Shown: positions 1 to 64,000 of the stretch, piece after piece
Layout: each line of letters starts with the position of its first letter
How positions within the stretch are numbered: position 1 is the first letter of the stretch
Assembly (NCBI GenBank): GCA_026390015.1
Contig: JAPLGS010000138.1
Span: 1 to 64,000, forward strand
Source of the DNA: Chloroflexota bacterium
GTDB lineage: Bacteria; Chloroflexota; Anaerolineae; Anaerolineales; Villigracilaceae
Length of the DNA: 64,000 nt
Direction of reading: 5' to 3'
Position numbers and translations under genes: made by a program
Notes under the pieces: generated by a model
Told to the model about the DNA's origin: nothing
The model's database searches: none
The model's input: the letters and a program-made list of their open reading frames with translations, nothing else

Positions 1-62
1 ACCCCTTCTTTGCGCCTTTCCGCCATTTGCTCTCTCGTTAGCTTTTTCGGTTTCCATATCAT
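1..62 (-). CDS. N-terminus of a gene cut by the left edge
   Basis: A minus-strand ATG at 62-60 opens a frame that stays open to the window edge. The residues start MIWKPKKLTREQ and end MAERRKEG. Short basic starts followed by a charged helix are common in IS630-type transposases and other helix-turn-helix proteins, but 20 residues do not decide the family. Not typed further. Confidence 0.3.
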   Translation of the reverse strand, partial: MIWKPKKLTREQMAERRKEG

Positions 63-127
63 AAACCCTATATTAACCGATTTTTATGAACGTCAATAAG
101 CTATAAGGTGTTACATTTGATCTTATT

Positions 128-544
128 CTAGGCGGTAATTTGTGGCGCATCTTGCCGTCTGCGAAATTTATACCCGTATACGATCAACCCCCGCTCGTCA
201 CCATCATTGCGCATTTTGCGGGTGACCATTTCTACGGGCATGCCAATTTCAACGGGTTGATTACCTATGTCTGTCAATTGCGCTGTGAGCATGGGACCTT
301 CTTCCAGCTTTACAATTGCCACGGTATATGGAGCGTTTGCATCAAAACCTGCTGGGGCTTCATAAACGGTGGTGTAGGAATAAACTTCACCTTTGCCGCT
401 GAAAGCAAATTGTTCTTTCGCCTCGTCGCCGCAGTTGGGACATACGTCGCGGGGTGGGAAAATTTTGTGATCGCAGTGCGGGCATACTTCGCCTATCAGT
501 CCGTACCGTTGTTTCTTGAGTCGCCAGTGTCTTGGGATTTCCAT
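128..544 (-). CDS. DUF35-type zinc-ribbon / OB-fold protein
   Basis: 138 residues. Two CxxC pairs (C21/C24 and C35/C38) form a rubredoxin-like zinc ribbon, followed by an OB-fold with the typical Y-S-Y-T-T-V strand and a late G-x-P turn. In this family the protein acts as an acyl-CoA-binding partner of thiolases and HMG-CoA synthases. It probably handles thioester substrates with a thiolase such as the one at 6611-7762; here the two are separated by an insertion sequence and other genes, so a former operon may have been broken. ATG at 544 is preceded by GGAAAGGAAC. The partnership is inference. Confidence 0.85.
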   Translation of the reverse strand: MEIPRHWRLKKQRYGLIGEVCPHCDHKIFPPRDVCPNCGDEAKEQFAFSGKGEVYSYTTVYEAPAGFDANAPYTVAIVKLEEGPMLTAQLTDIGNQPVEIGMPVEMVTRKMRNDGDERGLIVYGYKFRRRQDAPQITA

Positions 545-772
545 TTGATTAGTTCCTTTCCATAAACCTAATTTTATCCTGTGCGGCTCTCAGAAACTAT
601 CAGGCTTTCTTTCAAAGGAGAGAATGATATTTGGGTGCTGGTACTGAAATATAAAAGATAGATTCTCTCGTTTTGGCAGGATCAACTTTGCAGGTGGAGT
701 GAATCGGGTTTGTTATAAGATGTAGAATTCGCTCCTTCTGGCATACATCCATGGAAAAATGCAATGATATAA

Positions 773-807
773 CTCGACTTTTGCAGCACCTTAACAACCA
801 AATACTC
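773..807 (+). repeat. IS left terminal inverted repeat
   Basis: Shares CTCGACTTTTGC, then ACCTTAA, AACCAA and TACTC with the right end. It contains a 3-base insertion (AGC) and an extra A relative to the right repeat. Confidence 0.85.
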
Positions 808-875
808 TAACAACCAAGGAAAAAGTGGTACAAGAAGTTGTACAATTTAGAAAATTCAAATTCTGGAGGTACAAC

Positions 876-2291
876 ATGTTACCCTTGGTAGAATTTCCTG
901 AGTTGGTACAACACTATGCGCCTTTCTTTGAAGATGTTTTTTCTGAACAAGCTTACGTTGAATTTCAGCGCTATGTGAGCGGATTGATTGTTTCAGAGAA
1001 TAAAACCATTGAAGGCATTAACCGACTATTCGTGAACGAGAGCCGTAACCAGAGCAGCCTCAATCGCTTGTTGACTGAGAGTCCCTTCGATCTGAAAACG
1101 CTGAACCAGAAACGGCTCAGCCTGCTAGCAAGTTTGCCAGGGACGGAAATAAAACAGAACGGGGTTCTCAGCGTGGACGATACACTTCTGAAACATTACG
1201 GTCAATACTTTGAAAAGATCGCCTATCTGTTTGATCACGTTGAGCAAAATTACACCTGGGCGCACAATCTGGTGACCTTGCACTATAGCGACGATGAGAC
1301 AGATTATCCGGCATACTTTCAGTTGTGGCAACCGGTTGATCTGGACAAACTGGAGCAGGGACTCTTGTCAGCCGGAATCAAAATCAAGGAAAGCAAAAGA
1401 GCGCTGAAAGAAACGGCTGCGCATCAATGGCGACAATATCTGCTTGGATTATGGCGTCGTCATCAGAAGAAATCATCAGGCATAGCAGAGTTGTATGACA
1501 GTAAACTGCGTATCGCCGAGAACCTGCTTCAAGAATGGAAGCAAGAGCATCCCAACCTAAAACCGCCCGTGGCTTTCGACAGTTGGTATACCCAACCTGC
1601 CTTTTGTCATTTTCTCGACAAAGAGCTTCAAATGAGTTACGTGGGCGCACTGGCTGAAGATCATCAAGTTGTCTTGAAAAGAGGTCAAGAAAAATTATCG
1701 ACATTTGCGGCGCACTTGAAACAAGAACATTTGGATGCAATCCAACACGGCAAGCCGCCGGTCTTCAAACGCATCACGATTAAGTATAAAGGCACCAAGG
1801 AGCAGTACTATAGTTATTGTGCCACTCACCGCATCCACAACTTTGGAAAACAGCGTCTGGTTATTAATCATCGCCAGGCTGATCTATCGGACAACCCCAT
1901 CTGCTTGATCTCCAACCGCTTGGTCTGGCAAGCGCCTGGGATTACCCGTATCTATCGCCATCGCTGGCCCGTGGAAGTCTATCACGAGGAAGGCAAGGAC
2001 GAGGGGCTGGATCAGTATCAACTGCGGAACTTCACGGCGATTGAACGACATATCGCCTTGGTTGCCGTAGTCTATAGTTTACTGCGCGCCGCCCAACATG
2101 ACCACGCCTTCCGAAATAAACTTCAACGTGAACTCAAGATTGAACTTGATGGCAGCGTAGCTTTCTGGCAACGGGTTACCCAAGCGCAAAGCCTATGGAA
2201 ATTGGCTTTGTTTATTCAGGCTGGATTATTGCAAGGTCATAAATTGCGCGAACTGATGGCACCGCTCTTGCGTGCTGTCTGCCCGACCTGA
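876..2291 (+). CDS. Transposase, DDE type, IS4 superfamily (IS701-like)
   Basis: About 471 residues from ATG 876, chosen because GGAGG sits 6 bases upstream; the frame extends back to a GTG at 825 without a ribosome site. Catalytic acidic residues are visible as the VDDTLL motif, the FDSWYT motif, and the C-terminal signature YRHRWPVEVYHEEGK, which fits Y-(2)-R-(3)-E-(6)-K of the IS4 superfamily exactly. It cuts and joins the element ends by DDE chemistry. Length and motif spacing fit IS701-type enzymes; the exact ISfinder family is inferred. Confidence 0.9.
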   Translation: MLPLVEFPELVQHYAPFFEDVFSEQAYVEFQRYVSGLIVSENKTIEGINRLFVNESRNQSSLNRLLTESPFDLKTLNQKRLSLLASLPGTEIKQNGVLSVDDTLLKHYGQYFEKIAYLFDHVEQNYTWAHNLVTLHYSDDETDYPAYFQLWQPVDLDKLEQGLLSAGIKIKESKRALKETAAHQWRQYLLGLWRRHQKKSSGIAELYDSKLRIAENLLQEWKQEHPNLKPPVAFDSWYTQPAFCHFLDKELQMSYVGALAEDHQVVLKRGQEKLSTFAAHLKQEHLDAIQHGKPPVFKRITIKYKGTKEQYYSYCATHRIHNFGKQRLVINHRQADLSDNPICLISNRLVWQAPGITRIYRHRWPVEVYHEEGKDEGLDQYQLRNFTAIERHIALVAVVYSLLRAAQHDHAFRNKLQRELKIELDGSVAFWQRVTQAQSLWKLALFIQAGLLQGHKLRELMAPLLRAVCPT

Positions 2292-2418
2292 GCGAACTGT
2301 TAGACAACATCCAATTCGCAAGTAGTTGTTGTTCTGCATTTCTAAAGAATGCGGACAGATTAGGTATTGTCCCAGCCCAGCGAATTGATAGCCTATTCAT
2401 GTAAAAATTGGCTGTCTG

Positions 2419-2449
2419 GAGTATTGGTTTTTAAGGTGCAAAAGTCGAG
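2419..2449 (-). repeat. IS right terminal inverted repeat
   Basis: Read inward on the minus strand it gives CTCGACTTTTGC then ACCTTAA, matching the left end with a 3-base gap. The 127 bases between the transposase stop and this repeat hold no recognisable gene. Confidence 0.85.
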
Positions 2450-2553
2450 ATATTAGACTGAAATATGGCCGTTCCTCACCATTTATGCGGTATTACTGTT
2501 ACTTCAATCTGATATAATCGCAACTATTATTGCTTGATCAAAAGGTATCTTAG

Positions 2554-4758
2554 ATGACGCTTGAGAAAAATACCCTTCTTCATAATCGTTACCGTATTGT
2601 TGAAATTCTCGGTCAGGGTGGCATGGGATCGGTATACCGCGCTGTAGATGAAAATCTTGGTGTAGTGATTGCATTAAAGGAAAATCTTTTTACCACAGAT
2701 GAATATTCACGCCAGTTCCGCCTTGAGGCGGTAATCTTGGCTAATCTTCGTCATCCAAACCTGCCGCGTGTTTCTGATCATATAGTATTGGGAGATCAGG
2801 GACAATACCTTGTTATGGATTTTATTGATGGCGAGGATCTGCGTTTCCGTATGGAACGGCTTGGTATGCTTGGCGAGGAAGATGCTGTGCATATTGGCGC
2901 GGCAATGTGTGATGCTCTTGCTTATTTACACACGCGCAAGCCCCCTATTTTGCATCGCGATATTAAACCAGGCAATGTGAAAATCACGCCGGATGGTCAC
3001 ATCTTTTTGGTTGACTTTGGATTGGCCAAGGTGTATCAAAACGCAACTCAGGCTACTACGACCGGCGCTCGTGCGATGACGCCCGGCTATTCTCCACCTG
3101 AACAATATGGCACTGCGCGCACAGACCCGCGAACTGATATTTATTCGTTGGGCGCAACTTTGTACGCTGCTTTGAGCGGCGTCATCCCGGAAGATGGTTT
3201 GGCGCGAGCCATGGATAATGCGCAATTAACTCCGCTTCGCAAGCGTAATACAAAAGTATCGCGCCGTTTGGCTGCCGCAATTGAAAAAGCGATGGCAGTT
3301 GACCCGAGTGATCGCTTCCAGGATGCCGAGGATTTTAAAAAGGCACTACTTGGCGCAAAATCTAAAACACAACAAATAAACGGCAACTATACAGTTGCGC
3401 CTCCTCCTGATTCTTTCCCGCAAAAGGAAATAATCGAATCTGTCGCATCGGTAGAGATAAAAACGCCCATTCCTTTCGTGCCGTCCACTGAAAAAGAAAA
3501 CCTTCCTTTTGTTTCTCCATTAAAAAAACAAAAAGAACGTGAACGTAAACGCCGCTTTGCCTTGCTCCGTTTTACATTTATTTTGTTGCTCCTACTCCTG
3601 GCCAGCGTCCCTTTTTTTGCTCCTGGTATATTACCTGCAAACTTACGCGGCATGATCCCCTTCCTTGCCCCCGCCAGTACAGCCACGCCTTCCATCACGC
3701 CATCAGCACTGCCGACAAAAACGCTGACAGTAACCTTCACGTCAACTCCTACTCAAACTGCGATTAAACCTACTGCAACAATTATCCCGACGAAGACAGC
3801 GGTTCCATCTGCAACCTCCACTTTAGTTGCCAGCCCGTCGGAAACAGCCACCCCTTTGGCAAGTCCGATTGCCCCCGTTATTCTTCCAGCTGGTGGATCT
3901 GGACAGATCGCGTATGCATCCAGCCGTTCGGGGATTCCACAGATCTATATCGCCGATCTTGCCAGTGACAGCGCGGTTCAAATCACGAATATGCCCGATG
4001 GGGCTTGCCAGTCTTCCTGGTCTCCTGATGGCGCTAAAATGGTTTTTATATCTCCATGCAAGGGGATGGATGATATTTATTACAAAGCCAGTTTATATAT
4101 TATCAATGTTGATGGTACTGGCCTGACGGCAATTGATACAGCTCCCGGTGGAGATTTTGAACCAGCCTGGTCACCCGATGGAAATTCCATTGCATTTACT
4201 TCAATCCGCAGCGGACAAATGGAAATTTATATCGTGGACGTGAACGATTTTTCCGCTGTTAAACGGGTAACGAAGGGCGCTGACCGTGTTGAGTCTCGTC
4301 AACCGGCCTGGTCGCCGGATGGCTCTCAGATCGTATATGTAGTTAAACGATTTGGCGTCTTTCAGATTTGGCTGATGAATGCGGATGGCACTGGATTAAA
4401 GCAGATCGTTCGAAGCGGATTGGAATATAATGATTATCTTCCAGCATGGTCACCAGACGGCCAGCTGATTCTGTTCAATCAGCGCTGTGCTACCAAGACC
4501 TGTTCGCCGTATGTGATGAGTATTTCCGCCGTCGATCATTCTGTTGAACAAGGCACACGTTTACAATTTAACCTAATTACCATAGAGAATGTGCATTTTT
4601 CTTCCGATGGTTTACTTCTTGCTTATGAAGGCGGAGAATCTGGTGAAAATAATGATATTTTCTACATGCCCATTTCAGGGCAAAACCCCACCCGTGTTAC
4701 CACCGACCCCAACCTTGATTTCAATCCAGCCTGGCGGCCTGTTCCAACAGCGCCATAA
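2554..4758 (+). CDS. Membrane Ser/Thr protein kinase with extracytoplasmic PD40 propeller
   Basis: 734 residues. The N-terminal kinase has a glycine loop at residues 20-25, ATP-binding K42, the HRDIKPGN loop near residue 134, DFG near 155 and the TPGYSPPEQ segment. A single membrane helix lies at about 337-360, then a Thr/Pro/Ser linker, then repeated 'AWSPDG' blades of a TolB-like beta-propeller. The propeller probably senses a ligand or wall polymer outside while the kinase signals inside. TATAAT at 2513-2518 is a likely -10, giving a short leader; AAAGG precedes the ATG. Substrates are unknown. Confidence 0.92.
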   Translation: MTLEKNTLLHNRYRIVEILGQGGMGSVYRAVDENLGVVIALKENLFTTDEYSRQFRLEAVILANLRHPNLPRVSDHIVLGDQGQYLVMDFIDGEDLRFRMERLGMLGEEDAVHIGAAMCDALAYLHTRKPPILHRDIKPGNVKITPDGHIFLVDFGLAKVYQNATQATTTGARAMTPGYSPPEQYGTARTDPRTDIYSLGATLYAALSGVIPEDGLARAMDNAQLTPLRKRNTKVSRRLAAAIEKAMAVDPSDRFQDAEDFKKALLGAKSKTQQINGNYTVAPPPDSFPQKEIIESVASVEIKTPIPFVPSTEKENLPFVSPLKKQKERERKRRFALLRFTFILLLLLLASVPFFAPGILPANLRGMIPFLAPASTATPSITPSALPTKTLTVTFTSTPTQTAIKPTATIIPTKTAVPSATSTLVASPSETATPLASPIAPVILPAGGSGQIAYASSRSGIPQIYIADLASDSAVQITNMPDGACQSSWSPDGAKMVFISPCKGMDDIYYKASLYIINVDGTGLTAIDTAPGGDFEPAWSPDGNSIAFTSIRSGQMEIYIVDVNDFSAVKRVTKGADRVESRQPAWSPDGSQIVYVVKRFGVFQIWLMNADGTGLKQIVRSGLEYNDYLPAWSPDGQLILFNQRCATKTCSPYVMSISAVDHSVEQGTRLQFNLITIENVHFSSDGLLLAYEGGESGENNDIFYMPISGQNPTRVTTDPNLDFNPAWRPVPTAP

Positions 4759-4781
4759 TTTGAAGTTCTATTAATATACCT

Positions 4782-4823
4782 AAAAACAGGAAAGGCTTAT
4801 GATAAATGGCCTTTCCTGTTTTT
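4782..4823. terminator. Bidirectional intrinsic terminator after the kinase gene
   Basis: A perfect 15-bp stem (4782-4796 with 4809-4823) with A-rich and T-rich outer arms and a 12-base loop, 24 bases after the kinase stop. Confidence 0.85.
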
Positions 4824-4954
4824 ATCGAAGTGGATGGAAAGTAGAGCTCTAAAATTAGTCTCGCCTTAATTACCGCGGATAATGATTGGATCGTCTCGCT
4901 TGCGCCAGTACGTGATGGAATGATCATCGCCTATAAAAAATAAAAGGAAAACTC

Positions 4955-6112
4955 ATGACAAACTTCAACGAAATACCGAATCGTCGCAGCAATAGCAATT
5001 CGATCAAGTGGCAATTTTATCCAAAAGATGTGCTGCCAATGTGGGTTGCGGATATGGAATTCCCCGCGCCAAAGCCGATCTTGCGAGCGCTTCATAAAGC
5101 AGTCGATCATGGCGTGCTGGGATATGAGATGCCGTCGAGAGTCTTGCAGGAAACTGCCGCTTCGCGCATGGATAAGCTATACCGTTGGAAGGTCAAGCCT
5201 GAAGCGGTTGTGGCGGTAACGGGGATAGTCAGTGGTTTCAGCGTTGCAGTGCGCATTGCTTGTACGCCAAAAAAAGGAGTGCTTGTGCAAACACCAGTCT
5301 ATAATGAATTCCATGAAGTGAAAAACAACATCGGCATCCCTCTGCTTGAGGCGCCGCTTATAAAACATGTCAATGGAAATATTCTGAGCTACGAAATTGA
5401 CTGGGATATTTTCGAAAAGCAGGTTAAGAAAGCAGGAATGTTCCTGTTGTGCAATCCGCATAATCCGCTCGGGATTATTTTCTCGCGCAAAGATTTGTTG
5501 AAAATGGCGGAACTCTGTATCAGGAACAATGTCTTGATCGTTTCAGATGAAATTCATTCTGAGCTGATGATGGGTGATAATAAATTCAGCCCGCTGGCAA
5601 AGCTGTCTGCTGAGATCGCAAAGCACACGATCACCCTGATCTCACCATCCAAGACATTCAATGTTGCAGGTTTGTTCTGCGGATTTGCAATTATCACAGA
5701 CAAAGACTTGCGCGAGCGCTTCGAAAAAGAAGTCAATCATCTGCGGATGCATGTCGGCAGCCTGGGATTAATTGCAGCGCAGTCTGCTTTCTCTGGTGCA
5801 TGTGATGGCTGGCTGAAAGAACTTCTCCGCTATCTGACAGACAACCGCGATTTTCTTGTGGAATATGTCACGGAGTACATGCCTCAAGTCCGTTTGACAA
5901 TACCCGCTGCAACCTATCTCGGCTGGCTAGATTTCACACAAACTAAAATAGTCGGTTCGCCGTATGAATTCTTCCTGAAAAATGCAAAAGTTGCCGCGAG
6001 CGAAGGGAAGATATTCGGCGAGAGCGGGGAAGGCCATATCCGTTTGAATTTTGGGACTTCGCGCAAGCTGCTTGAGCAAGGCCTTGAGCAGATGCGGAAA
6101 GCGCTCCATTAA
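4955..6112 (+). CDS. patB: PatB/MalY-type PLP-dependent C-S lyase
   Basis: 385 residues, fold-type I PLP enzyme. The start MTNFNEIPNRR, the LPMWVADMEF segment, NPHNPLG and VSDEIHSEL are hallmark positions of MalY/PatB cystathionine beta-lyases. The PLP lysine is in SPSKTFNVAG (about residue 233), and the substrate arginine is in RLNFGTSR near the C-terminus. It would cleave cystathionine or cysteine conjugates to a thiol, pyruvate and ammonia. GGAAAA lies before the ATG. It stands alone between two terminators. Exact substrate is not visible from sequence. Confidence 0.9.
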   Translation: MTNFNEIPNRRSNSNSIKWQFYPKDVLPMWVADMEFPAPKPILRALHKAVDHGVLGYEMPSRVLQETAASRMDKLYRWKVKPEAVVAVTGIVSGFSVAVRIACTPKKGVLVQTPVYNEFHEVKNNIGIPLLEAPLIKHVNGNILSYEIDWDIFEKQVKKAGMFLLCNPHNPLGIIFSRKDLLKMAELCIRNNVLIVSDEIHSELMMGDNKFSPLAKLSAEIAKHTITLISPSKTFNVAGLFCGFAIITDKDLRERFEKEVNHLRMHVGSLGLIAAQSAFSGACDGWLKELLRYLTDNRDFLVEYVTEYMPQVRLTIPAATYLGWLDFTQTKIVGSPYEFFLKNAKVAASEGKIFGESGEGHIRLNFGTSRKLLEQGLEQMRKALH

Positions 6113-6118
6113 TTAAAC

Positions 6119-6157
6119 AAAGGCCCAAAAAGTTTTAAGAACCTTTTGCGCCTTTAT
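6119..6157 (+). terminator. Terminator after patB
   Basis: Imperfect stem AAAGGC-x-CAAAAAG paired with CTTTTG-x-GCCTTT around a ten-base loop, starting 7 bases after the patB stop. Confidence 0.65.
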
Positions 6158-6159
6158 AT

Positions 6160-6190
6160 AAAAAGACGGATGGGGGTTAACTCATCCGTC
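6160..6190 (-). terminator. Minus-strand intrinsic terminator
   Basis: GACGGATG/CATCCGTC stem (6165-6172 with 6183-6190). On the minus strand it is followed by CTTTTTATAT. No minus-strand protein gene precedes it, which is why a non-coding transcript is proposed. Confidence 0.6.
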
Positions 6191-6472
6191 AAAAGTTCAC
6201 TATATTAGGAAAGGAACGACTCAGCAACCTTCATATCGTTTGGGGAACGTCTGGTGCTCAAGCTTGGGCTTGGACCAGGTCAATGCGTTTCGGCCTTCCC
6301 ATTTTTATGTGCGTCAGGTGGTATATCTATCGCAACCTCCTTTTACAACACTAATTTTTTTAGGAATATCTGATTTTGGAAAGTACGTTCAAATCAGACC
6401 AGGGAATTTGATCTTTCCCTTATTGCTAATTTTAGAAACTATTTCTTATCGCAACCTCCTTTTTATTTCCTG
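6160..6472 (-). ncRNA. Candidate structured RNA in the patB-thiolase gap (minus strand)
   Basis: The 498-base gap 6113-6610 holds no convincing protein gene. Read on the minus strand it has a possible -10 (TATGAT, 6483-6478), two copies of AAAGGAGGTTGCGATA (near 6460 and 6340), two local hairpins, then a strong nested hairpin (GGGAA...TTCCC enclosing CTGGT...ACCAG and CAAGC...GCTTG, 6242-6300). It ends in a perfect 8-bp stem followed by T5. No family was recognised. A short leader-peptide locus is the alternative; strand choice rests on the terminator. Confidence 0.35.
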
Positions 6473-6597
6473 CTTTCATCATACAACAATAAAAGACTTC
6501 TTACATTAAAAATTCCTATTAGTTTTGTAATCTGGTGGTTGCTAAAAATATTCAAATCCCCTGTTCATTTTAGATAGTTCCTGATAGCGCAATGCGG

Positions 6598-6603
6598 TAG
6601 AAT
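6598..6603 (+). promoter_or_regulatory. -10 box of thiolase gene, probably leaderless
   Basis: TAGAAT with exactly 7 bases to the ATG at 6611, so transcription would begin at or next to the start codon. No Shine-Dalgarno sequence is present. Confidence 0.5.
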
Positions 6604-6610
6604 TTAGAAT

Positions 6611-7762
6611 ATGAGAAAAATTGCAATCCTTGGAATTGGTCAAATAAAAATTGGCGAGCATTGGGAAAAATCTTTGCGCGAGATCGGAGGCGATGCCGCC
6701 TTTGCTGCCATGCAGGATGCAGGCCTCGAAAAAGTTGATTCTCTTTTTGTGGGTAATATGCTCTCGCCGCTGGTAAATGGGCAGAATCAACTGGGAACTT
6801 TTTTTGCCGATTGGATCGGGCTGTGGAAACAGGAAGCCGTAAAAATAGAAGCCGCTTGCGCATCAGGCGCAGCTGCGTTTCGCGCCGCGCTGATGGCGGT
6901 TGCCTCCGGCGACATAGAGTCGGCGCTGGTGGTGGGCGTCGAAAAAATGACAGACAAAGCGGGCCGCGATGTTACTGCCACACTAGCCACCGCCGCCGAC
7001 GCAGACTACGAAGTGGATCAAGGCGTTTCTTTTGTGGGGATCAACGCGTTGGTCATGCGGCGTTACATGCATGAATTTGGTTGGAAGCACGAAGACTTTG
7101 CGCCATTTTCCATCAACGCTCATGCGAATGCAATGCACAATCCTTACGCGCGTTTGCATGAAAAAATATCAGTCGAAAAATTTGAAAAATCCTCGATGGT
7201 TGCAACGCCGATCAATTTATTAGACGCATCTCCGATTGGCGATGGGGCGGCGGCGATGGTCATTGTTCCTGCAGAGAAAGTGCAGCGAATGCCGCGAATT
7301 ATAGTGGCAGCTTCCGGCGCGGCAACAGATACGATCGCTGTTCATTCACGTAAAGACCCGTTATTTTTGCAAGCCGCCTATTCTTCGTCAAAACGCGCTT
7401 ATGAAATGGCAGGCATAACGCCAAACGATATTGATGTCTTTGAATTGCATGATGCCTTTTCCATCATGGCCGCGCTTTCCCTCGAAGCCAGCGGATTTGC
7501 AGAAAGAGGCCAGGGCGTTAGACTCGCTCTCGATAACGAGATCAGCATTCAGGGCCGTGTGCCCGTCTGTACTCGCGGCGGATTAAAAGCCCGCGGCCAT
7601 CCAGTCGGCGCGACGGGTATGTATCAGCTTGTAGAAGTCGTCCAGCAATTACGCGGCGAGTGCGGGCAAACGCAGGTGGAAGGCGCGAAGATCGGCATGG
7701 CGCAAAATATCGGCGGCTCGGGCGCAACGATCTTGACACATATATTACAAAATGAGAATTAA
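6611..7762 (+). CDS. Thiolase family protein (acetyl-CoA acetyltransferase-like)
   Basis: 383 residues, the usual length. The acyl-accepting cysteine is C83 in EAACASG, the second-half histidine is in ELHDAF (about 280), and the C-terminal GHPVGAT loop carries the last active-site histidine. Sequence style matches the SCP2/archaeal-type thiolases that work with a DUF35 partner, for example in acetoacetyl-CoA formation for the mevalonate route, rather than FadA. A DUF35 gene lies 6 kb to the left. The specific reaction is inferred. Confidence 0.88.
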   Translation: MRKIAILGIGQIKIGEHWEKSLREIGGDAAFAAMQDAGLEKVDSLFVGNMLSPLVNGQNQLGTFFADWIGLWKQEAVKIEAACASGAAAFRAALMAVASGDIESALVVGVEKMTDKAGRDVTATLATAADADYEVDQGVSFVGINALVMRRYMHEFGWKHEDFAPFSINAHANAMHNPYARLHEKISVEKFEKSSMVATPINLLDASPIGDGAAAMVIVPAEKVQRMPRIIVAASGAATDTIAVHSRKDPLFLQAAYSSSKRAYEMAGITPNDIDVFELHDAFSIMAALSLEASGFAERGQGVRLALDNEISIQGRVPVCTRGGLKARGHPVGATGMYQLVEVVQQLRGECGQTQVEGAKIGMAQNIGGSGATILTHILQNEN

Positions 7763-7768
7763 AAAGTC

Positions 7769-7797
7769 TTGATTCTTGAACGAACTTGCTATATACT
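7769..7797 (+). promoter_or_regulatory. Sigma-70 type promoter of the PilZ gene
   Basis: TTGATT, 17-base spacer, TATACT. It starts 7 bases after the thiolase stop and leaves a leader of about 45 bases with GGGAGG before the ATG at 7849. Confidence 0.7.
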
Positions 7798-7848
7798 AAA
7801 CAAAGCTACCTATGTAGTATAAATTGTCTGGTTTTTCGGGAGGTTGTC

Positions 7849-8238
7849 ATGGTGTCGGAACGACGAAAATTATCGCGCCGAAATTTTTCTTACTATATGC
7901 GGGTTATGGACGATGCGACTGGCAAGCTGATTGGGCATCTTTCAGATATCAGTACGAATGGTTTTAAGTTGGATTGTCAAAAACCCATTCCACTTAAGGT
8001 GGATTTTCGACTTCGAATTGACCAGACTGATCAGATCTCTACCAAGAGTTACATGTCTTTTTCTGCGCGTGCGGTATGGTGCCAGCTCGATCAATTTGAC
8101 CCAAACACATATAATGTTGGTTTTCAGATCGTGAATATGACTCCTTCGGACTATGATATATTTTTAAAAATGTTCAATACCTATGGAATGCATAAAAATT
8201 CCGGTCAGGAAAATAATCCAAATCAACCCCAGCGATAA
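7849..8238 (+). CDS. Single PilZ domain protein
   Basis: 129 residues from ATG 7849, preferred over an earlier in-frame start at 7786 because GGGAGG lies just upstream and the earlier start would fall inside the promoter. The c-di-GMP signature is visible: RRKLSRR near the N-terminus (RxxxR) and DISTNGF (D-x-S-x-x-G) about 30 residues on. A small stand-alone receptor of c-di-GMP, possibly controlling surface or motility functions. A diguanylate cyclase in this window is at 25009-28077, on the island, so any link is coincidental. Confidence 0.88.
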   Translation: MVSERRKLSRRNFSYYMRVMDDATGKLIGHLSDISTNGFKLDCQKPIPLKVDFRLRIDQTDQISTKSYMSFSARAVWCQLDQFDPNTYNVGFQIVNMTPSDYDIFLKMFNTYGMHKNSGQENNPNQPQR

Positions 8239-8258
8239 AGAACTGTACATGGTTATCC

Positions 8259-8287
8259 AAGCCCCCGTGAAAGCGGGGCTTTTTTTA
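8259..8287 (+). terminator. Intrinsic terminator after the PilZ gene
   Basis: AGCCCC-type stem with CGGGGCT partner (8260-8280) followed by seven T. Confidence 0.9.
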
Positions 8288-8329
8288 TCCGGGGTATTTG
8301 TGATTTATACAATTGGCGCTAAAACCGTG

Positions 8330-8335
8330 TAAAAT
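8330..8335 (+). promoter_or_regulatory. -10 box of first plsC-like gene, probably leaderless
   Basis: TAAAAT with 6 bases to the ATG at 8342 and no Shine-Dalgarno sequence in between. Confidence 0.4.
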
Positions 8336-8341
8336 TAATCC

Positions 8342-9013
8342 ATGAAGAAATTTCTACGCTGGTTGATTCACACGGTACTAAAGATTATTACAAAAATAGA
8401 GGCGAAGGGTTATGAACACCTGCCTGAAAAAGGTGGGTTCGTGATCGCTGTAAATCATCTGGGCTTTTTAGATACGCCCATGGCTTTTTATGCGTTGGAT
8501 AATTGGAATCTCTTTATTCCAGTTGCTGAAAAATGGGGAGAGATCCCGATCCTTAAATGGCTGGGCAGGCAACTCAACTTAATTTTTATTGATCGTTTTA
8601 ACCCCGATCTTAAATCCATGCGTGAAATGATGAAACGTATGGAGGAAGGTCAAACTTTGGTAATTGCCCCAGAAGGCACGCGCGCCCGCGATGAGAAAAT
8701 GGCGCAGGGCAAACCAGGTGTTGCTTATTTGGCTTCAAAGATGGGATGGCAGATCGTGCCCGTAGCGATCAGTGGAACAGAGGATCGCGTAATTTTTGAA
8801 AACCTCAAGCGGTTCCGTAGATCAGATATTTTGATTACTGCGGGCGAGGCGTTTGGCCTGCCATCGTTTCCAAAAGATAGGCGAGAAGAAACCCTGCAGG
8901 AATTTACCGACGAGATCATGTGTCGAATTGCGGTGATGCTGCCAGAGAAGAATCGCGGTTATTACGCAGAGCATCCGAGATTGAAGGAATTATTGAGTGA
9001 CAAAAAAATATGA
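8342..9013 (+). CDS. 1-acyl-glycerol-3-phosphate acyltransferase (PlsC-like), copy 1
   Basis: 223 residues. The HX4D catalytic pair is H39-D44 in NHLGFLD, and the phosphate-binding APEGTR motif is near residue 110. It would transfer an acyl chain to lysophosphatidic acid or a related alcohol at the inner membrane; no clear membrane helix is visible, as in many short PlsC proteins. It overlaps the next gene by four bases (ATGA), so the two are translationally coupled paralogues. Confidence 0.9.
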   Translation: MKKFLRWLIHTVLKIITKIEAKGYEHLPEKGGFVIAVNHLGFLDTPMAFYALDNWNLFIPVAEKWGEIPILKWLGRQLNLIFIDRFNPDLKSMREMMKRMEEGQTLVIAPEGTRARDEKMAQGKPGVAYLASKMGWQIVPVAISGTEDRVIFENLKRFRRSDILITAGEAFGLPSFPKDRREETLQEFTDEIMCRIAVMLPEKNRGYYAEHPRLKELLSDKKI

Positions 9014-9672
9014 AGTATAAAACCATACGTTCCATTGTACGTTTTTTTATGAACATCATCGCCGATGTGGAAGTGGTCGGCATGGAAAAAATTCCACAGG
9101 GCAATGTGATCCTCGCCGCTAATCATCTCGGACGTTTGGACACGGCTGTCTTGATATATGCGATCGGCCGTGACGATATTATTATGGCTGTTGCAGAAAA
9201 GTATAAAGATCACCTGCTGTTTGGCGCGATTGGCCGCGCTGTGGATGCGATCTGGTTGAATCGTTTTGAAGCAGATTTCGCCGCGATGCGCGAAATTTTG
9301 GCGAGGATGCAAAGAGGCGGTTTAATGGTCATCGCTCCTGAAGGAACGCGTTCGAAAACGGAAGCGCTGCAGGAAGGCAAAATGGGAGTGGCATTTTTGG
9401 CAAGCAAAAGCGGTTATCCAGTCTTGCCTGTTGCGCTCACTGGCACGGAAGATCGCGGCATTATTTCAAACCTCAAACGGTTTCGTCGTACTAAGATCAA
9501 AGCAGTAGCCGGGGATTTGTTTACCATTGAAATTCCCAAAGGGAAGGGACGGGAGCAGGCTATGCGTGAAGCGACTGACGAGATCATGTGTCAGATTGCG
9601 TCGAATTTGCCTGAGAGTTATCGTGGAGTTTACAAAGATTTTCCGAGGGTGAAAGAACTAATTGGAAATTGA
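9010..9672 (+). CDS. 1-acyl-glycerol-3-phosphate acyltransferase (PlsC-like), copy 2
   Basis: 220 residues, clearly a tandem duplicate of the preceding gene (same NHLG-x-LD block at 38-44 and APEGTR near 113, similar KRFRR tail region). The copies have diverged, which suggests different acyl or acceptor preferences. Starts at ATG 9010 inside the stop of copy 1 and ends two bases before the convergent SulP gene, leaving no room for a terminator between them. Confidence 0.9.
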   Translation: MKYKTIRSIVRFFMNIIADVEVVGMEKIPQGNVILAANHLGRLDTAVLIYAIGRDDIIMAVAEKYKDHLLFGAIGRAVDAIWLNRFEADFAAMREILARMQRGGLMVIAPEGTRSKTEALQEGKMGVAFLASKSGYPVLPVALTGTEDRGIISNLKRFRRTKIKAVAGDLFTIEIPKGKGREQAMREATDEIMCQIASNLPESYRGVYKDFPRVKELIGN

Positions 9673-9674
9673 TT

Positions 9675-11330
9675 TTATTCACAGAACTTACATCCCCGCT
9701 TCTCAGCTTCTACGATGGCCTGGTCGCTGGACCAGAAAAAATTTTCCTCGCCGATAGTTTTTACGAGACCGCCGCGTTCCATCATGTTGCGCGCGTTTTC
9801 ATGAACACCTGCAAACATGAGCGTGCCGCCCTGTTTGTGTAACCGCTCATACAGGCGGTGAATGGATTCGAGTCCCGCGGTATCGATCAAGGACACACCA
9901 CGCATCGACAGAATTAAAGCGTGGGTATCTCCCAGATTTGCAAATGCTTCGTTGAATTGACCTGTCGCCGCGAAGAAAAGCGGCCCGGTAAGAAATGCCA
10001 CCCGCACGTGCCCGCATTTTCCTTGCGTTTCAATTCCCCTTTGTTTCAAGCGTTCTATATCCACTTCCTGCACGTTGATGTCAATGCTGGCAATCTTGTT
10101 CAGGAAAACTGCTCCCGCCAGAAAAGTGCCGAGCAGGATGGCTTGCGTTAGGTCTAACACAATGGTCGCGAGCATTGTAATGGTGAAGGCGATCATATCG
10201 GTTTTAAAGCGGTTGCCAAACATGAACTTGATCGCATCCCATTCGTTCATGCGCACTGCAGTGACCATCAAGACGCCAGCCAGCGCCGCAAGTGGAATTC
10301 GTTCCATAAAGGGGGTCAGCAGGAACATGGAAAGCAGAATTCCTACGGCGTGGATGATGCTGACCAGGCGGGTCTGTCCGCCTGATTTGATTCCTACGCT
10401 GGTACGCGCAATTGCCGCCGTGGCTGGAACCCCGCCAAAAAAAGGGATGATGATGTTGCCAATGCCCTGCGCGACGAGTTCCTGATTAGCCTGTAATCTT
10501 ATACCGGTCATATTGGAACCTACCGCTCCGCATAATAATGATTCGACAGCGCCTAATGCAGTGATCGTTAAAGTGGGGGCTATGAAGTCGGATAAATTGC
10601 TGAATGGGATGTGAGAAAAATCCAGACGGTCAGCGAGGAACAATGTGCGGGGGATAGTTCCAATTATTGGGACCGACCAATTCAACAGGTAAGTGAGAAG
10701 CGTCGCGAGGATGATCCCCAGCAGTGAAGCGGGGAAGCGCGCGTTCCATTTCGCTGGCCACAACAGCATGCTCCCAACTACGATCAATCCGATGAGCATG
10801 GTTTGCCAGTTTGGTGATAATCCATTGGAAAAATAGCCGAATAATTTTTGCGCAGCGGTTTCTGTGCCTGGGGTTTTAATGCCGAGGAAATTATCGATCT
10901 GGCCGATAAAGATGATGAGCGCGATGCCCGAGGTAAAACCACTGATGACGGGCGCGGGGATGAATGCGATGAAACGGCCAAGGCGCATCAGGCCGACGAT
11001 AAATAGGATCGCACCTGAAAGCAGGCCTGCAATCCAAATCCCTTCGAGGCCATATCTGGAGACCAGCACGATCAATACCGCAGACATCGCGCCAGTGGGA
11101 CCTGAGATCTGATAAGGCGCGCCGCCGAGTAGTCCCATGATGATGCCTGCGAGAATGGCTGTGACCAAGCCAGCTGCGGCGGTTGCTCCTGATGCGACAC
11201 CGAATGCAAGGGCAAGCGGTAATGCGACCGCGGCAACGGTCAGACCTGCAAGAAGATCCTGTTGAACCTTTGCAAACGAATATCCTGAGAACTCGTCTTT
11301 ATAGAGACGGGCAAGTGAACGACGTGGCAT
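9675..11330 (-). CDS. SulP family anion transporter with STAS domain
   Basis: About 551 residues from ATG 11330 (MPRRSL), chosen because GGAG lies 10 bases upstream; the frame runs on to 11348. The N-terminal part shows the SulP core with ten or more membrane segments, starting with the FAKVQQDLLAGLTVAAVALP region. From about residue 430 a cytoplasmic STAS domain follows (DTAGLESIHRL core helix). Transports sulfate, bicarbonate or another anion; the substrate cannot be read from sequence. The last residues contain a C-K-F-C pair. Confidence 0.92.
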   Translation of the reverse strand: MPRRSLARLYKDEFSGYSFAKVQQDLLAGLTVAAVALPLALAFGVASGATAAAGLVTAILAGIIMGLLGGAPYQISGPTGAMSAVLIVLVSRYGLEGIWIAGLLSGAILFIVGLMRLGRFIAFIPAPVISGFTSGIALIIFIGQIDNFLGIKTPGTETAAQKLFGYFSNGLSPNWQTMLIGLIVVGSMLLWPAKWNARFPASLLGIILATLLTYLLNWSVPIIGTIPRTLFLADRLDFSHIPFSNLSDFIAPTLTITALGAVESLLCGAVGSNMTGIRLQANQELVAQGIGNIIIPFFGGVPATAAIARTSVGIKSGGQTRLVSIIHAVGILLSMFLLTPFMERIPLAALAGVLMVTAVRMNEWDAIKFMFGNRFKTDMIAFTITMLATIVLDLTQAILLGTFLAGAVFLNKIASIDINVQEVDIERLKQRGIETQGKCGHVRVAFLTGPLFFAATGQFNEAFANLGDTHALILSMRGVSLIDTAGLESIHRLYERLHKQGGTLMFAGVHENARNMMERGGLVKTIGEENFFWSSDQAIVEAEKRGCKFCE

Positions 11331-11551
11331 GTTTTTTTCTCCAGGCAATTAATTTTTTCAAAGGCTCAATGCTCCCCCAAGGCGTCCTTTGTTAATGTTG
11401 ATATTTTATCACTGATGATTTTGTTTGCGAACAGATTTTGCAGATGGTCGATTCCTTGCCCTTCCATTGCAATCCGGTAAGCCAGTAACTTTTTCAATTG
11501 ATCAGCGACTATACTTATATAACAATTAAGGTAAAAAAAGGAGAAAAACTA

Positions 11552-11992
11552 ATGAAAACAAAAAATCGTTTGGTACTCTTTGTTACGATATTTACGATCT
11601 GGGTGCTGACTATTGGTGCCCTTACTCCAGCCACAGTTTTCGCGGCTTCTGCCAACAAGACGCAGGGTCAAACTTTGTCAGCTGGCGGCAATGACCCTGA
11701 TCATGACGGATTGACCAATTCGCAGGAACGTGCTTGTGGCACAAATCCAAAGGTGGCCGACAGCGACAAGAACGGCATTCTGGATGGGGCAGACGATAAG
11801 GATCACGATGGCCTGAGCAACAGAGCTGAATTTTCATCTGGGACAAAATGCAAATCCAGCGATTCAGACCATGATGGTATCTCCGATGGGAGTGAAGTGG
11901 AACATGGTACGAACCCGAAGAAAGCAGACAGTGATGGAGATGGCGTCAAGGATGGCAAGGATTCAGAACCTACAGGACCAAGTCACCATTAG
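11552..11992 (+). CDS. Secreted thrombospondin type 3 repeat (calcium-binding) protein
   Basis: 146 residues from ATG 11552 with AAGGAG upstream. A signal peptide (basic start, hydrophobic stretch, cleavage after TVFA) precedes at least four acidic repeats of the D-x-D-x-D-G type (DPDHDGL, DKDHDGL, DSDHDGI, DSDGDGV) typical of thrombospondin type 3 calcium sites. The C-terminus is a short His tail. Probably a small exported calcium-stabilised protein. Role unknown; dockerin-like use is possible but no cohesin partner is seen here. Confidence 0.85.
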   Translation: MKTKNRLVLFVTIFTIWVLTIGALTPATVFAASANKTQGQTLSAGGNDPDHDGLTNSQERACGTNPKVADSDKNGILDGADDKDHDGLSNRAEFSSGTKCKSSDSDHDGISDGSEVEHGTNPKKADSDGDGVKDGKDSEPTGPSHH

Positions 11993-12039
11993 AATGAAGT
12001 GTCCCCGGTTTTTATTGGTTTAGCAATTTATTGGTAAAG

Positions 12040-12088
12040 GCAAAATAAGAACTCGCAAGTCTATCGGACTTGCGAGTTCTTATTTTGC
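12040..12088. terminator. Shared convergent terminator, 22-bp perfect stem
   Basis: Perfect 22-bp stem (12040-12061 with 12067-12088) and a 5-base loop between converging genes. The stop codon of the minus-strand gene (12080-12082) lies inside the right arm. Confidence 0.85.
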
Positions 12089-12508
12089 TTGAAACACAAC
12101 GATCGGAATATGGCGTGTCGTTATTTTTTGATAGCGCAAATAAGGCGGATGCCGCTCGGTGGCGAATTTCCACAGCTGGGTGTACTCGTCTCCTTCTGCG
12201 TCGTGGGCTTCGGCTTGAATTGTCTCTCCATTTAGCTGTAGCGTTGTGCGCGGATTTTTTAGTAAATTCAAATACCAATCTGCATTCTTCTCTTTTCCCC
12301 AATTGGAGGCGACGATAAAATAATTCCCTTCGTGGAAGAAATAGGCAATTGGAATCAAATGCGGCTGACCCGATTTACGCCCAACGGTGTTTAAGATCAG
12401 GATGGTTTGTGTGCCGAGTTTGCTGCCGATCCGTCCATTGCTAATTCTGATCAGCAATGTGTTAGTTGTCATGAACCATTTAAGAAAAATATTTTTCATT
12501 GTATCCAC
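12080..12508 (-). CDS. F420-type nitroreductase family (DDN-like) protein
   Basis: 142 residues, the usual size of the deazaflavin-dependent nitroreductase family. Visible family features are the VGRKSGQPH stretch, the ASNWGKEKN loop and the WYLNLLKNP motif. Members reduce quinones or nitro compounds with F420H2, although Chloroflexota members may use other flavins. An internal ATG at 12499 (MKNIFLK) is an alternative start. Last gene of the five-gene minus-strand operon, 36 bases after the carbonic-anhydrase-like gene. Confidence 0.82.
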   Translation of the reverse strand: MDTMKNIFLKWFMTTNTLLIRISNGRIGSKLGTQTILILNTVGRKSGQPHLIPIAYFFHEGNYFIVASNWGKEKNADWYLNLLKNPRTTLQLNGETIQAEAHDAEGDEYTQLWKFATERHPPYLRYQKITTRHIPIVVFQAK

Positions 12509-12544
12509 TCGAATAAGTCATCCCTTCGGGATTTCGATTCCCTT

Positions 12545-12922
12545 TCAGGAAATCGGTTCGAACATTCCATCCAGGTGTAGATAGTAGGTTTCAACTTTCA
12601 GGTTGGGGAACAACGCTTTGATTTTTGTTTGCGCATCCGCTAGATCATGTTTGTGACGTTTGTATGTCCCGTCGCGTCCATAGGCACGGCAGTCTTCATG
12701 GTTGATGAGACACACCGTTTCAATGCTGTGGATCTGAACCGCGAGTTGAACATATTTCAAGATCACCTCGTAATCATGTACGCCGCCTGCCAGCGCGATG
12801 ATATCGAAGTTGTCATATCCAAAGCGGACAGTGATCCACGGTTGCAGAAATTTTTGCAGGCGATAATCCATGCAGTGGACAACCAGTGCGTCGCAATGGA
12901 TGATTGGTTTTTTAACTGGCAT
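12545..12922 (-). CDS. Beta-carbonic-anhydrase-like zinc protein
   Basis: 125 residues, much shorter than ordinary beta-carbonic anhydrases (about 190-220). The zinc ligand pattern is complete: C17-x-D19-x-R21 in HCMDYR, and H75-x-x-C78 in NHEDC, with the ALAGGVHD turn between. Hence a minimal carbonic-anhydrase fold whose activity is uncertain. It sits 12 bases downstream of dihydropyrimidinase, so handling of CO2/bicarbonate from pyrimidine ring breakdown is a tempting but unproven idea. Confidence 0.75.
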   Translation of the reverse strand: MPVKKPIIHCDALVVHCMDYRLQKFLQPWITVRFGYDNFDIIALAGGVHDYEVILKYVQLAVQIHSIETVCLINHEDCRAYGRDGTYKRHKHDLADAQTKIKALFPNLKVETYYLHLDGMFEPIS

Positions 12923-12934
12923 GTTTACCTGTCA

Positions 12935-14347
12935 TTAAAGAACTTCACCTTCTCCGCGTTTCAAAAACTTCCCGTCACCAGATTTGCCAAGCCATTGTTC
13001 ACCATCCACGATCAATTTTCCGCGCAGGAAAACTTTTTCAGGGTAGCCTATCAAGTCCCAGCCTTCATACAAGTTGTAATCTGTGCGATGATGCGACTGC
13101 GCCACGCCATATTTCACCTTCTTTTCTGGATCCCAGATGACAATGTCCGCATCAGCGCCGGGGGTGAGTGTGCCCTTGCGCGGATGCAATCCGAATATTT
13201 TGGCAGGGTTCGTGCAATTATAGGCAACGAATTGATTTGCTGTTATGTGTCCCGCCCGCACGCCGTATGTCCACATGATCGGCATTCGGTCTTGAACGCC
13301 CGGCAGGCCGTTCGGGATTTTTGTGAAATCGTTTTTTCCTAATTCTTTTCCTGAAATTGCAATCTCTTTGCCTTCATACATGATCGGCTTTGTACCGTCA
13401 TAATAAAACGCGCAATGATCCGTGCCGATAGTTTGCATTATGCCGTCATGCAGTCCTTCCCATAAACGCGTGTTGTCTTGCTCAGTTCGCATTGGGGGCG
13501 AGCAGATCCACTTTGACCCGTCCGTACGACGCAGGTGATCTATCGTGAAGAATAAATATTGCGGACAAGTCTCGCCCATCGCTTTGACTCCGCGCTCGCG
13601 CGCGTATTTGAGCATATCCACTTCGCCGCCCGTATTCATATGCACGATGTAAACTGTCGCATCGGATTCTGCGGCCATGCCTGCCACTCGCAAAGTGGAT
13701 TCGACTGCGCCCCAACTGGGTCTGGTCAATGCGTGCCATTCGGGTGAAGTGTGCCCCGCTGACAGCGCATCCGCGATCAGTGTGTCGATCACGTCACCGT
13801 TTTCGCAATGCGCCATGACGAGCATTCCATTCTCTTTTGCGATTCGCATGGCTTTGAAAATTCCGCCATCATCGAGGCGCAGTTTTCCATTGTAAGCAGT
13901 AAAGACTTTCAGCGTTGTGATTCCCATCTCAACCAATGATGGAATTTCCTTCGCGACCTTATCATCGAAATGAGTCAGGTTCATGTGGAAGGAATAATCG
14001 ATTGCGGCTTTCGCGGCTTTCTCCATCCACAAGTTTACGGAGTGTTTAAAACCTTGGGGCTCCTGTACAATGAAATCCATCACGCTCGTCGTTCCACCGA
14101 ATGCCGCGGCTTTGTGGCCGGTGTAATGGTCATCCGATGAGACAGTGCCAAACATGGGCAGGTCAAAATGGGTATGCGGATCAACACCGCCGGGCATGAT
14201 CATCTTTCCAGTAGCATCCACCAGGTATGCAGAGTCAGCCTCGAGATTAAGTCCGATGCGGGCAATCTTTTCATCCTCGATCAAAATATCCCCTTGAAAA
14301 GATTCAAAGGCTGTTACGAGCGTTCCGTTCTTTATAAGAGTGTCCAT
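12935..14347 (-). CDS. hydA: Dihydropyrimidinase / D-hydantoinase
   Basis: 470 residues. All metal-centre residues of the amidohydrolase family are visible: H58 and H60 in DPHTHFD, the carbamylated lysine K147 in TTLKVFTAYNG, H180 in MAHCENGD, H236 in YIVHMN, and D310 in IGTDHC. It opens dihydropyrimidine or hydantoin rings to N-carbamoyl amino acids. It lies 2 bases after the permease-propeller gene and 12 before the carbonic-anhydrase-like gene, suggesting that the operon imports and degrades such compounds. No N-carbamoylase is present here. Confidence 0.92.
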   Translation of the reverse strand: MDTLIKNGTLVTAFESFQGDILIEDEKIARIGLNLEADSAYLVDATGKMIMPGGVDPHTHFDLPMFGTVSSDDHYTGHKAAAFGGTTSVMDFIVQEPQGFKHSVNLWMEKAAKAAIDYSFHMNLTHFDDKVAKEIPSLVEMGITTLKVFTAYNGKLRLDDGGIFKAMRIAKENGMLVMAHCENGDVIDTLIADALSAGHTSPEWHALTRPSWGAVESTLRVAGMAAESDATVYIVHMNTGGEVDMLKYARERGVKAMGETCPQYLFFTIDHLRRTDGSKWICSPPMRTEQDNTRLWEGLHDGIMQTIGTDHCAFYYDGTKPIMYEGKEIAISGKELGKNDFTKIPNGLPGVQDRMPIMWTYGVRAGHITANQFVAYNCTNPAKIFGLHPRKGTLTPGADADIVIWDPEKKVKYGVAQSHHRTDYNLYEGWDLIGYPEKVFLRGKLIVDGEQWLGKSGDGKFLKRGEGEVL

Positions 14348-14349
14348 TT

Positions 14350-16593
14350 TTATTTCTCCAGTGATTCAAGAGCGTATAGTCCATCTGTGAGTAGAAGATA
14401 CAGTCGTCCGGGTATTATCGCGCCGCCAAGTAGCGCGGTCGGCGATTCAATTGAAATGTCCCAGGTGGGAGTGTCTGCGCCGGGAGCAATGTTTATGCAA
14501 TTCACCCGCACAGTTGTGGAGCCACACAAATAGGCCTCGCCCTTTTGGCCAATGGCAATCACTTTTGGAGAGGGGTTTTGAAATGAGTAATTCCCAATGA
14601 CCCGGCTTTGCGCATCCAGCCAGATCATGCGCGTTTCTCCAAATTGCATGGTGTAGTAAAACCAGGTTAGGCCATCCTTCGTCACACCTTGATCATAGGG
14701 TAGCAATAGGACAGTGCCATCATGAATCCATGTCTGGCGCGAGTCGATCTTTAGGTCAGCACCGTCAAGGTGCCAGCCAATAATTTCGTGGCCAAGTCTG
14801 TAATAATTTTGTCCGTTTGCCCCACTGAAAAAAGAGGGGTCTGTGAAAAGGATTTCCTGAGTATTTGCGATCGAAATTGTTTTGAGCTCACCGCTGTCTA
14901 TCTGAATGGCGCTGTTTTTGAGGAAGATCAAACTTTGATCGGGGCTGAGCCGGGGCGGTTCTTCGAGATATGTGTCTGCGGCGACAGTTCTCCAGAGTGA
15001 TTTGCCATCGGGAGACAGTGCGACGACTGTGTCCACCGCTGTTAGATAAATATTGCCTTTTGCGTCCACCAGCGGACCCGAGGTCGCCTCTCTTCCAGTT
15101 GAAGCACGCGTACGCCAGAGGCGAATCCCGTTTTCGTCGAACGAGGTTACATATCCTTTCACATCTGCGACAATGATACGGCCATTAGAATCCAACGCAG
15201 GCGCTCCGACCGCGATCTCATCCAGCGGTGCTTTCCAAATTATTGTGCCATCTGAGCCAATTGATATTAATGATTTTTCTTTTGAGGAAACAAAGATCGT
15301 GCCATCTGCATTGACTGATGGTTTGCCAACTGCCCCGCCAGCCAATGGTACATTCCAAATACTCTTCGGATCAGAGTCCAAACTGAGTGGAACCCACATC
15401 GTTCCGTTTCCATCATGCCGGTCGGAAGCCCATAACGGTTGAGTCCCGCTGGTTACAATTGTGGTTTCTGAAGCTGCTAGCGGTTTTATATATAACGAGT
15501 TCATGGCCAGCCATGAGCCGAGGAGAATCGTCAGAATTACAGCAGCTGTTACAAGTGTGCTACTGTGTGATTCGATCCAAAATAAGAAGGGACGGAGCAG
15601 ATGCTCTTCGAGCCATTCTTCAATTGCTTCGGATAAAAATCTAGAGTGACGTTTTCCGCGCAGCACTTCCTGACTCATACGCAGGCGTAAGCCTGCGCCT
15701 AACAGGTTGAATCCCAGTACTCCAATGAAGATCACGCTTCCGACGACAATCATAGTGGAAGGATCGGTTATCTTTACCAGGGAAGAGGAAATCATTTGCC
15801 CGAGTTCGGGCAGGCCTTCAACATTTACTGCATTAAAATCTGAAATTTCCACCCAAATGCCGCCGCCGATATAATAACCAAGGAATCCCAATTCTGCAGA
15901 AACGAGCAATGTGCTACTGATCTCAAAAGCAAGCAGCATCCATAAAAGAGACATGAGCTGGCGCAGAATGTGGGAATACAAGATGCGACGGTCGGATGCG
16001 CCGAGTGCGCGCGCAGCTTCAATGAAGGTTTGAGTCTTGATCATTCTAGTTTGTTCGCTCACCAGGCGGGCTGTTTCTGCCCAGCCGGTTAGTCCCAGCC
16101 CGAAGATAAACGCCCATAATCCATGGTCGATACCGATCATGAAAATGCCGATCAGTGCGGAAATCAAAATTGGAATTGATATCGCTGTTGAAAGGAGGGA
16201 TTCAAGGAATCTGCCTTTTCCTCCTTCCGACCAGCCGATGGTCATACCAAGAATCAATCCTAAAAGAAGCCTGACTCCTGCAACTGTGATAACCATGATC
16301 ATGGTTGGCCTGACTGCCCACAGGATGCGGCTCAACAAGTCACGCCCGTAGCGGTCAGTGCCAAGTGGATAGCCTGGAATAGCAAATGCTGGGTAGGGCG
16401 GTGTTCGGATCTTCCCTTCCACTTTGAGGGCGTAGTTTTCCTTCATCGGGTTTTGTGGCGCGAAGGAAGGGCCGAAGGTGGCAAGAAATATCATAAAAAC
16501 AACAAATATTGAGCCGATCAACAAAGGCCAGTTTATTTTTTTTAGTTGCGATTGCTGACCGCTGAATGATCTTATCGTGGAATTCCTGGTCAT
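14350..16593 (-). CDS. DppC-type ABC permease fused to a PQQ-like beta-propeller
   Basis: 747 residues, more than twice a normal DppC/OppC. Residues 1-310 are a complete oligopeptide-type permease (TDRYGRDLLSR entry motif, several helices, EAA loop EAARALGASDRR). An extra helix near residue 345-365 then leads to about 370 residues of repeated 'DGTIFV / SPDGKSLW' blades resembling PQQ-binding-like propellers, expected outside the membrane. The start overlaps the dppB stop by ATGA. The propeller may take part in substrate capture; no binding protein or ATPase gene is nearby. The frame is continuous, so the fusion is not a frameshift artefact. Confidence 0.88.
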   Translation of the reverse strand: MTRNSTIRSFSGQQSQLKKINWPLLIGSIFVVFMIFLATFGPSFAPQNPMKENYALKVEGKIRTPPYPAFAIPGYPLGTDRYGRDLLSRILWAVRPTMIMVITVAGVRLLLGLILGMTIGWSEGGKGRFLESLLSTAISIPILISALIGIFMIGIDHGLWAFIFGLGLTGWAETARLVSEQTRMIKTQTFIEAARALGASDRRILYSHILRQLMSLLWMLLAFEISSTLLVSAELGFLGYYIGGGIWVEISDFNAVNVEGLPELGQMISSSLVKITDPSTMIVVGSVIFIGVLGFNLLGAGLRLRMSQEVLRGKRHSRFLSEAIEEWLEEHLLRPFLFWIESHSSTLVTAAVILTILLGSWLAMNSLYIKPLAASETTIVTSGTQPLWASDRHDGNGTMWVPLSLDSDPKSIWNVPLAGGAVGKPSVNADGTIFVSSKEKSLISIGSDGTIIWKAPLDEIAVGAPALDSNGRIIVADVKGYVTSFDENGIRLWRTRASTGREATSGPLVDAKGNIYLTAVDTVVALSPDGKSLWRTVAADTYLEEPPRLSPDQSLIFLKNSAIQIDSGELKTISIANTQEILFTDPSFFSGANGQNYYRLGHEIIGWHLDGADLKIDSRQTWIHDGTVLLLPYDQGVTKDGLTWFYYTMQFGETRMIWLDAQSRVIGNYSFQNPSPKVIAIGQKGEAYLCGSTTVRVNCINIAPGADTPTWDISIESPTALLGGAIIPGRLYLLLTDGLYALESLEK

Positions 16594-17549
16594 GCTGATA
16601 TGCCCTTTATTTTTATTTCCGAATCAGTGCGCAGACGCGGGTCGATCATTCGGCTGAGAAATGTGGCGATAAAGTCGACCAGCAGGAAGATGCCAACTAG
16701 CATGGTTAGGATGGCAGCGATCATTGGCGGCGCCAGCAGGTCACCAGAAAGTGAATTTTTGCTTAATATTGATGAGATTAATTTACCCATGCCGGGCCAG
16801 TTGAATAAACGTTCGATAATGATCAGTTCAGCTATCATGATCCGTAGGGATGCGGCGATCGTCAACACGACCGGTGCTAGAATGCTTCGGAAGGCGAATT
16901 TTCCTTTTATTTTTTGAAACGTATGGCCGAAACTCAAGGCCGCAACCACGTATTGCTTTTCCATTTCTTCCGAAAGTAGTACGGCAGTTACTTGCGCAAT
17001 CTTGACGGTTGGCTGGATAACCAGTGCCAACACAGGCAGAATGAAATGCGCATCCCAGCCAAACCCTTGGAATGGGATCAGCAGAGTTGCAGTTGACATT
17101 GCGTAAAGCATAATGCCAATGAAAAGTGCGATCAAAAGAATGGCAATGTAAAAACTCGGTAAGGCGAGCCCAATGGTTGAGATCAAGGTTAGCCATGCTG
17201 CAACCCCGTTTTTGGAGCGGCGTACAGCCAGACGCCCGAGTGCGATACCAAGAACAATGCTAATGGTCATGGCGATCCCGATCAGTCCGGCGCTTGCTCC
17301 ACCGAATCGCGAAATATTGACTAATACTGGTTCTCCTGTAAATGTTCTGCCAAAATCGCCTTTGAAAATATTATGTAAATAATCGAAGTAGGCAGGTAAA
17401 ACAGGGGGCAGTTTGTTCGTGCCGAGTGAATATGGATCGCTGGCCGTTACGAAAGGAGCGGTTGAAAAGGCAAATGCGAAACCAATAAAATTCGCCAATA
17501 ATAAAATTATGGGAAAAATAGTAATGCGGCGAAGTGCAAACTGCAACAT
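16590..17549 (-). CDS. DppB-type ABC transporter permease
   Basis: About 319 residues from ATG 17549, chosen for the GGAG 7 bases upstream; the frame runs back to 17663 into the divergent promoter region. Typical OppB/DppB layout: one N-terminal helix, a long outer loop with the GTNKLPP region, then five helices with an EAA-like loop (ALSFGHTFQKIKGKFAFRS). First gene of the operon with the fused DppC, dihydropyrimidinase and two enzymes. The partner ATPases must come from elsewhere. Confidence 0.9.
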   Translation of the reverse strand: MLQFALRRITIFPIILLLANFIGFAFAFSTAPFVTASDPYSLGTNKLPPVLPAYFDYLHNIFKGDFGRTFTGEPVLVNISRFGGASAGLIGIAMTISIVLGIALGRLAVRRSKNGVAAWLTLISTIGLALPSFYIAILLIALFIGIMLYAMSTATLLIPFQGFGWDAHFILPVLALVIQPTVKIAQVTAVLLSEEMEKQYVVAALSFGHTFQKIKGKFAFRSILAPVVLTIAASLRIMIAELIIIERLFNWPGMGKLISSILSKNSLSGDLLAPPMIAAILTMLVGIFLLVDFIATFLSRMIDPRLRTDSEIKIKGISA

Positions 17550-17588
17550 GATTTCTCCGAAGGTAGTTGATCTAAATAATCCTTCTCT

Positions 17589-17616
17589 ATTATAACTGGC
17601 AGGTGTTATCTGTAAA
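17589..17616 (-). promoter_or_regulatory. Promoter of the dppB-hydantoinase operon
   Basis: On the minus strand TTTACA, 16-base spacer, TATAAT, giving a leader of roughly 30 bases before the ATG at 17549. Divergent from the LysM gene promoter. Confidence 0.65.
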
Positions 17617-17639
17617 ATGAGACTATGATTGAATCCTGA

Positions 17640-17645
17640 TATAAT
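17640..17645 (+). promoter_or_regulatory. -10 box of LysM gene, probably leaderless
   Basis: TATAAT with exactly 7 bases before ATG 17653 and no ribosome site between; an alternative in-frame TTG at 17629 would lie upstream of the -10. Confidence 0.5.
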
Positions 17646-17652
17646 TTCAATA

Positions 17653-18486
17653 ATGAATTCCAAACGATTTTTTATTTTGTTTATTGTGACGTGTTTGCTG
17701 TTGGTAGGAGTATGGCTTCCAGCCGGCGCTGCACCTAATTTTCAACAGCAGCCCGCAACCCCCACTCCCGGCGCAGATGGCCGTATTATTTATATCGTGC
17801 AGCCCGGTGATAGTTGTATACGGGTGGCGGTTTTGAATAGTATTTCGGTTGAGCAGCTTCGTCAGTTGAATTCAAAACTGGATGAGAACTGCACACTTGT
17901 TGAGGGACAGGAATTGTTGGTTGGGATTATCTCCGTTGCGGGCACTCCAACAGCCGGACCCTCTCCCACGCTTGCGCCGCCTACGGCCTCTCCCACGCCT
18001 TTTACAGGCACGACCGAAATTTGTATTTTGCTCTTTGAAGATTCAAACGGCAATGCCATTCGCGAAGTGACAGAGCCTGCGATCGCCGGCGGTGCAGTCA
18101 GTGTGACAGAGATCAACGGTGAATATTCCGCCCTGCAGGATACGGTCATTCCCGCAGACGCTGCGGCATATCAGGGAATTTGTTTTTCCGATGTTCCCGA
18201 AGGTAGTTACAACATTACGATGGGTGTTCCAGATAATTACAACGCAACAGTGAATTTGGATTATTCTCTCGTTGTACATGCCGGTGACCGTGCGGAGGTG
18301 GGGTTTGGAGCGCAGTCGAAAGATGTGGTCGTCGACCCTGCCGCGCAGCAAACTGAGACCCCGGGAAAATCTCCCGTTATCGGGATCTTTGGCGGCTTGC
18401 TTTTATTGGGCGGCGCTGGTTTGGGTTATTATGCGTGGCGTTCAGCTAAGTCGGAGGGGAAATTTGGCGGCATGCTGAGAAAGTAA
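17653..18486 (+). CDS. Exported LysM-domain protein with C-terminal membrane anchor
   Basis: About 277 residues. Signal peptide with a hydrophobic run ending near PAGAAP; a Thr/Pro linker; a LysM domain (YIVQPGDSCIRVAVLN... QLNSKLDENC...EGQELLV) expected to bind peptidoglycan-like glycans; another Pro/Ser/Thr linker; a beta-sandwich region starting TEICILLFEDSNGN that resembles SdrD/collagen-binding B-type domains; and a C-terminal helix (IGIFGGLLLLGGAGLGYYAW) followed by basic residues. An anchored surface protein. Cysteines in the LysM domain probably form a disulfide. Confidence 0.85.
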   Translation: MNSKRFFILFIVTCLLLVGVWLPAGAAPNFQQQPATPTPGADGRIIYIVQPGDSCIRVAVLNSISVEQLRQLNSKLDENCTLVEGQELLVGIISVAGTPTAGPSPTLAPPTASPTPFTGTTEICILLFEDSNGNAIREVTEPAIAGGAVSVTEINGEYSALQDTVIPADAAAYQGICFSDVPEGSYNITMGVPDNYNATVNLDYSLVVHAGDRAEVGFGAQSKDVVVDPAAQQTETPGKSPVIGIFGGLLLLGGAGLGYYAWRSAKSEGKFGGMLRK

Positions 18487-18503
18487 ATATAAAGTACGCA
18501 TAA

Positions 18504-19130
18504 CTAACGTTCATTTTTTTTTATTCTGAAAGTTTTTCGGTGAATGGGGGAGAATCCTAAACTTGTTATTTTCTCGCGGTGAAATAATGTTCCATATCCT
18601 TTGTGACGGGAGAAATTGTACCCGGGATATTTTGAATCAAGTTCGCACATGAAATCATCGCGTGCGGTTTTGGCGAGGATGGAGGCGGCGGCGATGCTCA
18701 AAGAGCGTTGGTCGCCTTTGACGAGCGCGGCTTGGGGAATATCCAATTCGGGGAGTTCGAGTCGGAAATCGGTTAGTAAAAAATCTGGGAAGCAATGGAG
18801 CATTTCCAATGCGCGGCCCGCGGCGAGACGTGTGGCCGGGACTATTCCATATTGATCAATTTCATCTGCGGAAGAAAAGCCGATGCCCCATGAATGAACA
18901 GTTTCTTTGATGAGCGGTGCGAGTTGGTGGCGTTTGCGGGGAGTCAACTGTTTGGAGTCACGGACCCCTCTCAAAGTTTGGACGAGGTGTGGATCGTTAT
19001 CTGGCAGGATGATCGCCCCGACGCAGACTGGTCCGGCCAGCGCGCCTCGCCCTGCCTCATCCAATCCGGCGATGTGTTTGCAGGAAGGCCAGAGATTGTA
19101 TTCGTAGGAGAGATCAGGGGGTGAGATCAT
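18504..19130 (-). CDS. rnhB: Ribonuclease HII
   Basis: 208 residues. The catalytic DE pair (D24-E25) is in AGLDEAGRGALAGP, with RDSKQLTPRKR following, and the later acidic residues are in LTDFRLELPE and AKTARDDFM. It removes ribonucleotides from DNA and RNA from hybrids. It overlaps the end of the upstream glycosyltransferase gene by 17 bases, so the two are co-transcribed. Usual length and no odd features. Confidence 0.95.
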   Translation of the reverse strand: MISPPDLSYEYNLWPSCKHIAGLDEAGRGALAGPVCVGAIILPDNDPHLVQTLRGVRDSKQLTPRKRHQLAPLIKETVHSWGIGFSSADEIDQYGIVPATRLAAGRALEMLHCFPDFLLTDFRLELPELDIPQAALVKGDQRSLSIAAASILAKTARDDFMCELDSKYPGYNFSRHKGYGTLFHREKITSLGFSPIHRKTFRIKKNER

Positions 19131-19845
19131 ATCGGCCGCGGAGCGAGTTGATGTGGATGCGGAAGATATCGCCGATCATTCGCAAGGCATCTCGTACGGC
19201 GCTCACTTTGCTGTCAGGATCAAAATACCACTGGATGGGAATTTCCTTGATTCGCAAATGCTTTCGACGAGCGAGGTAAAGGAGTTCGATATCGAATGAC
19301 CATCCCATGAGGGTTTGTTGACGAAAGAGATCTTCAGTGACATCGGCGCGAAAACATTTGAAACCGCATTGGGTATCGTTCAAGCCTGGCAGGATCAATG
19401 AGCGAATGGCAAGGTTGATGGCGCGTCCGCCCCAATGACGATATAGCGGTTCGTTATAACGGATCGCCCCGTTTGCTTCCCGCGACCCAATTGCAATATC
19501 AAAATCATTGAGAACAGGGGGAGTGAATTTTTGCAGTTCTTCGATCGGCATGGAAAGGTCGGCATCGCAAATAAAACGGTATTCTCCACAGGCTTCCAAC
19601 ATGCCGCGCCGCACGGCGTTTCCTTTTCCGCGTTGATCTTCATGGACCACAATTAGGTTTGAGTGTTGTGCTATGAATTCACGCGCCAGTTCCAGTGTGC
19701 GATCTGAACTTCCGTTTTCAACAATAATAACCTCGGAAGCATAGGTTTGATCTTTAAGAAACTTAAAAATCTGCCCCAGCGTGCGGGGCAGACGTTTCTC
19801 TTCGTTATGAGCAGGAATAACAATGGATAAAAATATAGATGCCAA
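19114..19845 (-). CDS. Family 2 glycosyltransferase, polyprenyl-phosphate type
   Basis: 243 residues, GT-A fold. IVIPAHNEEKRLPRTL opening, VIIVENGSSDRT nucleotide loop, CDADLSMP metal-binding DxD-type motif and the LNDTQCGFKCFR acceptor motif match dolichyl/undecaprenyl-phosphate beta-glucosyltransferases. No C-terminal membrane helices. It would place a sugar on a lipid carrier. Neighbouring genes (rnhB downstream, NERD-like protein 6 bases upstream) give no pathway clue. Confidence 0.88.
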   Translation of the reverse strand: MASIFLSIVIPAHNEEKRLPRTLGQIFKFLKDQTYASEVIIVENGSSDRTLELAREFIAQHSNLIVVHEDQRGKGNAVRRGMLEACGEYRFICDADLSMPIEELQKFTPPVLNDFDIAIGSREANGAIRYNEPLYRHWGGRAINLAIRSLILPGLNDTQCGFKCFRADVTEDLFRQQTLMGWSFDIELLYLARRKHLRIKEIPIQWYFDPDSKVSAVRDALRMIGDIFRIHINSLRGRYDLTP

Positions 19846-19851
19846 GGTAAA

Positions 19852-20796
19852 TTACATATTTAAGTAGATCACAATTCCAAATCCAGCGATGACACAACAT
19901 TCGATGATGAACATGCCAGCCAACAAAATGGCTTGTCTATTGGATAAGCCTAGGAATTTACCTTTGGTTGAAGCAGCTTTTGGAAGTTGTTGGATGGAAG
20001 GGTTGGTTTCACGCACGTTTTGAAGGGCAGGTTCAGGCGCAAATGGAGGATCTCCTTCCTCGAACGCGAAGTCAAACTCACTGGGGTTGAATGTCTGTGC
20101 CGAATCAGATGCATCGAAAATTGCTTTTGCGCGTGATACAGGCTGAGGATCAGTCTTGCGGACAGGCGGCGGGGCTGATGCGGCAGGTTTGGGTTCCTCT
20201 AATTTACGCGGTTCGACAATGCGGTCTGCAAGATCATAGATGGATTCTGGGCGCCAGACGGGGTTTGCCTGTGCCAGTGAGCCGGCAAATTGCTTGATCG
20301 CATCACTCATTACCACGCGTACCGCAGGTCGCAAGGAATCAATATGCGCCCCGGGATCGCTTGCGATCAGGACTGGTTCAACGGGTGTGGGCAGGTTGAT
20401 CTTTTGTGCGGCCAAATACTTTTGGAGAGCGCGCGCGCGTTTTATAACAATATCGATCAAATTGACATTGGCAGGTTGTGAGAGCCCGTAATTAATATTA
20501 TTCCATTGATCGCCCTTTGCTTCAAACTGTCCTTTTAAAGGTGTGACATGGATCACTGAGATCCCGCCCGGGCCGATCAAAATGATCGGAATCACAACTT
20601 CGATATTTGGCAGGGTGAAGTTACGAATCAGCACAAAACCTTTTTCAAGCGTGCGATCCAATTGAGCGATCACTACTTTTTGGGATTCCAACTCGGAGAA
20701 CCACTTCAACCCGTATTTCAGCGTTCCCTGAGCGCGACCGGAAATGCTGATATTGCCTGCGGCATCCTGATAGGGGGTTTTATCAATGATCTTCAT
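19852..20796 (-). CDS. NERD-like domain protein with C-terminal membrane helix
   Basis: 314 residues. The middle part (LDRTLEKGFVLIRN..., GPGGISVIHVTPLKGQF) is arranged like a NERD (nuclease-related) domain, in which a 'GP-x-G-v-x-v-i-x-x-K' strand carries active-site positions; here the acidic residue is not obvious, so catalysis is doubtful. A Pro-rich linker with DSAQTFNPSEFDF follows, and a single helix (AILLAGMFIIECCVIAGFG) ends the protein. Function unknown. Confidence 0.6.
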   Translation of the reverse strand: MKIIDKTPYQDAAGNISISGRAQGTLKYGLKWFSELESQKVVIAQLDRTLEKGFVLIRNFTLPNIEVVIPIILIGPGGISVIHVTPLKGQFEAKGDQWNNINYGLSQPANVNLIDIVIKRARALQKYLAAQKINLPTPVEPVLIASDPGAHIDSLRPAVRVVMSDAIKQFAGSLAQANPVWRPESIYDLADRIVEPRKLEEPKPAASAPPPVRKTDPQPVSRAKAIFDASDSAQTFNPSEFDFAFEEGDPPFAPEPALQNVRETNPSIQQLPKAASTKGKFLGLSNRQAILLAGMFIIECCVIAGFGIVIYLNM

Positions 20797-20811
20797 TTAT
20801 TTCACTTTTAA

Positions 20812-21114
20812 TTAGAAAGAAGGGACTTTCTCTAGCTCATCGCGGGTCGCATTCTTGCTTGTAGAGAGCAACTCACGGTTATCTTGTTTTAAGATCAATA
20901 CAGGTTTGCCAAGCGTAAATGTGCTGGCGCGTAATTCTTCACGCGCGCCAGTTACATATTGTTCGCCTTTTTGCAGGCGTTCCAAAAGTGTTTTACGGTC
21001 TACTAATACGCGATCCGAAAATGTAGCTCCGCGCCGTTGATAAGCACGTACCATTGTGATCTGTCCATTTTTATATCGGACGGCTTCGATGACACCATCA
21101 ATTTTTTTGTTCAT
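20812..21114 (-). CDS. Small conserved-looking protein of unknown function
   Basis: 100 residues, soluble, beta-rich start (GVIEAVRYKNGQITMVRAYQRRG) followed by a charged helix. It lies 15 bases upstream of the NERD-like gene in the same direction and seems to head the four-gene rnhB transcription unit. The ATG is preceded by GAGAGG. No family recognised. Confidence 0.65.
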   Translation of the reverse strand: MNKKIDGVIEAVRYKNGQITMVRAYQRRGATFSDRVLVDRKTLLERLQKGEQYVTGAREELRASTFTLGKPVLILKQDNRELLSTSKNATRDELEKVPSF

Positions 21115-21229
21115 TGGCTTTCCTCTCAGGCAATTTTAGCACATACAGGATTAAATCACGAAGACACGGGCGACAGAGAAATTAACTCCGTGACTCCGTG
21201 TCTCTGTGGCTTGGTAAGTAAACATTCTG

Positions 21230-21305
<76 letters not shown>

Positions 21306-21361
21306 TTACGAGGGAAAATTGCCACTCATGTAGAAACTCTCCTGGAAGAGTAAGAGGTGCA

Positions 21362-21390
21362 ATTCTACGCTGAAAGACGATAATTGACAA
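21362..21390 (-). promoter_or_regulatory. Promoter reading into tRNA-Pro from island DNA
   Basis: On the minus strand TTGTCA, 17-base spacer, TAGAAT, about 60 bases before the tRNA 5' end. By position it belongs to the island, which would therefore drive the host tRNA. Confidence 0.55.
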
Positions 21391-21584
21391 TAGAAAATGG
21401 TGCGAATTTATGATGCGTACGTTCTCTGTTTATTCTTGTTGCTAATGAAAACATGGAGTTCGGAATTCAGCATATGTCGTTAGAAATAAGTTTTTTATCC
21501 ATACTCCTTCGTTCTGTGCTCCTCCTTATAAACCATGTTGATCGTTTGCCTCTCGGCTTATGTTGCCTCCTTCGCTTTCTTGGT

Positions 21585-22319
21585 ATGGGCACGAACTTTG
21601 ATTTTATCTCCATCCGCGAAAGCGATGTACTGAAGATCACTGCCGAGATGAGCAGATTATCGAAGACTGACCATGGATTTGGTACGGTCGTCTATGACAG
21701 CGGTACCGCCATCCTCGATGATGTCCAGTCCCAGGGTCGTCTCCAAGAAGCGGCCGCCAAGGCCAAGGGCGAGAAGTTCAACCTCGACAACATCCATAAG
21801 AACAAGGCCGACACCATGCGCGTTCTGCGGATGGCGGCTTTGAAGCTCCATTGTAATGTCTTATGGATTTTCCATCTCGAAGACGGAATGCAGAGTGGCA
21901 AGGCTCGTGTTCGAACTACCATTCCGACAACAGAGTTGGAGCGTCTCAAGTCCAACCTCAACGCCATCATGACTATCGTCAAAGATGCGAAGAACACACG
22001 CGGTATGCGGATCGAGTGGAGCCGTTACAACAACAACGCTGCTGCTGGACAGACCATCTGGGATACAGAGGGAATGTGGCGTGGAGCTCCAGATCGCATC
22101 CATGATTTCATCCGCGACTACAAGGGAGATGAGCAGTACAACGGCAATGCTTACTCCACTGCGTTCCTGATGAAGTATCTTGCCGAGAAGAATGTGAACT
22201 TTCTTGACGTGGCGCAGATGAAATCGAAGCTTGGCGTGGTCAACGAACCAGCCTGGTGGGACCGTAAGTCCTGGGCTGTCTATATCGAAAAGGGAATGAA
22301 ACTGGCGGTGGAAGTATGA
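21585..22319 (+). pseudogene. Phage-type RecA-fold ATPase (AAA_24/Sak4-like), 5' part missing
   Basis: The readable protein from about residue GTNFDFISIRESDVLKI onward matches the second half of Sak4/AAA_24 single-strand annealing ATPases: Walker-B-like strand TVVYDSGTAI, the sensor strand NVLWIFHLEDG, and a C-terminal WWDRKSWAVYIEKG. The Walker A loop that should come about 30-60 residues earlier is absent; the upstream in-frame residues (back to 21453) look like chance translation. Truncation at the island's left edge is the simplest reading. Overlaps the next gene by four bases. Confidence 0.55.
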
Positions 22320-22513
22320 CCACTTACTTTGAAGAACCTCCCCGCGCTCCCTACGTCTATATTGGCGATGGCGTTTACGCCCTGGTCGAAGGTAGCACGG
22401 TCACCCTGAAGACACAACGTGGCCCGACGTGGCAAACCATCGTTCTGGAGCCGGAAGTCTGGGGATCACTATGCATATTGGCAATGCAACAAAACGGAGA
22501 AGCCAATGGCTAG
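22316..22513 (+). CDS. Small unknown protein
   Basis: 65 residues, acidic start (TTYFEEPPRAPYVYIGDG) and beta-rich body. The ATG overlaps the stop of the ATPase remnant (ATGA), and its own end overlaps the start of the next gene by 8 bases, so it is part of a translationally coupled string. No family recognised. Confidence 0.6.
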   Translation: MTTYFEEPPRAPYVYIGDGVYALVEGSTVTLKTQRGPTWQTIVLEPEVWGSLCILAMQQNGEANG

Positions 22514-22822
22514 TCAGGAGTTCATCGACCTGCTCGACAGTATGCAAAAGACCATGAGGCCAAGAACGCAGGTTACTCTGGCGTCGGAAACTCTGACCCG
22601 TGGGCCAACTTCCGCATGGCGGAGACGTTTGGAGTGTCATCCTTCAAGGGCTGCCTGATCCGAATGAGCGACAAGTTCATTCGGCTGGCGAATGTCATCA
22701 AGAACCCAGCGAATGACCAGGTCAACGAAAGCGTTGAAGACACCCTGATAGACCTCGCAAATTATGCGATCATCGCCATCTGTTTATGGCGGGAGCAGAA
22801 CAAGAAAGCAGATACGCGCTAA
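22506..22822 (+). pseudogene. Nucleotide-modification-associated (DUF1599-like) gene with frameshift
   Basis: ATG 22506 opens MASQEFIDLLDSMQKT; at about 22553 the frame breaks and continues one frame over as EAKNAGYSGVGNSDPW, then ANFRMAETFGV, GCLIRMSDKFIRLANV and DTLIDLANYAIIA. These blocks are the signature of the DUF1599 / nucleotide modification associated domain 1 family, common in phages. Adding one T after ACC (ACC-TAT-GAG) restores a single reading frame, so a 1-base deletion or a sequencing error is the cause. Intact product would be about 105 residues. Confidence 0.75.
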
Positions 22823-22856
22823 CCAATATCGAAGAAAATCGACGATCTGCCTAAAT

Positions 22857-22917
22857 CCCCGCCGTGGTGACTGATAACCCTGTCCTCTTAAGGTAACGGG
22901 CCGTAGCAGCGGCGGGG
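22857..22917. other. Stable nested hairpin in the 22.8-23.0 kb gap
   Basis: CCCCGCCG (22857-22864) pairs perfectly with CGGCGGGG (22910-22917). Inside, CCC/GGG and CCT/AGG pairs can form a second, offset hairpin. The gap 22823-23034 holds no gene. No T-run follows, so this is not an ordinary terminator; a structured RNA or a DNA-level cruciform are alternatives. Confidence 0.4.
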
Positions 22918-23034
22918 ACCAATCTAACAATCGTCGTGCCCAGTCATCAACCCTTCACCGTTTCAAACGCGCTGTTCCAAGGAGCAGTACTGGCTGAACT
23001 CGAGTAGGTGAGCGACGAATTTTATGGAGGCAAT

Positions 23035-23412
23035 ATGTTAAGTAAGTTACAAGAATTATGGGACGACCGAGGCGATGAACTTTTTACTGTTTTGGTGTTC
23101 ACGCTGATTGTCGGCTTGGTATTGTGGGGTCTTTCAACAGGCGGTCCAGTGACTGTCACTGGCGTGGTGATTGATAAGATGTATTCTCCATCCACTCTCA
23201 ACACTGGAGTTGGCTCGGTGGATGGCAAGCCAATCGTCGTCACAGGCGGTCGAGGCGAAAGGTGGAGCCTCGTCATTCGTGACGGCGCCGAAGTCTACTC
23301 CTACGAAGTTCCAGTCTCCATCTACTACAGCGTGGAAATAGGTCAGCGGGTGGCGATGGAATGCAGCACCATTTTGGGGATGGTTGGATGCAGTAACGGA
23401 GAGTTGAAATGA
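23035..23412 (+). CDS. Small single-pass membrane protein, unknown
   Basis: 125 residues from ATG 23035, chosen because GGAGG lies 6 bases upstream (an in-frame GTG at 23008 lacks one). N-terminal charged segment, one membrane helix (LFTVLVFTLIVGLVLWGLS), then an outward beta-rich domain. The pattern resembles small phage-borne or plasmid-borne envelope proteins, but no family was recognised. Overlaps the next gene by four bases. Confidence 0.65.
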   Translation: MLSKLQELWDDRGDELFTVLVFTLIVGLVLWGLSTGGPVTVTGVVIDKMYSPSTLNTGVGSVDGKPIVVTGGRGERWSLVIRDGAEVYSYEVPVSIYYSVEIGQRVAMECSTILGMVGCSNGELK

Positions 23413-23642
23413 CCAAAACACTAGAATTTACCAGCATCGAAAAGCTCGAATACGAACAAGATTTGAAAGCATCCATAATTCTTTTGAAAATGGTACTTGA
23501 ACTGTTCGAGACAACACTGCTTTCCACGGTAAGGCCCGTCGTAACTCCGTCGCCAGATCTCGGTATCGACGGAAGTATAGATTTGTTGGAATGGATCAAA
23601 GAACATGTTGATGAAATATCAGAGAGGCGCGGTAAAGCATGA
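23409..23642 (+). CDS. Small unknown protein
   Basis: 77 residues, mostly helical, acidic (KLEYEQDLKASIILLKMVLELFE). ATGA overlap with the preceding gene and with the following gene (23639) makes it the middle of a coupled trio. No family recognised. Confidence 0.6.
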   Translation: MTKTLEFTSIEKLEYEQDLKASIILLKMVLELFETTLLSTVRPVVTPSPDLGIDGSIDLLEWIKEHVDEISERRGKA

Positions 23643-24100
23643 TGGATATAGCCCGCATCCACATTCGCTTCTATGGCGCCAACTCATTCATTCGCGGACA
23701 GACCATGATCAACTGGGTGACTGATTTCAACATGTTCGGCCAGTACAAAAGAATGTGGTGGCCCACCTCTCCGATGTCGGAGTTCATGAAGCTCGACGAG
23801 GATCGCCTGAACATCATCAAGCCCCGTGCCTTCGTGACCATAACGCCTGTCGGCATAGGTCTTGCAGGTCGGAGTGGCGATATGGACGAAGCCATCGCCA
23901 ACCGTGGCCTGGAGGCTGTCGTGAAAGATGACATGCCTGCCCTGATGAGCTACGCACGCAAGCACGCGCCATCCGACCACGAAAGAATTACTGAAATTGC
24001 GTTCCTGACTGCATTCACTAAAATGGGAAACCAGGAGTTCAAACTCCAGGGTCTTGTGCACACAGACGCGAGGTTGATACCGGCGATCACACAAATCTAA
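23639..24100 (+). CDS. Unknown protein of the small-gene cassette
   Basis: 153 residues (MMDIARIHIRFYGANSF... ARLIPAITQI). Starts inside the stop of the previous gene. Mixed alpha/beta composition, no membrane segment, no cysteine cluster, no motif I can name. A conserved-looking ITPVGIGLAGRSGD stretch lies in the middle. Confidence 0.6.
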   Translation: MMDIARIHIRFYGANSFIRGQTMINWVTDFNMFGQYKRMWWPTSPMSEFMKLDEDRLNIIKPRAFVTITPVGIGLAGRSGDMDEAIANRGLEAVVKDDMPALMSYARKHAPSDHERITEIAFLTAFTKMGNQEFKLQGLVHTDARLIPAITQI

Positions 24101-24173
24101 AAACTTCGCCGTGCGGATAAATTGTCTTAGGCTCTTTGAAAACGGCGGCGAAGTAATCTTATTGGAGATAACT

Positions 24174-24608
24174 ATGGAATGCGAATGGTATGAATGCAAA
24201 AACGAAGCAATCGGAATTTCCAGCAGGTTCTCAGGAATGAAGCTCTGCGAAGCTCATCACAAAACGATCGACGGAGGAAACTGGATCGTAGCCGACGTGG
24301 ATCAAGTGGCAGAGATGCTCAACACATTTCATGACCGCAGAAAAAGCAACGGACTTGCAAAGGCAGTGGATAGGTACGAACAACTAAAGAAGTTCATATC
24401 CAACCTCAGTGACGATCTTTCAGATTGGCGCGCCAGGGACAGCATGGAATGGTGCGTGCAAGACCGTAGGGCTGGCAAATTTTGCATTGCGGTCGACACA
24501 GACCGATTTTCAGCACTGTGGCGCAAACGTAGGCGCCAGTACAACACGTTCCGCGAACACGTTTTTGCTCAGGTAAGCGAAGTAGACAAGAAGAACAACA
24601 GGCGATGA
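24174..24608 (+). CDS. Unknown protein with N-terminal Cys/His cluster
   Basis: 144 residues from ATG 24174 with TTGGAG upstream; an earlier in-frame start at 24111 overlaps the gap without a ribosome site. The first 30 residues hold C3, C8, C27 and a pair of histidines (CEAHH), arranged like a small zinc-binding fold. The rest is helical and basic at the end. The stop overlaps the next ATG (ATGA). Confidence 0.6.
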   Translation: MECEWYECKNEAIGISSRFSGMKLCEAHHKTIDGGNWIVADVDQVAEMLNTFHDRRKSNGLAKAVDRYEQLKKFISNLSDDLSDWRARDSMEWCVQDRRAGKFCIAVDTDRFSALWRKRRRQYNTFREHVFAQVSEVDKKNNRR

Positions 24609-24766
24609 GGTTCATCATCTGGTTCGTCCAACCGAAGATCTGGATACCACTGCTTATCCTGTGGCTCATTATCTTCTCGGTATATCTTTACTTTACCAAC
24701 CTACACATTTGTCTCCGCCTTATGTGGCATGTAGGTAATGCTGCAGCCAAAATTCGTATTTGCTAA
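24605..24766 (+). CDS. Very small membrane protein (53 residues)
   Basis: ATG 24605 sits in the stop of the preceding gene. The product is one hydrophobic helix (IWIPLLILWLIIFSVYLYF) with short polar ends. Coupling by overlap, the same arrangement used by its neighbours, is the main reason to believe it. Function unknown; holin-like or toxin-like small membrane proteins are possibilities. Confidence 0.5.
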   Translation: MRFIIWFVQPKIWIPLLILWLIIFSVYLYFTNLHICLRLMWHVGNAAAKIRIC

Positions 24767-25008
24767 GGCTTGGCCCTCGCTGCTTTCATTAGAGCCAGAT
24801 CACGGACTAATTTATTCCTTCATTTACACCCACCCCCGGCTATGCTACCTCGCCCTACAGTTTCTTAACAATGGTCATGCGCCACTCATTGCGGAGTTAC
24901 TAAAGTTTATTAGGTATATAATGAATGAGGCATCAGAAGAATTACGCTGTCTTACAAAATATATAAATAATATTCAAACCGTTTTTTGAACAAAAGGTGG
25001 ATAAAGTC

Positions 25009-28000
25009 ATGAGTATTTCATCACGGATACTTGTTATAGACGATGATCGTAGTCTCCTAATGGGGGTTTCTGAAATTCTTAAACGTGGAGGTTATGAGGT
25101 TATAACAGCCACCAATGGAACTGATGGAATTCAACTGGCATTGGAGAGCTCTCCAGACCTGATAATTTCAGACATGATGATGCCCCCCCCTGACGGCTCA
25201 GAGGTTTTGCGAATTCTTTCCGAACACAGTTCCACTGTTAACATTCCCTTCATCTTCCTGACTGCCCGAACAGATGAAAAGGTCAAGGTGACCAGCCTGA
25301 AAAATGGGGCTGATGACTACATCACAAAACCGTTTAGCACAGATGAGTTACTCGGGCGGGTAAATTCCATCCTTCGCCGCAAAGAGATTACAGAAACCTT
25401 TGAAGTTCGCAATCAGACTGAATTGCGTAAGGCGGCCGAAGAAAAACTCAGCGAACGTAGGGAGGAAAATGTCACTGAGGTTACTGCAACGAACCCAGAT
25501 GCCCTGCGCCTCATCCATGAATTGCAAGTTCACAAGATCGAGTTGGAGATGCAAAATGAACAACTGATCGAGGCTAAGGCACAGGCGGAAGAGGCGTATC
25601 GTCAATATTCCGACCTGTATGACTTAGCGCCTGTGGGTTACCTGACACTGACGCGGAGTGGCACGATCAGCAAGATCAATCTGGCTGGCGCGACCATACT
25701 GGGGAAGCCACGCAGCCGGCTGATCGATCGGCAGCTGGCGCAATTAATCTCGCACAGATCTCTGGACGCCTTTGAAGTATTCTTTAATAAACTTTACTAT
25801 GGGAGTGGCTATGGGACCTGTGAGCTGAGCTTATTGAATAATGACAATGAATGGTTCTGGGTACAGCTCGAAGCGACCAGCTTCGTAGACGGTCAGGAAT
25901 GCCGCATAATAATGGTGGATATCAACGAGCGCAAGCTGGCCGAAGAGCACAAGCTAGCCGAAGAAATTTTACGGGCAAGTGAAGCGAAATTCCGGAATAT
26001 GTTCGAAAACCACGCCGCAGTGATGCTGCTCATTGAAGCCGCAACGGGACATATTTTGGATGCTAATATTGCGGCGGAAAACTTCTATGGGTATCCCGTA
26101 TCCGCCTTGAGCACGATGAATATGAGCGATATAAACACTTTGACGAAGGAAGAAATTCAAATTGAAATGGATGGCGCGCTGGGCGAGCATAACAACTATT
26201 TCAATTTCCAGCATCGTTTGGCAAACGGAAAAATTCGTGAAGTGGAAGTTCATTCATCACCCCTGACCATGGAGAATAGGACGATCCTCTTTTCCATCAT
26301 CCATGACATTACCGATCGCAAGCAGGCTGAAGAAGCTTTACGTGCGAACGAGCAAAAATATTATCGATCAGAAGCGGACTTAAAGGCAGCTCAAACCATT
26401 GCCAAGATCGGAAGTTGGAGATGGGATCTAAGAACGACTGAAGTGACCTGGTCGGATGAAATGTACCGTCTCTTTGGGGTCGATAAAAATTCATATAGTG
26501 GAAGGCTCGGTGACGTTATTGCAAAGGTTGTCCATCCCGACGACCTGTATATTGTTCTTCCTTCCAATGTTCCGTCCATCGCGGAAAAAAAATCTTTCAG
26601 GTACCGCATCATCATGCCAGATAAAACCATTCGTCATATTTCGGCAATCTCAGGCGAAGTCATTTATGCTGATGATGGCAAACCGATTTATATTTCAGGT
26701 ACCGCTCAGGATGCCACCGAGGCTAAGCTAGCTGAGGAAGCGCTCCACATTCAGCGCTGGCGGCTGGAGAGCATCATCGAGGGTGCTCGCGTCGGTACCT
26801 GGGAATGGAATGTCCAGACTGGAGAAGTCGTCTTTAATAAATTGTGGGCGCAGATGATCGGATACACACTCGAGGAACTGGAGCCTATTAGCATCAAGAC
26901 TTGGGAGAAATTTTGCCACCCCGATGACCTGAACCGATCCGATGAATTGTTGCAGAGGCATTTCGCGGGCGAACTGCCATACTATGACGTTGAAGTCCGT
27001 ATGAAACACAAGGATGGTCACTGGGTTTGGATCCATGACCGCGGTCGCTTCATCACCCGCACTGACGACGGCAAACCTCTATTGATGTTCGGTACCCACA
27101 CTGATATCACTCAGAGCAAGCATGCAGAGTTGCAATTAGAAGAAGCAAAATTACGGGTGGAGAACATCATCGAGGGCGCTCACATTGGCGCCTGGGAATG
27201 GAACGTCCAAACTGGAGAAGCTGTCATCAATGAATTTGAGGCGCAGTTGCTCGGATACACACTCGAGGAGCTGGAGCCTATTAGCATCAACACTTTTGAA
27301 AAATTAATCCACCCCGATGACCTGAACCGATCCGATGAATTGGTGCAAAGGCACTTAGCGGGCGAACTGCCATATTATGACTTTGAATTTCGAATGAAGC
27401 ACAAGGATGGTCACTGGGTTTGGATCCATGGCCGCGGTCGCGTCATCACCCGCACTGACGACGACAAACCACTATTGATGTTCGGTACCCACACTGATAT
27501 CACCCAGCGCAAGCATGCAGAGTTGCAATTAGAAGAAATGGCTATGACCGATTTCCAGACAAAACTGTACAACCGTCGTTATTTTATGCAGCGCAGCGAT
27601 GAAGAGTGTAAACGCGCCAGTAGAAGCCATCAGCCCCTGACGCTCCTGATGCTGGATATTGACCATTTCAAAAAAGTAAATGATACCTATGGCCACGAAG
27701 CCGGGGATCTGGCACTTCAACACGTTGCGGAGATTATGAGATCCAGTCTGCGTGAAATTGACATCCTTGGACGCATGGGCGGCGAGGAATTCGCCGTACT
27801 AATGCCGAATACTACGTTGGAAGATGCAGTCCTATTGTCTGAACGGATACGCTTGTCCATAGCCAAAGCATCTTTTGATAGTTCAGCCCAGGCATTGATC
27901 CTGACCGTTAGTATTGGCGTCGAGATCTTCAATGCTGAGATGTCAGGTTTTGACGGGTTGCTTAGAAATGCAGACGAGGCTTTGTATCGCGCAAAGAACA

Positions 28001-28077
28001 ACGGGCGCAATTGTGTGGTTGCATATTCCTTTCCCTATGAGGGGGGTATCCAAACTTTTGTTTTGGATGGAACGTAA
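25009..28077 (+). CDS. Response-regulator / multi-PAS / GGDEF diguanylate cyclase
   Basis: About 1022 residues from ATG 25009 (AAGGTGG upstream). Order: receiver domain with phospho-acceptor D55 and K near 104; a linker helix; about five PAS/PAC units (roughly 205-310, 325-445, 455-575, 580-710, 712-840); then a C-terminal GGDEF domain from about 846 with intact GGEEF near 923. No EAL domain. The enzyme should make c-di-GMP under control of a phosphorelay and PAS ligands. PAS units 4 and 5 are near-identical tandem duplicates. The cognate kinase is not adjacent. Confidence 0.92.
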   Translation: MSISSRILVIDDDRSLLMGVSEILKRGGYEVITATNGTDGIQLALESSPDLIISDMMMPPPDGSEVLRILSEHSSTVNIPFIFLTARTDEKVKVTSLKNGADDYITKPFSTDELLGRVNSILRRKEITETFEVRNQTELRKAAEEKLSERREENVTEVTATNPDALRLIHELQVHKIELEMQNEQLIEAKAQAEEAYRQYSDLYDLAPVGYLTLTRSGTISKINLAGATILGKPRSRLIDRQLAQLISHRSLDAFEVFFNKLYYGSGYGTCELSLLNNDNEWFWVQLEATSFVDGQECRIIMVDINERKLAEEHKLAEEILRASEAKFRNMFENHAAVMLLIEAATGHILDANIAAENFYGYPVSALSTMNMSDINTLTKEEIQIEMDGALGEHNNYFNFQHRLANGKIREVEVHSSPLTMENRTILFSIIHDITDRKQAEEALRANEQKYYRSEADLKAAQTIAKIGSWRWDLRTTEVTWSDEMYRLFGVDKNSYSGRLGDVIAKVVHPDDLYIVLPSNVPSIAEKKSFRYRIIMPDKTIRHISAISGEVIYADDGKPIYISGTAQDATEAKLAEEALHIQRWRLESIIEGARVGTWEWNVQTGEVVFNKLWAQMIGYTLEELEPISIKTWEKFCHPDDLNRSDELLQRHFAGELPYYDVEVRMKHKDGHWVWIHDRGRFITRTDDGKPLLMFGTHTDITQSKHAELQLEEAKLRVENIIEGAHIGAWEWNVQTGEAVINEFEAQLLGYTLEELEPISINTFEKLIHPDDLNRSDELVQRHLAGELPYYDFEFRMKHKDGHWVWIHGRGRVITRTDDDKPLLMFGTHTDITQRKHAELQLEEMAMTDFQTKLYNRRYFMQRSDEECKRASRSHQPLTLLMLDIDHFKKVNDTYGHEAGDLALQHVAEIMRSSLREIDILGRMGGEEFAVLMPNTTLEDAVLLSERIRLSIAKASFDSSAQALILTVSIGVEIFNAEMSGFDGLLRNADEALYRAKNNGRNCVVAYSFPYEGGIQTFVLDGT

Positions 28078-28163
28078 GAAACACCGCCAGTCTTAGTCCG
28101 CATTTTGGGCCGTGGCGGTCTCCAAAAGAGACGCTCTTCCCGGATGGATTTACTCTTTCGTTC

Positions 28164-28205
28164 AAATAAAAACAAGTGCCGAGAGGGAGGCACCTGTTTT
28201 TATTT
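28164..28205. terminator. Bidirectional terminator after the GGDEF gene
   Basis: AAATAAAAACA...GTGCC paired with GGCAC...TGTTTTTATTT, loop GAGAGGGA. Serves the plus-strand cyclase gene and the converging minus-strand gene at 28200-28505. Confidence 0.75.
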
Positions 28206-28505
28206 CCCCACAGCCTTTCGTGGTTGTCGTACTTTCAATTTTTCTCTCTGGGTCATAGCGAGTTGAGCACTTTCAATGTTCTCCAACCGATGATTGATAC
28301 TCTCCATGCTTATTTTGAATACGTCCATGGAGTTCGAAATGCTTTCCATCAGTGGCGCGAACTTCGTGATCATTTCGATGTACTTACTCTCGCGGACGGC
28401 TGAGTTCTTGATAACCACCATGACGAGGAAGGCGCACAGTATCATGACCACAAACGCTAATCCCAGTTCTCCTACCTGTACCCAGCTTGTTTCAATGTAG
28501 GGCAT
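28200..28505 (-). CDS. Small membrane protein with coiled-coil tail
   Basis: 101 residues: one N-terminal membrane helix (LGLAFVVMILCAFLVMVVI), then a long heptad-rich segment (EMITKFAPLMESISNSMDVF... LENIESAQLAM) and a basic tail. This layout is common in small phage and plasmid proteins, but no named family was recognised. AGGAGAAAGGAG precedes the ATG, and a copy of the 18-bp island dyad lies 13 bases upstream of the start. Confidence 0.7.
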   Translation of the reverse strand: MPYIETSWVQVGELGLAFVVMILCAFLVMVVIKNSAVRESKYIEMITKFAPLMESISNSMDVFKISMESINHRLENIESAQLAMTQREKLKVRQPRKAVGK

Positions 28506-28517
28506 CTCCTTTCTCCT

Positions 28518-28535
28518 ATCTCCGACAACAGAAAT
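28518..28535. repeat. 18-bp island dyad, copy (14/18)
   Basis: Match to GTYTCYGRCGYCRGARAC at 14 of 18 positions, 13 bases upstream of the minus-strand start at 28505, in promoter/operator position. Confidence 0.5.
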
Positions 28536-28606
28536 TTATGATGTGGCGAGGAAATCCTTTACGTCTTGCTTATTGCGTATGACTGTTTTCTTGGCTTGCC
28601 CATTAT

Positions 28607-28624
28607 GTCTCCGACAACAGAGAG
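28607..28624. repeat. 18-bp island dyad, copy (15/18)
   Basis: GTCTCCGACAACAGAGAG, 15 of 18 positions of the consensus, in the gene-poor region. Confidence 0.55.
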
Positions 28625-29049
28625 TTTTATTAACACTCTCCGACAAGCGCAGATATGATAATTTGAACGTCCCATCTCCCACGTTGGAGTGGAGGGGATG
28701 CTTGAGGACACGGACGCTGGAGCTTTGCACCCCGCCACCGAGAATGAAAACTGACCGAACCACTCCAGGGATGCCTTGTTGAGCAAAGCATTGGAGCGCC
28801 ACAAAGAAGTCATACCAGTTCTCCCAGATCCTTTGAGTGGCGAGGCAGCTTGTCGTCAAATAATTAATATTAAGACGTCAGATCAGGCTATCGACCACAA
28901 TGGAGTTTTGTGAACCGCCGGCCGAGAGGAGAAAGTAGTAGTCTCCTCGCCACCAATACTTACGCGATCAAGAGGGGCATTAGTGAATGGGGAAGTACCA
29001 TCTCCTAGCACGTCTCCTCTTTATTAATGTTGCGCGAACACAAATATTC

Positions 29050-29067
29050 GTCTCCGATGTCGGAGAG
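29050..29067. repeat. 18-bp island dyad, copy (16/18)
   Basis: GTCTCCGATGTCGGAGAG; the inner 16 bases form two perfect 7-bp half-sites. Confidence 0.65.
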
Positions 29068-29222
29068 GCACAACACAATAAAGATATAGCAGGTCTTAAA
29101 TGATAGGTTTGTTGCTCGATGAGCAAACTTTCAGAAAAAAGATAACTGTGAACTGGTATGTTTCACTTCCAATCCACAGTTATCAAATTTTGGTTGTCTG
29201 AAAGAAAGCTTATGAAGCTTTG

Positions 29223-30485
29223 TTAACTGAGGTTGTATAGCGCTTTTCGTGTTCGGAATGCGACAAACCTTCTTGTCGCCAATCTGTACTTGGCCTTCTT
29301 TTTTTGATACTTTCCATCAACGCCATAAGACTTGGCAAGTCCATCGAGTTTTTTCTTATCGCATGGCAGGACAATCCAAACCCCATTTTTCTTTTCGACA
29401 AGCCCTTCTTTTTCCATAATTTGAATACTCTTCTTGACTGTGGAATAACCTCTTCCGGTTTCATCACTAATATCCTTCAGTGTCCTCCGTGGTCTTAATA
29501 ATAACGAGCACAATATTTGTGCCGAAGATGGATTTAGAGCCGTCCGACTAAACAAATCATGGTTCAGTATTGGCAAAACCATATTTGCAATTTCGCTGGA
29601 TACCATATTCGCCTCAAAAAATTTGAGATTAATTCCATAATGGTCGCTAAAGGAATTTGTTTTCACATAAAATAAAACACCCATTCTCACTAATTCTTTC
29701 AAGACTTTCCGTGCGGTTTTCTTGCTCATCGATGCCAAAAGCGATATTTCACTGAGAGCGGCTCTGAAGTCATTTATCTGTTCGAGATCTGCTCTACGGA
29801 AGCATGCTATTATGACCTTCAGCAAACTTAATCCACCCTGCCCGGGCCAGCTCATACTCAACGCTGAAATAATGAGTTGGCGAATTAATTCATTTTTGAT
29901 AAATATCCGAAGGTCCTGAGTTTGACTGATGTGTTTGGTTTGAATTATTAATTGCGGAAATATTATTTTTATTTCTTCGTGGTTCACAATTGGAGGATGC
30001 ATACCCTTGCGCTTTATCCAGGAGCAAATATCTCCATCTGGGCTCGAAGATGGGGGAGCAAGAATAATTCCCTGAGTTTGAATTGCATATGTTGATGTTT
30101 GGATACCTTGTGCTGTCCCATCTTCAAGATAAAGCCAAACGTGATAATTTGACCCTTCTGTTGATACCCACTTGTCAAGCCCGTGGGAAGACCTAGAAAA
30201 GTCGGTGTAATCAGCTTTCGAAAAAAAATTGATAATAAATAAGTTGCCTGATTGAGGACCGAGTTCGACACCAACATTAAATTTTTTGTGCTTTGCTATT
30301 TTTACCATATCGGCTGGATGTTGGCTCACAAGATCAAGGAGGTTACCATCCATCCGTTCATATCCACCATAAATTAAGGGGATCGCTTTTATGTTGCAGC
30401 TTAAGAACCTTGCTAATGCATCTTCCCTACTGTCGTATTTCCAAAGTGCCAGTAGTATTTCGTTTTCAGATATTTTACTTTTCAA
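29223..30485 (-). CDS. PrimPol-like replication protein with two winged-helix segments
   Basis: About 420 residues from TTG 30485, chosen because GAGAGG lies 8 bases upstream and the residue order MKSKISENE follows. The N-terminal 200 residues follow the bifunctional primase-polymerase pattern (IPLIYGGYERMDG, NVGVELGPQSGNLFIINF, W-x-STEGSNYHVWLYL), but the expected catalytic DxD is replaced (IINFFS), so activity is doubtful. Two helix-turn-helix segments follow (MSKKTARKVLKELVRMGVL and LKDISDETGRGYSTVKKSI). Probably a replication initiator or regulator of the island; sits 1 base after the upstream gene. Confidence 0.55.
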   Translation of the reverse strand: MKSKISENEILLALWKYDSREDALARFLSCNIKAIPLIYGGYERMDGNLLDLVSQHPADMVKIAKHKKFNVGVELGPQSGNLFIINFFSKADYTDFSRSSHGLDKWVSTEGSNYHVWLYLEDGTAQGIQTSTYAIQTQGIILAPPSSSPDGDICSWIKRKGMHPPIVNHEEIKIIFPQLIIQTKHISQTQDLRIFIKNELIRQLIISALSMSWPGQGGLSLLKVIIACFRRADLEQINDFRAALSEISLLASMSKKTARKVLKELVRMGVLFYVKTNSFSDHYGINLKFFEANMVSSEIANMVLPILNHDLFSRTALNPSSAQILCSLLLRPRRTLKDISDETGRGYSTVKKSIQIMEKEGLVEKKNGVWIVLPCDKKKLDGLAKSYGVDGKYQKKKAKYRLATRRFVAFRTRKALYNLS

Positions 30486-30486
30486 A

Positions 30487-30915
30487 TTATTTCCTCTCGG
30501 CGATTGATTTTTGATACAGAAAATACTGTTTCGTGCTTTGACGTATTCTGCTGAACTGTTCGGCGCTAAAAGTTATTCTGTACTGAGGTTTGCCGTTAAC
30601 TTTTGAGACCTCATATTTGATAACATCCCGTTGCTTGCTGCCGATCTTCAAACGTAAATCCCCAGTTGGTAATTTTGCGGCAAGTTGAAATAGTTTAGCA
30701 AGATGCTCGCTGTCTTCCAACGCCACTGCCTTCTTAGCAGCCTTAATGATTGTACGAAGATTGGAGAGTGAAGCGTGGCTGGCGTCAGCGGGTTCTAGGC
30801 CGGCTAGTTCGGCCCAGTCGACAACCTTCATCAAGTTTTTTTGGTCCGAAATCCACGTCTTGCTAGCTAATTTTGTGGGTGGTATTTTGGCTCGAACATC
30901 CATCCATGTAATCAT
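30487..30915 (-). CDS. Unknown protein co-transcribed with the PrimPol-like gene
   Basis: 142 residues, ATG 30915 with CGGAGG upstream. Helical N-terminal part (KTWISDQKNLMKVVDWAEL) and a basic C-terminal half (KIGSKQRDVIKYEVSKVNG... FSRIRQSTKQYFLYQ) that could touch nucleic acid. Its last codons (AERK-stop) contain the GCCGAGAGG box that serves as ribosome site of the next gene. Promoter TATAAT plus a 16-bp palindrome lie just upstream. No family recognised. Confidence 0.65.
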   Translation of the reverse strand: MITWMDVRAKIPPTKLASKTWISDQKNLMKVVDWAELAGLEPADASHASLSNLRTIIKAAKKAVALEDSEHLAKLFQLAAKLPTGDLRLKIGSKQRDVIKYEVSKVNGKPQYRITFSAEQFSRIRQSTKQYFLYQKSIAERK

Positions 30916-30928
30916 TGCTTGCCTCCGT

Positions 30929-30955
30929 ATTCCGATATCGGAATTATAACAGACA
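30929..30955 (-). promoter_or_regulatory. -10 box with overlapping 16-bp palindrome (operator)
   Basis: On the minus strand TATAAT is followed at once by a perfect palindrome ATTCCGATATCGGAAT (30929-30944) lying over the expected transcription start. The palindrome has the same YCCG...CGGR core as the island dyad, so repression of the PrimPol-like operon by the dyad-binding factor is likely. No good -35 was found. Confidence 0.55.
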
Positions 30956-31676
30956 ATACGTCAATAGGTAATCGTTCTGCCATTTTTTTTCAGATTGGCA
31001 GTAGTAGTAATTACTGTCATACTCTATAGCTCTTCTTGAGCGTGGAAGCAGTGGAAAACAAGCCAACCTCCGCCCGCGATAGCGGGCTGCTCTTCGTAGT
31101 ACGTTCTCCAGTACTAGCGTGTAATCCGAACAAGGTCAATAGAACGATCCTTTTTTATAGAGGATTTTCTACTACGAATACAAGCCTCGCTATAGCCACG
31201 GGATGGAGGTAATTCAAGATCAAGGGTAGAAAACCACAATAATGGTTCGGAAATCGGGGAAATTGGTTCACAGAAACGAAAACTCCATCGTGCAGACCCT
31301 ACACACTACTCCTCTCGGCTAAATTCCCGCTCCTGAGAAGACCCCTAAGGATGCCTGACGGCATATGGTTCATTGAACCTCCCTTCCAGAGAGGCTATTT
31401 GGAAAGAATTTAACATCCTCTGGACTAACTCCTCTCGGTAACATCCATATGCTATATTCTCGGAGTATTCTAATAAATCTACGAAATCCTTCGTTGTCTA
31501 TAAAGAGACTTGGAGTAGGTCAATTTCAAGAACAGGCCGAGAGGTGAAAGCACTTTCGTCAGAACCTTGCCGTCTCAGTAAGGCACACTGTGAATGATGG
31601 AACTGCTCAGTTATATCCTTTACTCAAGCACAGTCCCATATATGGTAATGTTGGAGAAGGAGAAATGAGTGGCGAG

Positions 31677-31694
31677 GTCTCTGACATCAGAAAC
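31677..31694. repeat. 18-bp island dyad, copy (17/18)
   Basis: GTCTCTGACATCAGAAAC; only position 10 deviates from the consensus. Confidence 0.7.
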
Positions 31695-32037
31695 TATCGT
31701 TTGCTAACGACACCAGTGTAACTACGATGGAGAGGGGATATAAAAGAAGCGGCCACGTTCAAAATACTGAGCGCCAAAATAGCAAATATTTTTTCAAAAC
31801 CGACTACCCATATCTCACCCTTCTCGGCAGAATTGCTCTACCTCCATCGTAGTCGGTAGGAAAAAATCAAAGGAAGCCAGGATCACCTCAGATAACGGAT
31901 ACCTGTGAACACGAAGATTGCCGGCTGCCGAAGCGGGATGGAGTTTGTCAGATCATAATTTGAAGCAAATCATGGATGGCGATTGACAACAATGATTACG
32001 AGTTCCTGTCCGATATGGAACAGTTGGTTTCCGCGCC

Positions 32038-32066
32038 TTGACGCTAGAACAAATGTTCTGTAGAAT
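32038..32066 (+). promoter_or_regulatory. Promoter with LexA-like box in its spacer
   Basis: TTGACG, 17-base spacer, TAGAAT, 9 bases before the LuxR-type ATG at 32076. The spacer contains AGAACAAATGTTCT (32046-32059), that is GAAC-N4-GTTC, the core of Gram-positive-type LexA boxes. A repressor here would block RNA polymerase directly. An autoregulatory site of the LuxR-type protein is the alternative. Confidence 0.6.
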
Positions 32067-32075
32067 AGTCTCATC

Positions 32076-32501
32076 ATGTCTATCTGGAAACGCTTGCTTA
32101 GCCTGATAGACCGACGTCCTAACGCCCGCCCTCGGACCTTCCAGATCAGTGATAGTGTCCACACTACATTGGTCACACTCGCACAACAACGAGGCCGCCC
32201 TGAAGATGATTTTGCCACTGAACTCCTGGCCGCTGGTCTCAAACAACTCTACTCCACGGACGAGCTTTACCTGAAATGGGAAACTCTGACGGCACGCGAG
32301 AGGGAGGTGGCTGCGTTGATTTGCCTGGGGTATACCAATCGTCAAGCAGCAGCTAAGATGAATGTCGTGCCGCAAACAGTGAAATTCCACACACATCACA
32401 TTTACGAGAAATATGGAATAAAAAGCCGATCCCAATTACAGCAACTGCTCTCCGACTGGGATTGGAGTGAATGGAAGGATTACTGGAGGGACAAGGGGTA
32501 G
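32076..32501 (+). CDS. LuxR-type HTH transcription regulator
   Basis: 141 residues. The C-terminal half is a clear LuxR/GerE domain (LTAREREVAALICLGYTNRQ, then AAKMNVVPQTVKFHTHHI and YEKYGIKSRSQL). The N-terminal 65 residues are basic and do not look like a receiver or ligand domain. The -10 lies only 9 bases before the ATG, so the mRNA is leaderless or nearly so. It stands directly before the RecA-fold/PolB2-like operon, separated by a terminator hairpin, and may control it. Confidence 0.8.
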   Translation: MSIWKRLLSLIDRRPNARPRTFQISDSVHTTLVTLAQQRGRPEDDFATELLAAGLKQLYSTDELYLKWETLTAREREVAALICLGYTNRQAAAKMNVVPQTVKFHTHHIYEKYGIKSRSQLQQLLSDWDWSEWKDYWRDKG

Positions 32502-32570
32502 GCAGCGTGCGTACCTATACCGCTAAATGTGCATCCCTTCTAAAACCTAGCCGTATCCTAGACCTGTTAC

Positions 32571-32595
32571 CTCACCATTGGTGAGTTTTCTTTTT
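32571..32595 (+). terminator. Terminator or attenuator between LuxR gene and polymerase operon
   Basis: CTCACC-att-GGTGAG followed by TTTTCTTTTT. It ends 25 bases before the ATG at 32621, so the downstream operon either has its own weak promoter (TATCTT at about 32609) or depends on read-through. Confidence 0.7.
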
Positions 32596-32620
32596 AAGAA
32601 AACACCTGTATCTTGTTGAC

Positions 32621-33145
32621 ATGAACATACTTCCCATCTTACACACCGGCAAGTTGATCCTTATCACCTCATCGCATGAGACACGCGAACAGATCACCGT
32701 CCTCACGGCAGAACTGGCATTGCGCGGCGCGGTGACTATTCTCGATGGAGGTAACCGCTTCGCAGCGTATCAAACGATCCGCATGCTGCGAAGGAGAACG
32801 CACAACATTGAAGAAGCGGCCAACCGTATTTTCGTGCGGCGGGCGTTCACCTGTTACCAGATGCTGACGTTGTTGGAGAACTCCCCGTCCCTTCAGCAGC
32901 CCTACATCATCCTGGATATGTTCGCAACCTTCTATGATGAAAATGTCCAACTAAAAGAAGCCGATAGGCTTTTGGATCGTTGCCTGGTTCAGCTTGATCG
33001 ACTGCGGTTGACGGGTCCGGTGGTCATCACGATGAAGCCGCATCCCGATCGAGTATTTCTTTTTGAGCGTCTTCTTGCAAGGGCTGATCATATTTTTGAA
33101 CTCGAAATTCCATATCCCGTAATCTCTCAGATGGCTCTTTTCTAA
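32621..33145 (+). CDS. RecA-fold protein without Walker A (ImuA-like), mutasome-type partner
   Basis: 174 residues. The layout of RecA/RadA-derived accessory proteins is visible: a first strand GKLILITSSHETREQ where the P-loop should be but without GKT/S, a GAVTILDGGNRFAAYQ second strand, RRAFTCYQMLTLLEN, a YIILDMFATF Walker-B-like strand, and VVITMKPHPDRVFLF. Bacterial ImuA and the ATPase of archaeal PolB2 operons have the same role of loading or restraining an error-prone polymerase. Stop and next start overlap (TAATG). Family assignment is by pattern, not by alignment. Confidence 0.6.
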   Translation: MNILPILHTGKLILITSSHETREQITVLTAELALRGAVTILDGGNRFAAYQTIRMLRRRTHNIEEAANRIFVRRAFTCYQMLTLLENSPSLQQPYIILDMFATFYDENVQLKEADRLLDRCLVQLDRLRLTGPVVITMKPHPDRVFLFERLLARADHIFELEIPYPVISQMALF

Positions 33146-33408
33146 TGGGACGCACACTTCCTTCCATCACGCAGGAATTTCTACAAGAAGAAGCATCCTT
33201 CGCCAGGTTTCGGCGCGCCCTGCGCAGGAGCGATCAGATCGTGTTGGATGATCTATTTGCATTGGCACGCCAGCATCTTGCCGCCACTGTATATGCTTCC
33301 CACGCGCTGCCATTTGAGACGCTCCTGCTTTGTATGCTGCTTGAGGAGCACAAGGAAGTGATGAAGTTGAAACAACATATGGCGGCAAGCCGCATTGGCA
33401 ATGAGTAA
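33145..33408 (+). CDS. Small middle gene of the polymerase operon
   Basis: 87 residues, helical and rich in Arg/Leu (FARFRRALRRSDQIVLDDLF). Starts within the stop of the RecA-fold gene and overlaps the polymerase start by 8 bases, so all three proteins are translationally coupled and probably made in a fixed ratio. No family recognised; a bridging subunit is the obvious guess. Confidence 0.65.
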   Translation: MGRTLPSITQEFLQEEASFARFRRALRRSDQIVLDDLFALARQHLAATVYASHALPFETLLLCMLLEEHKEVMKLKQHMAASRIGNE

Positions 33409-35608
33409 TGAGCTTCACGGATGGTTACTGGACATCCTGCCAAACGAGCAAGGCTTGACGATATGGATACTGGGAGAAGATGGGAAACGCCACGCGCTGT
33501 CCCATGACTTTCCGATCGCCTTTTATGCAGCAGGGCCGGCAGAACAATTGCGGAGGCTTTGGAAGTGGCTGCAACAGCAACCTGAAAATCCAAAACTATC
33601 CCGTGAAGAGAGACGCGATCTTTTTGCTGGAAGTATTCCTGTCCTGGCTGTGGAACTGACTTATCCATCAGATTTAACTCCACTCTTCAATCGGACATCC
33701 CAGGAATTCCCAGATCTCATCTATTACAACGCCGACATCCCGATATCCTTGCGATACATTGCGCGGTATGGAGTATTTCCACTGGCCGACTGCGAGATCA
33801 AGATCGATCCGTCAGGACACGTTACAGATATTCGCTCCACCCAATCTCCGTGGGAAATTGACCTGCCACTACCGCCACTGACCATTCTCGGCCTCGAGCC
33901 TGAATGTGATCCGTTCCATGCCGCGCCAACCAAAGTATTTATCCAGACGCCAAAGGCTCATTTCTCACTAGACCTGGAACCTGCCCGCGCATTCATGATT
34001 GGATTACGAGCAATCTTTATTCGCCATGATCCTGACCTTCTGCTCACGGCATGGGGTGATACCTGGCTGTTACCAAAACTCCTTCAGATGTCCAAGGAGA
34101 CCGGAATTGACCTGCCCCTCAACCGCGATCCAGATCAGTCCATCAAGCACCGGGAAGCGCGGACATACTACGCTTATGGACAAGTCATCCATCGAGGTAA
34201 GCAGGTTCTTCTGGCGGGCCGCTGGCACATCGACATCCACAATGCCGTGATGTATCACGACTACGGATTGGAAGGGGTTTGGGAATTGGCGCGGGTGACC
34301 GGACTGCCTGTGCAGACCGTGGCGCGGGTATCGCCAGGGACAGGCATATCCTCCATGCAGATCGTCACAGCGCTCAAGGAAGGAGTGTTGGTTCCCTGGC
34401 ACAAGCAGCAAGCCGAACATACCAAATCGATCATGGACTTGATCCACGCAGATATGGGCGGGCTGGTCTTTCAACCGACCATCGGCCTGCACAAAGATGT
34501 GGCTGAGATCGATTTCATTTCGATGTATCCAAGCGTCATGGCGCGTTTCAATATTTCACCTGAGACGATCCTGCCCGGCATACGCGACCAGAACACCGAT
34601 CTGCCGGCAACATCAACCGAGCAGGGTCTTATTCCCAAGACACTGGAGCCATTGCTCAGGAAACGGATCGCGATCAAGATGCAGTTACTCACCATGTCCA
34701 AATGGGATATGCGCTACAAGAGTTACAAGGCTCGATCAGCAGCTCACAAATGGTTGCTTGTGACCTGCTTCGGTTATCTCGGATATAAGAATGCGCGCTT
34801 TGGAAAGATCGAGGCGCATGAGGCTGTCACGGCCTACGGGAGGGAGGCGCTGCTGAGAGCCAAGGAAGCGGCTGAAGATATGGGATTTACTGTCCTGCAC
34901 ATGTACGTGGATGGATTGTGGGTTCAGAAAAAAGGATCAAACAAGGTACAAGATCTCCAACCATTGCTGGATGAAATACTAAATCGCACCGGCCTGCCAA
35001 TTGCGCTGGATGGCATCTACCGCTGGATCTCTTTCCTGCCATCTCGGCTAAACAAAAATGTGCCTGTGGCAAATCGTTATTTTGGCGTGTTTCAAAGCGG
35101 CGAAGTCAAGTGTCGCGGCATTGAACTCAGGCGGCACGATACGCCCAAGTTCATTTCTGAAATTCAAAATGAAGTGTTGGAAATTCTGGCTCGATCCCCT
35201 GACGTTGAACATATCTTTGAATACCTGCCAAAGATCCAATCCCTGATCGATGGCAAACTTTATGATCTGCGACATCAGCGTATCCCACTTGAAAAGCTGA
35301 TCGTGCGCCAGACACTCAGCCGGCCTGTGAACGAGTATCGCGTTCCCTCTCCAGCGGCCACAGCCGCCAAACAACTGGAAGAGGTCGGGAAGTTCCTAAG
35401 GCCAGGACAAACCGTGATGTTTATTTATATACTTGGCGTGCCAGGTGTATACGCATGGGACTTGGAACAAACCCTTGATCCCAAAACAATCGATGTCAAC
35501 ATTTACAAAAAGCTGCTGGACCGAGCCATGGAGACAGTGATGCTGCCCTTTGTGTCAATTCAAGCCCAACCATTTTTGCCATTGTTAGTGTCTGGCGCCG
35601 GAGACTGA
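33401..35608 (+). CDS. B-family DNA polymerase, PolB2-like, altered catalytic motif
   Basis: About 735 residues. Palm motif A is DFISMYPSVMARFN (near 370), motif B is KWLLVTCFGYLGYKNARFG (near 450), and motif C, normally Y-G-D-T-D, reads MYVDGLWV (near 502), so the second metal-binding aspartate is missing. The exonuclease region is also degenerate (LGLEPECDP instead of DIE, YHDYGLEGVWELA retained). Archaeal PolB2/Dpo2 polymerases show the same kind of change and are known to be damage-induced and mutagenic. Last 6 codons lie inside a copy of the island dyad. Confidence 0.85.
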   Translation: MSNELHGWLLDILPNEQGLTIWILGEDGKRHALSHDFPIAFYAAGPAEQLRRLWKWLQQQPENPKLSREERRDLFAGSIPVLAVELTYPSDLTPLFNRTSQEFPDLIYYNADIPISLRYIARYGVFPLADCEIKIDPSGHVTDIRSTQSPWEIDLPLPPLTILGLEPECDPFHAAPTKVFIQTPKAHFSLDLEPARAFMIGLRAIFIRHDPDLLLTAWGDTWLLPKLLQMSKETGIDLPLNRDPDQSIKHREARTYYAYGQVIHRGKQVLLAGRWHIDIHNAVMYHDYGLEGVWELARVTGLPVQTVARVSPGTGISSMQIVTALKEGVLVPWHKQQAEHTKSIMDLIHADMGGLVFQPTIGLHKDVAEIDFISMYPSVMARFNISPETILPGIRDQNTDLPATSTEQGLIPKTLEPLLRKRIAIKMQLLTMSKWDMRYKSYKARSAAHKWLLVTCFGYLGYKNARFGKIEAHEAVTAYGREALLRAKEAAEDMGFTVLHMYVDGLWVQKKGSNKVQDLQPLLDEILNRTGLPIALDGIYRWISFLPSRLNKNVPVANRYFGVFQSGEVKCRGIELRRHDTPKFISEIQNEVLEILARSPDVEHIFEYLPKIQSLIDGKLYDLRHQRIPLEKLIVRQTLSRPVNEYRVPSPAATAAKQLEEVGKFLRPGQTVMFIYILGVPGVYAWDLEQTLDPKTIDVNIYKKLLDRAMETVMLPFVSIQAQPFLPLLVSGAGD
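35588..35605. repeat. 18-bp island dyad, copy (17/18), inside polymerase C-terminus
   Basis: GTGTCTGGCGCCGGAGAC encodes the residues VSGAGD just before the stop. Located between convergent genes. Confidence 0.65.
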
Positions 35609-35665
35609 CGAATTAGTTCTCCTTGCAATATCAACCAAGTCAGGTACCGACAGGGTTGATACTCA

Positions 35666-36271
35666 TTACGAAGAGCTATTTGAATTTACACGTATTTGGC
35701 TTACCAGACGTTCCAACTCCTCTAGTAATGGCCCATGCACGCCTGCCGTTTTGAATGCGCCAACAGCACTTTCGTAATACCAAATCTGGTCTTCCCTGCC
35801 GGCATTAAAACGCTTCCAGAGATCCTCGCCCAAACGTTGATGGTCGCTATAGATCGCCCGCGCATTATCAACCTTATCCGCCAGTGTGACGCGCAGCAGT
35901 TCAGGTTTGGATGTACGGATATGAGCAAGATAGTTTTCCTTGCGCTCACGCCAGAGTGGCTTGACGCCACCCCTATACTCAGCGGGAGTATCAGTGGATA
36001 ACTCAACGATCTTGAGTACCTTTTCCCCGAACAATTGGCCTATCTCTTCCCGGCTGGTTTCATCGGGTTTATCTTCAAGCGCATCGTGCAGTAAGGCTGC
36101 GATCGCCTCATCTTCGTCCCCTCCATCCTGTTGGGCCAAGGCGCAAACTTCCAGCAAATGCGCCATATAGGGCACACTACTCGCTTTTCTTGCATCGCGG
36201 CCATGGAGCTTGAAAGTAAATTGAAGCGCTTGATATAAACGTTCGGTGATCTGATCAGCTTTATCTGACAT
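35666..36271 (-). CDS. HD-domain phosphohydrolase (SpoT/Mesh1-like)
   Basis: 201 residues. The HD pattern of alarmone hydrolases is visible: YMAHLLEVCALA, then LLHDALEDKPDE with the HD pair and ED, and LADKVDNAR as the last metal/nucleotide motif. No synthetase, TGS or ACT part, so it is a stand-alone single-domain enzyme that could hydrolyse (p)ppGpp or another nucleotide. On an island such enzymes may act in defence or counter-defence; that is inference. Ends 58 bases from the convergent polymerase gene. Confidence 0.8.
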   Translation of the reverse strand: MSDKADQITERLYQALQFTFKLHGRDARKASSVPYMAHLLEVCALAQQDGGDEDEAIAALLHDALEDKPDETSREEIGQLFGEKVLKIVELSTDTPAEYRGGVKPLWRERKENYLAHIRTSKPELLRVTLADKVDNARAIYSDHQRLGEDLWKRFNAGREDQIWYYESAVGAFKTAGVHGPLLEELERLVSQIRVNSNSSS

Positions 36272-36289
36272 AAGTAACCTTCCTTTTAT

Positions 36290-36605
36290 TTACCTTGAGA
36301 TTGAAAGTCGAATGGGCTTTAATTTGTATTGAACCCCGGGGATCTTCGCCAAAATTGCAGCGGTATAGACTGGATTGCGCGGAGTGAATTCACTTTCCAG
36401 TTCGTCCAGCGTGAGCCGGCCAGTAACTTTGAGATGACGGTAGGCATTCTCCACACAATGGGCATTCCTTCCCGGTAGATTTAGGTATGATGATCACAGT
36501 GCTTTCCGTAAAAGCAATGATCTCAAATGGGTTGTGACGATCCAGGGTACGCAAGACCAGTCCCTTCATATTCTTGATCTCATTCCAGACTTGCTCAGTA
36601 TCCAT
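36290..36605 (-). pseudogene. Unknown gene with a frameshift
   Basis: ATG 36605 encodes MDTEQVWNEIKNMKGLVLRT and on to IIIPKSTGKE. At about 36466-36471 the frame slips, and the other frame continues naturally as NAHCVENAYRHLKVTG, LTLDELESEF and VQYKLKPIRLSISR to a stop at 36292. Removing one G from AAGGAAT restores an ORF of about 104 codons. The second part looks like a small winged-helix. The 18-bp dyad lies 13 bases upstream of the start. Deletion/insertion in vivo and base-calling error cannot be told apart. Confidence 0.6.
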
Positions 36606-36617
36606 GTTTTCCCCTTA

Positions 36618-36635
36618 GTGTCTGACGTCGGATAC
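36618..36635. repeat. 18-bp island dyad, copy (16/18)
   Basis: GTGTCTGACGTCGGATAC, 13 bases upstream of the minus-strand start at 36605, overlapping the stop of the small acidic gene. Confidence 0.65.
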
Positions 36636-36805
36636 TATTTGAACAACCAATCAAAAAAACCGCTGACGATGCCAAAGATAAGGAAATTATCATCGGCTTC
36701 CTTTTCAGCTAGTTCTTCAGCTCGGGCTCGGGCTTGTTCTTCCTCGTATTGTTGAGCGTCGTCGTAGTATTGGTCTTCATAATAATCATCGTAATCGTCA
36801 CTCAT
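36635..36805 (-). CDS. Small acidic protein (56 residues)
   Basis: ATG 36805 with GGGAGG five bases upstream. The first 20 residues are almost only Asp, Glu, Tyr and Gln (MSDDYDDYYEDQYYDDAQQ), then a charged Ala/Glu/Arg helix, then a hydrophobic end (FLIFGIVSGFFDWLFK). The strongly acidic, DNA-mimic-like composition would suit an inhibitor of restriction or other DNA-binding enzymes next to hsdR, but this is speculation. A dyad copy lies about 60 bases upstream. Confidence 0.6.
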   Translation of the reverse strand: MSDDYDDYYEDQYYDDAQQYEEEQARARAEELAEKEADDNFLIFGIVSGFFDWLFK

Positions 36806-36866
36806 TTATAGCCTCCCAATAACCTAATGTTCCTCAACAACTTGGAAAAGCACACTCCCGTTCTTA

Positions 36867-36884
36867 CTCTCTGGCGCCAGACAC
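36867..36884. repeat. 18-bp island dyad, copy (16/18)
   Basis: CTCTCTGGCGCCAGACAC, directly after the hsdR stop and upstream of the small acidic gene. Confidence 0.65.
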
Positions 36885-39800
36885 TCAACCGGAATAGATA
36901 CTTTTATCAGGTCCGTAATATGCATCGTAAACATGCTGGTAGACCACGTTGCATTTTTCCTTGTAGACATCATTGCCATAAGCAGGTGGAAGGTTTTCGA
37001 GGATCTCTTCAATAGTGACCTGGATCGCGGCGCGGGTTTGCTGCCTCTTGCGCCAGTCCAATACAAGTTTTTCAGTTTTCAAGGTATTCAACAGATCCTT
37101 AGCTACTTCCTTTACCTTATCCTTCTCCCGGCGAGACAATTTGATATTCGGTTTGGTTAGGATATCAAAGATGGCTAATTCCTCTTCATTGAGGTTCTCA
37201 GAAACGCCGCGCTTATCTTCCTCGTTCAGGCTTTGGGCAAAGGTGACCAATTGGGCAAAAAATGCGTCGGCGTTTTTGGCGCCGTTATTATATTCCTCGA
37301 TCAACTTTTGGAACTGCGCATAGAAATCCATTCTGGATTTATTCATTTGCAGCATGTAGGCTAGTTTGTTGTTGATCTGTCCGCGCAACTTTTCGATCTC
37401 GATATTCTTTCGGCTCTTCTCGAATTGCTGCTTGAGTTTTTCGAAATCAATATCACTCAAGTTCACGATCTTCGTCTCACGGATCTTGTATCCCTTGCGG
37501 GCAATGGACTTATCGAGCAATCCATCCACTTGACCCATCACGACAGATATATCAGCCGACGGGGTTAGTGAGCGGATCTTGTCGGCAATAATCACGAGGG
37601 CTTTGCGATCCACTCCAAATTCGTTGGCATGGACATCTGGTAGGATGGCTTGGAACAGCAGCTCTACCTTGTTTGCCAGAGATAGGTACTGCTGTTTGGT
37701 TTTATCGTTGACCAGTAACGCGTCAGCCGCATCTTCCAAAGGCACGATGGCCTTCACGGCTTCATCCAGCAAGCGGACGCGCAGGAAGCCCTCAGCGGAT
37801 TGGATATCGCCTAATTTGACATGATGCTGGGCAAGGAATTCCTTTGTCGTGCTGATGGCCTGACGGAGTTCATTCACCAGCGCGGCCTTGACCTCAACAG
37901 GCATTTCACCTTTGCCAGCTTCACCGCCGACCGCAGAGCCGTAGATCGCCAGTGCCTTTTGCAGGTCACGGAAGATGCCGATGTAATCCACGATCAAGCC
38001 GTTGATCTTTTCGCCGAAGACGCGGTTCGCACGCGCGATTGTCTGCATGAGAGTGTGGTTGCGCATTGGCTTGTCGAGATAGATCGTTGAACAGGAGGGT
38101 ACATCGAAGCCTGTCATCCACATAGCGCAGACAAAGGCAATGCGGAGTGGGTCCTTGTCATCCTTGAATTTTGTATCCAGGTCTTCGTCAACCATGCGCT
38201 TGCGGTGCTGACGAATATCCAATCCCTTTTGGCGCATGTCGTCAATTTCATTTTGGCCCTGCGAGATGACCACCGCCATATCCGTGCCTTGCATGTATTC
38301 GATCTTTTCTTCCAGTTCAGGGCGTTCAAGCGGATCGCAGGTTTCCAATTCAGCTTGAAGCGCTACGAGATGAATGTTCCAGTATTTTTTCACCTTGTCA
38401 TACATGCGGATGGCCGTGGCTTTATCCACAGCGACCACCATTGCCTTGCCGTGAAAGCCGCGTCCCATGAAATGCACGACAATATCTTCGGCGATCTTTT
38501 CAAGCCTGTCACCACGGGTGATGAGGTGATACTCGCGTGAGAATTCCCTTTCGAGCTTATGTTCCTGTGCCTCATCCAACTCCGCGTCTTCGAGCAAGCG
38601 TTCCATATCCAGGTTCAGTTCTTTATTGATCAATTGTAGTTCGGGGATGCGGTTCTCGTAATAAAGCGGAACAGTGGCACCATCCTCCACGGATTGACGG
38701 AAGTTGTAGATACTGACGTAATCACCAAAGACCTGTTTGGTGCGTTCTTCGCCGCCCATGAGCGGTGTGCCTGTGAAGCCGATGAAAGCCGCCTTGGGTA
38801 ACGCGTTGCGCATGTTGAGCGCCAGCACATCGTATTGACTGCGATGCGCTTCATCGGTCATCACGATAATGTCGTTGCGTTGCGTGAGCGCGGGATAGGT
38901 TTCCCCGTTTTCAGTGTAGAACTTGTGAATGAGGGTAAAGACGTAACGATGATCTTCAGTGAGCAATTGCTTCAGATGCTCACCGCTCCCGGCCTGCACA
39001 TTATTGGGCGGTTCGGTGACTGCGCCGACATCGGCGAAATTCTTATAAATTTGTTTGTCCAGTTCAGAGCGGTCGGTGACAACCACGAATGTCCAGTTGC
39101 CCTGGAGTTTGCGCAGGACTTTTTGCGCAAAGAAGACCATCGAAAAAGATTTGCCGCTGCCCTGTGTATGCCAGAAGACGCCGAGCTTGCCTGCATTTTC
39201 GCGTATCCTTTGCACGGCTTCAAAGGAATTGTTGACGCCAAGGAATTGATGATTTTTAGCGATGATCTTTTGTAGTCCGCCTTTGCCTTGCTGGAACAGT
39301 GTAAAGCTCTCGACCATGTCCAGCAAACGGGACGGTTCACAGACGCCCCTGAGCATGGTCTCCAGCGAAATGACGCCTTCCTCCTCCTCGGCGTTGATCT
39401 TCTTCCACTCGGAGAAATGCTCCCATTTGGAGGTGATGGAGCCGAGGCGTGAGACACTGCCATTCGAAAGCAGGAGCAGGCCGTTATACCAGAAGAGATG
39501 CGGGACCGTATCCTTATAGTCGCGCAGGTTCTGCTGGAAGGCATCCTCCACATTTTTGTGCGAGGCTTTGAGTTCAATGAACAAGAGCGGAATGCCGTTG
39601 ACAAAGCCGATCAGGTCGGCGCGGCGTTTGTGCATCTCGCCCGAGATCCAGAATTGGGAGGCGAGCAGGAAATCGTTCTCGAGCGGATGCTCCCAATCCA
39701 GCACGCGGACGGTTTCACCGCGTTCCACGCCATCATCGTCACGGTATAGAACCTTGACGCCATCCTTGAGCAGTTTATAGATCTCCTGGTTGGCGTAGAC

Positions 39801-40055
39801 CATACCCGAGGACACACGCTCACGGGTAAGTTCGTCAATGGCAAGTTCAATGGGCTGGGAGGGGAGTGTGGGATTGAGTTTTACGAGCGCGGGGCGAAGA
39901 CGCGAGACCAAAACAACCTCGGCGGAGGTTTCGCGCCCTAATAAACCATCACTTCCGAAGGTTTCTTCGTAACAGTTGATGGTTTGCCAGCCTAAATTTC
40001 CCAATAGGGCGATGGCGGGTTGTTCAATTAGGGCGTCTTCACTAAATGACTTCAT
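36885..40055 (-). CDS. hsdR: Type I restriction enzyme, endonuclease/translocase subunit
   Basis: 1056 residues. The N-terminal nuclease domain shows the PD-(D/E)xK pattern with RRADLIGFVNG and FIELKAS. The helicase has Walker A in HTQGSGKSFSMV, a DEAH box in VMTDEAHRSQYD and the GFTGTPL motif. The C-terminal third is a helical assembly region. It translocates and cleaves unmodified DNA in complex with HsdM and HsdS. The gene is intact but lies 5.4 kb away from hsdS, separated by a two-component system and two membrane protein genes on the same strand. Confidence 0.95.
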   Translation of the reverse strand: MKSFSEDALIEQPAIALLGNLGWQTINCYEETFGSDGLLGRETSAEVVLVSRLRPALVKLNPTLPSQPIELAIDELTRERVSSGMVYANQEIYKLLKDGVKVLYRDDDGVERGETVRVLDWEHPLENDFLLASQFWISGEMHKRRADLIGFVNGIPLLFIELKASHKNVEDAFQQNLRDYKDTVPHLFWYNGLLLLSNGSVSRLGSITSKWEHFSEWKKINAEEEEGVISLETMLRGVCEPSRLLDMVESFTLFQQGKGGLQKIIAKNHQFLGVNNSFEAVQRIRENAGKLGVFWHTQGSGKSFSMVFFAQKVLRKLQGNWTFVVVTDRSELDKQIYKNFADVGAVTEPPNNVQAGSGEHLKQLLTEDHRYVFTLIHKFYTENGETYPALTQRNDIIVMTDEAHRSQYDVLALNMRNALPKAAFIGFTGTPLMGGEERTKQVFGDYVSIYNFRQSVEDGATVPLYYENRIPELQLINKELNLDMERLLEDAELDEAQEHKLEREFSREYHLITRGDRLEKIAEDIVVHFMGRGFHGKAMVVAVDKATAIRMYDKVKKYWNIHLVALQAELETCDPLERPELEEKIEYMQGTDMAVVISQGQNEIDDMRQKGLDIRQHRKRMVDEDLDTKFKDDKDPLRIAFVCAMWMTGFDVPSCSTIYLDKPMRNHTLMQTIARANRVFGEKINGLIVDYIGIFRDLQKALAIYGSAVGGEAGKGEMPVEVKAALVNELRQAISTTKEFLAQHHVKLGDIQSAEGFLRVRLLDEAVKAIVPLEDAADALLVNDKTKQQYLSLANKVELLFQAILPDVHANEFGVDRKALVIIADKIRSLTPSADISVVMGQVDGLLDKSIARKGYKIRETKIVNLSDIDFEKLKQQFEKSRKNIEIEKLRGQINNKLAYMLQMNKSRMDFYAQFQKLIEEYNNGAKNADAFFAQLVTFAQSLNEEDKRGVSENLNEEELAIFDILTKPNIKLSRREKDKVKEVAKDLLNTLKTEKLVLDWRKRQQTRAAIQVTIEEILENLPPAYGNDVYKEKCNVVYQHVYDAYYGPDKSIYSG

Positions 40056-40174
40056 TGGATCAAAGTATAAACCCTCGATTATATTTTATATCTTACCACG
40101 TGCGTATAATAATAATTCTCTTCAATTTTTCCTGACAGGGTTTTGAGGGACAAATCGGTAACTTTGAAACAGGG

Positions 40175-40202
40175 CTCCGCAGGTTGTAAATAACCTGCGG
40201 AG
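40175..40202. other. 11-bp perfect hairpin between hsdR and the coiled-coil gene
   Basis: CTCCGCAGGTT / AACCTGCGGAG with a 6-base loop. The T-rich side is to the right (TATTTTC), so as a terminator it would work on the plus strand, where no gene ends; its role is open. Confidence 0.5.
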
Positions 40203-40226
40203 TATTTTCATGACCTGGAAAATTGA

Positions 40227-40796
40227 CTATTGATTTCTTGTCCGGCGCATACTGACTATGTTTTCAAGCTCGTCGGCGGTTAGCCGAACATATTGGCTAT
40301 TATCTTGCTGGCGGGAAAATGGAATTTGAAGATCGGTTTGAATTTTCTGCTTCTTTTGGACTATCGCCAACACGACCTGTGTAATCACAATAACAGCTGC
40401 GATGATCGGGTTACTGTTTGATGTTGTCTCTGTGGTTTGCTCGCCTTGCGCTTTGAAGTCCTGTAATTTTGCCAAAGTGCCTTCAAGCTCAGTTATCTTG
40501 TTCGTTTGCTGTGAAATCACAGTTTGTAAGGAGCCGATCTCGTTTTCCTTGGCGGAAATCTTGTCGTTGAGCGCTGTTATTTCGTTTCCCTGCTGGGAAA
40601 TTGTTTGCTGGTTAGATTGGACAGTTTCCTGGCAGGAATTCACTTGTTGATTTGCCTGAACAAGTTGCGATTTCATTTTTTCGGCTTCTCCAGAAATTTC
40701 CTTTATCTTCTGGATATTTTTCTGGTCATCTGACAAAACATAACCAAAGGAAATAAAGATGACCACGATCAGGATTACTGTTGTTCCAATTCTCAT
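40227..40796 (-). CDS. Coiled-coil membrane protein, unknown
   Basis: 189 residues. N-terminal membrane helix (TVILIVVIFISFGYVL), about 95 residues of heptad repeats rich in Gln, Glu and Asn, a second helix (IIAAVIVITQVVLAIVQ) and a basic tail. Both ends are probably cytoplasmic or the coil projects outwards. Lies between the response regulator and hsdR genes. No family recognised. Confidence 0.7.
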   Translation of the reverse strand: MRIGTTVILIVVIFISFGYVLSDDQKNIQKIKEISGEAEKMKSQLVQANQQVNSCQETVQSNQQTISQQGNEITALNDKISAKENEIGSLQTVISQQTNKITELEGTLAKLQDFKAQGEQTTETTSNSNPIIAAVIVITQVVLAIVQKKQKIQTDLQIPFSRQQDNSQYVRLTADELENIVSMRRTRNQ

Positions 40797-40937
40797 GTCA
40801 CACTCTCCTTATGCTCATGTATTTGGCTATAGTGGCTGGCGTTGATCAGACGCTGCGGAAGTTCAACTTACTGCATGCATGACTGAACTGACATCATCTT
40901 AGCTTTCCCCGCTTTATTTGGATATTCTTTTGGAAAT

Positions 40938-40969
40938 AAAAAAATAGGGTGACATAAAATGTCACCCTA
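40938..40969 (-). terminator. Terminator of the sensor-kinase/regulator operon
   Basis: Perfect 11-bp stem TAGGGTGACAT/ATGTCACCCTA with a 3-base loop; on the minus strand followed by TTTTTTT. Begins about 50 bases after the regulator stop. Confidence 0.9.
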
Positions 40970-41021
40970 TTAATCTCCTAGGTTTATCGGATTAATGGTT
41001 TGAATATATCTTGTGAGTAAT

Positions 41022-41735
41022 TTATTCCTTCGCGGGATCATTACTTTTTGTTCGCAGCCGGTAAACCCGGATCGCCTCGGTCGTTGTCTTTACCCCCAAC
41101 TTTTCTCGTATATTTTTTGTATGTGCCTTGACAGTATTTACTGAGACAAAAATCTCTTTAGCGGTCTCTTCATTTGTCTTGCCTTTATCTAGATAATCAA
41201 GGATTTCAATTTCTCTTTTTGAAAGTCCTTCTTTAGCTGATGATCTTTTCCCCTTTTCGAACTCAAGTTGAATTGAGCTCTCGTTTAATTTACCAAGATA
41301 CTCTGGCAATAAGTCACCATAATATGTTCCGCCATCATGGACAATCCTAACGACTTCATCCAGGGGTTTCTCATAGATATTCTTGCTCACAAAGGCTTTT
41401 ACTCCCAAAACAATACCTTTGTGGAATTTCTCTATCAGATCGTAAGCTGTATAAATAATAAACCGGGTTGATGGAGACAATTCTCTGCTCTTTGTAATTG
41501 CCACAAACCCGGCATCCAAATCCTTCCAAATACGCAGATCAACGATTGCGATAGATGGCTGGCTGGATTTCAATTCCTCAAGAAATTTTTCAATATTATC
41601 GCCAACAACGGTTACGATAATATCTGGCTTCTCCAGTTCAGCCATCATCCCCTTCACCAGAGTTGCATTGTCCTCAAGAATTGCTACAGTAATTTTATCT
41701 TTTTTTGTTTGAAGCTTTTTTATATTTCTAGCCAT
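41022..41735 (-). CDS. NarL-family response regulator
   Basis: 237 residues. Receiver domain with the acceptor aspartate in IAIVDLRIW and the conserved lysine in KAFVSKNIY, then a C-terminal LuxR-type domain (LSKREIEILDYLDKGKTNEE, IFVSVNTVKAHTKNIREKLG). The extended acidic-pocket start (KITVAILEDNATLVKGM) is normal. Overlaps the kinase gene by 8 bases; the pair is one signalling unit. Candidate targets are the restriction genes that flank it, by position only. Confidence 0.92.
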   Translation of the reverse strand: MARNIKKLQTKKDKITVAILEDNATLVKGMMAELEKPDIIVTVVGDNIEKFLEELKSSQPSIAIVDLRIWKDLDAGFVAITKSRELSPSTRFIIYTAYDLIEKFHKGIVLGVKAFVSKNIYEKPLDEVVRIVHDGGTYYGDLLPEYLGKLNESSIQLEFEKGKRSSAKEGLSKREIEILDYLDKGKTNEETAKEIFVSVNTVKAHTKNIREKLGVKTTTEAIRVYRLRTKSNDPAKE

Positions 41736-44022
41736 TCATCACCTCGGTTGAATTATGAAAAGGTACACTGATGACGATCTTTGTTCCCTTCCCCGGGTTA
41801 CTGACCAACTTAAATGATCCGCCCATTTCTTCAACGCGATATTTCATGCTAAGCAGACCGTTCATACGTTTCACTTGTTTTGGGTTAAATCCAACGCCAT
41901 CATCAACGACGGTGGCATTCAAACTATTTGATTTGATCACTCCGACAACGCCTACATTTTTCGCCCTGCCATGACGAACAGCGTTGGTTAAAGCCTCTTT
42001 GATAACGATAAATAATTCCCTGGCAAGTATCGGGGAGATCAGGCGGGTATCGCCTGTCCATTTGGTTTCAGTCTCCACATTGAATACTTGCTGGAATAAT
42101 GTAAATAATTTATCAAGCTCCAACATTAGATCATCTGATGAGCTTTCTTGCAGCAATCGATTGATCCATCGAATATCATTATGGAGGTTCTCAGTAGCGT
42201 TTATGGCAAGATCGAGCTTCTTTCGCAGTTTATCACCAGTAGCCTTTTCAGGCGGTAATTCAATCGATTTTAATATTTTAAAAAGGCCTAGCGTATCGCC
42301 TATCAAGACATCATGGATCAGGTTCGACATTTCATTCTTTTCTTTTTGAATGACATGCTGCTGGAGTTGCATTTTTTGTATTGCAAGCGCCGCCAAATGT
42401 GCAAAGGAAAAATAACGTTTTTTCTCCAACTCCGAGAATGTACGCGCTTTGCGAAAGTTCAAAAAGAGAATTCCAACACATTGCCCGGTATTTAGCAATC
42501 GGATAATAACATTCGATTTTATTTTTTCCCGTTTAATGAAAGTCGGTTTTCCAGTAATCACATGGGTTGGCGAAGGCTTGAATAATGAGGATGCATCGAG
42601 ATCGAGTGTTTCCAAATCTTCGTGAAGGTAAATGCTATTCCCATTTGCTAATAAACGGAACACTACGTTTTCCGGGTCAACGGATGCGAAATCCATCAAC
42701 TCAGGACGCAAAAGCAAGCCGGAATAAATGGGTCCTGAGACTTTATCCTTCATGCCGGGATCATAAGAATAAAGGAATACGAGATCGACATCTAGTTCTT
42801 CGGCTGCGCTGTCAGCGATTTCCTGAAGGGTTTCATCCAAATGGCTTTGAGTAAAGATCGGAGCCGCAATCGTTTCTACAATTCTATTGATCCAGCTAAT
42901 GTGGCCGAATTGTTCTGAATTGTCGATCACCCATCCAATATGATTTGCAAGAATTTCTATCGCTTTTATTTCCTGGTCAAGAAAATAATCTGATTGGCGA
43001 ACTTGTATATCCAGCACGCCATAAAGACGGTTGCGGACTTTGATCGGCACGACCAACTCAGCCTGGGTATCTAAAAAGGCTTCGTGCGGCATGTAGTGGG
43101 GATCATTTACTACATCATTTGAGACGTATGATTTTTGTATATTGACAACATGACCAATAATGCTCTCCTTACTAATAACATCCACACTATAACCTGAGCG
43201 GGCCAGCCCTTTACCTTTATCGCAAGCGCCGGCGATACAAACCAACTCTTTACCGTATTTATCCAAACGAAATATATTGACATGATCGTAGAAAATATCA
43301 TCCTTGATCACCTCAACTGCCTTTTCAAGGTAGTCGTTCTCATTCAAGTCAACCTTGGATCTGAGCAATGATCCCTCCAATTCCCTCATTCTGTTTTGAA
43401 CCTTGATGATCAGGTTCAAGTCTGCAACAGCATCGCTCATATAACGCGTCATGATGTAGGATGTGAAGGAAAGGAATACAAGCCACGAACTCTTAATAAA
43501 AAATTCCAGAGTGATGGCCCATTTTGTGGGAACAAGAACCGTCATGCTTTCAACAGGGTGAACCAAAAAAAGACATCCAATAACAATACCCAACACTGTG
43601 AAAAATACAGCACGTGAGCCGCGCTGACTGGTGACGGAAATGGCGGGAAAATATAACAGCCACAGAGTGTCATCCTGAATAATATTCAAATAAGATGTTC
43701 GGTTGTATACATAATAAAGAAGTATTGTTACGCAAGCCACCAGTCCAAATACACGCAGGATCTGGAAAACGATTTGAGAATAACCAGAACCCCATTTCTT
43801 ATTCTCACGATAACGAGTTCTCAAATAAATATAGGCCCAATATCCCGTCAATACGATTAACGCCAATATTTTGTCTACAACGATCAATGAACTGGCTATG
43901 ACGACAGAAATTAATATGCCAACGACATATGGATAATTCTTTATAAAGAGGCGGATCCAATACCTGTCGGGGCGGATCGGACGAATATATAGCCCATCTT
44001 TTAGCGGTGAGTGAATAGACAT
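41728..44022 (-). CDS. Membrane sensor histidine kinase with two GAF domains (NarX/DegS type)
   Basis: 764 residues. About six membrane helices in the first 190 residues; a first GAF domain (about 230-370) and a second (about 385-540); then the HisKA_3 phospho-acceptor in SNLIHDVLIGD and the ATPase domain with KEALTNAVRHGRA (N box) and VVDDGVGFN (G1). It would sense a small molecule or redox signal and phosphorylate the adjacent NarL-type regulator. Lies on the same strand between hsdS and hsdR. Confidence 0.92.
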   Translation of the reverse strand: MSIHSPLKDGLYIRPIRPDRYWIRLFIKNYPYVVGILISVVIASSLIVVDKILALIVLTGYWAYIYLRTRYRENKKWGSGYSQIVFQILRVFGLVACVTILLYYVYNRTSYLNIIQDDTLWLLYFPAISVTSQRGSRAVFFTVLGIVIGCLFLVHPVESMTVLVPTKWAITLEFFIKSSWLVFLSFTSYIMTRYMSDAVADLNLIIKVQNRMRELEGSLLRSKVDLNENDYLEKAVEVIKDDIFYDHVNIFRLDKYGKELVCIAGACDKGKGLARSGYSVDVISKESIIGHVVNIQKSYVSNDVVNDPHYMPHEAFLDTQAELVVPIKVRNRLYGVLDIQVRQSDYFLDQEIKAIEILANHIGWVIDNSEQFGHISWINRIVETIAAPIFTQSHLDETLQEIADSAAEELDVDLVFLYSYDPGMKDKVSGPIYSGLLLRPELMDFASVDPENVVFRLLANGNSIYLHEDLETLDLDASSLFKPSPTHVITGKPTFIKREKIKSNVIIRLLNTGQCVGILFLNFRKARTFSELEKKRYFSFAHLAALAIQKMQLQQHVIQKEKNEMSNLIHDVLIGDTLGLFKILKSIELPPEKATGDKLRKKLDLAINATENLHNDIRWINRLLQESSSDDLMLELDKLFTLFQQVFNVETETKWTGDTRLISPILARELFIVIKEALTNAVRHGRAKNVGVVGVIKSNSLNATVVDDGVGFNPKQVKRMNGLLSMKYRVEEMGGSFKLVSNPGKGTKIVISVPFHNSTEVMNG

Positions 44023-44202
44023 GGTGCTCCTACCAGGTTCTGACAGACTTAATGGGTGATATTCTAAAGCTGTATAGTCAATACTGCTATTATTTTATGG
44101 GGGAATTTTTGTGCAAAAAAAGATTAATCTTTTTCAAACCCAAATTACCCCCGCCTCCCACACGCAGACCAACACCCCCTCGCCCATTTCATAACCCTTC
44201 AA

Positions 44203-45345
44203 TTACTTGAAGAATACCGAATAAACGGTTGTGACAATACCTATCAGCGTTTGAAGTATTTGAGGCGAAAAAACCAACAGGGCAGTGCTTGTGACTTTGA
44301 AGGGCCACACTGGGTAGGAGACTTTATCAGGATGAAGAGATTGTAATATTTCAAGTTTTTCCTTGGCGGTTTTGGCTTTTGCAAGTTCGCCAGCTTCACT
44401 CGTGTTAAGAAAAATTTCTTTTTCCAAAAATATGATTTGCCCTGCGATTTGATCTGCATACATCATCTTGTGCTCTACCATGCTGCTGTGAATATTCCAG
44501 AACGCCAAATAGATGGTGAGTAGGGTGAGTGGAGCTGCTACAAGAAACAGCGCAAAGGTTGATGCCAAAGTCATCACCAAATCCAGATCATCCAGCCGCA
44601 AGACAGGGATCAGTGTCAGAAAGAGCCCGCCGACGATCAGAGGTGTGACCGCAGAGAAACAGAAATCTCCAAGAGGTTTTAGTCCACCGCATCCATCAGG
44701 ATGGCTGGGTTGTATTTGAATTGAAAACCGTTGTGTTAATTTTCCAATATATATGCTGGTACTAACGATCAGCCAGCCTACAAGACCTATCAAAAAGATC
44801 CAGAACAACGCGATCAACAGGATTACAAAGAATAAGGAACCACCTATTGGAGAAAACACAAAATATAAAAATTGCGGCACTTTTAATGCGACTGCCAGCA
44901 CGAAAAACAAAATGACCAGAGAGACACTGATAAATAACGAATTCTTTTTTGACAGGAGTTCTGACTGATATTCCTGAAGAAATAGTTTGTATTCGTTTTT
45001 CAATTCAGCATTCTTCGCTCCGAGACGCTCATTCTCCCAAAGCCATTGAAAGATAACAGGGATTTTGTGTCGCCATCGTACAGTGAGCATGATTACAGCT
45101 ATCCACCCAATAAAAATGATGTTGAAAGATGGGAAACTTATTAAGACCATGGTTTTAAGTCCACCGATGGCGGGGAAGAAGGTCATAAAGGCAAGTAGCA
45201 GATAAACAATGGCTACCGTCAAAAGCAAATATCGTGATTGATTGATAAAACGATTTGCCCATTTAAAAGGAAACGGCTGAAAATTATTCCAAAACTCGTT
45301 GAAGTCTTGTTCGCCACCGTTTGATTTTGTTCCTTGAGCGTTCAT
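44203..45345 (-). CDS. Polytopic membrane protein, unknown
   Basis: 380 residues with about eight hydrophobic segments and a conserved-looking loop QPSHPDGCGGLKPLGDF between helices. The N-terminal 35 residues are polar. A charged helix (AGELAKAKTAKEKLEILQSL) precedes the last segments. This 'HPDG-GGL' loop occurs in a family of uncharacterised membrane proteins. Sits between hsdS and the sensor kinase gene; a signalling partner or defence effector is possible but unproven. Confidence 0.75.
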   Translation of the reverse strand: MNAQGTKSNGGEQDFNEFWNNFQPFPFKWANRFINQSRYLLLTVAIVYLLLAFMTFFPAIGGLKTMVLISFPSFNIIFIGWIAVIMLTVRWRHKIPVIFQWLWENERLGAKNAELKNEYKLFLQEYQSELLSKKNSLFISVSLVILFFVLAVALKVPQFLYFVFSPIGGSLFFVILLIALFWIFLIGLVGWLIVSTSIYIGKLTQRFSIQIQPSHPDGCGGLKPLGDFCFSAVTPLIVGGLFLTLIPVLRLDDLDLVMTLASTFALFLVAAPLTLLTIYLAFWNIHSSMVEHKMMYADQIAGQIIFLEKEIFLNTSEAGELAKAKTAKEKLEILQSLHPDKVSYPVWPFKVTSTALLVFSPQILQTLIGIVTTVYSVFFK

Positions 45346-45441
45346 TGCTGCCTCCCATGCGGATCAGTAGAAGAACTTGGGAATTAATTTTCGAATTATA
45401 CGGCAAATATCATTTTATTTCCCACAATTCCCTCGCCCGTT

Positions 45442-46587
45442 TCACAACCCTTCCACCCCAACCTCCCCGCTGACCAAACGCGGCAACAGCAGGTCGCGCG
45501 TCCGCCGCAGGTGGCGATTAACTTTCATCAATAAGTCTTGTTGAGCAAGTATTGGTTGAATTTTTTCAGCATATTGATTTGCTAACTTTACAGGCGGCAA
45601 TGCAATATCTTTATCAACAAGGTCGTTCCAATGTCTTTTGTAATCTTTAGTCTCGACTAATCCATTTACCAAACTGAACACATAATGAATTGGGTATCCT
45701 TTTGTTGACGTAAAGGGAACAACATTTGGTCCAATGGAAAAAGGTCTAACTAATAATTGCATTTTGCAAGTGTGATCCCCGAATATCGCGATTGGGTTTT
45801 CAGGTGTGGCATCAAAGTCAGGCGCATTGTTGTGAAAGCCCAGAAATTCTGCACGAGATTGGTCAATAACAATCACTTCACCTTTTTCTGCTACATCATC
45901 TTGTTCGTAGACTGTTCCTTTCGGTAATCGTTCGATAACACTTTTTACTCTAACCATCTCCCACCCTCTTGGCAGGGACTTAGCATCCACGTTCCCAAAC
46001 CACTCGCGATACACGGACTGCGCCATGGCTTCCAGCACACGGATACGTCGCGCGTTGACTTCGATCAGGTCATCGTAGGCGGAGAGCACGTCCGCGATTT
46101 TGCGCTGGATGGGAAGAGGGGGAATATGAACTTCAAATTCAGGAAAATTGATGATGGGAAGTCGATCAACAGTCGCACCAGAAATCTTCCATTTAGAAAC
46201 AGTCTTCCGCCATTCTTCTCCAAAGAAATAATAATAAAGAAATCTAGTTTCGACTGCTTCTGGATTTGTTCTTATTAATGCCAAACGCCGACCTAAACAA
46301 CCACGAAATCCTTCAGGAATAATTGCGTATCGGTTTAAGGTCGCTTCATATGAAAAAACAATATCGCCAGGTTTTGGTTCAGTTCGTTTAATCCATTTTG
46401 GAAAATCTTCTTCTGCAATATGCCGAATATCGGAAAAATCGAGATGACCATCTTCTGTGATGTTTTTTATACCAAGGTAAATAGGGCCGCTATCTGCTTC
46501 TTTCGGAGTAGCATGGGGGCCATCCCAAAAGCCAGAATACAATTCTTTTATCGGTACTTTTGTCCAGTTTTGATGAGACATCTTCAT
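45442..46587 (-). CDS. hsdS: Type I restriction specificity subunit
   Basis: 381 residues with the expected duplicated layout: target recognition domain 1 (about 1-150), conserved helix 1 (IPPLPIQRKIADVLSAYDDL and RRIRVLEAMAQSVYREWFG), recognition domain 2 (about 205-330), conserved helix 2 (LANQYAEKIQPILAQQDLL... RTRDLLLPRLVSG). It fixes the bipartite DNA target of the modification and restriction complexes. Start overlaps the hsdM stop by four bases (ATGA). Confidence 0.93.
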   Translation of the reverse strand: MKMSHQNWTKVPIKELYSGFWDGPHATPKEADSGPIYLGIKNITEDGHLDFSDIRHIAEEDFPKWIKRTEPKPGDIVFSYEATLNRYAIIPEGFRGCLGRRLALIRTNPEAVETRFLYYYFFGEEWRKTVSKWKISGATVDRLPIINFPEFEVHIPPLPIQRKIADVLSAYDDLIEVNARRIRVLEAMAQSVYREWFGNVDAKSLPRGWEMVRVKSVIERLPKGTVYEQDDVAEKGEVIVIDQSRAEFLGFHNNAPDFDATPENPIAIFGDHTCKMQLLVRPFSIGPNVVPFTSTKGYPIHYVFSLVNGLVETKDYKRHWNDLVDKDIALPPVKLANQYAEKIQPILAQQDLLMKVNRHLRRTRDLLLPRLVSGEVGVEGL

Positions 46588-48214
46588 TCTTTCAAGAGAT
46601 CAGTAACATTCACGGCAATACGTTCTTCCAACTCATGCGCCTGCACATTCAAGGCTTCGAGTTCTTCGTTGAGTTCTTCGAGTTGCACGGCGAATTCCAC
46701 ATCTGAGCCGTTGTCCTTCTCTGTCACGCCCACGTACCGTCCAGGGTTCAGGCTGTAGCCCTGCGCGATGATCTCGTCGCTGGTGGCTACTTTGCATAGT
46801 CCTGCCACGTCGGCATAGGTGCGGGTTTTCATCGCAGAGTGGAGAATGTCAATTTGAGCAGGAGCAAGCTGGGGGTAGTCTGAAGAGTTGAAGTTAAAAC
46901 CGTTCAACTCCTCGCCGCGATACAGTCTCGTCAGAGCGGCGATCAATCCGATTTGCACTTCCGAAAATTCACGATGCGCGCGGTCAACCTGCTTATAAAT
47001 ATTCCGTGCATCGATAAACAAAACAGTATCCTTCGATCTTATGCCTTTTTCCTTCGTGCTCTTTGTGACCTTCGTGGTTAAATCTTTTTTCGCATTATCA
47101 AGGAACCACAACGTACACGGCAAAGTCACGTATAAAAGAAATTACTGCTGATGGCGATCATCACATCCACCACGCCCGCCTCGATCAACTCACGACGAAT
47201 ATCCTGCTCCGACTGGCGCGCATCGCTGGCGGAATTCGCCATCACGAAACCCGCGCGACCGCGCGCATTGAGACTGCTGTAAAACAACTGGATCCAAAGA
47301 TAATTGGCGTTATCGTTACGCGGCATGCCGAACGGAAAACGCACCTTATCATCCTTGAGCTTTTCCTTATCCACCGCGCTCACATTGAACGGCGGGTTCG
47401 CCATCACAAAATCGAACCTGCCCGCCGCCTTGTGCGGGTCATCGTAATACGAATTGCCCATCACCACATCGCCTTCCAGGCCGTGGATGGCAAGGTTCAT
47501 GCGGCACATGCGCACCGTATCCTCCACCTTCTCCATGCCGAAAATGCTCAACTCGCGCTGCGGCTCCTTCTTGCGTCTCTCCAAAAATCCCGCGCTCTGC
47601 ACGAACATCCCGCCGCCCCCGCAAGCAGGATCATACAACAGCCCATGGAACGGCTCGATCACCTCCGCGATCAAATTGACCAGCGAAGTGGGCGTATAAA
47701 ACTCGCCGCCCTTCTGACCCTCCGTCATCGAAAACTTGCCCAGAAAATACTCGTAGATCTTCCCGAACGCATCGCCCTCAATATCCAGCGGGATGGAATT
47801 GAACAACTTGAGCAGTTCCACCAAAACGGAATTGCCGACCCGTTGATAGATCTTCGGCAGGACGTCTTTCAGCGCCTCATTCTCCGCCTCGATCTGTCTC
47901 ATCGCCTCATTCACGTGCCTACCCGTATCCTCTCCCTCCGCCAACTGCAACAGATACGAAAAGCGAGCCTGCTCTGGCAGCCACAACGCCCCCGCCGCCT
48001 GAAAATTCAACTTGCCGATCTTGCTCCGTGCCCCTTCATTCTTCTGCGCCAGCAACTCCCGCTCCGTCGCCACGAACTTCGCTTCCACATACCTCAGGAA
48101 CAACAACCCCAGCACCGGGCGCGAAAACTCACGCGGAGCCAATCCGCTATTCGCCCATAACTGGTCCGCTGCACCCCAAAGCCTATTCTCAATTTCAGTG
48201 ATGTTCGTGGTCAT
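46584..48214 (-). pseudogene. hsdM: Type I methyltransferase subunit, broken by a 1-base frameshift
   Basis: From the start [13 protein letters not shown] (ATG near 48214, GGAG upstream) the protein shows the N-terminal HsdM bundle, the SAM site ([10 protein letters not shown]) and the catalytic NPPF. At 47126-47129 the frame ends after SSNFFYT, and the rest continues one frame over as [31 protein letters not shown]. Inserting one G (ACG-GTG) restores one ORF of about 543 codons. The second half could alternatively restart at the GTG that overlaps the stop. A TTKVTKSTKE-type repeat insertion lies between LDNAKKD and KDTVLFID. Confidence 0.85.
47046..47083. repeat. TTKxTKxTKE-type interspersed repeat inside hsdM
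   Basis: On the minus strand the DNA reads as AACCACGAAGGTCACAAAG and GAGCACGAAGG pieces, encoding LTTKVTKSTKEK. HsdM homologues normally have no such stretch between LWF-x-D and the VLFIDAR block. Similar 'accacgaaggcacgaag' repeats occur in many environmental bacterial genomes. Confidence 0.65.
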
Positions 48215-48281
48215 GTAATTGTTGTCTCCAATCCCTGCATTATATGTCATTGATGTATTTGATGATGAGCAATACCAGTAC

Positions 48282-48374
48282 TCAATACTTATACTGCGAA
48301 GCATCCATCTTGATGCGCAATTCGTCACATGACTGCCAGAGGGAAGAGTTGAGTTCAGATTTTTTGATGGGCAT
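48282..48374 (-). pseudogene. N-terminal stub of a second, unrelated-subfamily hsdM
   Basis: ATG 48374 (AGGA upstream) encodes [20 protein letters not shown] and then [10 protein letters not shown] before a stop at 48284. This is the highly recognisable start of the other common HsdM subfamily ([29 protein letters not shown]). The gene is cut right after DASQYK, and 68 bases later the present hsdM of a different subfamily begins. It is the scar of an earlier type I system replaced by the current one. Confidence 0.85.
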
Positions 48375-48418
48375 GAGGAGTTCCTAAGGATGAATTATGA
48401 AGGATGAAGTGCGAGGAG

Positions 48419-49174
48419 TTATGCATGCTTGCTCTTGCTGTGCGGCAAGCGTTTCGATAGCTTGGTTTTGACGGAGCTATGTAAAAGTAGGCTATCAGGC
48501 GTCAGGTCTTCCAACGGGTAAACGCCCTCCAAATAGGCGCGCGTCTGCGCCTCGTATTCCTGCCATTGGGGATGTCTGCTATGGGGAGCGCGCTCCTGCA
48601 AATCCCTGAGCATTTTCTTTGCCTCACGGAGATGTTTACTGGTAACGTACAGGGATGCTAATCCCAGCATGGCTTCCAATTGATTTGGGTCAGCAGTCAG
48701 AATTATCTTGTATTGCTCTTTAGCTTCATCCAGCCAGCCGATGGAGCGCATGATATTTGCATATCTCATGCGGACAGCAAGGTCAGCGGGCGCGCGTTCG
48801 AGCTTCTCGCGATAATAATCCAGTCCGTCGAGCGGGTGCATGATCGTACCATCGTGCAAACCGAACGATATGAGTTGGATGGGATGTCCCTGCGCCAGAC
48901 CTCCCGCCATGGAGCTAGCGATGATGGTAAGTGTCAGCATGGAGACGGTCTGTGGTGCGAGTTCGTATTCATCCATGCTGTTGCATTGCGGGCAAGAGAT
49001 GTGCTGGGGGATCACAAAGGGACTGCGCCCGCCAGCCTGCTTTTCTCTTATTTTCCTGTCGAAGTCAGGCATGTGAATGTAAATGCGTGGAAGCTCGCGG
49101 CGGAAGGTATGTCCACACTCAAGACAGTGGATATGGGTGGTAAAGGATTTACGTGGACGGGGAATGGTAAACAT
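48419..49174 (-). CDS. Zinc-ribbon / TPR protein
   Basis: 251 residues. An N-terminal CpG-type zinc finger: two Cys pairs (CLECGHTF and CPQCNSMD) about 45 residues apart, then from about 125 two to three TPR-like helix pairs (AVRMRYANIMRSIGWLDEAK, QLEAMLGLASLYVTSKHLR). Probably a scaffold or binding protein. Third gene of a small unit with 49317-49799 and the tiny 49187-49303 gene; the unit ends just before the hsdM stub. Function unknown. Confidence 0.7.
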   Translation of the reverse strand: MFTIPRPRKSFTTHIHCLECGHTFRRELPRIYIHMPDFDRKIREKQAGGRSPFVIPQHISCPQCNSMDEYELAPQTVSMLTLTIIASSMAGGLAQGHPIQLISFGLHDGTIMHPLDGLDYYREKLERAPADLAVRMRYANIMRSIGWLDEAKEQYKIILTADPNQLEAMLGLASLYVTSKHLREAKKMLRDLQERAPHSRHPQWQEYEAQTRAYLEGVYPLEDLTPDSLLLHSSVKTKLSKRLPHSKSKHA

Positions 49175-49186
49175 AAGATGAATTGG

Positions 49187-49303
49187 TTACTCCTTGTACA
49201 TTTCTGCGAAGTGTTCCATCAATAAGCGCTGGACAAAGATATATCCACCATCCACCCAGTGCTCATTATTGTTTACAACTGTCTGTTCGTGTACAGTAAG
49301 CAT
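49187..49303 (-). CDS. Tiny unknown protein (38 residues)
   Basis: ATG 49303 preceded by GGGGGATGA. Product starts MLTVHEQTVVNNNEHW and ends HFAEMYKE. It lies 13 bases from both neighbours on the same strand, which is why it is called despite its size. An alternative start in another frame 5 bases upstream gives only 11 codons. Confidence 0.4.
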   Translation of the reverse strand: MLTVHEQTVVNNNEHWVDGGYIFVQRLLMEHFAEMYKE

Positions 49304-49316
49304 TTCATCCCCCAAT

Positions 49317-49799
49317 TTAGAATATAGACTTGCTTTCGTGAACCAAAAAATATCCCGATTGACTGCGGGTGAGCGTTTCTTCGAGCGGGAAAATTGAATT
49401 GATCGTTTTTAGGTTTTTCAAGTCCGCCATTTCCACCTGCTCGATATGCCCGATCTTAACCCAGGCATTCATAAATTTCAGCAACTTCTTCTCCGCATAA
49501 TAAGGCGGAATGAACGCCTTTTCCTTCTTGGGGAAGTCCCTTGAAACCGCCACGATCCCAGCCTTGTATGGGGTCGATTTCTTGCGATTTCCTTTCACCA
49601 GATAAATATAAGTCGGGATCTTTTGCGCGATTTGTTTATTCAACATCTCAATGCGCGAGAGAGAAAGTGTTCCGCCTAATTTGCCAAACCAAACTGCGCC
49701 ATGCTCATCCACTATTTGGTTGTGGAGCGCAATCACGTCACCGACTTCAAACATGGTATCAGAAAAGCGGATCACAAGGTGAAGGGAAGCGGTTTCCAT
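49317..49799 (-). CDS. Unknown protein of a three-gene unit
   Basis: 160 residues, no membrane segment. A beta-rich N-terminal half (LVIRFSDTMFEVGDVIALHN, WFGKLGGTLSLSR), then YIYLVKGNRKKSTPYKAGI and a helical second half. The pattern of a charged beta-barrel loosely recalls PUA/EVE-type modified-base readers, but I cannot confirm this by eye. A near-perfect copy of the island dyad lies about 60 bases upstream of the start. Confidence 0.6.
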   Translation of the reverse strand: METASLHLVIRFSDTMFEVGDVIALHNQIVDEHGAVWFGKLGGTLSLSRIEMLNKQIAQKIPTYIYLVKGNRKKSTPYKAGIVAVSRDFPKKEKAFIPPYYAEKKLLKFMNAWVKIGHIEQVEMADLKNLKTINSIFPLEETLTRSQSGYFLVHESKSIF

Positions 49800-49857
49800 A
49801 GAGGTTTATTTTATCCGCTTTTGGAGTGTATCTGTTCTGGGTTGCAAAACTGCCAGA

Positions 49858-49875
49858 GTTTCTGGCGTCGGAAAG
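49858..49875. repeat. 18-bp island dyad, copy (17/18)
   Basis: GTTTCTGGCGTCGGAAAG, 58 bases upstream of the gene starting at 49799. Confidence 0.7.
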
Positions 49876-49925
49876 TGGTTTTAGGATTTCACGTTTCCAC
49901 TTACAAAACGAGTGAATTTCGGGAT

Positions 49926-50717
49926 CTACTTCCACCCTTCCAATCGATCACAATCTGTTGGGATGCCGTAATTATGTTCTCGCTGGGAATATGCCCAGCC
50001 GGCTTGGATGGCGCATAAAAGTGCATCTAATTGATCTCCGGTACCATCACCGATGAAATCTTTGGCGATATCACTACAGAAGTGAATATCAAACCCGAAA
50101 AACAATTGTGTGTCTTTTGAAAGCAATCTACGGACAATCTCTTCACGGGCAGATCGTAGCGCCGGCGTCTGCTTCTTTTTCTCATCATTCTTGTAGCTGC
50201 GATTTTCAATCCAGCGCCGCGCCACTAACGCAGGATAGGCTTCAACGACCACACGCGGATCATTTCTCTCCCGGCAAGGATGAACACTTATGCCTGCATC
50301 AAGAAGCCTTCTCGAGCCCTCCAAAAACATTTTTCCTACCGGGACGCCATACATCATCATTGGACTTTTGGATTTCGCTATTTCATCTGTACGGCGCAGA
50401 TGCTGTTTGTCTCCGCTGGGTCGCGCATCGCGATATGTTTTTAGTAATGCGTCAAAGTCCTTTTTTGTCAGGGGAGATAAGTGACTGACATATCCCTCCC
50501 ATGTCTGCGGCCAACCCATATTTTCAATCAGCTTTCGCGGTTGTCCGAAGGGGAAGTCAAACCCCGCCACCCAGAGACCTGGCTGCAAGAGGAAGTTTTC
50601 GAATTCATCGAATGATCTGATGGGAAAAGAAGTTTCCAGAGATAAGCCGTCTTCATCCAGCCGGCATTGGGCACAGGTAATGGGCTTTCTTGAACTGGGA
50701 ACGCTGGTAAAGTCCAC
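49926..50717 (-). CDS. DUF429 protein (predicted RNase H-like fold)
   Basis: About 263 residues from GTG 50717. VDFTSVPSSRKPI opens the first strand with the catalytic-type aspartate, FDFPFG gives the second, and DQLDALLCAIQAGWA the last, as in DUF429 predicted nucleases. Homologues usually start M-K-I-F-G-V-D; here the codons for KIFG are present just upstream but the expected ATG reads ATA, so the true start is uncertain. A perfect dyad copy lies 22 bases upstream. Stand-alone gene. Confidence 0.75.
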   Translation of the reverse strand: MDFTSVPSSRKPITCAQCRLDEDGLSLETSFPIRSFDEFENFLLQPGLWVAGFDFPFGQPRKLIENMGWPQTWEGYVSHLSPLTKKDFDALLKTYRDARPSGDKQHLRRTDEIAKSKSPMMMYGVPVGKMFLEGSRRLLDAGISVHPCRERNDPRVVVEAYPALVARRWIENRSYKNDEKKKQTPALRSAREEIVRRLLSKDTQLFFGFDIHFCSDIAKDFIGDGTGDQLDALLCAIQAGWAYSQREHNYGIPTDCDRLEGWK

Positions 50718-51092
50718 GCCGAAGATTTTTATGTCAAGGTCTCTGGCGTCGGAGACTGGATAGCTGTTTCAGAATACATTGCTGCAAAACTTCCCATTGT
50801 GAACAGCAGTCGTAATCGGATCCATGGAATACTCCTTGAATTTCAAACTCAAAATGCATGCTGATATTTTAAGCCACATTGGAGTTTCTGTTGTCGGACT
50901 TTATTTGTGATCGTCAAATTCCGATCACTTCAGGGTAAGCGTTAAAATGCTTGCCAACTTCCTACTCCATGCCCCACGTATAAGGATGTTAGTATAGAAA
51001 CGGGCATACTTGAACTTTATGCCCGCTTTCAGAACAATCGCCGCCAGTTTCCCTGACCGAAATACTTGCATACCCGCGCCAGGAATTGATTT
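50718..51092. other. Regulatory gap upstream of the DUF429 gene
   Basis: 375 bases. Holds a perfect 18-bp dyad (50739-50756), a weaker one (50884-50901), an 18-codon minus-strand frame with a strong AAGGAG site (ATG at 50825), and a GGGCAT/ATGCCC hairpin near 51003-51025 beside the end of the lipoprotein gene. No larger gene. Confidence 0.4.
50739..50756. repeat. 18-bp island dyad, perfect copy (18/18)
   Basis: GTCTCTGGCGTCGGAGAC, fits every consensus position. 22 bases upstream of the DUF429 start. Confidence 0.8.
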
Positions 51093-51719
51093 CTATTTTC
51101 TTTTCTCTAAATTTATCTTAACTACGTTTGCCAGAAAAGCATCAATAACCCCCGGGGCACTTTTATATATGCCTTCCGGGGTTTCTCCAACAGGCAGCCC
51201 GAGTGTGACGCTTGACCAATAGATTAGGTTATCTTTCAACAATACCAGATCGAAGACCGCGTGACCGTTTGGAAAATTGCCGGCATAGATGGCGAATTCT
51301 CCATCCATAGATAATGTTGAGTTGACAGCCTGCTCACCTTTAACAAATTGTCCATCACTGAACATGGATTTGATCACACCATCAAACGAAATTCCCGAAG
51401 TAGCTTTGAAAATGCAATTCATTCCTTCGTTTGGAGTTGCGCTCCAACTCACTCCCTGGAAGGAGCGGCAGACCCTATTCTCGCCAGGAGTATCCTGAAT
51501 TGACTTCCATTCCACAATCCCGATATCTGTTGAGATTGGGCTGAGTTCCTCTGTTGAAACAAGCCAATCCATGGATAAGCTGACTTCACCGCTGTTTGCT
51601 AAAGGATTGGGCGGCGCAGGATTGGGCATGATCGCCTTTGTGATCGTCTGACAGGCTAGCGCGGGCAGAATAAGAAGTACGATTGAAAGCAGTTTGAATG
51701 AGCGTGGATTGTGTTCCAT
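51093..51719 (-). CDS. Lipoprotein, unknown
   Basis: 208 residues. A type II signal peptide with hydrophobic run and lipobox LPALAC (C23) anchors the protein outside the membrane. The mature part starts with a Pro-rich spacer and continues as a beta-rich domain (VSLSMDWLVSTEEL, GEFAIYAGNFPNGHAVF). No enzymatic motif or named family recognised. An island-borne surface protein. Confidence 0.75.
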   Translation of the reverse strand: MEHNPRSFKLLSIVLLILPALACQTITKAIMPNPAPPNPLANSGEVSLSMDWLVSTEELSPISTDIGIVEWKSIQDTPGENRVCRSFQGVSWSATPNEGMNCIFKATSGISFDGVIKSMFSDGQFVKGEQAVNSTLSMDGEFAIYAGNFPNGHAVFDLVLLKDNLIYWSSVTLGLPVGETPEGIYKSAPGVIDAFLANVVKINLEKRK

Positions 51720-51828
51720 TGTTTATCTCCTGAATTTATTGAAACTATACGAGATTTTGATGCATATTACAAGTAGTATTTTCAATAATCCAAGCTCTGA
51801 TCAATAGCCTCGTCAATCTTATCATTTA

Positions 51829-52761
51829 TCACTTATATGGAAATTCTGGATGGGTATCCTTCCAGACCCTGATCTGTTCTGATGCATACCCTCTGGAAAC
51901 GCCAAGAGCATCCTGGACTTGCTTGCACCCCGGAATAGTGCCGTTGGAGTTTTCCTGCAAGTAAGCGAAAATTTTCTGAGCCACAGGACTGATACTCAGT
52001 TGGTTAGTTGGGTTCGCTCCGGTTCGTTGGCGAACCGAACGAACCGGCGAACTAAAGGCGCGGCCGGCACGAAGTTGATTACGCGTGGCTGTAATGTTGT
52101 TTCTGGCAATCTCCCGCTCAGGGGATTTCTCCCAGGATGCAGTTAGGTTATCTCGCCAATCTGCGAGTTCTGCAGTGTAGTCACGGTTCATTTTGTCTCG
52201 GATATTCCCGAAACGCGCCAGCATGGCTCCAAGGATGTCTCCCGACACAGCGGCAATGATGGACGCGCCAGCGCCGATTGCGATGGAGAGTGCCCAAAGA
52301 AAAAAAGGGACTTTTATACCAAAGCCGTTGAACGACACGCCAAGTCCGGCCATCACAGAGATGACCAGCGCCAGTCCTTCACCCCACCATAAACGTGTCA
52401 GGGAGACTTTGATCGTCGCCTTTTGTTCATCGTCAGTATGTTTGCTGTTTTCCTGCTCTGCTCGGATCGCCGCGAATACAACAATACCCACTTCCACCGT
52501 AATGACGGCGGATATCGCTTCACCATACTTCAGCAGGGTATCTGAGCCAGCTGCGGCAGCAAAGAACATCGAAGCTGTTCTGAGCGAGGCTAGTGTTATT
52601 GCTCCAATGGATTGGATCAGGATCAAGGTGAACTGCCAGCCAATCGTACTCATAAGCCGTGCAACGGGTCTTTCCGGTGTTGGGAATTGACGCTCGTATT
52701 TTTGCTGATAATTTTCCCAGACTTCCATTTCATTTTGTTCTGTGTACTCAATATTATCCAT
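51829..52761 (-). CDS. Membrane protein with C-terminal helix-turn-helix
   Basis: 310 residues. Polar N-terminus, about five membrane helices between residues 40 and 185 (for example FTLILIQSIGAITLASL and FFLWALSIAIGAGASIIAA), a basic linker (REIARNNITATRNQLRAG, PVRSVRQRTG), and a last 60 residues with a winged-helix-like reader (GTIPGCKQVQDALGVSRGYA). It could tie DNA or a promoter to the membrane. Two palindromes, GATCGAAC-t-GTTCGATC and a dyad copy, lie within 110 bases upstream. Confidence 0.7.
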   Translation of the reverse strand: MDNIEYTEQNEMEVWENYQQKYERQFPTPERPVARLMSTIGWQFTLILIQSIGAITLASLRTASMFFAAAAGSDTLLKYGEAISAVITVEVGIVVFAAIRAEQENSKHTDDEQKATIKVSLTRLWWGEGLALVISVMAGLGVSFNGFGIKVPFFLWALSIAIGAGASIIAAVSGDILGAMLARFGNIRDKMNRDYTAELADWRDNLTASWEKSPEREIARNNITATRNQLRAGRAFSSPVRSVRQRTGANPTNQLSISPVAQKIFAYLQENSNGTIPGCKQVQDALGVSRGYASEQIRVWKDTHPEFPYK

Positions 52762-52815
52762 TATTTACTCCGTTTTTCATATCTCATTGCATGATCGTGA
52801 TTACAATGCCGCGAA

Positions 52816-52832
52816 CAGATCGAACTGTTCGA
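52816..52832. promoter_or_regulatory. 17-bp perfect palindrome upstream of the membrane-HTH gene
   Basis: GATCGAAC-t-GTTCGATC, 55 bases before the start at 52761; likely an operator, possibly for the HTH protein itself. The half-site spacing (1 base) differs from a LexA box. Confidence 0.5.
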
Positions 52833-52851
52833 TCACTTTTAGTGCAGGGCG

Positions 52852-52869
52852 GTTTCTGACATCAGAAAG
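52852..52869. repeat. 18-bp island dyad, copy (16/18)
   Basis: GTTTCTGACATCAGAAAG, about 90 bases upstream of the membrane-HTH gene. Confidence 0.7.
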
Positions 52870-53058
52870 GCCACCATTCAAATTCATCCAGGCTCTCGTC
52901 ATATGCTTCCTCATCTTCTTCCTCTCCCGGCACGTTAAGACTAAATATTATGACAAACCAAAAAATATTCAAAGGTTCTCCCTTCTTCATTATGAGGTCA
53001 ACTTGATATGGTATGGAAGGTTATCGAAGCGACCGAAATATCAAATAGTCCCAATCAG

Positions 53059-53970
53059 TTATCGGTGGCGAAGATTGTCCACAGGGGAATGAGCCCTGTG
53101 TTCACGGATCAGATCCTCATCCATCAACTGGGCGTAGTGCTGCACCATATCCAGGCTTGAATGACCAAGTATGGCCTGTAGGTGAAGAACATCCATATTG
53201 CCTCTCAATGATAGGATAACGAATGTGCGCCTCATGGCGTGTGGGGAGAACGGAATACCAGTCTTTTTGGAAAGCCTCGTGAATACAAGACGGAAGCCCG
53301 AGCCGGTAAAACGTGCTCCTTCTCTTGATTGAAATAAGGGGGCGTTTTCTGATGTGTTTGTAAGCGTTCTGCGATAGGAGAGTAATATGCGCCGCGTCAT
53401 AGCTCCAACGACGGACGATCTCGGCTTACCACCCTTTCCGCGTTTCACAGTTACAAGTCCGCTGCTCATATCCACATCGCCCCAATTCAGGGCAACAGCT
53501 TCGGCACGTCGTAAACCGCTGTCTGCTAATAATAAAATCATAGCCTTTTCACGTGGAGTGGAACACGCTTTAAAAACTGTTTCCAACTCTTCCGCAGACA
53601 AACAGGGAAGGCGTTTCTTTTCCACTTTTGGCATGGAGAAAGTCACAGGCGTATCTATATATTTCTCGTTGTGCCAGAAGCGTAATAAAGTTTTTATGTC
53701 TCTTGCAATGTCATGGACAGTATTGTCTGATTTTTCATGGCTGATCTGCAAGGCAATATATTCACGGACATGTCTTACAGAAACATGGAGTGGTGAGTTT
53801 ATTCCCTGGTTTTCGAGCCAGCTAATGAATTTCCCCGAAGTGTATTTGTAGAATTCAAGTGTTGCAGGCGAACATCGTGATGCCTGCCTGCTCAGGATGA
53901 AGTCATAATATGCCTCCTGTAAAGTAAGGGAGGCAAGCGCTTTAAAATGATCAACATTTTTTCCAGACAT
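53059..53970 (-). CDS. int: Tyrosine integrase of the island
   Basis: About 303 residues from ATG 53970 (MSGKNVDHF); the frame runs upstream into the att repeat, which cannot be coding. An N-terminal SAM-like arm (about 20-115) precedes the catalytic domain: R in DSGLRRAEAVAL, HAMRR box, LGHSSLDMVQHY with the nucleophilic tyrosine. XerC/D-like in length. It lies 70 bases from the right att repeat, reading into the island, as expected for the enzyme that inserts and excises it at tRNA-Pro. Confidence 0.93.
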   Translation of the reverse strand: MSGKNVDHFKALASLTLQEAYYDFILSRQASRCSPATLEFYKYTSGKFISWLENQGINSPLHVSVRHVREYIALQISHEKSDNTVHDIARDIKTLLRFWHNEKYIDTPVTFSMPKVEKKRLPCLSAEELETVFKACSTPREKAMILLLADSGLRRAEAVALNWGDVDMSSGLVTVKRGKGGKPRSSVVGAMTRRILLSYRRTLTNTSENAPLFQSREGARFTGSGFRLVFTRLSKKTGIPFSPHAMRRTFVILSLRGNMDVLHLQAILGHSSLDMVQHYAQLMDEDLIREHRAHSPVDNLRHR

Positions 53971-53976
53971 AAAAAC

Positions 53977-54014
53977 ACCACCATATTCGCCGAGGATTTG
54001 ACGAATATGGTGGT
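53977..54014 (-). promoter_or_regulatory. Hairpin covering the integrase ribosome site
   Basis: Perfect 13-bp inverted repeat (53977-53989 with 54002-54014) and 12-base loop, 7 bases before the int ATG. In the mRNA the GGTGGT next to the start is locked in the stem. It may also be an arm-type integrase binding site in DNA. Confidence 0.65.
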
Positions 54015-54039
54015 ACTGTCTACATATGGGTGGCCTGAT

Positions 54040-54102
54040 ATTCGAACCTCCGACCTCTTGCTCCCAAAGCAAGCGCGCTAGCCGGACTGCGCCACGCCCC
54101 GA
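54040..54102. repeat. Right attachment repeat (5' part of tRNA-Pro)
   Basis: 63 bp identical to 21243-21305. It lacks the last 13 bases of the tRNA (the 3' acceptor strand), so it is not a functional tRNA. Confidence 0.9.
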
Positions 54103-54141
54103 ATATTTACTTTTGCAGCTCACACGCGCTATCTCCGTCTT

Positions 54142-54161
54142 CGCGCTACGCCACGCCCCGA
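54142..54161 (-). repeat. Third, decayed fragment of the tRNA-Pro 5' end
   Basis: Plus-strand CGCGCTA then CGCCACGCCCCGA, identical to the tRNA 5' region except for a 9-base internal deletion. It lies 40 bases beyond the right att repeat: probably a scar of an earlier integration. Confidence 0.6.
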
Positions 54162-54179
54162 TGAAATGGATTGGCCGAG

Positions 54180-54185
54180 TATAAT
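54180..54185 (+). promoter_or_regulatory. -10 box of the esterase gene, probably leaderless
   Basis: TATAAT with exactly 7 bases to ATG 54193; no ribosome site. Same spacing as at 6598 and 17640. Confidence 0.5.
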
Positions 54186-54192
54186 GCGAAGG

Positions 54193-55116
54193 ATGAACAC
54201 CCGGTCAGCAAATATCATCGCAACTTGTATTTCCTTTCTCATCGGACTTTCGGCTTGCTCTTCACCAACTGAAAAGATTCCCACTCAAACAGTCCTTGCG
54301 CCAACCCCCACAGTGACGGTGACTTTTCCCCCGAGCGCCGTTCCAGTCACTATTACTCCAAGTCCACTGCCGGCTAGCGCTACATCCACTCCATTCACTT
54401 GTCAGGATGAATCTGGCCGTGTTCAGAAAGATGTGGTCGAGACCACAAAACCTCCGCAGGAATTTCTTATTTATCTGCCTCCTTGTTATGAAAACTCCGC
54501 CGACCTTCGTTTTCCCGTTCTATATTTACTACACGGTCAGACTTATACCGACGATCAATGGGTGCGCCTCGGTGTGCCGCAGATCGCAGATCAGCTCATT
54601 CTTGCTGGAGAGGTTGTCCCATTTTTAATCGTCTTCCCTGATGACCGTTACTGGAATTTGGAGGCAGGCTCGGGTTTTGGTAACCGCCTTATCAATGCTC
54701 TCATCCCCTATGTGGATGCGAACTATCGCACGCTCGCAGACCGCGACCACCGTTCACTCGGCGGTCTCTCACGCGGCGGCGGCTGGACTGTTGAACTGGG
54801 ATTTGCTCACCCCGAATTATTTGGCGCTCTTGGTTTGCACTCGCCGGCCATCTTTGTGAAGGATGGCCCTTATCTTGATAGAATGATCAAAGCCTTGCCG
54901 GAAAATGATCGTCCGCAATTGTGGCTGGATGTCGGTGACGTGGATGCTGAGCTATCAAGCATTATCCCCTTTGAAGAAAAACTGACCAGCAATAATTTTA
55001 TCCATGAATTTCATTTTTACCGCGGCGCACACACTGAAGATTATTGGGGCAATCATGTGGAAGATTATCTGCGCTGGTACGCACAACGCTGGATGGATAA
55101 TCCCACAGGGGAATGA
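54193..55116 (+). CDS. Lipoprotein esterase, alpha/beta-hydrolase (esterase D type)
   Basis: About 307 residues from ATG 54193. Lipobox LSAC (C22), a Thr/Pro linker, then an esterase D/feruloyl-esterase-like domain: LLHGQTYTDDQW, FLIVFPDDRYWN, the nucleophile elbow GGLSRGGGW, a late aspartate in DVGDVDAEL and histidine in YRGAHTEDYW. It would hydrolyse esters on the cell surface. It is the first chromosomal gene after the island and appears undamaged. Confidence 0.88.
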   Translation: MNTRSANIIATCISFLIGLSACSSPTEKIPTQTVLAPTPTVTVTFPPSAVPVTITPSPLPASATSTPFTCQDESGRVQKDVVETTKPPQEFLIYLPPCYENSADLRFPVLYLLHGQTYTDDQWVRLGVPQIADQLILAGEVVPFLIVFPDDRYWNLEAGSGFGNRLINALIPYVDANYRTLADRDHRSLGGLSRGGGWTVELGFAHPELFGALGLHSPAIFVKDGPYLDRMIKALPENDRPQLWLDVGDVDAELSSIIPFEEKLTSNNFIHEFHFYRGAHTEDYWGNHVEDYLRWYAQRWMDNPTGE

Positions 55117-55234
55117 TGAGAATAATTTAGGAGTGCCAAATCTCCCGACGCGAGTCTTGCGCCGAAATCACGAGACTTCTAACCACGTGAAAACGATACG
55201 ATATAATTTCCCTACATTTTTTTCAGGAGATCAC

Positions 55235-56212
55235 ATGAACATTCTGGTTACAGGCGGCGCGGGATATATTGGTTCCGCTACCGCTGAAGCGCTGATCAAT
55301 GCCGGGCATACCGTTACGGTTTATGATTCGCTTGTCACAGGTCATCGCGCGGCGGTGCCCGCGGATGCAAAATTTATTCACGCCAATCTCGATGATACTC
55401 ATTCGCTGGCTGAGGCGCTGACAATCAACAAGTTTGACGCCATCATGCATTTCGCAGCATTCATCGAAGCCGGTGAAAGCATGAAAGACCCGGGGAAATT
55501 CTTTCGTAATAATTTTGTGAACTCCCTGCATTTGATGGAAACTGCCGTGCAGACCGGTGTCAAGCGCATGGTCTTTTCATCCACGGCCGCTGTCTATCAA
55601 TCCAGCGAAGAACCGTTGACCGAAGAATCGCGCATCAACCCGACGAATGTGTACGGTCACACAAAACTGATGACCGAACAGGCGCTCGAATGGTATCGCA
55701 GTATTCACGGATTGCATTTCGCCGCCCTGCGCTACTTCAACGCCTCCGGAGCGTTGCCCGGTCGTGGCGAAGCCCATCAGCCTGAGTCACATTTGATTCC
55801 GCGCGTCTTGCAGATCGCGTTAGGGCAGGCTGAATCCGCGACCATTTATGGAACTGACTATCCCACACCCGATGGAACTTGCATTCGTGACTACATCCAC
55901 ATTGCGGATCTGGTCTCTGCGCATTTGCTGGCTTTGGGCGCGCTTGAATCTCGCGACAAAATGATCTACAACCTCGGCAGCGGAAATGGTTTCTCAGTGA
56001 GAGAAGTGATCGAGACGGCGAGACAGGTTACAAGTCACGCTATACCCACGATTGAAGCGCCGCGCAGACCCGGAGATTCAGCGCGTCTAGTCGCATCTCC
56101 AAAAAGAATCATGGATGAATTAGGCTGGCAGCCGCAGCATACCAACATGCAGGCGATCCTTTCCAGCGCCTGGGAGTGGCACAAGTCGCATCCCAAAGGA
56201 TATGAAAAATGA
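55235..56212 (+). CDS. galE: UDP-glucose 4-epimerase
   Basis: About 325 residues from ATG 55235 with CAGGAG upstream; TATAAT at 55202-55207 gives a normal short leader. NAD-binding TGGAGYIGS at the N-terminus, catalytic SSTAAVY and YGHTK (Tyr-x-x-x-Lys), and the LRYFNASGA substrate segment identify an extended short-chain dehydrogenase of the GalE type. It interconverts UDP-glucose and UDP-galactose. Overlaps the following peptidase gene (ATGA). Confidence 0.92.
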   Translation: MNILVTGGAGYIGSATAEALINAGHTVTVYDSLVTGHRAAVPADAKFIHANLDDTHSLAEALTINKFDAIMHFAAFIEAGESMKDPGKFFRNNFVNSLHLMETAVQTGVKRMVFSSTAAVYQSSEEPLTEESRINPTNVYGHTKLMTEQALEWYRSIHGLHFAALRYFNASGALPGRGEAHQPESHLIPRVLQIALGQAESATIYGTDYPTPDGTCIRDYIHIADLVSAHLLALGALESRDKMIYNLGSGNGFSVREVIETARQVTSHAIPTIEAPRRPGDSARLVASPKRIMDELGWQPQHTNMQAILSSAWEWHKSHPKGYEK

Positions 56213-56859
56213 ACCTGCTCACTTTTGTGATCGTGATCGTCGGTTGGGTCTTCTCGCTTTGCCTGCATGAATTTTCGCACGCGCTCGTTGCCTATTACGG
56301 CGGCGACACCACCGTGAAAGACAAAGGTTATCTCACCTTCAATCCGCTTAAATACACACACCCCGTTTACTCATTGCTGATTCCCATGATCTTCCTTTTG
56401 ATGGGCGGGATTGGCCTGCCCGGCGGCGCAGTATACATTGAGAGATGGAGATTGCGTGACAAAAAATGGGAGACAGCTGTCTCGCTCGTGGGACCATTTT
56501 CCAACGCGATTCTTGCTTTAATCCTCGGCTTGATCTTGCGCTTTGGGCCGGTCACCGCCACTGGAATTTGGCCCGGCGTCGCCTTCCTTGGTTTGCTTCA
56601 AGTTTCAGCGGTGGTACTCAACTTGATTCCCCTGCCGCCCTTTGATGGCTTTGGCGCGATTGAGCCGTATCTTTCCATTGATATTCTTGTAAGGCTCAAT
56701 TCAATGCGCGGGATGCTTTCATGGGGAGTTTTCCTAGTACTTTGGTATGTACCTTTTGTCAATTCGTTGTTTTGGGGTTTTATTTTTTTTCTGTCACGCC
56801 TCGCAGGGATTCCCTTACAGCTGGCAGGCTTGGGACTCAGTCAATTTAAGTTTTGGTAA
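56209..56859 (+). CDS. M50 (site-2 protease family) membrane metalloprotease
   Basis: 216 residues, about five membrane helices. Zinc-binding HEFSH in the first helix and the third ligand in NLIPLPPFDG. Lacks PDZ or CBS domains, so it is of the small Rip-like type common in Chloroflexota. It would cut membrane proteins within the bilayer. Translationally coupled to galE; a functional link is not obvious. Confidence 0.9.
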   Translation: MNLLTFVIVIVGWVFSLCLHEFSHALVAYYGGDTTVKDKGYLTFNPLKYTHPVYSLLIPMIFLLMGGIGLPGGAVYIERWRLRDKKWETAVSLVGPFSNAILALILGLILRFGPVTATGIWPGVAFLGLLQVSAVVLNLIPLPPFDGFGAIEPYLSIDILVRLNSMRGMLSWGVFLVLWYVPFVNSLFWGFIFFLSRLAGIPLQLAGLGLSQFKFW

Positions 56860-56883
56860 TCAGATCAAATCTTGATTTGCCCC

Positions 56884-56911
56884 TTGACGGATTTTCAAAT
56901 CCGCCTATAAT
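56884..56911 (+). promoter_or_regulatory. Promoter of the ilv-leu operon leader
   Basis: TTGACG, 16-base spacer, TATAAT; start expected near 56918, 13 bases before the leader peptide ATG. Confidence 0.75.
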
Positions 56912-56930
56912 CGTGCGAAATCACACGCCC

Positions 56931-57035
56931 ATGAATATATCATTGTTCAGCCTCTCGATTATTGTAGTCGTCCTTGCGGTCCTTATTATAAAGGATCAAT
57001 TTTCGGTTAGGATGGCAGCGGTGAGAGTAAAGTAA
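56931..57035 (+). CDS. Branched-chain amino acid leader peptide (attenuator)
   Basis: 34 codons: a start MNISLFSLS followed by IIVVVLAVLII, that is ten Ile/Val/Leu codons in eleven, then a short polar end. It lies between the ilv promoter and an intrinsic terminator directly before ilvD, like the ilvGMEDA leader of enterics. Ribosome stalling at scarce charged Ile/Val/Leu tRNA would free the segment GGCAGC (57014-57019) or keep it from pairing with GCCGCC (57057-57062) in the terminator. A small membrane protein is the alternative reading. Confidence 0.65.
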   Translation: MNISLFSLSIIVVVLAVLIIKDQFSVRMAAVRVK

Positions 57036-57054
57036 ATCACTGAGTAAGTGCGAA

Positions 57055-57087
57055 GAGCCGCCCTAACCACGGGCGGCTCTTTTTTTA
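57055..57087 (+). terminator. Attenuator terminator before ilvD
   Basis: Perfect 9-bp GC stem GAGCCGCCC/GGGCGGCTC, 7-base loop, eight T. It follows the leader peptide stop by 19 bases and precedes ilvD by 63. Confidence 0.9.
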
Positions 57088-57098
57088 TTAAATTCAAA

Positions 57099-57132
57099 AG
57101 ACCTGACAGCTCTTCAAAGACCTGTCAGGTCT
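57099..57132. repeat. Palindromic hairpin in ilvD 5' region
   Basis: AGACCTGACAG / CTGTCAGGTCT with a 12-base spacer, ending 9 bases before the AAGGAG of ilvD. Of the same kind as the palindromes in the other gaps of this operon. Confidence 0.6.
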
Positions 57133-57150
57133 GAACTCAAAAGGAGCAGC

Positions 57151-58830
57151 ATGCGTTCAGACACAGTAAAAAAAGGTTATGAGAAAGCGCCGCATCGCGC
57201 ATTGTTACGCGCCACAGGTTTGCAGGATGATGATTTCAAGAAACCCTTTGTTGCCATTGTTAATTCTTATGTGGATATCGTCCCCGGGCATGTGCATTTG
57301 CAGGATTTCGGCAAACTGGTTAAGGACGCTGTCCGTGCGGCGGGCGGGGTGCCGTTCGAGTTCAACACCATCGGCGTGGATGACGGCATCGCGATGGGTC
57401 ACATGGGGATGAAGTACTCGCTGCCTTCGCGTGAACTAATTGCTGACTGCGTCGAGACCATGATCGAAGCTCATAGATTCGACGCCATGGTCTGCATTCC
57501 CAACTGCGACAAAATAGTGCCGGGCATGTTACTGGCCGCCATGCGCGTCAACATCCCCACCATTTTTGTTTCTGGCGGCGCCATGAAAGCAGGCGTCACT
57601 CCTGACGGCGAAACCATTGACTTGATCTCTGTCTTCGAAGGCGTCGGGGCATTTTCAGCGGGGAAGATCGACGAGAAGCGTTTATCCATTTTGGAAAAAT
57701 TTGCCTGTCCTTCCTGCGGTTCGTGCTCTGGCATGTTCACCGCCAACTCCATGAACTGTCTGATGGAAGTGCTCGGTCTCGCCCTGCCTTATAACGGATC
57801 GGCACTGGCGAAGACTCCTGAACGTGAAGCATTGGCGAAACAAGCCGCCGCGCAAATTATGACTCTGATCGACCGCGACATCAAGCCGAGAGATATTGTC
57901 ACCGCCGATGCGATCGATGACGCATTCGCGCTGGACATGGCAATGGGCGGCTCGTCGAACACGGTGCTGCACACGTTGGCATTAGCCAACGAAGCGAACG
58001 TGAATTATCCACTGGAACGAATCAACTCAGTCGCAGACAAGGTGCCGCATATTTGCAAGGTGAGTCCCGCCGGCAAATGGCACATGGAAGATGTTCATCG
58101 CGCAGGCGGCATCCCTGCCATCTTGAACGAAGTCCAACGGGGGACTGGCATGTTACATTTTGACCGCATGACGGTCACCGGCAAGACTTTGGGGGAATCG
58201 ATCAAAGGCTGTGAGATCAAAGACGAAGAAGTAATTCATAAATACGAGAATGCGTATTCCAAACGCGGCGGCTTGTCTATTTTATTTGGCAACCTCGCGC
58301 CGAAAGGTTCTGTCGTGAAAGTCGGCGGCGTCAGCGAATCCATGATGAAATTTGAAGGCCCGGCAGTCATCTTTGAATCACAGGATGAAGCGATGGCTGG
58401 AATTTTGGCGGGCAAAGTCAAAGCGGGTGATTGCGTTGTAGTGCGTTATGAAGGACCCAAAGGCGGACCCGGTATGCAGGAAATGTTATCGCCCACGTCC
58501 GCGATCATGGGGCAGGGACTCGGCGATAAGGTTGCGCTCATCACTGATGGCCGTTTCAGCGGAGGGACTCGCGGCGCGTGTATCGGTCACGTCTCGCCGG
58601 AAGCTGCTGCGGGTGGGCCGATTGCGGCGCTCAAAGCCGGGGACATCGTCCAAATTGATTTGATGGCACGCAGTCTCAACGTCAAGTTGAGCGACGCAGA
58701 AATTCAGAGTCGGCTCGATGCGCTGCCTCCGTTCAAATCCACGACCACATCCAAATGGTTAAAGCGATATTCATATTTTGTAACAAGCGCAGATACAGGC
58801 GCGATATTATCCATAGACGGTGGACTATAG
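57151..58830 (+). CDS. ilvD: Dihydroxy-acid dehydratase
   Basis: 559 residues, the usual length of IlvD. The iron-sulfur cluster cysteines are in CIPNCDK and [11 protein letters not shown]; the active-site region [14 protein letters not shown] is intact near the C-terminus. It dehydrates 2,3-dihydroxy-isovalerate and -methylvalerate to the keto acids of valine and isoleucine. First structural gene of the operon, with AAGGAG before the ATG. Confidence 0.96.
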
Positions 58831-58886
58831 ACGACAGGCCTTACGGTCTACGGTCAATGGTCAATGGTCTACATCAAGGAGAGCAA

Positions 58887-60581
58887 ATGAAAAAAACAGG
58901 TGCTGAAATAATGTGGGAATGTGTGGTGCGCGAAGGCGTGGAAGTGGTCTTCGGGTATCCGGGCGGGGCGAACATGCCGATCTATGATGCGATGTTAAGT
59001 TATCCGATCCATCATGTGTTGGTGCGTCATGAGCAGGGCGGCGCGCACATGGCGGATGGATATGCGCGCGCTTCAGGAAAAGTTGGAATGGCAATGGGCA
59101 CATCCGGCCCCGGCGCGACCAATCTCGTCACCGGCATTGCCACGGCGATGATGGATTCTGTGCCGGTAGTTTTTATCACCGGGCAGGTAGCCGCGCACCT
59201 GATCGGCGGTGACGCGTTTCAGGAAGTGGATGTGACCGGTATTACCCTGCCGATCACCAAACATAATTACCTCGTAACACGCGCCGATGAAATTGCAGAA
59301 GTTGTGCGCGAAGCATTTTATATCGCCCGCAGCGGACGCCCCGGCCCGGTGTTGATCGACATCTGCAAGAACGCGCAGGTGGAGCAGTGTGAGTTTATAT
59401 ATCCCGAAGAAGTTAAACTTGCCGGCTATAAACCAGTTGCACATGCACAAAAAGATTTACTCGACCATGCGGTGAAACTAATTGAAAAGGCGCAGCGCCC
59501 GATCATCTTATGCGGGCATGGCGTGCTGGCTTCCAAAGCCGAAGAAATTTTGATGAACTTTGCGGTGAAGACTCAAACACCCGTGGCAAGCACATTGCTC
59601 GGTCTCGGCGGGTTCCCTGCTTCGCATGATCTAAGTCTCGGCATGATGGGTATGCACGGCGAAGTCCATGCCAACATGGCGATCCAAAACTCCGATCTCA
59701 TCCTTGCTTTTGGTATGCGCTTCGATGACCGCGTGACTGGAACCTTGAAAACCTACGCTCCACGCGCAAAGAAAATTCATATTGAAATTGACCCATCCGA
59801 AGTCCACAAGAATGTAGCCGTGGATGTCCCATTGGTCGGGGATCTGAAAACGATATTGACCGATCTTGTTCCGATGGTGGATGAATACGATCACGATGAA
59901 TGGTTAAAAGAGATCAGCGGTTGGAAAACCGAAGCGGATACGCGCGATATTAAGAACTGGCCTGATGATGGCAAATTATATGTGCCGCACTTGATCTCCG
60001 CTATTTGGAAGGCGACCGGCGGCGGCGCGATCATGACCACAGACGTTGGTCAGCATCAAATGTGGACGGCGCAATATTACACGTTAGATAAACCGAATCG
60101 CTGGCTCACCTCTGGCGGCGCGGGCACGATGGGATTCGGTCTGCCATCCGCGATCGGCGCGTGGTTCGCACACAAGGACCAGGAGATTTGGGCAATCGCC
60201 GGCGACGGTGGTTTTCAAATGACCGCCGCGGAATTGACCACTGCTGTGCAAGAGCAGGCGAATGTGAAAGTCGCGATCATGAACAACAGCTTCCTCGGCA
60301 TGGTGCGTCAGTGGCAGGAATTCTTCTTTGAGAAGCGTTACTCTGCTGTCAATATGCTCTCGCCTGATTTTGTGAAACTTGCCGAAGCGCACGGAGTCCC
60401 TGCAAGACGAGTCACCAAACGCGAAGAAGTGGATGAAGCCATCGCGTGGGCACGCAGCATCACAGGCCCGACCGTGATCGAGTTCCGCGTGGAGCAGGAA
60501 GATGCGGTCTATCCGATGGTTCCCGCAGGCGCGGCATTGGATCATATGTTACAGAGGCCGTTAAAAGAATCAGGTAATTAG
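58887..60581 (+). CDS. ilvB: Acetolactate synthase large subunit
   Basis: About 564 residues from ATG 58887 (AAGGAG upstream); the longer in-frame start at 58755 would overlap ilvD and lacks a site. Thiamine-diphosphate enzyme: catalytic glutamate in VRHEQGGAHMADGYAR, and the cofactor motif GDGGFQMTAAEL to MNNSFLGMVRQWQ. It condenses pyruvate to acetolactate or acetohydroxybutyrate. The 56-base gap before it is made of short repeated 'GGTCTAC / GGTCAAT' units. Confidence 0.96.
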   Translation: MKKTGAEIMWECVVREGVEVVFGYPGGANMPIYDAMLSYPIHHVLVRHEQGGAHMADGYARASGKVGMAMGTSGPGATNLVTGIATAMMDSVPVVFITGQVAAHLIGGDAFQEVDVTGITLPITKHNYLVTRADEIAEVVREAFYIARSGRPGPVLIDICKNAQVEQCEFIYPEEVKLAGYKPVAHAQKDLLDHAVKLIEKAQRPIILCGHGVLASKAEEILMNFAVKTQTPVASTLLGLGGFPASHDLSLGMMGMHGEVHANMAIQNSDLILAFGMRFDDRVTGTLKTYAPRAKKIHIEIDPSEVHKNVAVDVPLVGDLKTILTDLVPMVDEYDHDEWLKEISGWKTEADTRDIKNWPDDGKLYVPHLISAIWKATGGGAIMTTDVGQHQMWTAQYYTLDKPNRWLTSGGAGTMGFGLPSAIGAWFAHKDQEIWAIAGDGGFQMTAAELTTAVQEQANVKVAIMNNSFLGMVRQWQEFFFEKRYSAVNMLSPDFVKLAEAHGVPARRVTKREEVDEAIAWARSITGPTVIEFRVEQEDAVYPMVPAGAALDHMLQRPLKESGN

Positions 60582-60617
60582 GAATTAGGGATTGGGCGGT
60601 GAATTCCTAATTACCTG
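60571..60617. repeat. 16-bp inverted repeat between ilvB and ilvN
   Basis: CAGGTAATTAGGAATT (60571-60586) with AATTCCTAATTACCTG (60602-60617), spanning the ilvB stop. No T-run follows; it could process, stabilise or pause the message. Confidence 0.7.
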
Positions 60618-60646
60618 ATCCCTAATCAACGAATTTGGAGAATCAA

Positions 60647-61213
60647 ATGTTATATACATTCATTGCATTAGTAGAAAACAAACCTGGCGTTTTGAATCGC
60701 GTGGCTTCATTATTTCGCCGCCGCAATTTCAACATCGAGTCGCTGGCTGTTGGACGCACTGAGAAACCTGAAATCTCGCGCATGACCGTCGTGGTGGATT
60801 GTCCCAACGGGGATTATGACGCGCACAAGATCGAAGCGAATCTCTACAAACTGGTCAACGTAATTGATGTGCAGGATGTCACGCATCAACCTTCGGTGAC
60901 CCGTGACCTGGCTCTGATCAAGGTGATGGTCGGCCCCGAGAAACGCGCCGAAGTCAACAGCCTCGCTGAAATCTTCCGCGCCCGCATCGTGGATGTGGCG
61001 GCTGATTCCGTGATCGTTGAGATCACCGGCACCGAAGATAAGATCGAAGGCATGATCGAACTTCTGCGCCCGACCGGCATCGTTGAAATGGTACGCACGG
61101 GTCAAGTCTCCATGACGCGCGGAGTCAATGATGGAGTCCGGCGTGTGCAGCAAGGCGCGGTTGGAAACAGATACGAGAATGAATATGAAGAAATGCCGGA
61201 AATGGCGCCGTGA
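60647..61213 (+). CDS. ilvN: Acetolactate synthase small (regulatory) subunit
   Basis: About 188 residues from ATG 60647 with TTGGAG upstream. An N-terminal ACT domain (ALVENKPGVLNRVASLFRRR, FNIESLAVG) binds the feedback inhibitor valine; the C-terminal domain (RDLALIKVMV, RARIVDVAADS) matches IlvH/IlvN. It activates the large subunit and gives end-product control. Tail of about 25 extra residues with acidic end. Confidence 0.95.
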   Translation: MLYTFIALVENKPGVLNRVASLFRRRNFNIESLAVGRTEKPEISRMTVVVDCPNGDYDAHKIEANLYKLVNVIDVQDVTHQPSVTRDLALIKVMVGPEKRAEVNSLAEIFRARIVDVAADSVIVEITGTEDKIEGMIELLRPTGIVEMVRTGQVSMTRGVNDGVRRVQQGAVGNRYENEYEEMPEMAP

Positions 61214-61230
61214 GGAAGTAATCAGGAAAA

Positions 61231-61271
61231 AAGTACACAGGTAGACACGCTCTACGCAGACTTGTGTACTT
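61231..61271. repeat. Inverted repeat between ilvN and ilvC
   Basis: AAGTACACA (61231-61239) and TGTGTACTT (61263-61271) in a 108-base gap otherwise made of short 'GTAGAC / CTTGT' units. No gene. Confidence 0.55.
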
Positions 61272-61321
61272 GTCCACGTGTTTACATATTTACATAAATC
61301 AAAAACAGGAGATCAGAAATC

Positions 61322-62377
61322 ATGGCAAAAATAAATTTTGGTGGCACAGTGGAAGATGTGGTAACTCGCGAGGAATTTTCACTCGACAAGGCGCGTGAAG
61401 TCTTGAAGAATGAAGTCGTGGCTGTTGTTGGCTACGGCGTGCAGGGACCCGCGCAGGCGATGAACATGCGCGACAATGGCATCAACGTGATCGTTGGTCA
61501 ACGCGAAGGAACGAAAAATTGGAACAAAGCTATTGCTGATGGCTGGGTGCCCGGCAAAACTTTATTTAATGTTGAAGAAGCCGCGGAAAAAGGAACTGTC
61601 ATTCAGTACTTGCTCTCAGACGCAGGTCAGCGCTCACTGTGGCCGAAGATCGTTGAATGTTTGAACGAAGGCGATATGTTGTATTTCTCACATGGCTTCT
61701 CCGTCACATTCAAAGATGATACGGGCGTTATCCCTCCTCCGCATGTGGATGTGGCTCTCGTCGCGCCGAAAGGTTCGGGCACAAGTGTCCGCCGCAACTT
61801 TTTAGCGGGCAGCGGAATCAACGCAAGTTACGCAGTTCATCAGGATCACACCGGCCGCGCAAATGAACGCGCCATTGCTTTGGGCATCGCTATCGGCGCG
61901 GGATATTTATTTCCAACAACTTTCAAGAATGAAGTTTATAGCGACTTGACCGGTGAGCGCGGTGTTCTCATTGGTGCACTCTCTGGCGTGATGGAGGCGC
62001 AGTACAACGTTCTCCGCAAGCACGGGCATTCTCCCTCCGAAGCCTTCAACGAAACTGTTGAAGAGTTGACACAATCCCTGATTCGTCTCGTCGGCGAGAA
62101 CGGCATGGATTTCATGTATGCCAATTGCTCCACCACCGCTCAACGCGGCGCATTAGATTGGCATCCGCGTTTTCGCGATGCGGTTGCGCCTGTGTTTGAC
62201 GCGCTCTATGAATCCGTGGTCACTGGCAACGAAGCCCGCATTACACTTGAAGCCAACAGCCGCGATGATTATCGCGAAAAGTTGGAAGAAGAATTAGCCG
62301 CCTTCCATGATTCTGAAATGTGGCAGGCTGGCGCGGCGGTACGTTCGTTGAGACCGGAAAACTGGGGGAAGAAGTAA
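61322..62377 (+). CDS. ilvC: Ketol-acid reductoisomerase
   Basis: 351 residues, class I length with a slightly long C-terminus. Rossmann motif VVGYGVQGPAQAMNMRD, cofactor loop VGQREGTKNW, and catalytic acids in the SDLTGERGVLIGAL and C-terminal knot region (EELTQSLIRLVGENGMDF). It isomerises and reduces acetolactate to dihydroxy-isovalerate. The loop keeps the Arg found in NADPH-preferring forms. AGGAGAT precedes the ATG. Confidence 0.95.
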   Translation: MAKINFGGTVEDVVTREEFSLDKAREVLKNEVVAVVGYGVQGPAQAMNMRDNGINVIVGQREGTKNWNKAIADGWVPGKTLFNVEEAAEKGTVIQYLLSDAGQRSLWPKIVECLNEGDMLYFSHGFSVTFKDDTGVIPPPHVDVALVAPKGSGTSVRRNFLAGSGINASYAVHQDHTGRANERAIALGIAIGAGYLFPTTFKNEVYSDLTGERGVLIGALSGVMEAQYNVLRKHGHSPSEAFNETVEELTQSLIRLVGENGMDFMYANCSTTAQRGALDWHPRFRDAVAPVFDALYESVVTGNEARITLEANSRDDYREKLEEELAAFHDSEMWQAGAAVRSLRPENWGKK

Positions 62378-62381
62378 ATAA

Positions 62382-62435
62382 GTAAACACGGAAACAGGTA
62401 AACATATTTACTTGTCTACTTGGTTTCCTGTTTAC
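62382..62435. repeat. Inverted repeat between ilvC and leuA
   Basis: AGTAAAC-x2-GGAAAC and GTTTCC-x-GTTTACT arms surround 'GGTAAACATATTTACTTG' type sequence. Same class as the other gaps of this operon. Confidence 0.55.
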
Positions 62436-62452
62436 TCCGAAAGGAGATTCTT

Positions 62453-64000
62453 ATGCCAAATAATTATGTAAAGATATTCGACACTACATTAAGAGATGGC
62501 GAACAGTCACCGGGCGCGACGATGACTTCCGCTGAAAAACTGGAAGTTGCCCGCTCGCTGGCGCGCATGGGTGTGGACATTATCCAAGCTGGATTCCCTG
62601 CTGCCTCACCGGACGATCTGGAAGCTGTCAGACGAATTGCTATCGAAGTGGGCAACCCGCCCAAAGCGGAGCCTGATGCGAAAGTCCCCACCATCACAGG
62701 CCTGGCGCGCGCAAATAAATCCGATATCGATAAAGCCTGGGAGGCTGTCAAAGATGCGCAGAAGCCGCGCATTCATACATTCCTCGCCACTTCGCCGATC
62801 CACATGAAGCACAAACTCAAGATGGATCCCGAAGAAGTGGTAAACCGAGTTTCAGAGATGGTCGCGTATGCGCGGACCTTATGCGCGGATGTTGAATTCA
62901 GCCCCGAAGATGCGGGGCGCTCTGACCCTGAGTTTTTATATGTTGTTTTGGGCGAAGCGATCAAGTCTGGCGCGACAACGCTCAACATTCCCGACACGGT
63001 TGGCTACACCACGCCCGATGAATATTTTAAATTGATCGATGGTGTTATCAGGCACACGCCCGGCATGCACGATGGCATTACCGTTTCTGTGCATTGCCAT
63101 GATGATCTTGGTATGGCAACCGCGAATGCTCTCGCTGGAATTCAGGCTGGCGCGCGTCAGGCTGAAGTGACCATCAACGGCATTGGCGAACGCGCGGGCA
63201 ATACATCGCTCGAAGAAGTTGTGATGACGCTCAAGACCCGCCATCCGATTTTCAATCTTGAAACTGGAATCGAAACGCAGCAGCTTTCGCGCGTCAGTAA
63301 ATTGGTCAGCAATTATACGGGTATTGTTGTTCAGCCGAACAAAGCCATTGTTGGCGCGAACGCATTTGCGCATGAAGCGGGCATTCATCAGGATGGAATG
63401 CTCAAACATCAGGCTACGTATGAGATCATGCGCCCCGAAGATGTCGGCGTCAATCAAACTACATTGGTGATGGGTAAACATTCTGGCCGCGCCGCATTGC
63501 GCGCGCGTCTCGCCGTTATGGGACATTCGCTCGACGAAGCCGAACTCGATAAAGCATTTGTGCGTTTCAAAGAATTAGCCGACCGCAAGAAGGTTATCAC
63601 AGATGCCGATCTCGAAGCCGTGATCGCCGACGAATTCTATCGTCCGCGTGATGTGTATTATCTCGAAGGCTTGCAAGTTTCATGCGGCACGCTCGGCATG
63701 CCGACTGCCACCGTCCGTTTGCGCGGACCTGACCGCACCGTTTACAACTTCGCTTCGATGGGCACCGGCCCCGTCGACGCGACATACAAAGCCATCGACG
63801 CCATTGTCAAAACGCCGTGCAAACTTCTCGAGTTCAATATTCACGCCATCACCGCAGGCATTGACGCGCTCGGCGAAGTGACTGTCCGCATTCAAAGCGA
63901 TGGCAGCGGTGACACAAAAATGGACGCGCAAAGTGAACTCGAATATGCGCGCGTCTATGGCGGTCACGGCGCGGATATGGATATCATCGTCGCCAGCGCA
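62453..64000 (+). CDS. leuA: 2-isopropylmalate synthase (cut by window edge)
   Basis: 516 codons from ATG 62453 (AAAGGAGA upstream) are open to the last base, so the final residues and stop lie outside. Family landmarks: [14 protein letters not shown] start, [25 protein letters not shown] metal site, [20 protein letters not shown] with the catalytic-site histidine, and the start of the C-terminal leucine-binding domain (YHGHGADMD-like end). Condenses acetyl-CoA with 2-oxoisovalerate, first step of leucine synthesis. Fifth gene of the ilv-leu operon. Confidence 0.96.

Follow-up and report, generated by a model that had tools for sequence, protein, structure and literature searches.

The window, that is, the whole stretch of 64,000 nucleotides that was analysed, contains a small GerE/LuxR-type regulator gene followed by the overlapping genes iRadA, PPB2 and PolB2. 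The positions of these genes, of the proposed control sites and of the ends of a mobile element are listed in Table 1. All sequence features named in the preliminary description of this DNA were present, including the box, the LuxR gene, the 174-aa and 87-aa proteins, the polymerase and the gene overlaps (1 nt for iRadA/PPB2 and 14 nt for PPB2/PolB2).

Table 1. Features of the cassette and its mobile element in the window
Feature	Position	Strand	Remarks
Left attachment repeat within tRNA-Pro	21243..21308		tRNA gene 21229-21304, - strand
Sigma-70-type promoter of GerE gene, TTGACG-17-TAGAAT	32038..32066	+	Consensus scan; layout recurs by eye in relatives
LexA box GAACAAATGTTC	32047..32058		Inside promoter spacer of GerE gene
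Small GerE/LuxR-type regulator gene, proposed SOS relay activator	32076..32501	+	141 aa; C-terminal tryptophan motif, LxxWDFSxW-like
Dyad CTCACC-ATT-GGTGAG, proposed activator site	32571..32585		Centred at -43 from iRadA start; also scores as terminator-like hairpin
-10 element TATCTT of iRadA	32609..32614	+	6 nt before ATG; leaderless start proposed
iRadA	32621..33145	+	174 aa; RadA/Rad51 fold without Walker A; C-terminal ISQMALF fits beta-clamp-binding motif
PPB2	33145..33408	+	87 aa; N-terminus MGRT; basis includes PMC11791011
PolB2-type B-family DNA polymerase	33395..35608	+	737 aa; TTG start; motif C YVD
Tyrosine recombinase (phage integrase family)	53059..54123	-	Mobile element integrase
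Right attachment repeat	54040..54105		66 nt, 98% identical to left repeat

The polymerase cassette and its mobile element

The polymerase had been described as PolB2-like rather than as a phage-type active B-family enzyme, and it did group with PolB2-type enzymes. The best NCBIfam match was PRK05761.1-2 (NF004416; 425.6 bits, E = 3e-127), which is the nearest model and not a formal membership, as the curated cut-off lies higher, at 516 bits. In the window, motif C is HMYVDGLW. In an alignment with Deep Vent polymerase, YVD was placed opposite the catalytic DTD, so that the first of the two Asp residues is missing and the second retained, and YVDG was present in 49/49 PolB2 sequences. In the exonuclease region, TDIRS was placed opposite FDIET of Deep Vent polymerase, in a stretch that scored only 22.8 bits. 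The nearest phage relatives of PolB2 were four Leptospira phage records with 31% identity; no phage relatives of PPB2 were found by tblastn, and the phage search with iRadA gave one weak match (E = 0.05). Seven viral-contig matches were obtained, two of which (L148 and L149) were close relatives; both lacked a GerE gene and a perfect LexA box within the stretch read.

The 174-aa protein had been proposed to possess a RecA fold without Walker A. An aligned structure model was required to assign the fold because the sequence searches were uninformative or weak: nothing useful was returned from Pfam and PDB, and the NCBIfam RadA models gave weak matches only (E = 0.015). The model (pLDDT 90.7) matched RadA in Foldseek (E = 7e-8) and RAD51 with a Z value of 17.6 (159 aligned residues, rmsd 2.2), the alignment beginning at RAD51 residue 108, and Walker A was absent from 46/46 iRadA sequences. 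The proposal was thus borne out with a RadA fold, and iRadA has the character of the partner in a bacterial PolB2 mutasome, namely, a RadA fold without ATPase site or N-terminal domain. The protein of the window ends in QMALF, and a simple beta-clamp pattern was found within the last 16 residues of 22/46 iRadA sequences. Moreover, GRT occupied positions 2-4 in 45/46 PPB2 sequences.

The gene order, which had been expected to recur elsewhere, was found as iRadA-PPB2-PolB2 on one strand in 46/52 discovery loci and in 19/19 further loci. The six discovery loci without the full order comprised four cut contigs, L023 (no detectable PPB2) and L005, an orphan PolB2 gene with no detectable iRadA, PPB2 or GerE gene in 6 kb of upstream sequence. 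No other order of these genes is reported for bacteria (PMC11791011). Positions 32621-35608 were confirmed, as judged from gene content, as a bacterial PolB2 mutasome iRadA-PPB2-PolB2 of the kind published before (PMC11791011), for which assembly and error-prone activity are predicted.

The preliminary description had also placed the cassette on a mobile island. A 32.8 kb insertion that carries the cassette was delimited by the tRNA-Pro repeats, and empty sites were found in 5/8 same-genus regions. Together with the integrase, these features indicate that the cassette sits on a mobile element integrated at tRNA-Pro.

LexA box of the GerE gene and dyad promoter of iRadA

The GerE protein was recognized by Pfam GerE (E = 4e-14). 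Its AlphaFold2 model (pLDDT 90.2) contained a helix-turn-helix that resembles those of NarL and StyR, and it was superimposed on the NarL-DNA structure with a Z value of 11.4 (65 aligned residues, rmsd 1.4). The N-terminal 65 residues gave no Pfam match at E up to 1, and hence no REC or autoinducer-binding sensor domain was assigned.

The window itself (L001) was left out of all counts. The 35 discovery loci with the GerE gene that were tested were reduced to 26 non-redundant loci (luxR identity below 80%) by dropping L002, L004, L015, L016, L017, L018, L032, L033 and L052. The LexA-like box noted earlier proved to be conserved before the GerE gene, being found within one mismatch in 35/35 discovery loci (exact in 29/35) and in 26/26 non-redundant ones, whereas far-upstream stretches used as control contained an exact box in 1/33. 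Among the 256 palindromic words compared, the runner-up scored 1, against 29 exact occurrences of the box. In the held-out loci, the box was found within one mismatch in 11/12 (exact in 8), and L188 carried the GerE gene without the box in front. TTGAC lay shortly before the box in 11/26 non-redundant loci. In this genome, the same box precedes the lexA frame by 20 nt and uvrB by 32 nt, and recA has a one-mismatch box only. The significance of the box derives from its conserved position across loci, unlike its counts, which were at chance level within the window (1 found, 1.00 expected) and showed no enrichment of the palindrome genome-wide (41 sites, against 88 with the reversed control). Likewise, the numbers of promoter-like matches (4, with 4.9 expected) and terminator-like matches (2, with 4.4 expected) in 31600-36300 did not exceed those of shuffled sequence. 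By the host LexA box in its promoter, the GerE gene is assigned as a putative member of the LexA regulon; LexA would bind at this box, and DNA damage would induce the gene.

The iRadA promoter has a -10 element six bases before the ATG and a dyad at -43, where a -35 element is expected. The mean pairing at dyad centre -43 was 0.494 (background 0.252), and the highest of 300 shuffles reached 0.404. A promoter matrix was applied by leave-one-out, with a movable start codon both for real starts and for background starts. In this way, 20/26 loci exceeded the highest of 5337 background starts and 25/26 exceeded the 99th percentile, the count for direct-LexA promoters being 0/6; with fixed starts, 21/26 were above the 99th percentile. 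In the held-out set, from which L175 had been removed as identical to L034, 7/12 were above the background maximum and 10/12 above the 99th percentile, and one direct-LexA promoter (L186, score 1.6) also exceeded the 99th percentile of background. The matrix missed L038 in the discovery set, L042, L006 and G155 outside it, and L191 and L192 in the held-out set; L005 entered no promoter count, and G130 was removed because its contig ends inside PolB2. The window's own iRadA promoter had a moderate score of 11.6. A genome-wide search for the window-type dyad promoter arrangement gave one match in this genome, at iRadA, and no other target (control 0).

The dyad of the window runs into a T-run and scores as an intrinsic terminator too. 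A role as terminator only was considered and was then kept as a rival reading.

Near either/or relation of the GerE gene and a LexA box at iRadA

The control of iRadA was compared across genomes. A LexA box at iRadA was found in 11/11 genomes without the GerE gene and in 6/41 genomes with it (P = 2e-7), the absence of the gene being judged on draft genomes; the chance rate was 138/5200. The held-out genomes alone gave P = 0.0065. In Ornatilinea apprima P3M-1 (L037), the LexA-like box at iRadA has one mismatch. Upstream sequence was too short for the GerE test in L007, L008, L012, L021, L022, L025 and L041; L006 and L048 carry the GerE gene but stand outside the 41 genomes. In terms of sequence, the GerE gene and a direct LexA box at iRadA were shown to stand in a near either/or relation, with six GerE-carrying loci that display a LexA-like box at iRadA as well.

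Where the GerE gene was unlinked, the dyad was retained in 2/3 genomes. The iRadA dyads of L036, a case noticed while inspecting promoters, and L190 scored 24.1 and 16.0, and the unlinked GerE gene of each had a LexA-type box. In the L042 genome the GerE gene is unlinked as well, but iRadA has neither dyad nor LexA box. Furthermore, a second GerE copy stood ahead of a TIR-like gene in G027, with the same dyad promoter (score 24.3), and in G527, where the dyad promoter was judged by eye. In the class search for this family, up to 20 candidates were scored per genome, and GerE copies therefore number at least those given. Seven label changes were counted on the PolB2 tree, at least three of which were forced by supported branches; the seven include the relay rows L178 (145 aa) and L179 (182 aa), mis-extracted fragments with false long branches.

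Given the pattern of LexA boxes and the retention of the dyad with unlinked GerE genes, the mutasome is most likely fired by an activator which is itself repressed by LexA. The evidence makes the GerE gene a putative intermediate step of induction and no bystander, and a two-step, late SOS response is the most likely mode of control for the mutasome.

Proposed relay, alternatives and meaning

The locus is probably a PolB2 mutasome operon under a two-step SOS relay on a mobile element integrated at tRNA-Pro. LexA bound in the promoter spacer would repress the GerE gene; upon DNA damage, LexA would be removed and the small GerE protein made. This protein would then bind the candidate dyad, which lies at -43 from the iRadA start where a -35 element would otherwise stand, and as a class II activator would bring in RNA polymerase. 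The leaderless mRNA so made would yield, after a delay, iRadA, PPB2 and PolB2, which may assemble and extend synthesis past lesions on the beta clamp. With somewhat less assurance, LexA-controlled GerE activators with a C-terminal W-D-F-S-x-W motif probably form a second SOS tier in Anaerolineae. Each would fire a leaderless dyad promoter, either in cis or in trans; this promoter would usually belong to the PolB2 mutasome, and in two genomes to a TIR-domain gene. The relay would have been swapped repeatedly for direct LexA control, and some lineages may combine both as a feed-forward loop.

A simpler arrangement, in which a single LexA-controlled transcript starts with the GerE gene, the mutasome is expressed by read-through and the dyad serves as a terminator or attenuator, is unlikely. 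The GerE gene and iRadA do lie on the same strand with a gap of 119 nt, the dyad of the window has its terminator-like score, and terminator-plus-antiterminator control of a damage regulon is known for AlpA of Pseudomonas from the available part of PMC12796719. However, the register of the dyad to the -10 element and ATG is constant across diverged loci, which a terminator does not need; the dyad persists where the GerE gene is unlinked (L036 and L190), and genomes without the GerE gene have the LexA box at iRadA itself.

It is also rather improbable that the PolB2 complex lacks mutagenic polymerase activity in bacteria and has a structural or regulatory role only. The replacement of the first catalytic Asp in all 49 PolB2 sequences would agree with such a role, and the literature search turned up no bacterial PolB2 experiment; against it, PolB2 is described as active despite the loss of this Asp (PMC11791011), and the part of PMC7390963 consulted attributes targeted mutagenesis to archaeal Dpo2.

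GerE proteins are able to repress, and the site overlaps the -35 region of iRadA. Repression of iRadA by the GerE protein is nevertheless very unlikely: the promoter has no -35 element and is expected to be weak unaided, and a repressor would invert the output, given that in GerE-less lineages damage should induce iRadA through its direct LexA box. Still less plausible is a dyad that acts as the -35 element of an alternative sigma factor beside a GerE gene with no role in iRadA expression, which would fit the occurrence of TTGAC in only 1/41 iRadA promoters of GerE-carrying loci with the -10 kept, but a sigma site needs no palindrome, the -10 element is still TATNNT-like, and dyad promoters track the GerE gene when it is linked, mostly also when it is unlinked, and at the second copies beside TIR genes.

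The proposed relay was compared with known systems. ImuA-ImuB-DnaE2 is an SOS mutasome with a RecA-fold partner. The likeness to it drawn in the preliminary description holds for this partner and as an analogy only. Its polymerases belong to the C and Y families; neither ImuB (Y-family-like) nor DnaE2 (C-family) was found in the cassette, which has only a B-family polymerase. E. coli Pol V (UmuD'2C-RecA) has a Y-family polymerase and a post-translational delay, whereas the delay proposed here is transcriptional. Dpo2 of Sulfolobus islandicus is archaeal and is not known to be under LexA control. Pol V is similar in that it is a mutasome of several subunits under SOS control and has a RecA-family partner (PMC11791011), and Dpo2 in that it is a damage-inducible PolB2 polymerase (PMC7390963, in the part consulted). 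The PolB2 mutasome already described (PMC11791011) has the same three proteins, the MGRT motif, the inactivated RadA, the lost first Asp and, at the C-terminal end of iRadA, a clamp-type motif; additions here are the GerE gene with the LexA box in its promoter, and the iRadA dyad promoter. The words LuxR, GerE and promoter do not occur in the main text of that paper, and lexA is present in some bacterial PolB2 operons (PMC4104785, available part).

For the relay itself, the parts of PMC12796719 and PMC9578287 consulted describe PrtR-PrtN and AlpR-AlpA of Pseudomonas aeruginosa, in which a LexA-like repressor acts over a positive regulator of a delayed regulon. Their targets are pyocins and lysis genes, their repressors are other than LexA itself, and PrtN and AlpA are not termed LuxR/GerE proteins in these parts. 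In Myxococcus xanthus, a second regulator, DdiA, activates the error-prone polymerase gene dnaE2 directly or indirectly; unlike the GerE protein, it belongs to the XRE family and is LexA-independent (PMC12288472, available part).

The earlier reading of the locus is supported, as none of the three results named in advance as contradicting it was obtained, with the mutasome itself already on record; what appears new is its control by the GerE relay, as the small activator was not linked to the PolB2 mutasome in the literature searched. Cells have to hold error-prone polymerases back until accurate repair fails. If the relay exists, bacteria that acquired an archaeal-type mutasome would have met this need by adding a step of transcription after LexA and ahead of the polymerase, in a unit carried, at least here, on mobile DNA. 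The timing of mutagenesis would then become a testable promoter question, and the little-studied bacterial PolB2 systems would gain a candidate regulator. The relay would also suggest that the same late-damage signal can be coupled to a TIR-domain protein.

The PolB2 Cassette and Its Mobile Island

Three closely packed genes on one strand followed a GerE/LuxR-type gene at 32038-35608 (table below). The 174-aa product of the first was modelled with AlphaFold2 (pLDDT 90.7), and the model matched RadA/RAD51 (Foldseek E 7e-8; Z 17.6, 159 residues, rmsd 2.2). No Walker A motif was found in this protein or in the iRadA proteins across loci (0/46). The palm of the polymerase aligned with archaeal B-family enzymes, with YVD opposite the catalytic DTD, and YVDG was present in 49/49 PolB2 sequences; the closest NCBIfam model was PRK05761.1-2 (E 3e-127, under the model's cut-off). 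The 87-aa protein began with MGRT, and GRT occupied positions 2-4 in 45/46 PPB2. A clamp-like C-terminal pattern was present in 22/46 iRadA, and the window iRadA ended in QMALF. The three genes are iRadA, PPB2 and PolB2, i.e., the known bacterial PolB2 mutasome modelled in PMC11791011, which describes the MGRT motif and clamp motifs in iRadA or PolB2 and gives the order seen in the window as the sole bacterial order. In archaea, Dpo2 is induced by damage and accounts for targeted mutagenesis (PMC7390963).

A scan of genome contigs gave 52 PolB2 loci (the discovery set). The iRadA-PPB2-PolB2 order was seen in 46/52 discovery loci and 19/19 further loci. The six misses were four contigs that broke off near PolB2, L023, in which no PPB2 was detected, and L005:1-8121, an orphan PolB2 with no detectable iRadA, PPB2 or GerE gene in 6 kb upstream. 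The RecA-fold protein lacking Walker A and the PolB2-like polymerase with altered motif C, both proposed in the preliminary description, were confirmed, and the same gene order recurred in other genomes. The distribution of PolB2 was patchy (11/199 genomes of the class and 24/400 of the phylum, own genome counted in both). One metagenome bin held two cassettes (L002 and L003), 98% and 87% identical to the window polymerase. The PolB2 match in L072 (G067:C2:87162-89447) fell in two pieces within a single open frame, suggesting an insert. PolB2 relatives occurred on 123 plasmid records, 72 of which covered >=80% of the query, and the best ones came from haloarchaea. Leptospira phage KF114879 (L155:3195-6451) had genes resembling iRadA and PPB2, both annotated as hypothetical, ahead of a PolB2-like gene; the first 4.3 kb of this stretch contained no GAAC-type LexA box.

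The preliminary description placed the cassette on a mobile island, and the data agreed. A 66-nt tRNA-Pro piece was repeated with 98% identity, and an integrase adjoined the right repeat. When the right flank was used to search the genus, 10/10 relatives searched matched, and regions from eight were compared. Five of the eight (L141, L144, L145, L146, L147) were empty sites with the window's left flank joined directly to its right flank at tRNA-Pro. L136 and L143 carried different sequence there, including a related integrase in L143, and the L142 region was not informative on this site. The 32.8-kb segment is therefore an insertion, as indicated by the repeat, the integrase and the empty sites; it also carried a type I restriction system.

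Features of the window discussed in the text
Feature	Coordinates	Remark
tRNA-Pro piece, left copy	21243-21308
tRNA-Pro piece, right copy	54040-54105
Tandem duplication	26761-27060 / 27154-27453	300 nt, 87% identical, within 1026-aa sensor-like gene
Island gene	29223-30485	420 aa; winged-helix matches, possibly replication gene; N-terminus without family match
GerE/LuxR-type gene	32076-32501	141 aa
iRadA	32621-33145	+ strand
PPB2	33145-33408	+ strand
PolB2	33395-35608	+ strand
HsdM-like gene	46584-48328	part of the type I restriction system; split into two overlapping open frames, 46584-47129 and 47126-48328
Integrase	53059-54123

The GerE Gene, Its LexA Box and the iRadA Promoter

A related GerE gene lay directly before iRadA on the same strand in the window and 34/52 PolB2 loci; one was also present in L006 and, divergently, in L048. 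All 35 GerE proteins (35/35) shared a C-terminal tryptophan motif. Among the matches listed in a class-wide GerE profile search (199 genomes), five had E < 1e-40, all beside PolB2. For the 11 PolB2 genomes of the class, the contig was cut in G130, and a GerE-domain gene was upstream in the other 10 (own genome counted), and in five of these (G184, G155, G039, G085, G171) the match covered just the GerE domain. Three of the five, examined by eye, had a hydrophobic stretch at the N-terminus; in the distant operons L074, L075 and L076, such a membrane-like stretch replaced the usual N-terminal helices of the GerE protein.

In the window, the palindrome GAACAAATGTTC lay inside the spacer of a sigma-70-type promoter ahead of the GerE gene. 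GAAC-N4-GTTC, the LexA motif of Bacillus and other Gram-positives (PMC3323433), occurred <=120 bp before the GerE start exactly in 29/35 discovery loci and with <=1 mismatch in 35/35. This conserved position upheld the early suggestion of a LexA-like box in the promoter of the leading gene. Of 256 palindromic words, the runner-up was found at one locus, and the far-upstream control had an exact box in 1/33. In the window's genome, lexA and uvrB were preceded by the same box, and the recA box had one mismatch. An enrichment of lexA near PolB2 cassettes is reported in PMC11791011, and some bacterial operons have been noted to contain it (PMC4104785).

The gap between the GerE gene and iRadA was 65-298 nt. 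The iRadA promoter of 26 non-redundant loci had a common layout (T-12 24/26, A-11 25/26, T-7 25/26, T-35 24/26), rich in C from -49 to -45 and in G at -40 and -38. Since the -10 element was six bases before the ATG, the transcript would be leaderless. An inverted repeat (the dyad) was centred at -43, with a mean pairing of 0.494 versus a background of 0.252 and a shuffle maximum of 0.404. The main rival explanation is that this dyad is a terminator. Class II activators bind at about -42, and the dyad position would match such a site. When promoters were scored leave-one-out and the start codon could move for real and background starts alike, 20/26 promoters were above all 5337 background starts and 25/26 above the 99th percentile; with fixed starts, 21/26 exceeded the 99th percentile of the scores at 20246 ATG positions.

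Proposed Exchange of GerE and Direct LexA Control

A whole-genome search for the GerE family was used to divide the loci lacking a linked copy, and LexA boxes were counted at -90 to -1 of iRadA. A box was present in 11/11 loci without a GerE gene versus 6/41 with it, linked or unlinked (P 2e-7); the chance rate was 138/5200 random stretches. TTGAC was upstream of iRadA in 8/11 versus 1/41. L036 resembled the held-out locus L190 in having an unlinked GerE gene with the dyad promoter kept at iRadA, whereas L042 was a counter-example, with a perfect box at an unlinked GerE gene and neither dyad nor box at iRadA. On the PolB2 tree, which included two faulty rows, the two states switched about 7 times (bootstrap 5-7), and well-supported branches force at least three of these switches.

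The phylum search provided 19 new loci, of which 18 were held out after one duplicate was dropped. Among the 12 with a linked GerE gene, the box had <=1 mismatch in 11/12 (8 exact), and the promoter score was above the background maximum in 7/12 and above the 99th percentile in 10/12. Five of the six without a linked gene had a box at iRadA, and 0/5 of these exceeded the background maximum; one, L186, was above the 99th percentile of background. The sixth, L190, had a dyad promoter score of 16.0 and no box at iRadA. Its genome contained a full-length GerE gene (E 6e-51) that was unlinked and had a one-mismatch box in its promoter; the GerE family search gave none or partial matches only in the other five genomes.

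In G027, a second GerE copy lay before a TIR-domain gene (L073:3084-4009; Pfam TIR_2 E 2e-25) and had a perfect box; the promoter of the TIR-domain gene was dyad-type with a score of 24.3. The same arrangement, dyad promoter included, was seen by eye in G527 (L195), there with a TIR-like gene. The TIR-domain gene is a possible damage-triggered effector.

A Proposed LexA-GerE Relay

The simplest account of the box, promoter, exchange, held-out and TIR data, all drawn from sequence, is that LexA would repress the GerE gene and that the GerE protein would activate iRadA-PPB2-PolB2. Since the relay and direct LexA control replace each other, the output should have the same sign in both, which favours the activator role. 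In some loci (L177, L178, L179), a LexA box at iRadA accompanied the putative relay, and a clade around L031 showed, by eye, a degenerate LexA-like box at -27.5; such combinations would form a feed-forward loop. In L027, L028, L031, L032, L033 and L039, the spacer of the iRadA promoter contained a second palindrome of this degenerate LexA-like kind, centred at about -24 to -27.5.

Such relay logic is already known for PrtR-PrtN and AlpR-AlpA, and DdiA is a known non-LexA activator of an error-prone polymerase. Among the papers listed in the literature search, no report tied a LuxR/GerE regulator to PolB2; a listing in the supplements of PMC11791011 is possible. The delay resulting from the relay would keep a putatively error-prone enzyme back until damage persists.
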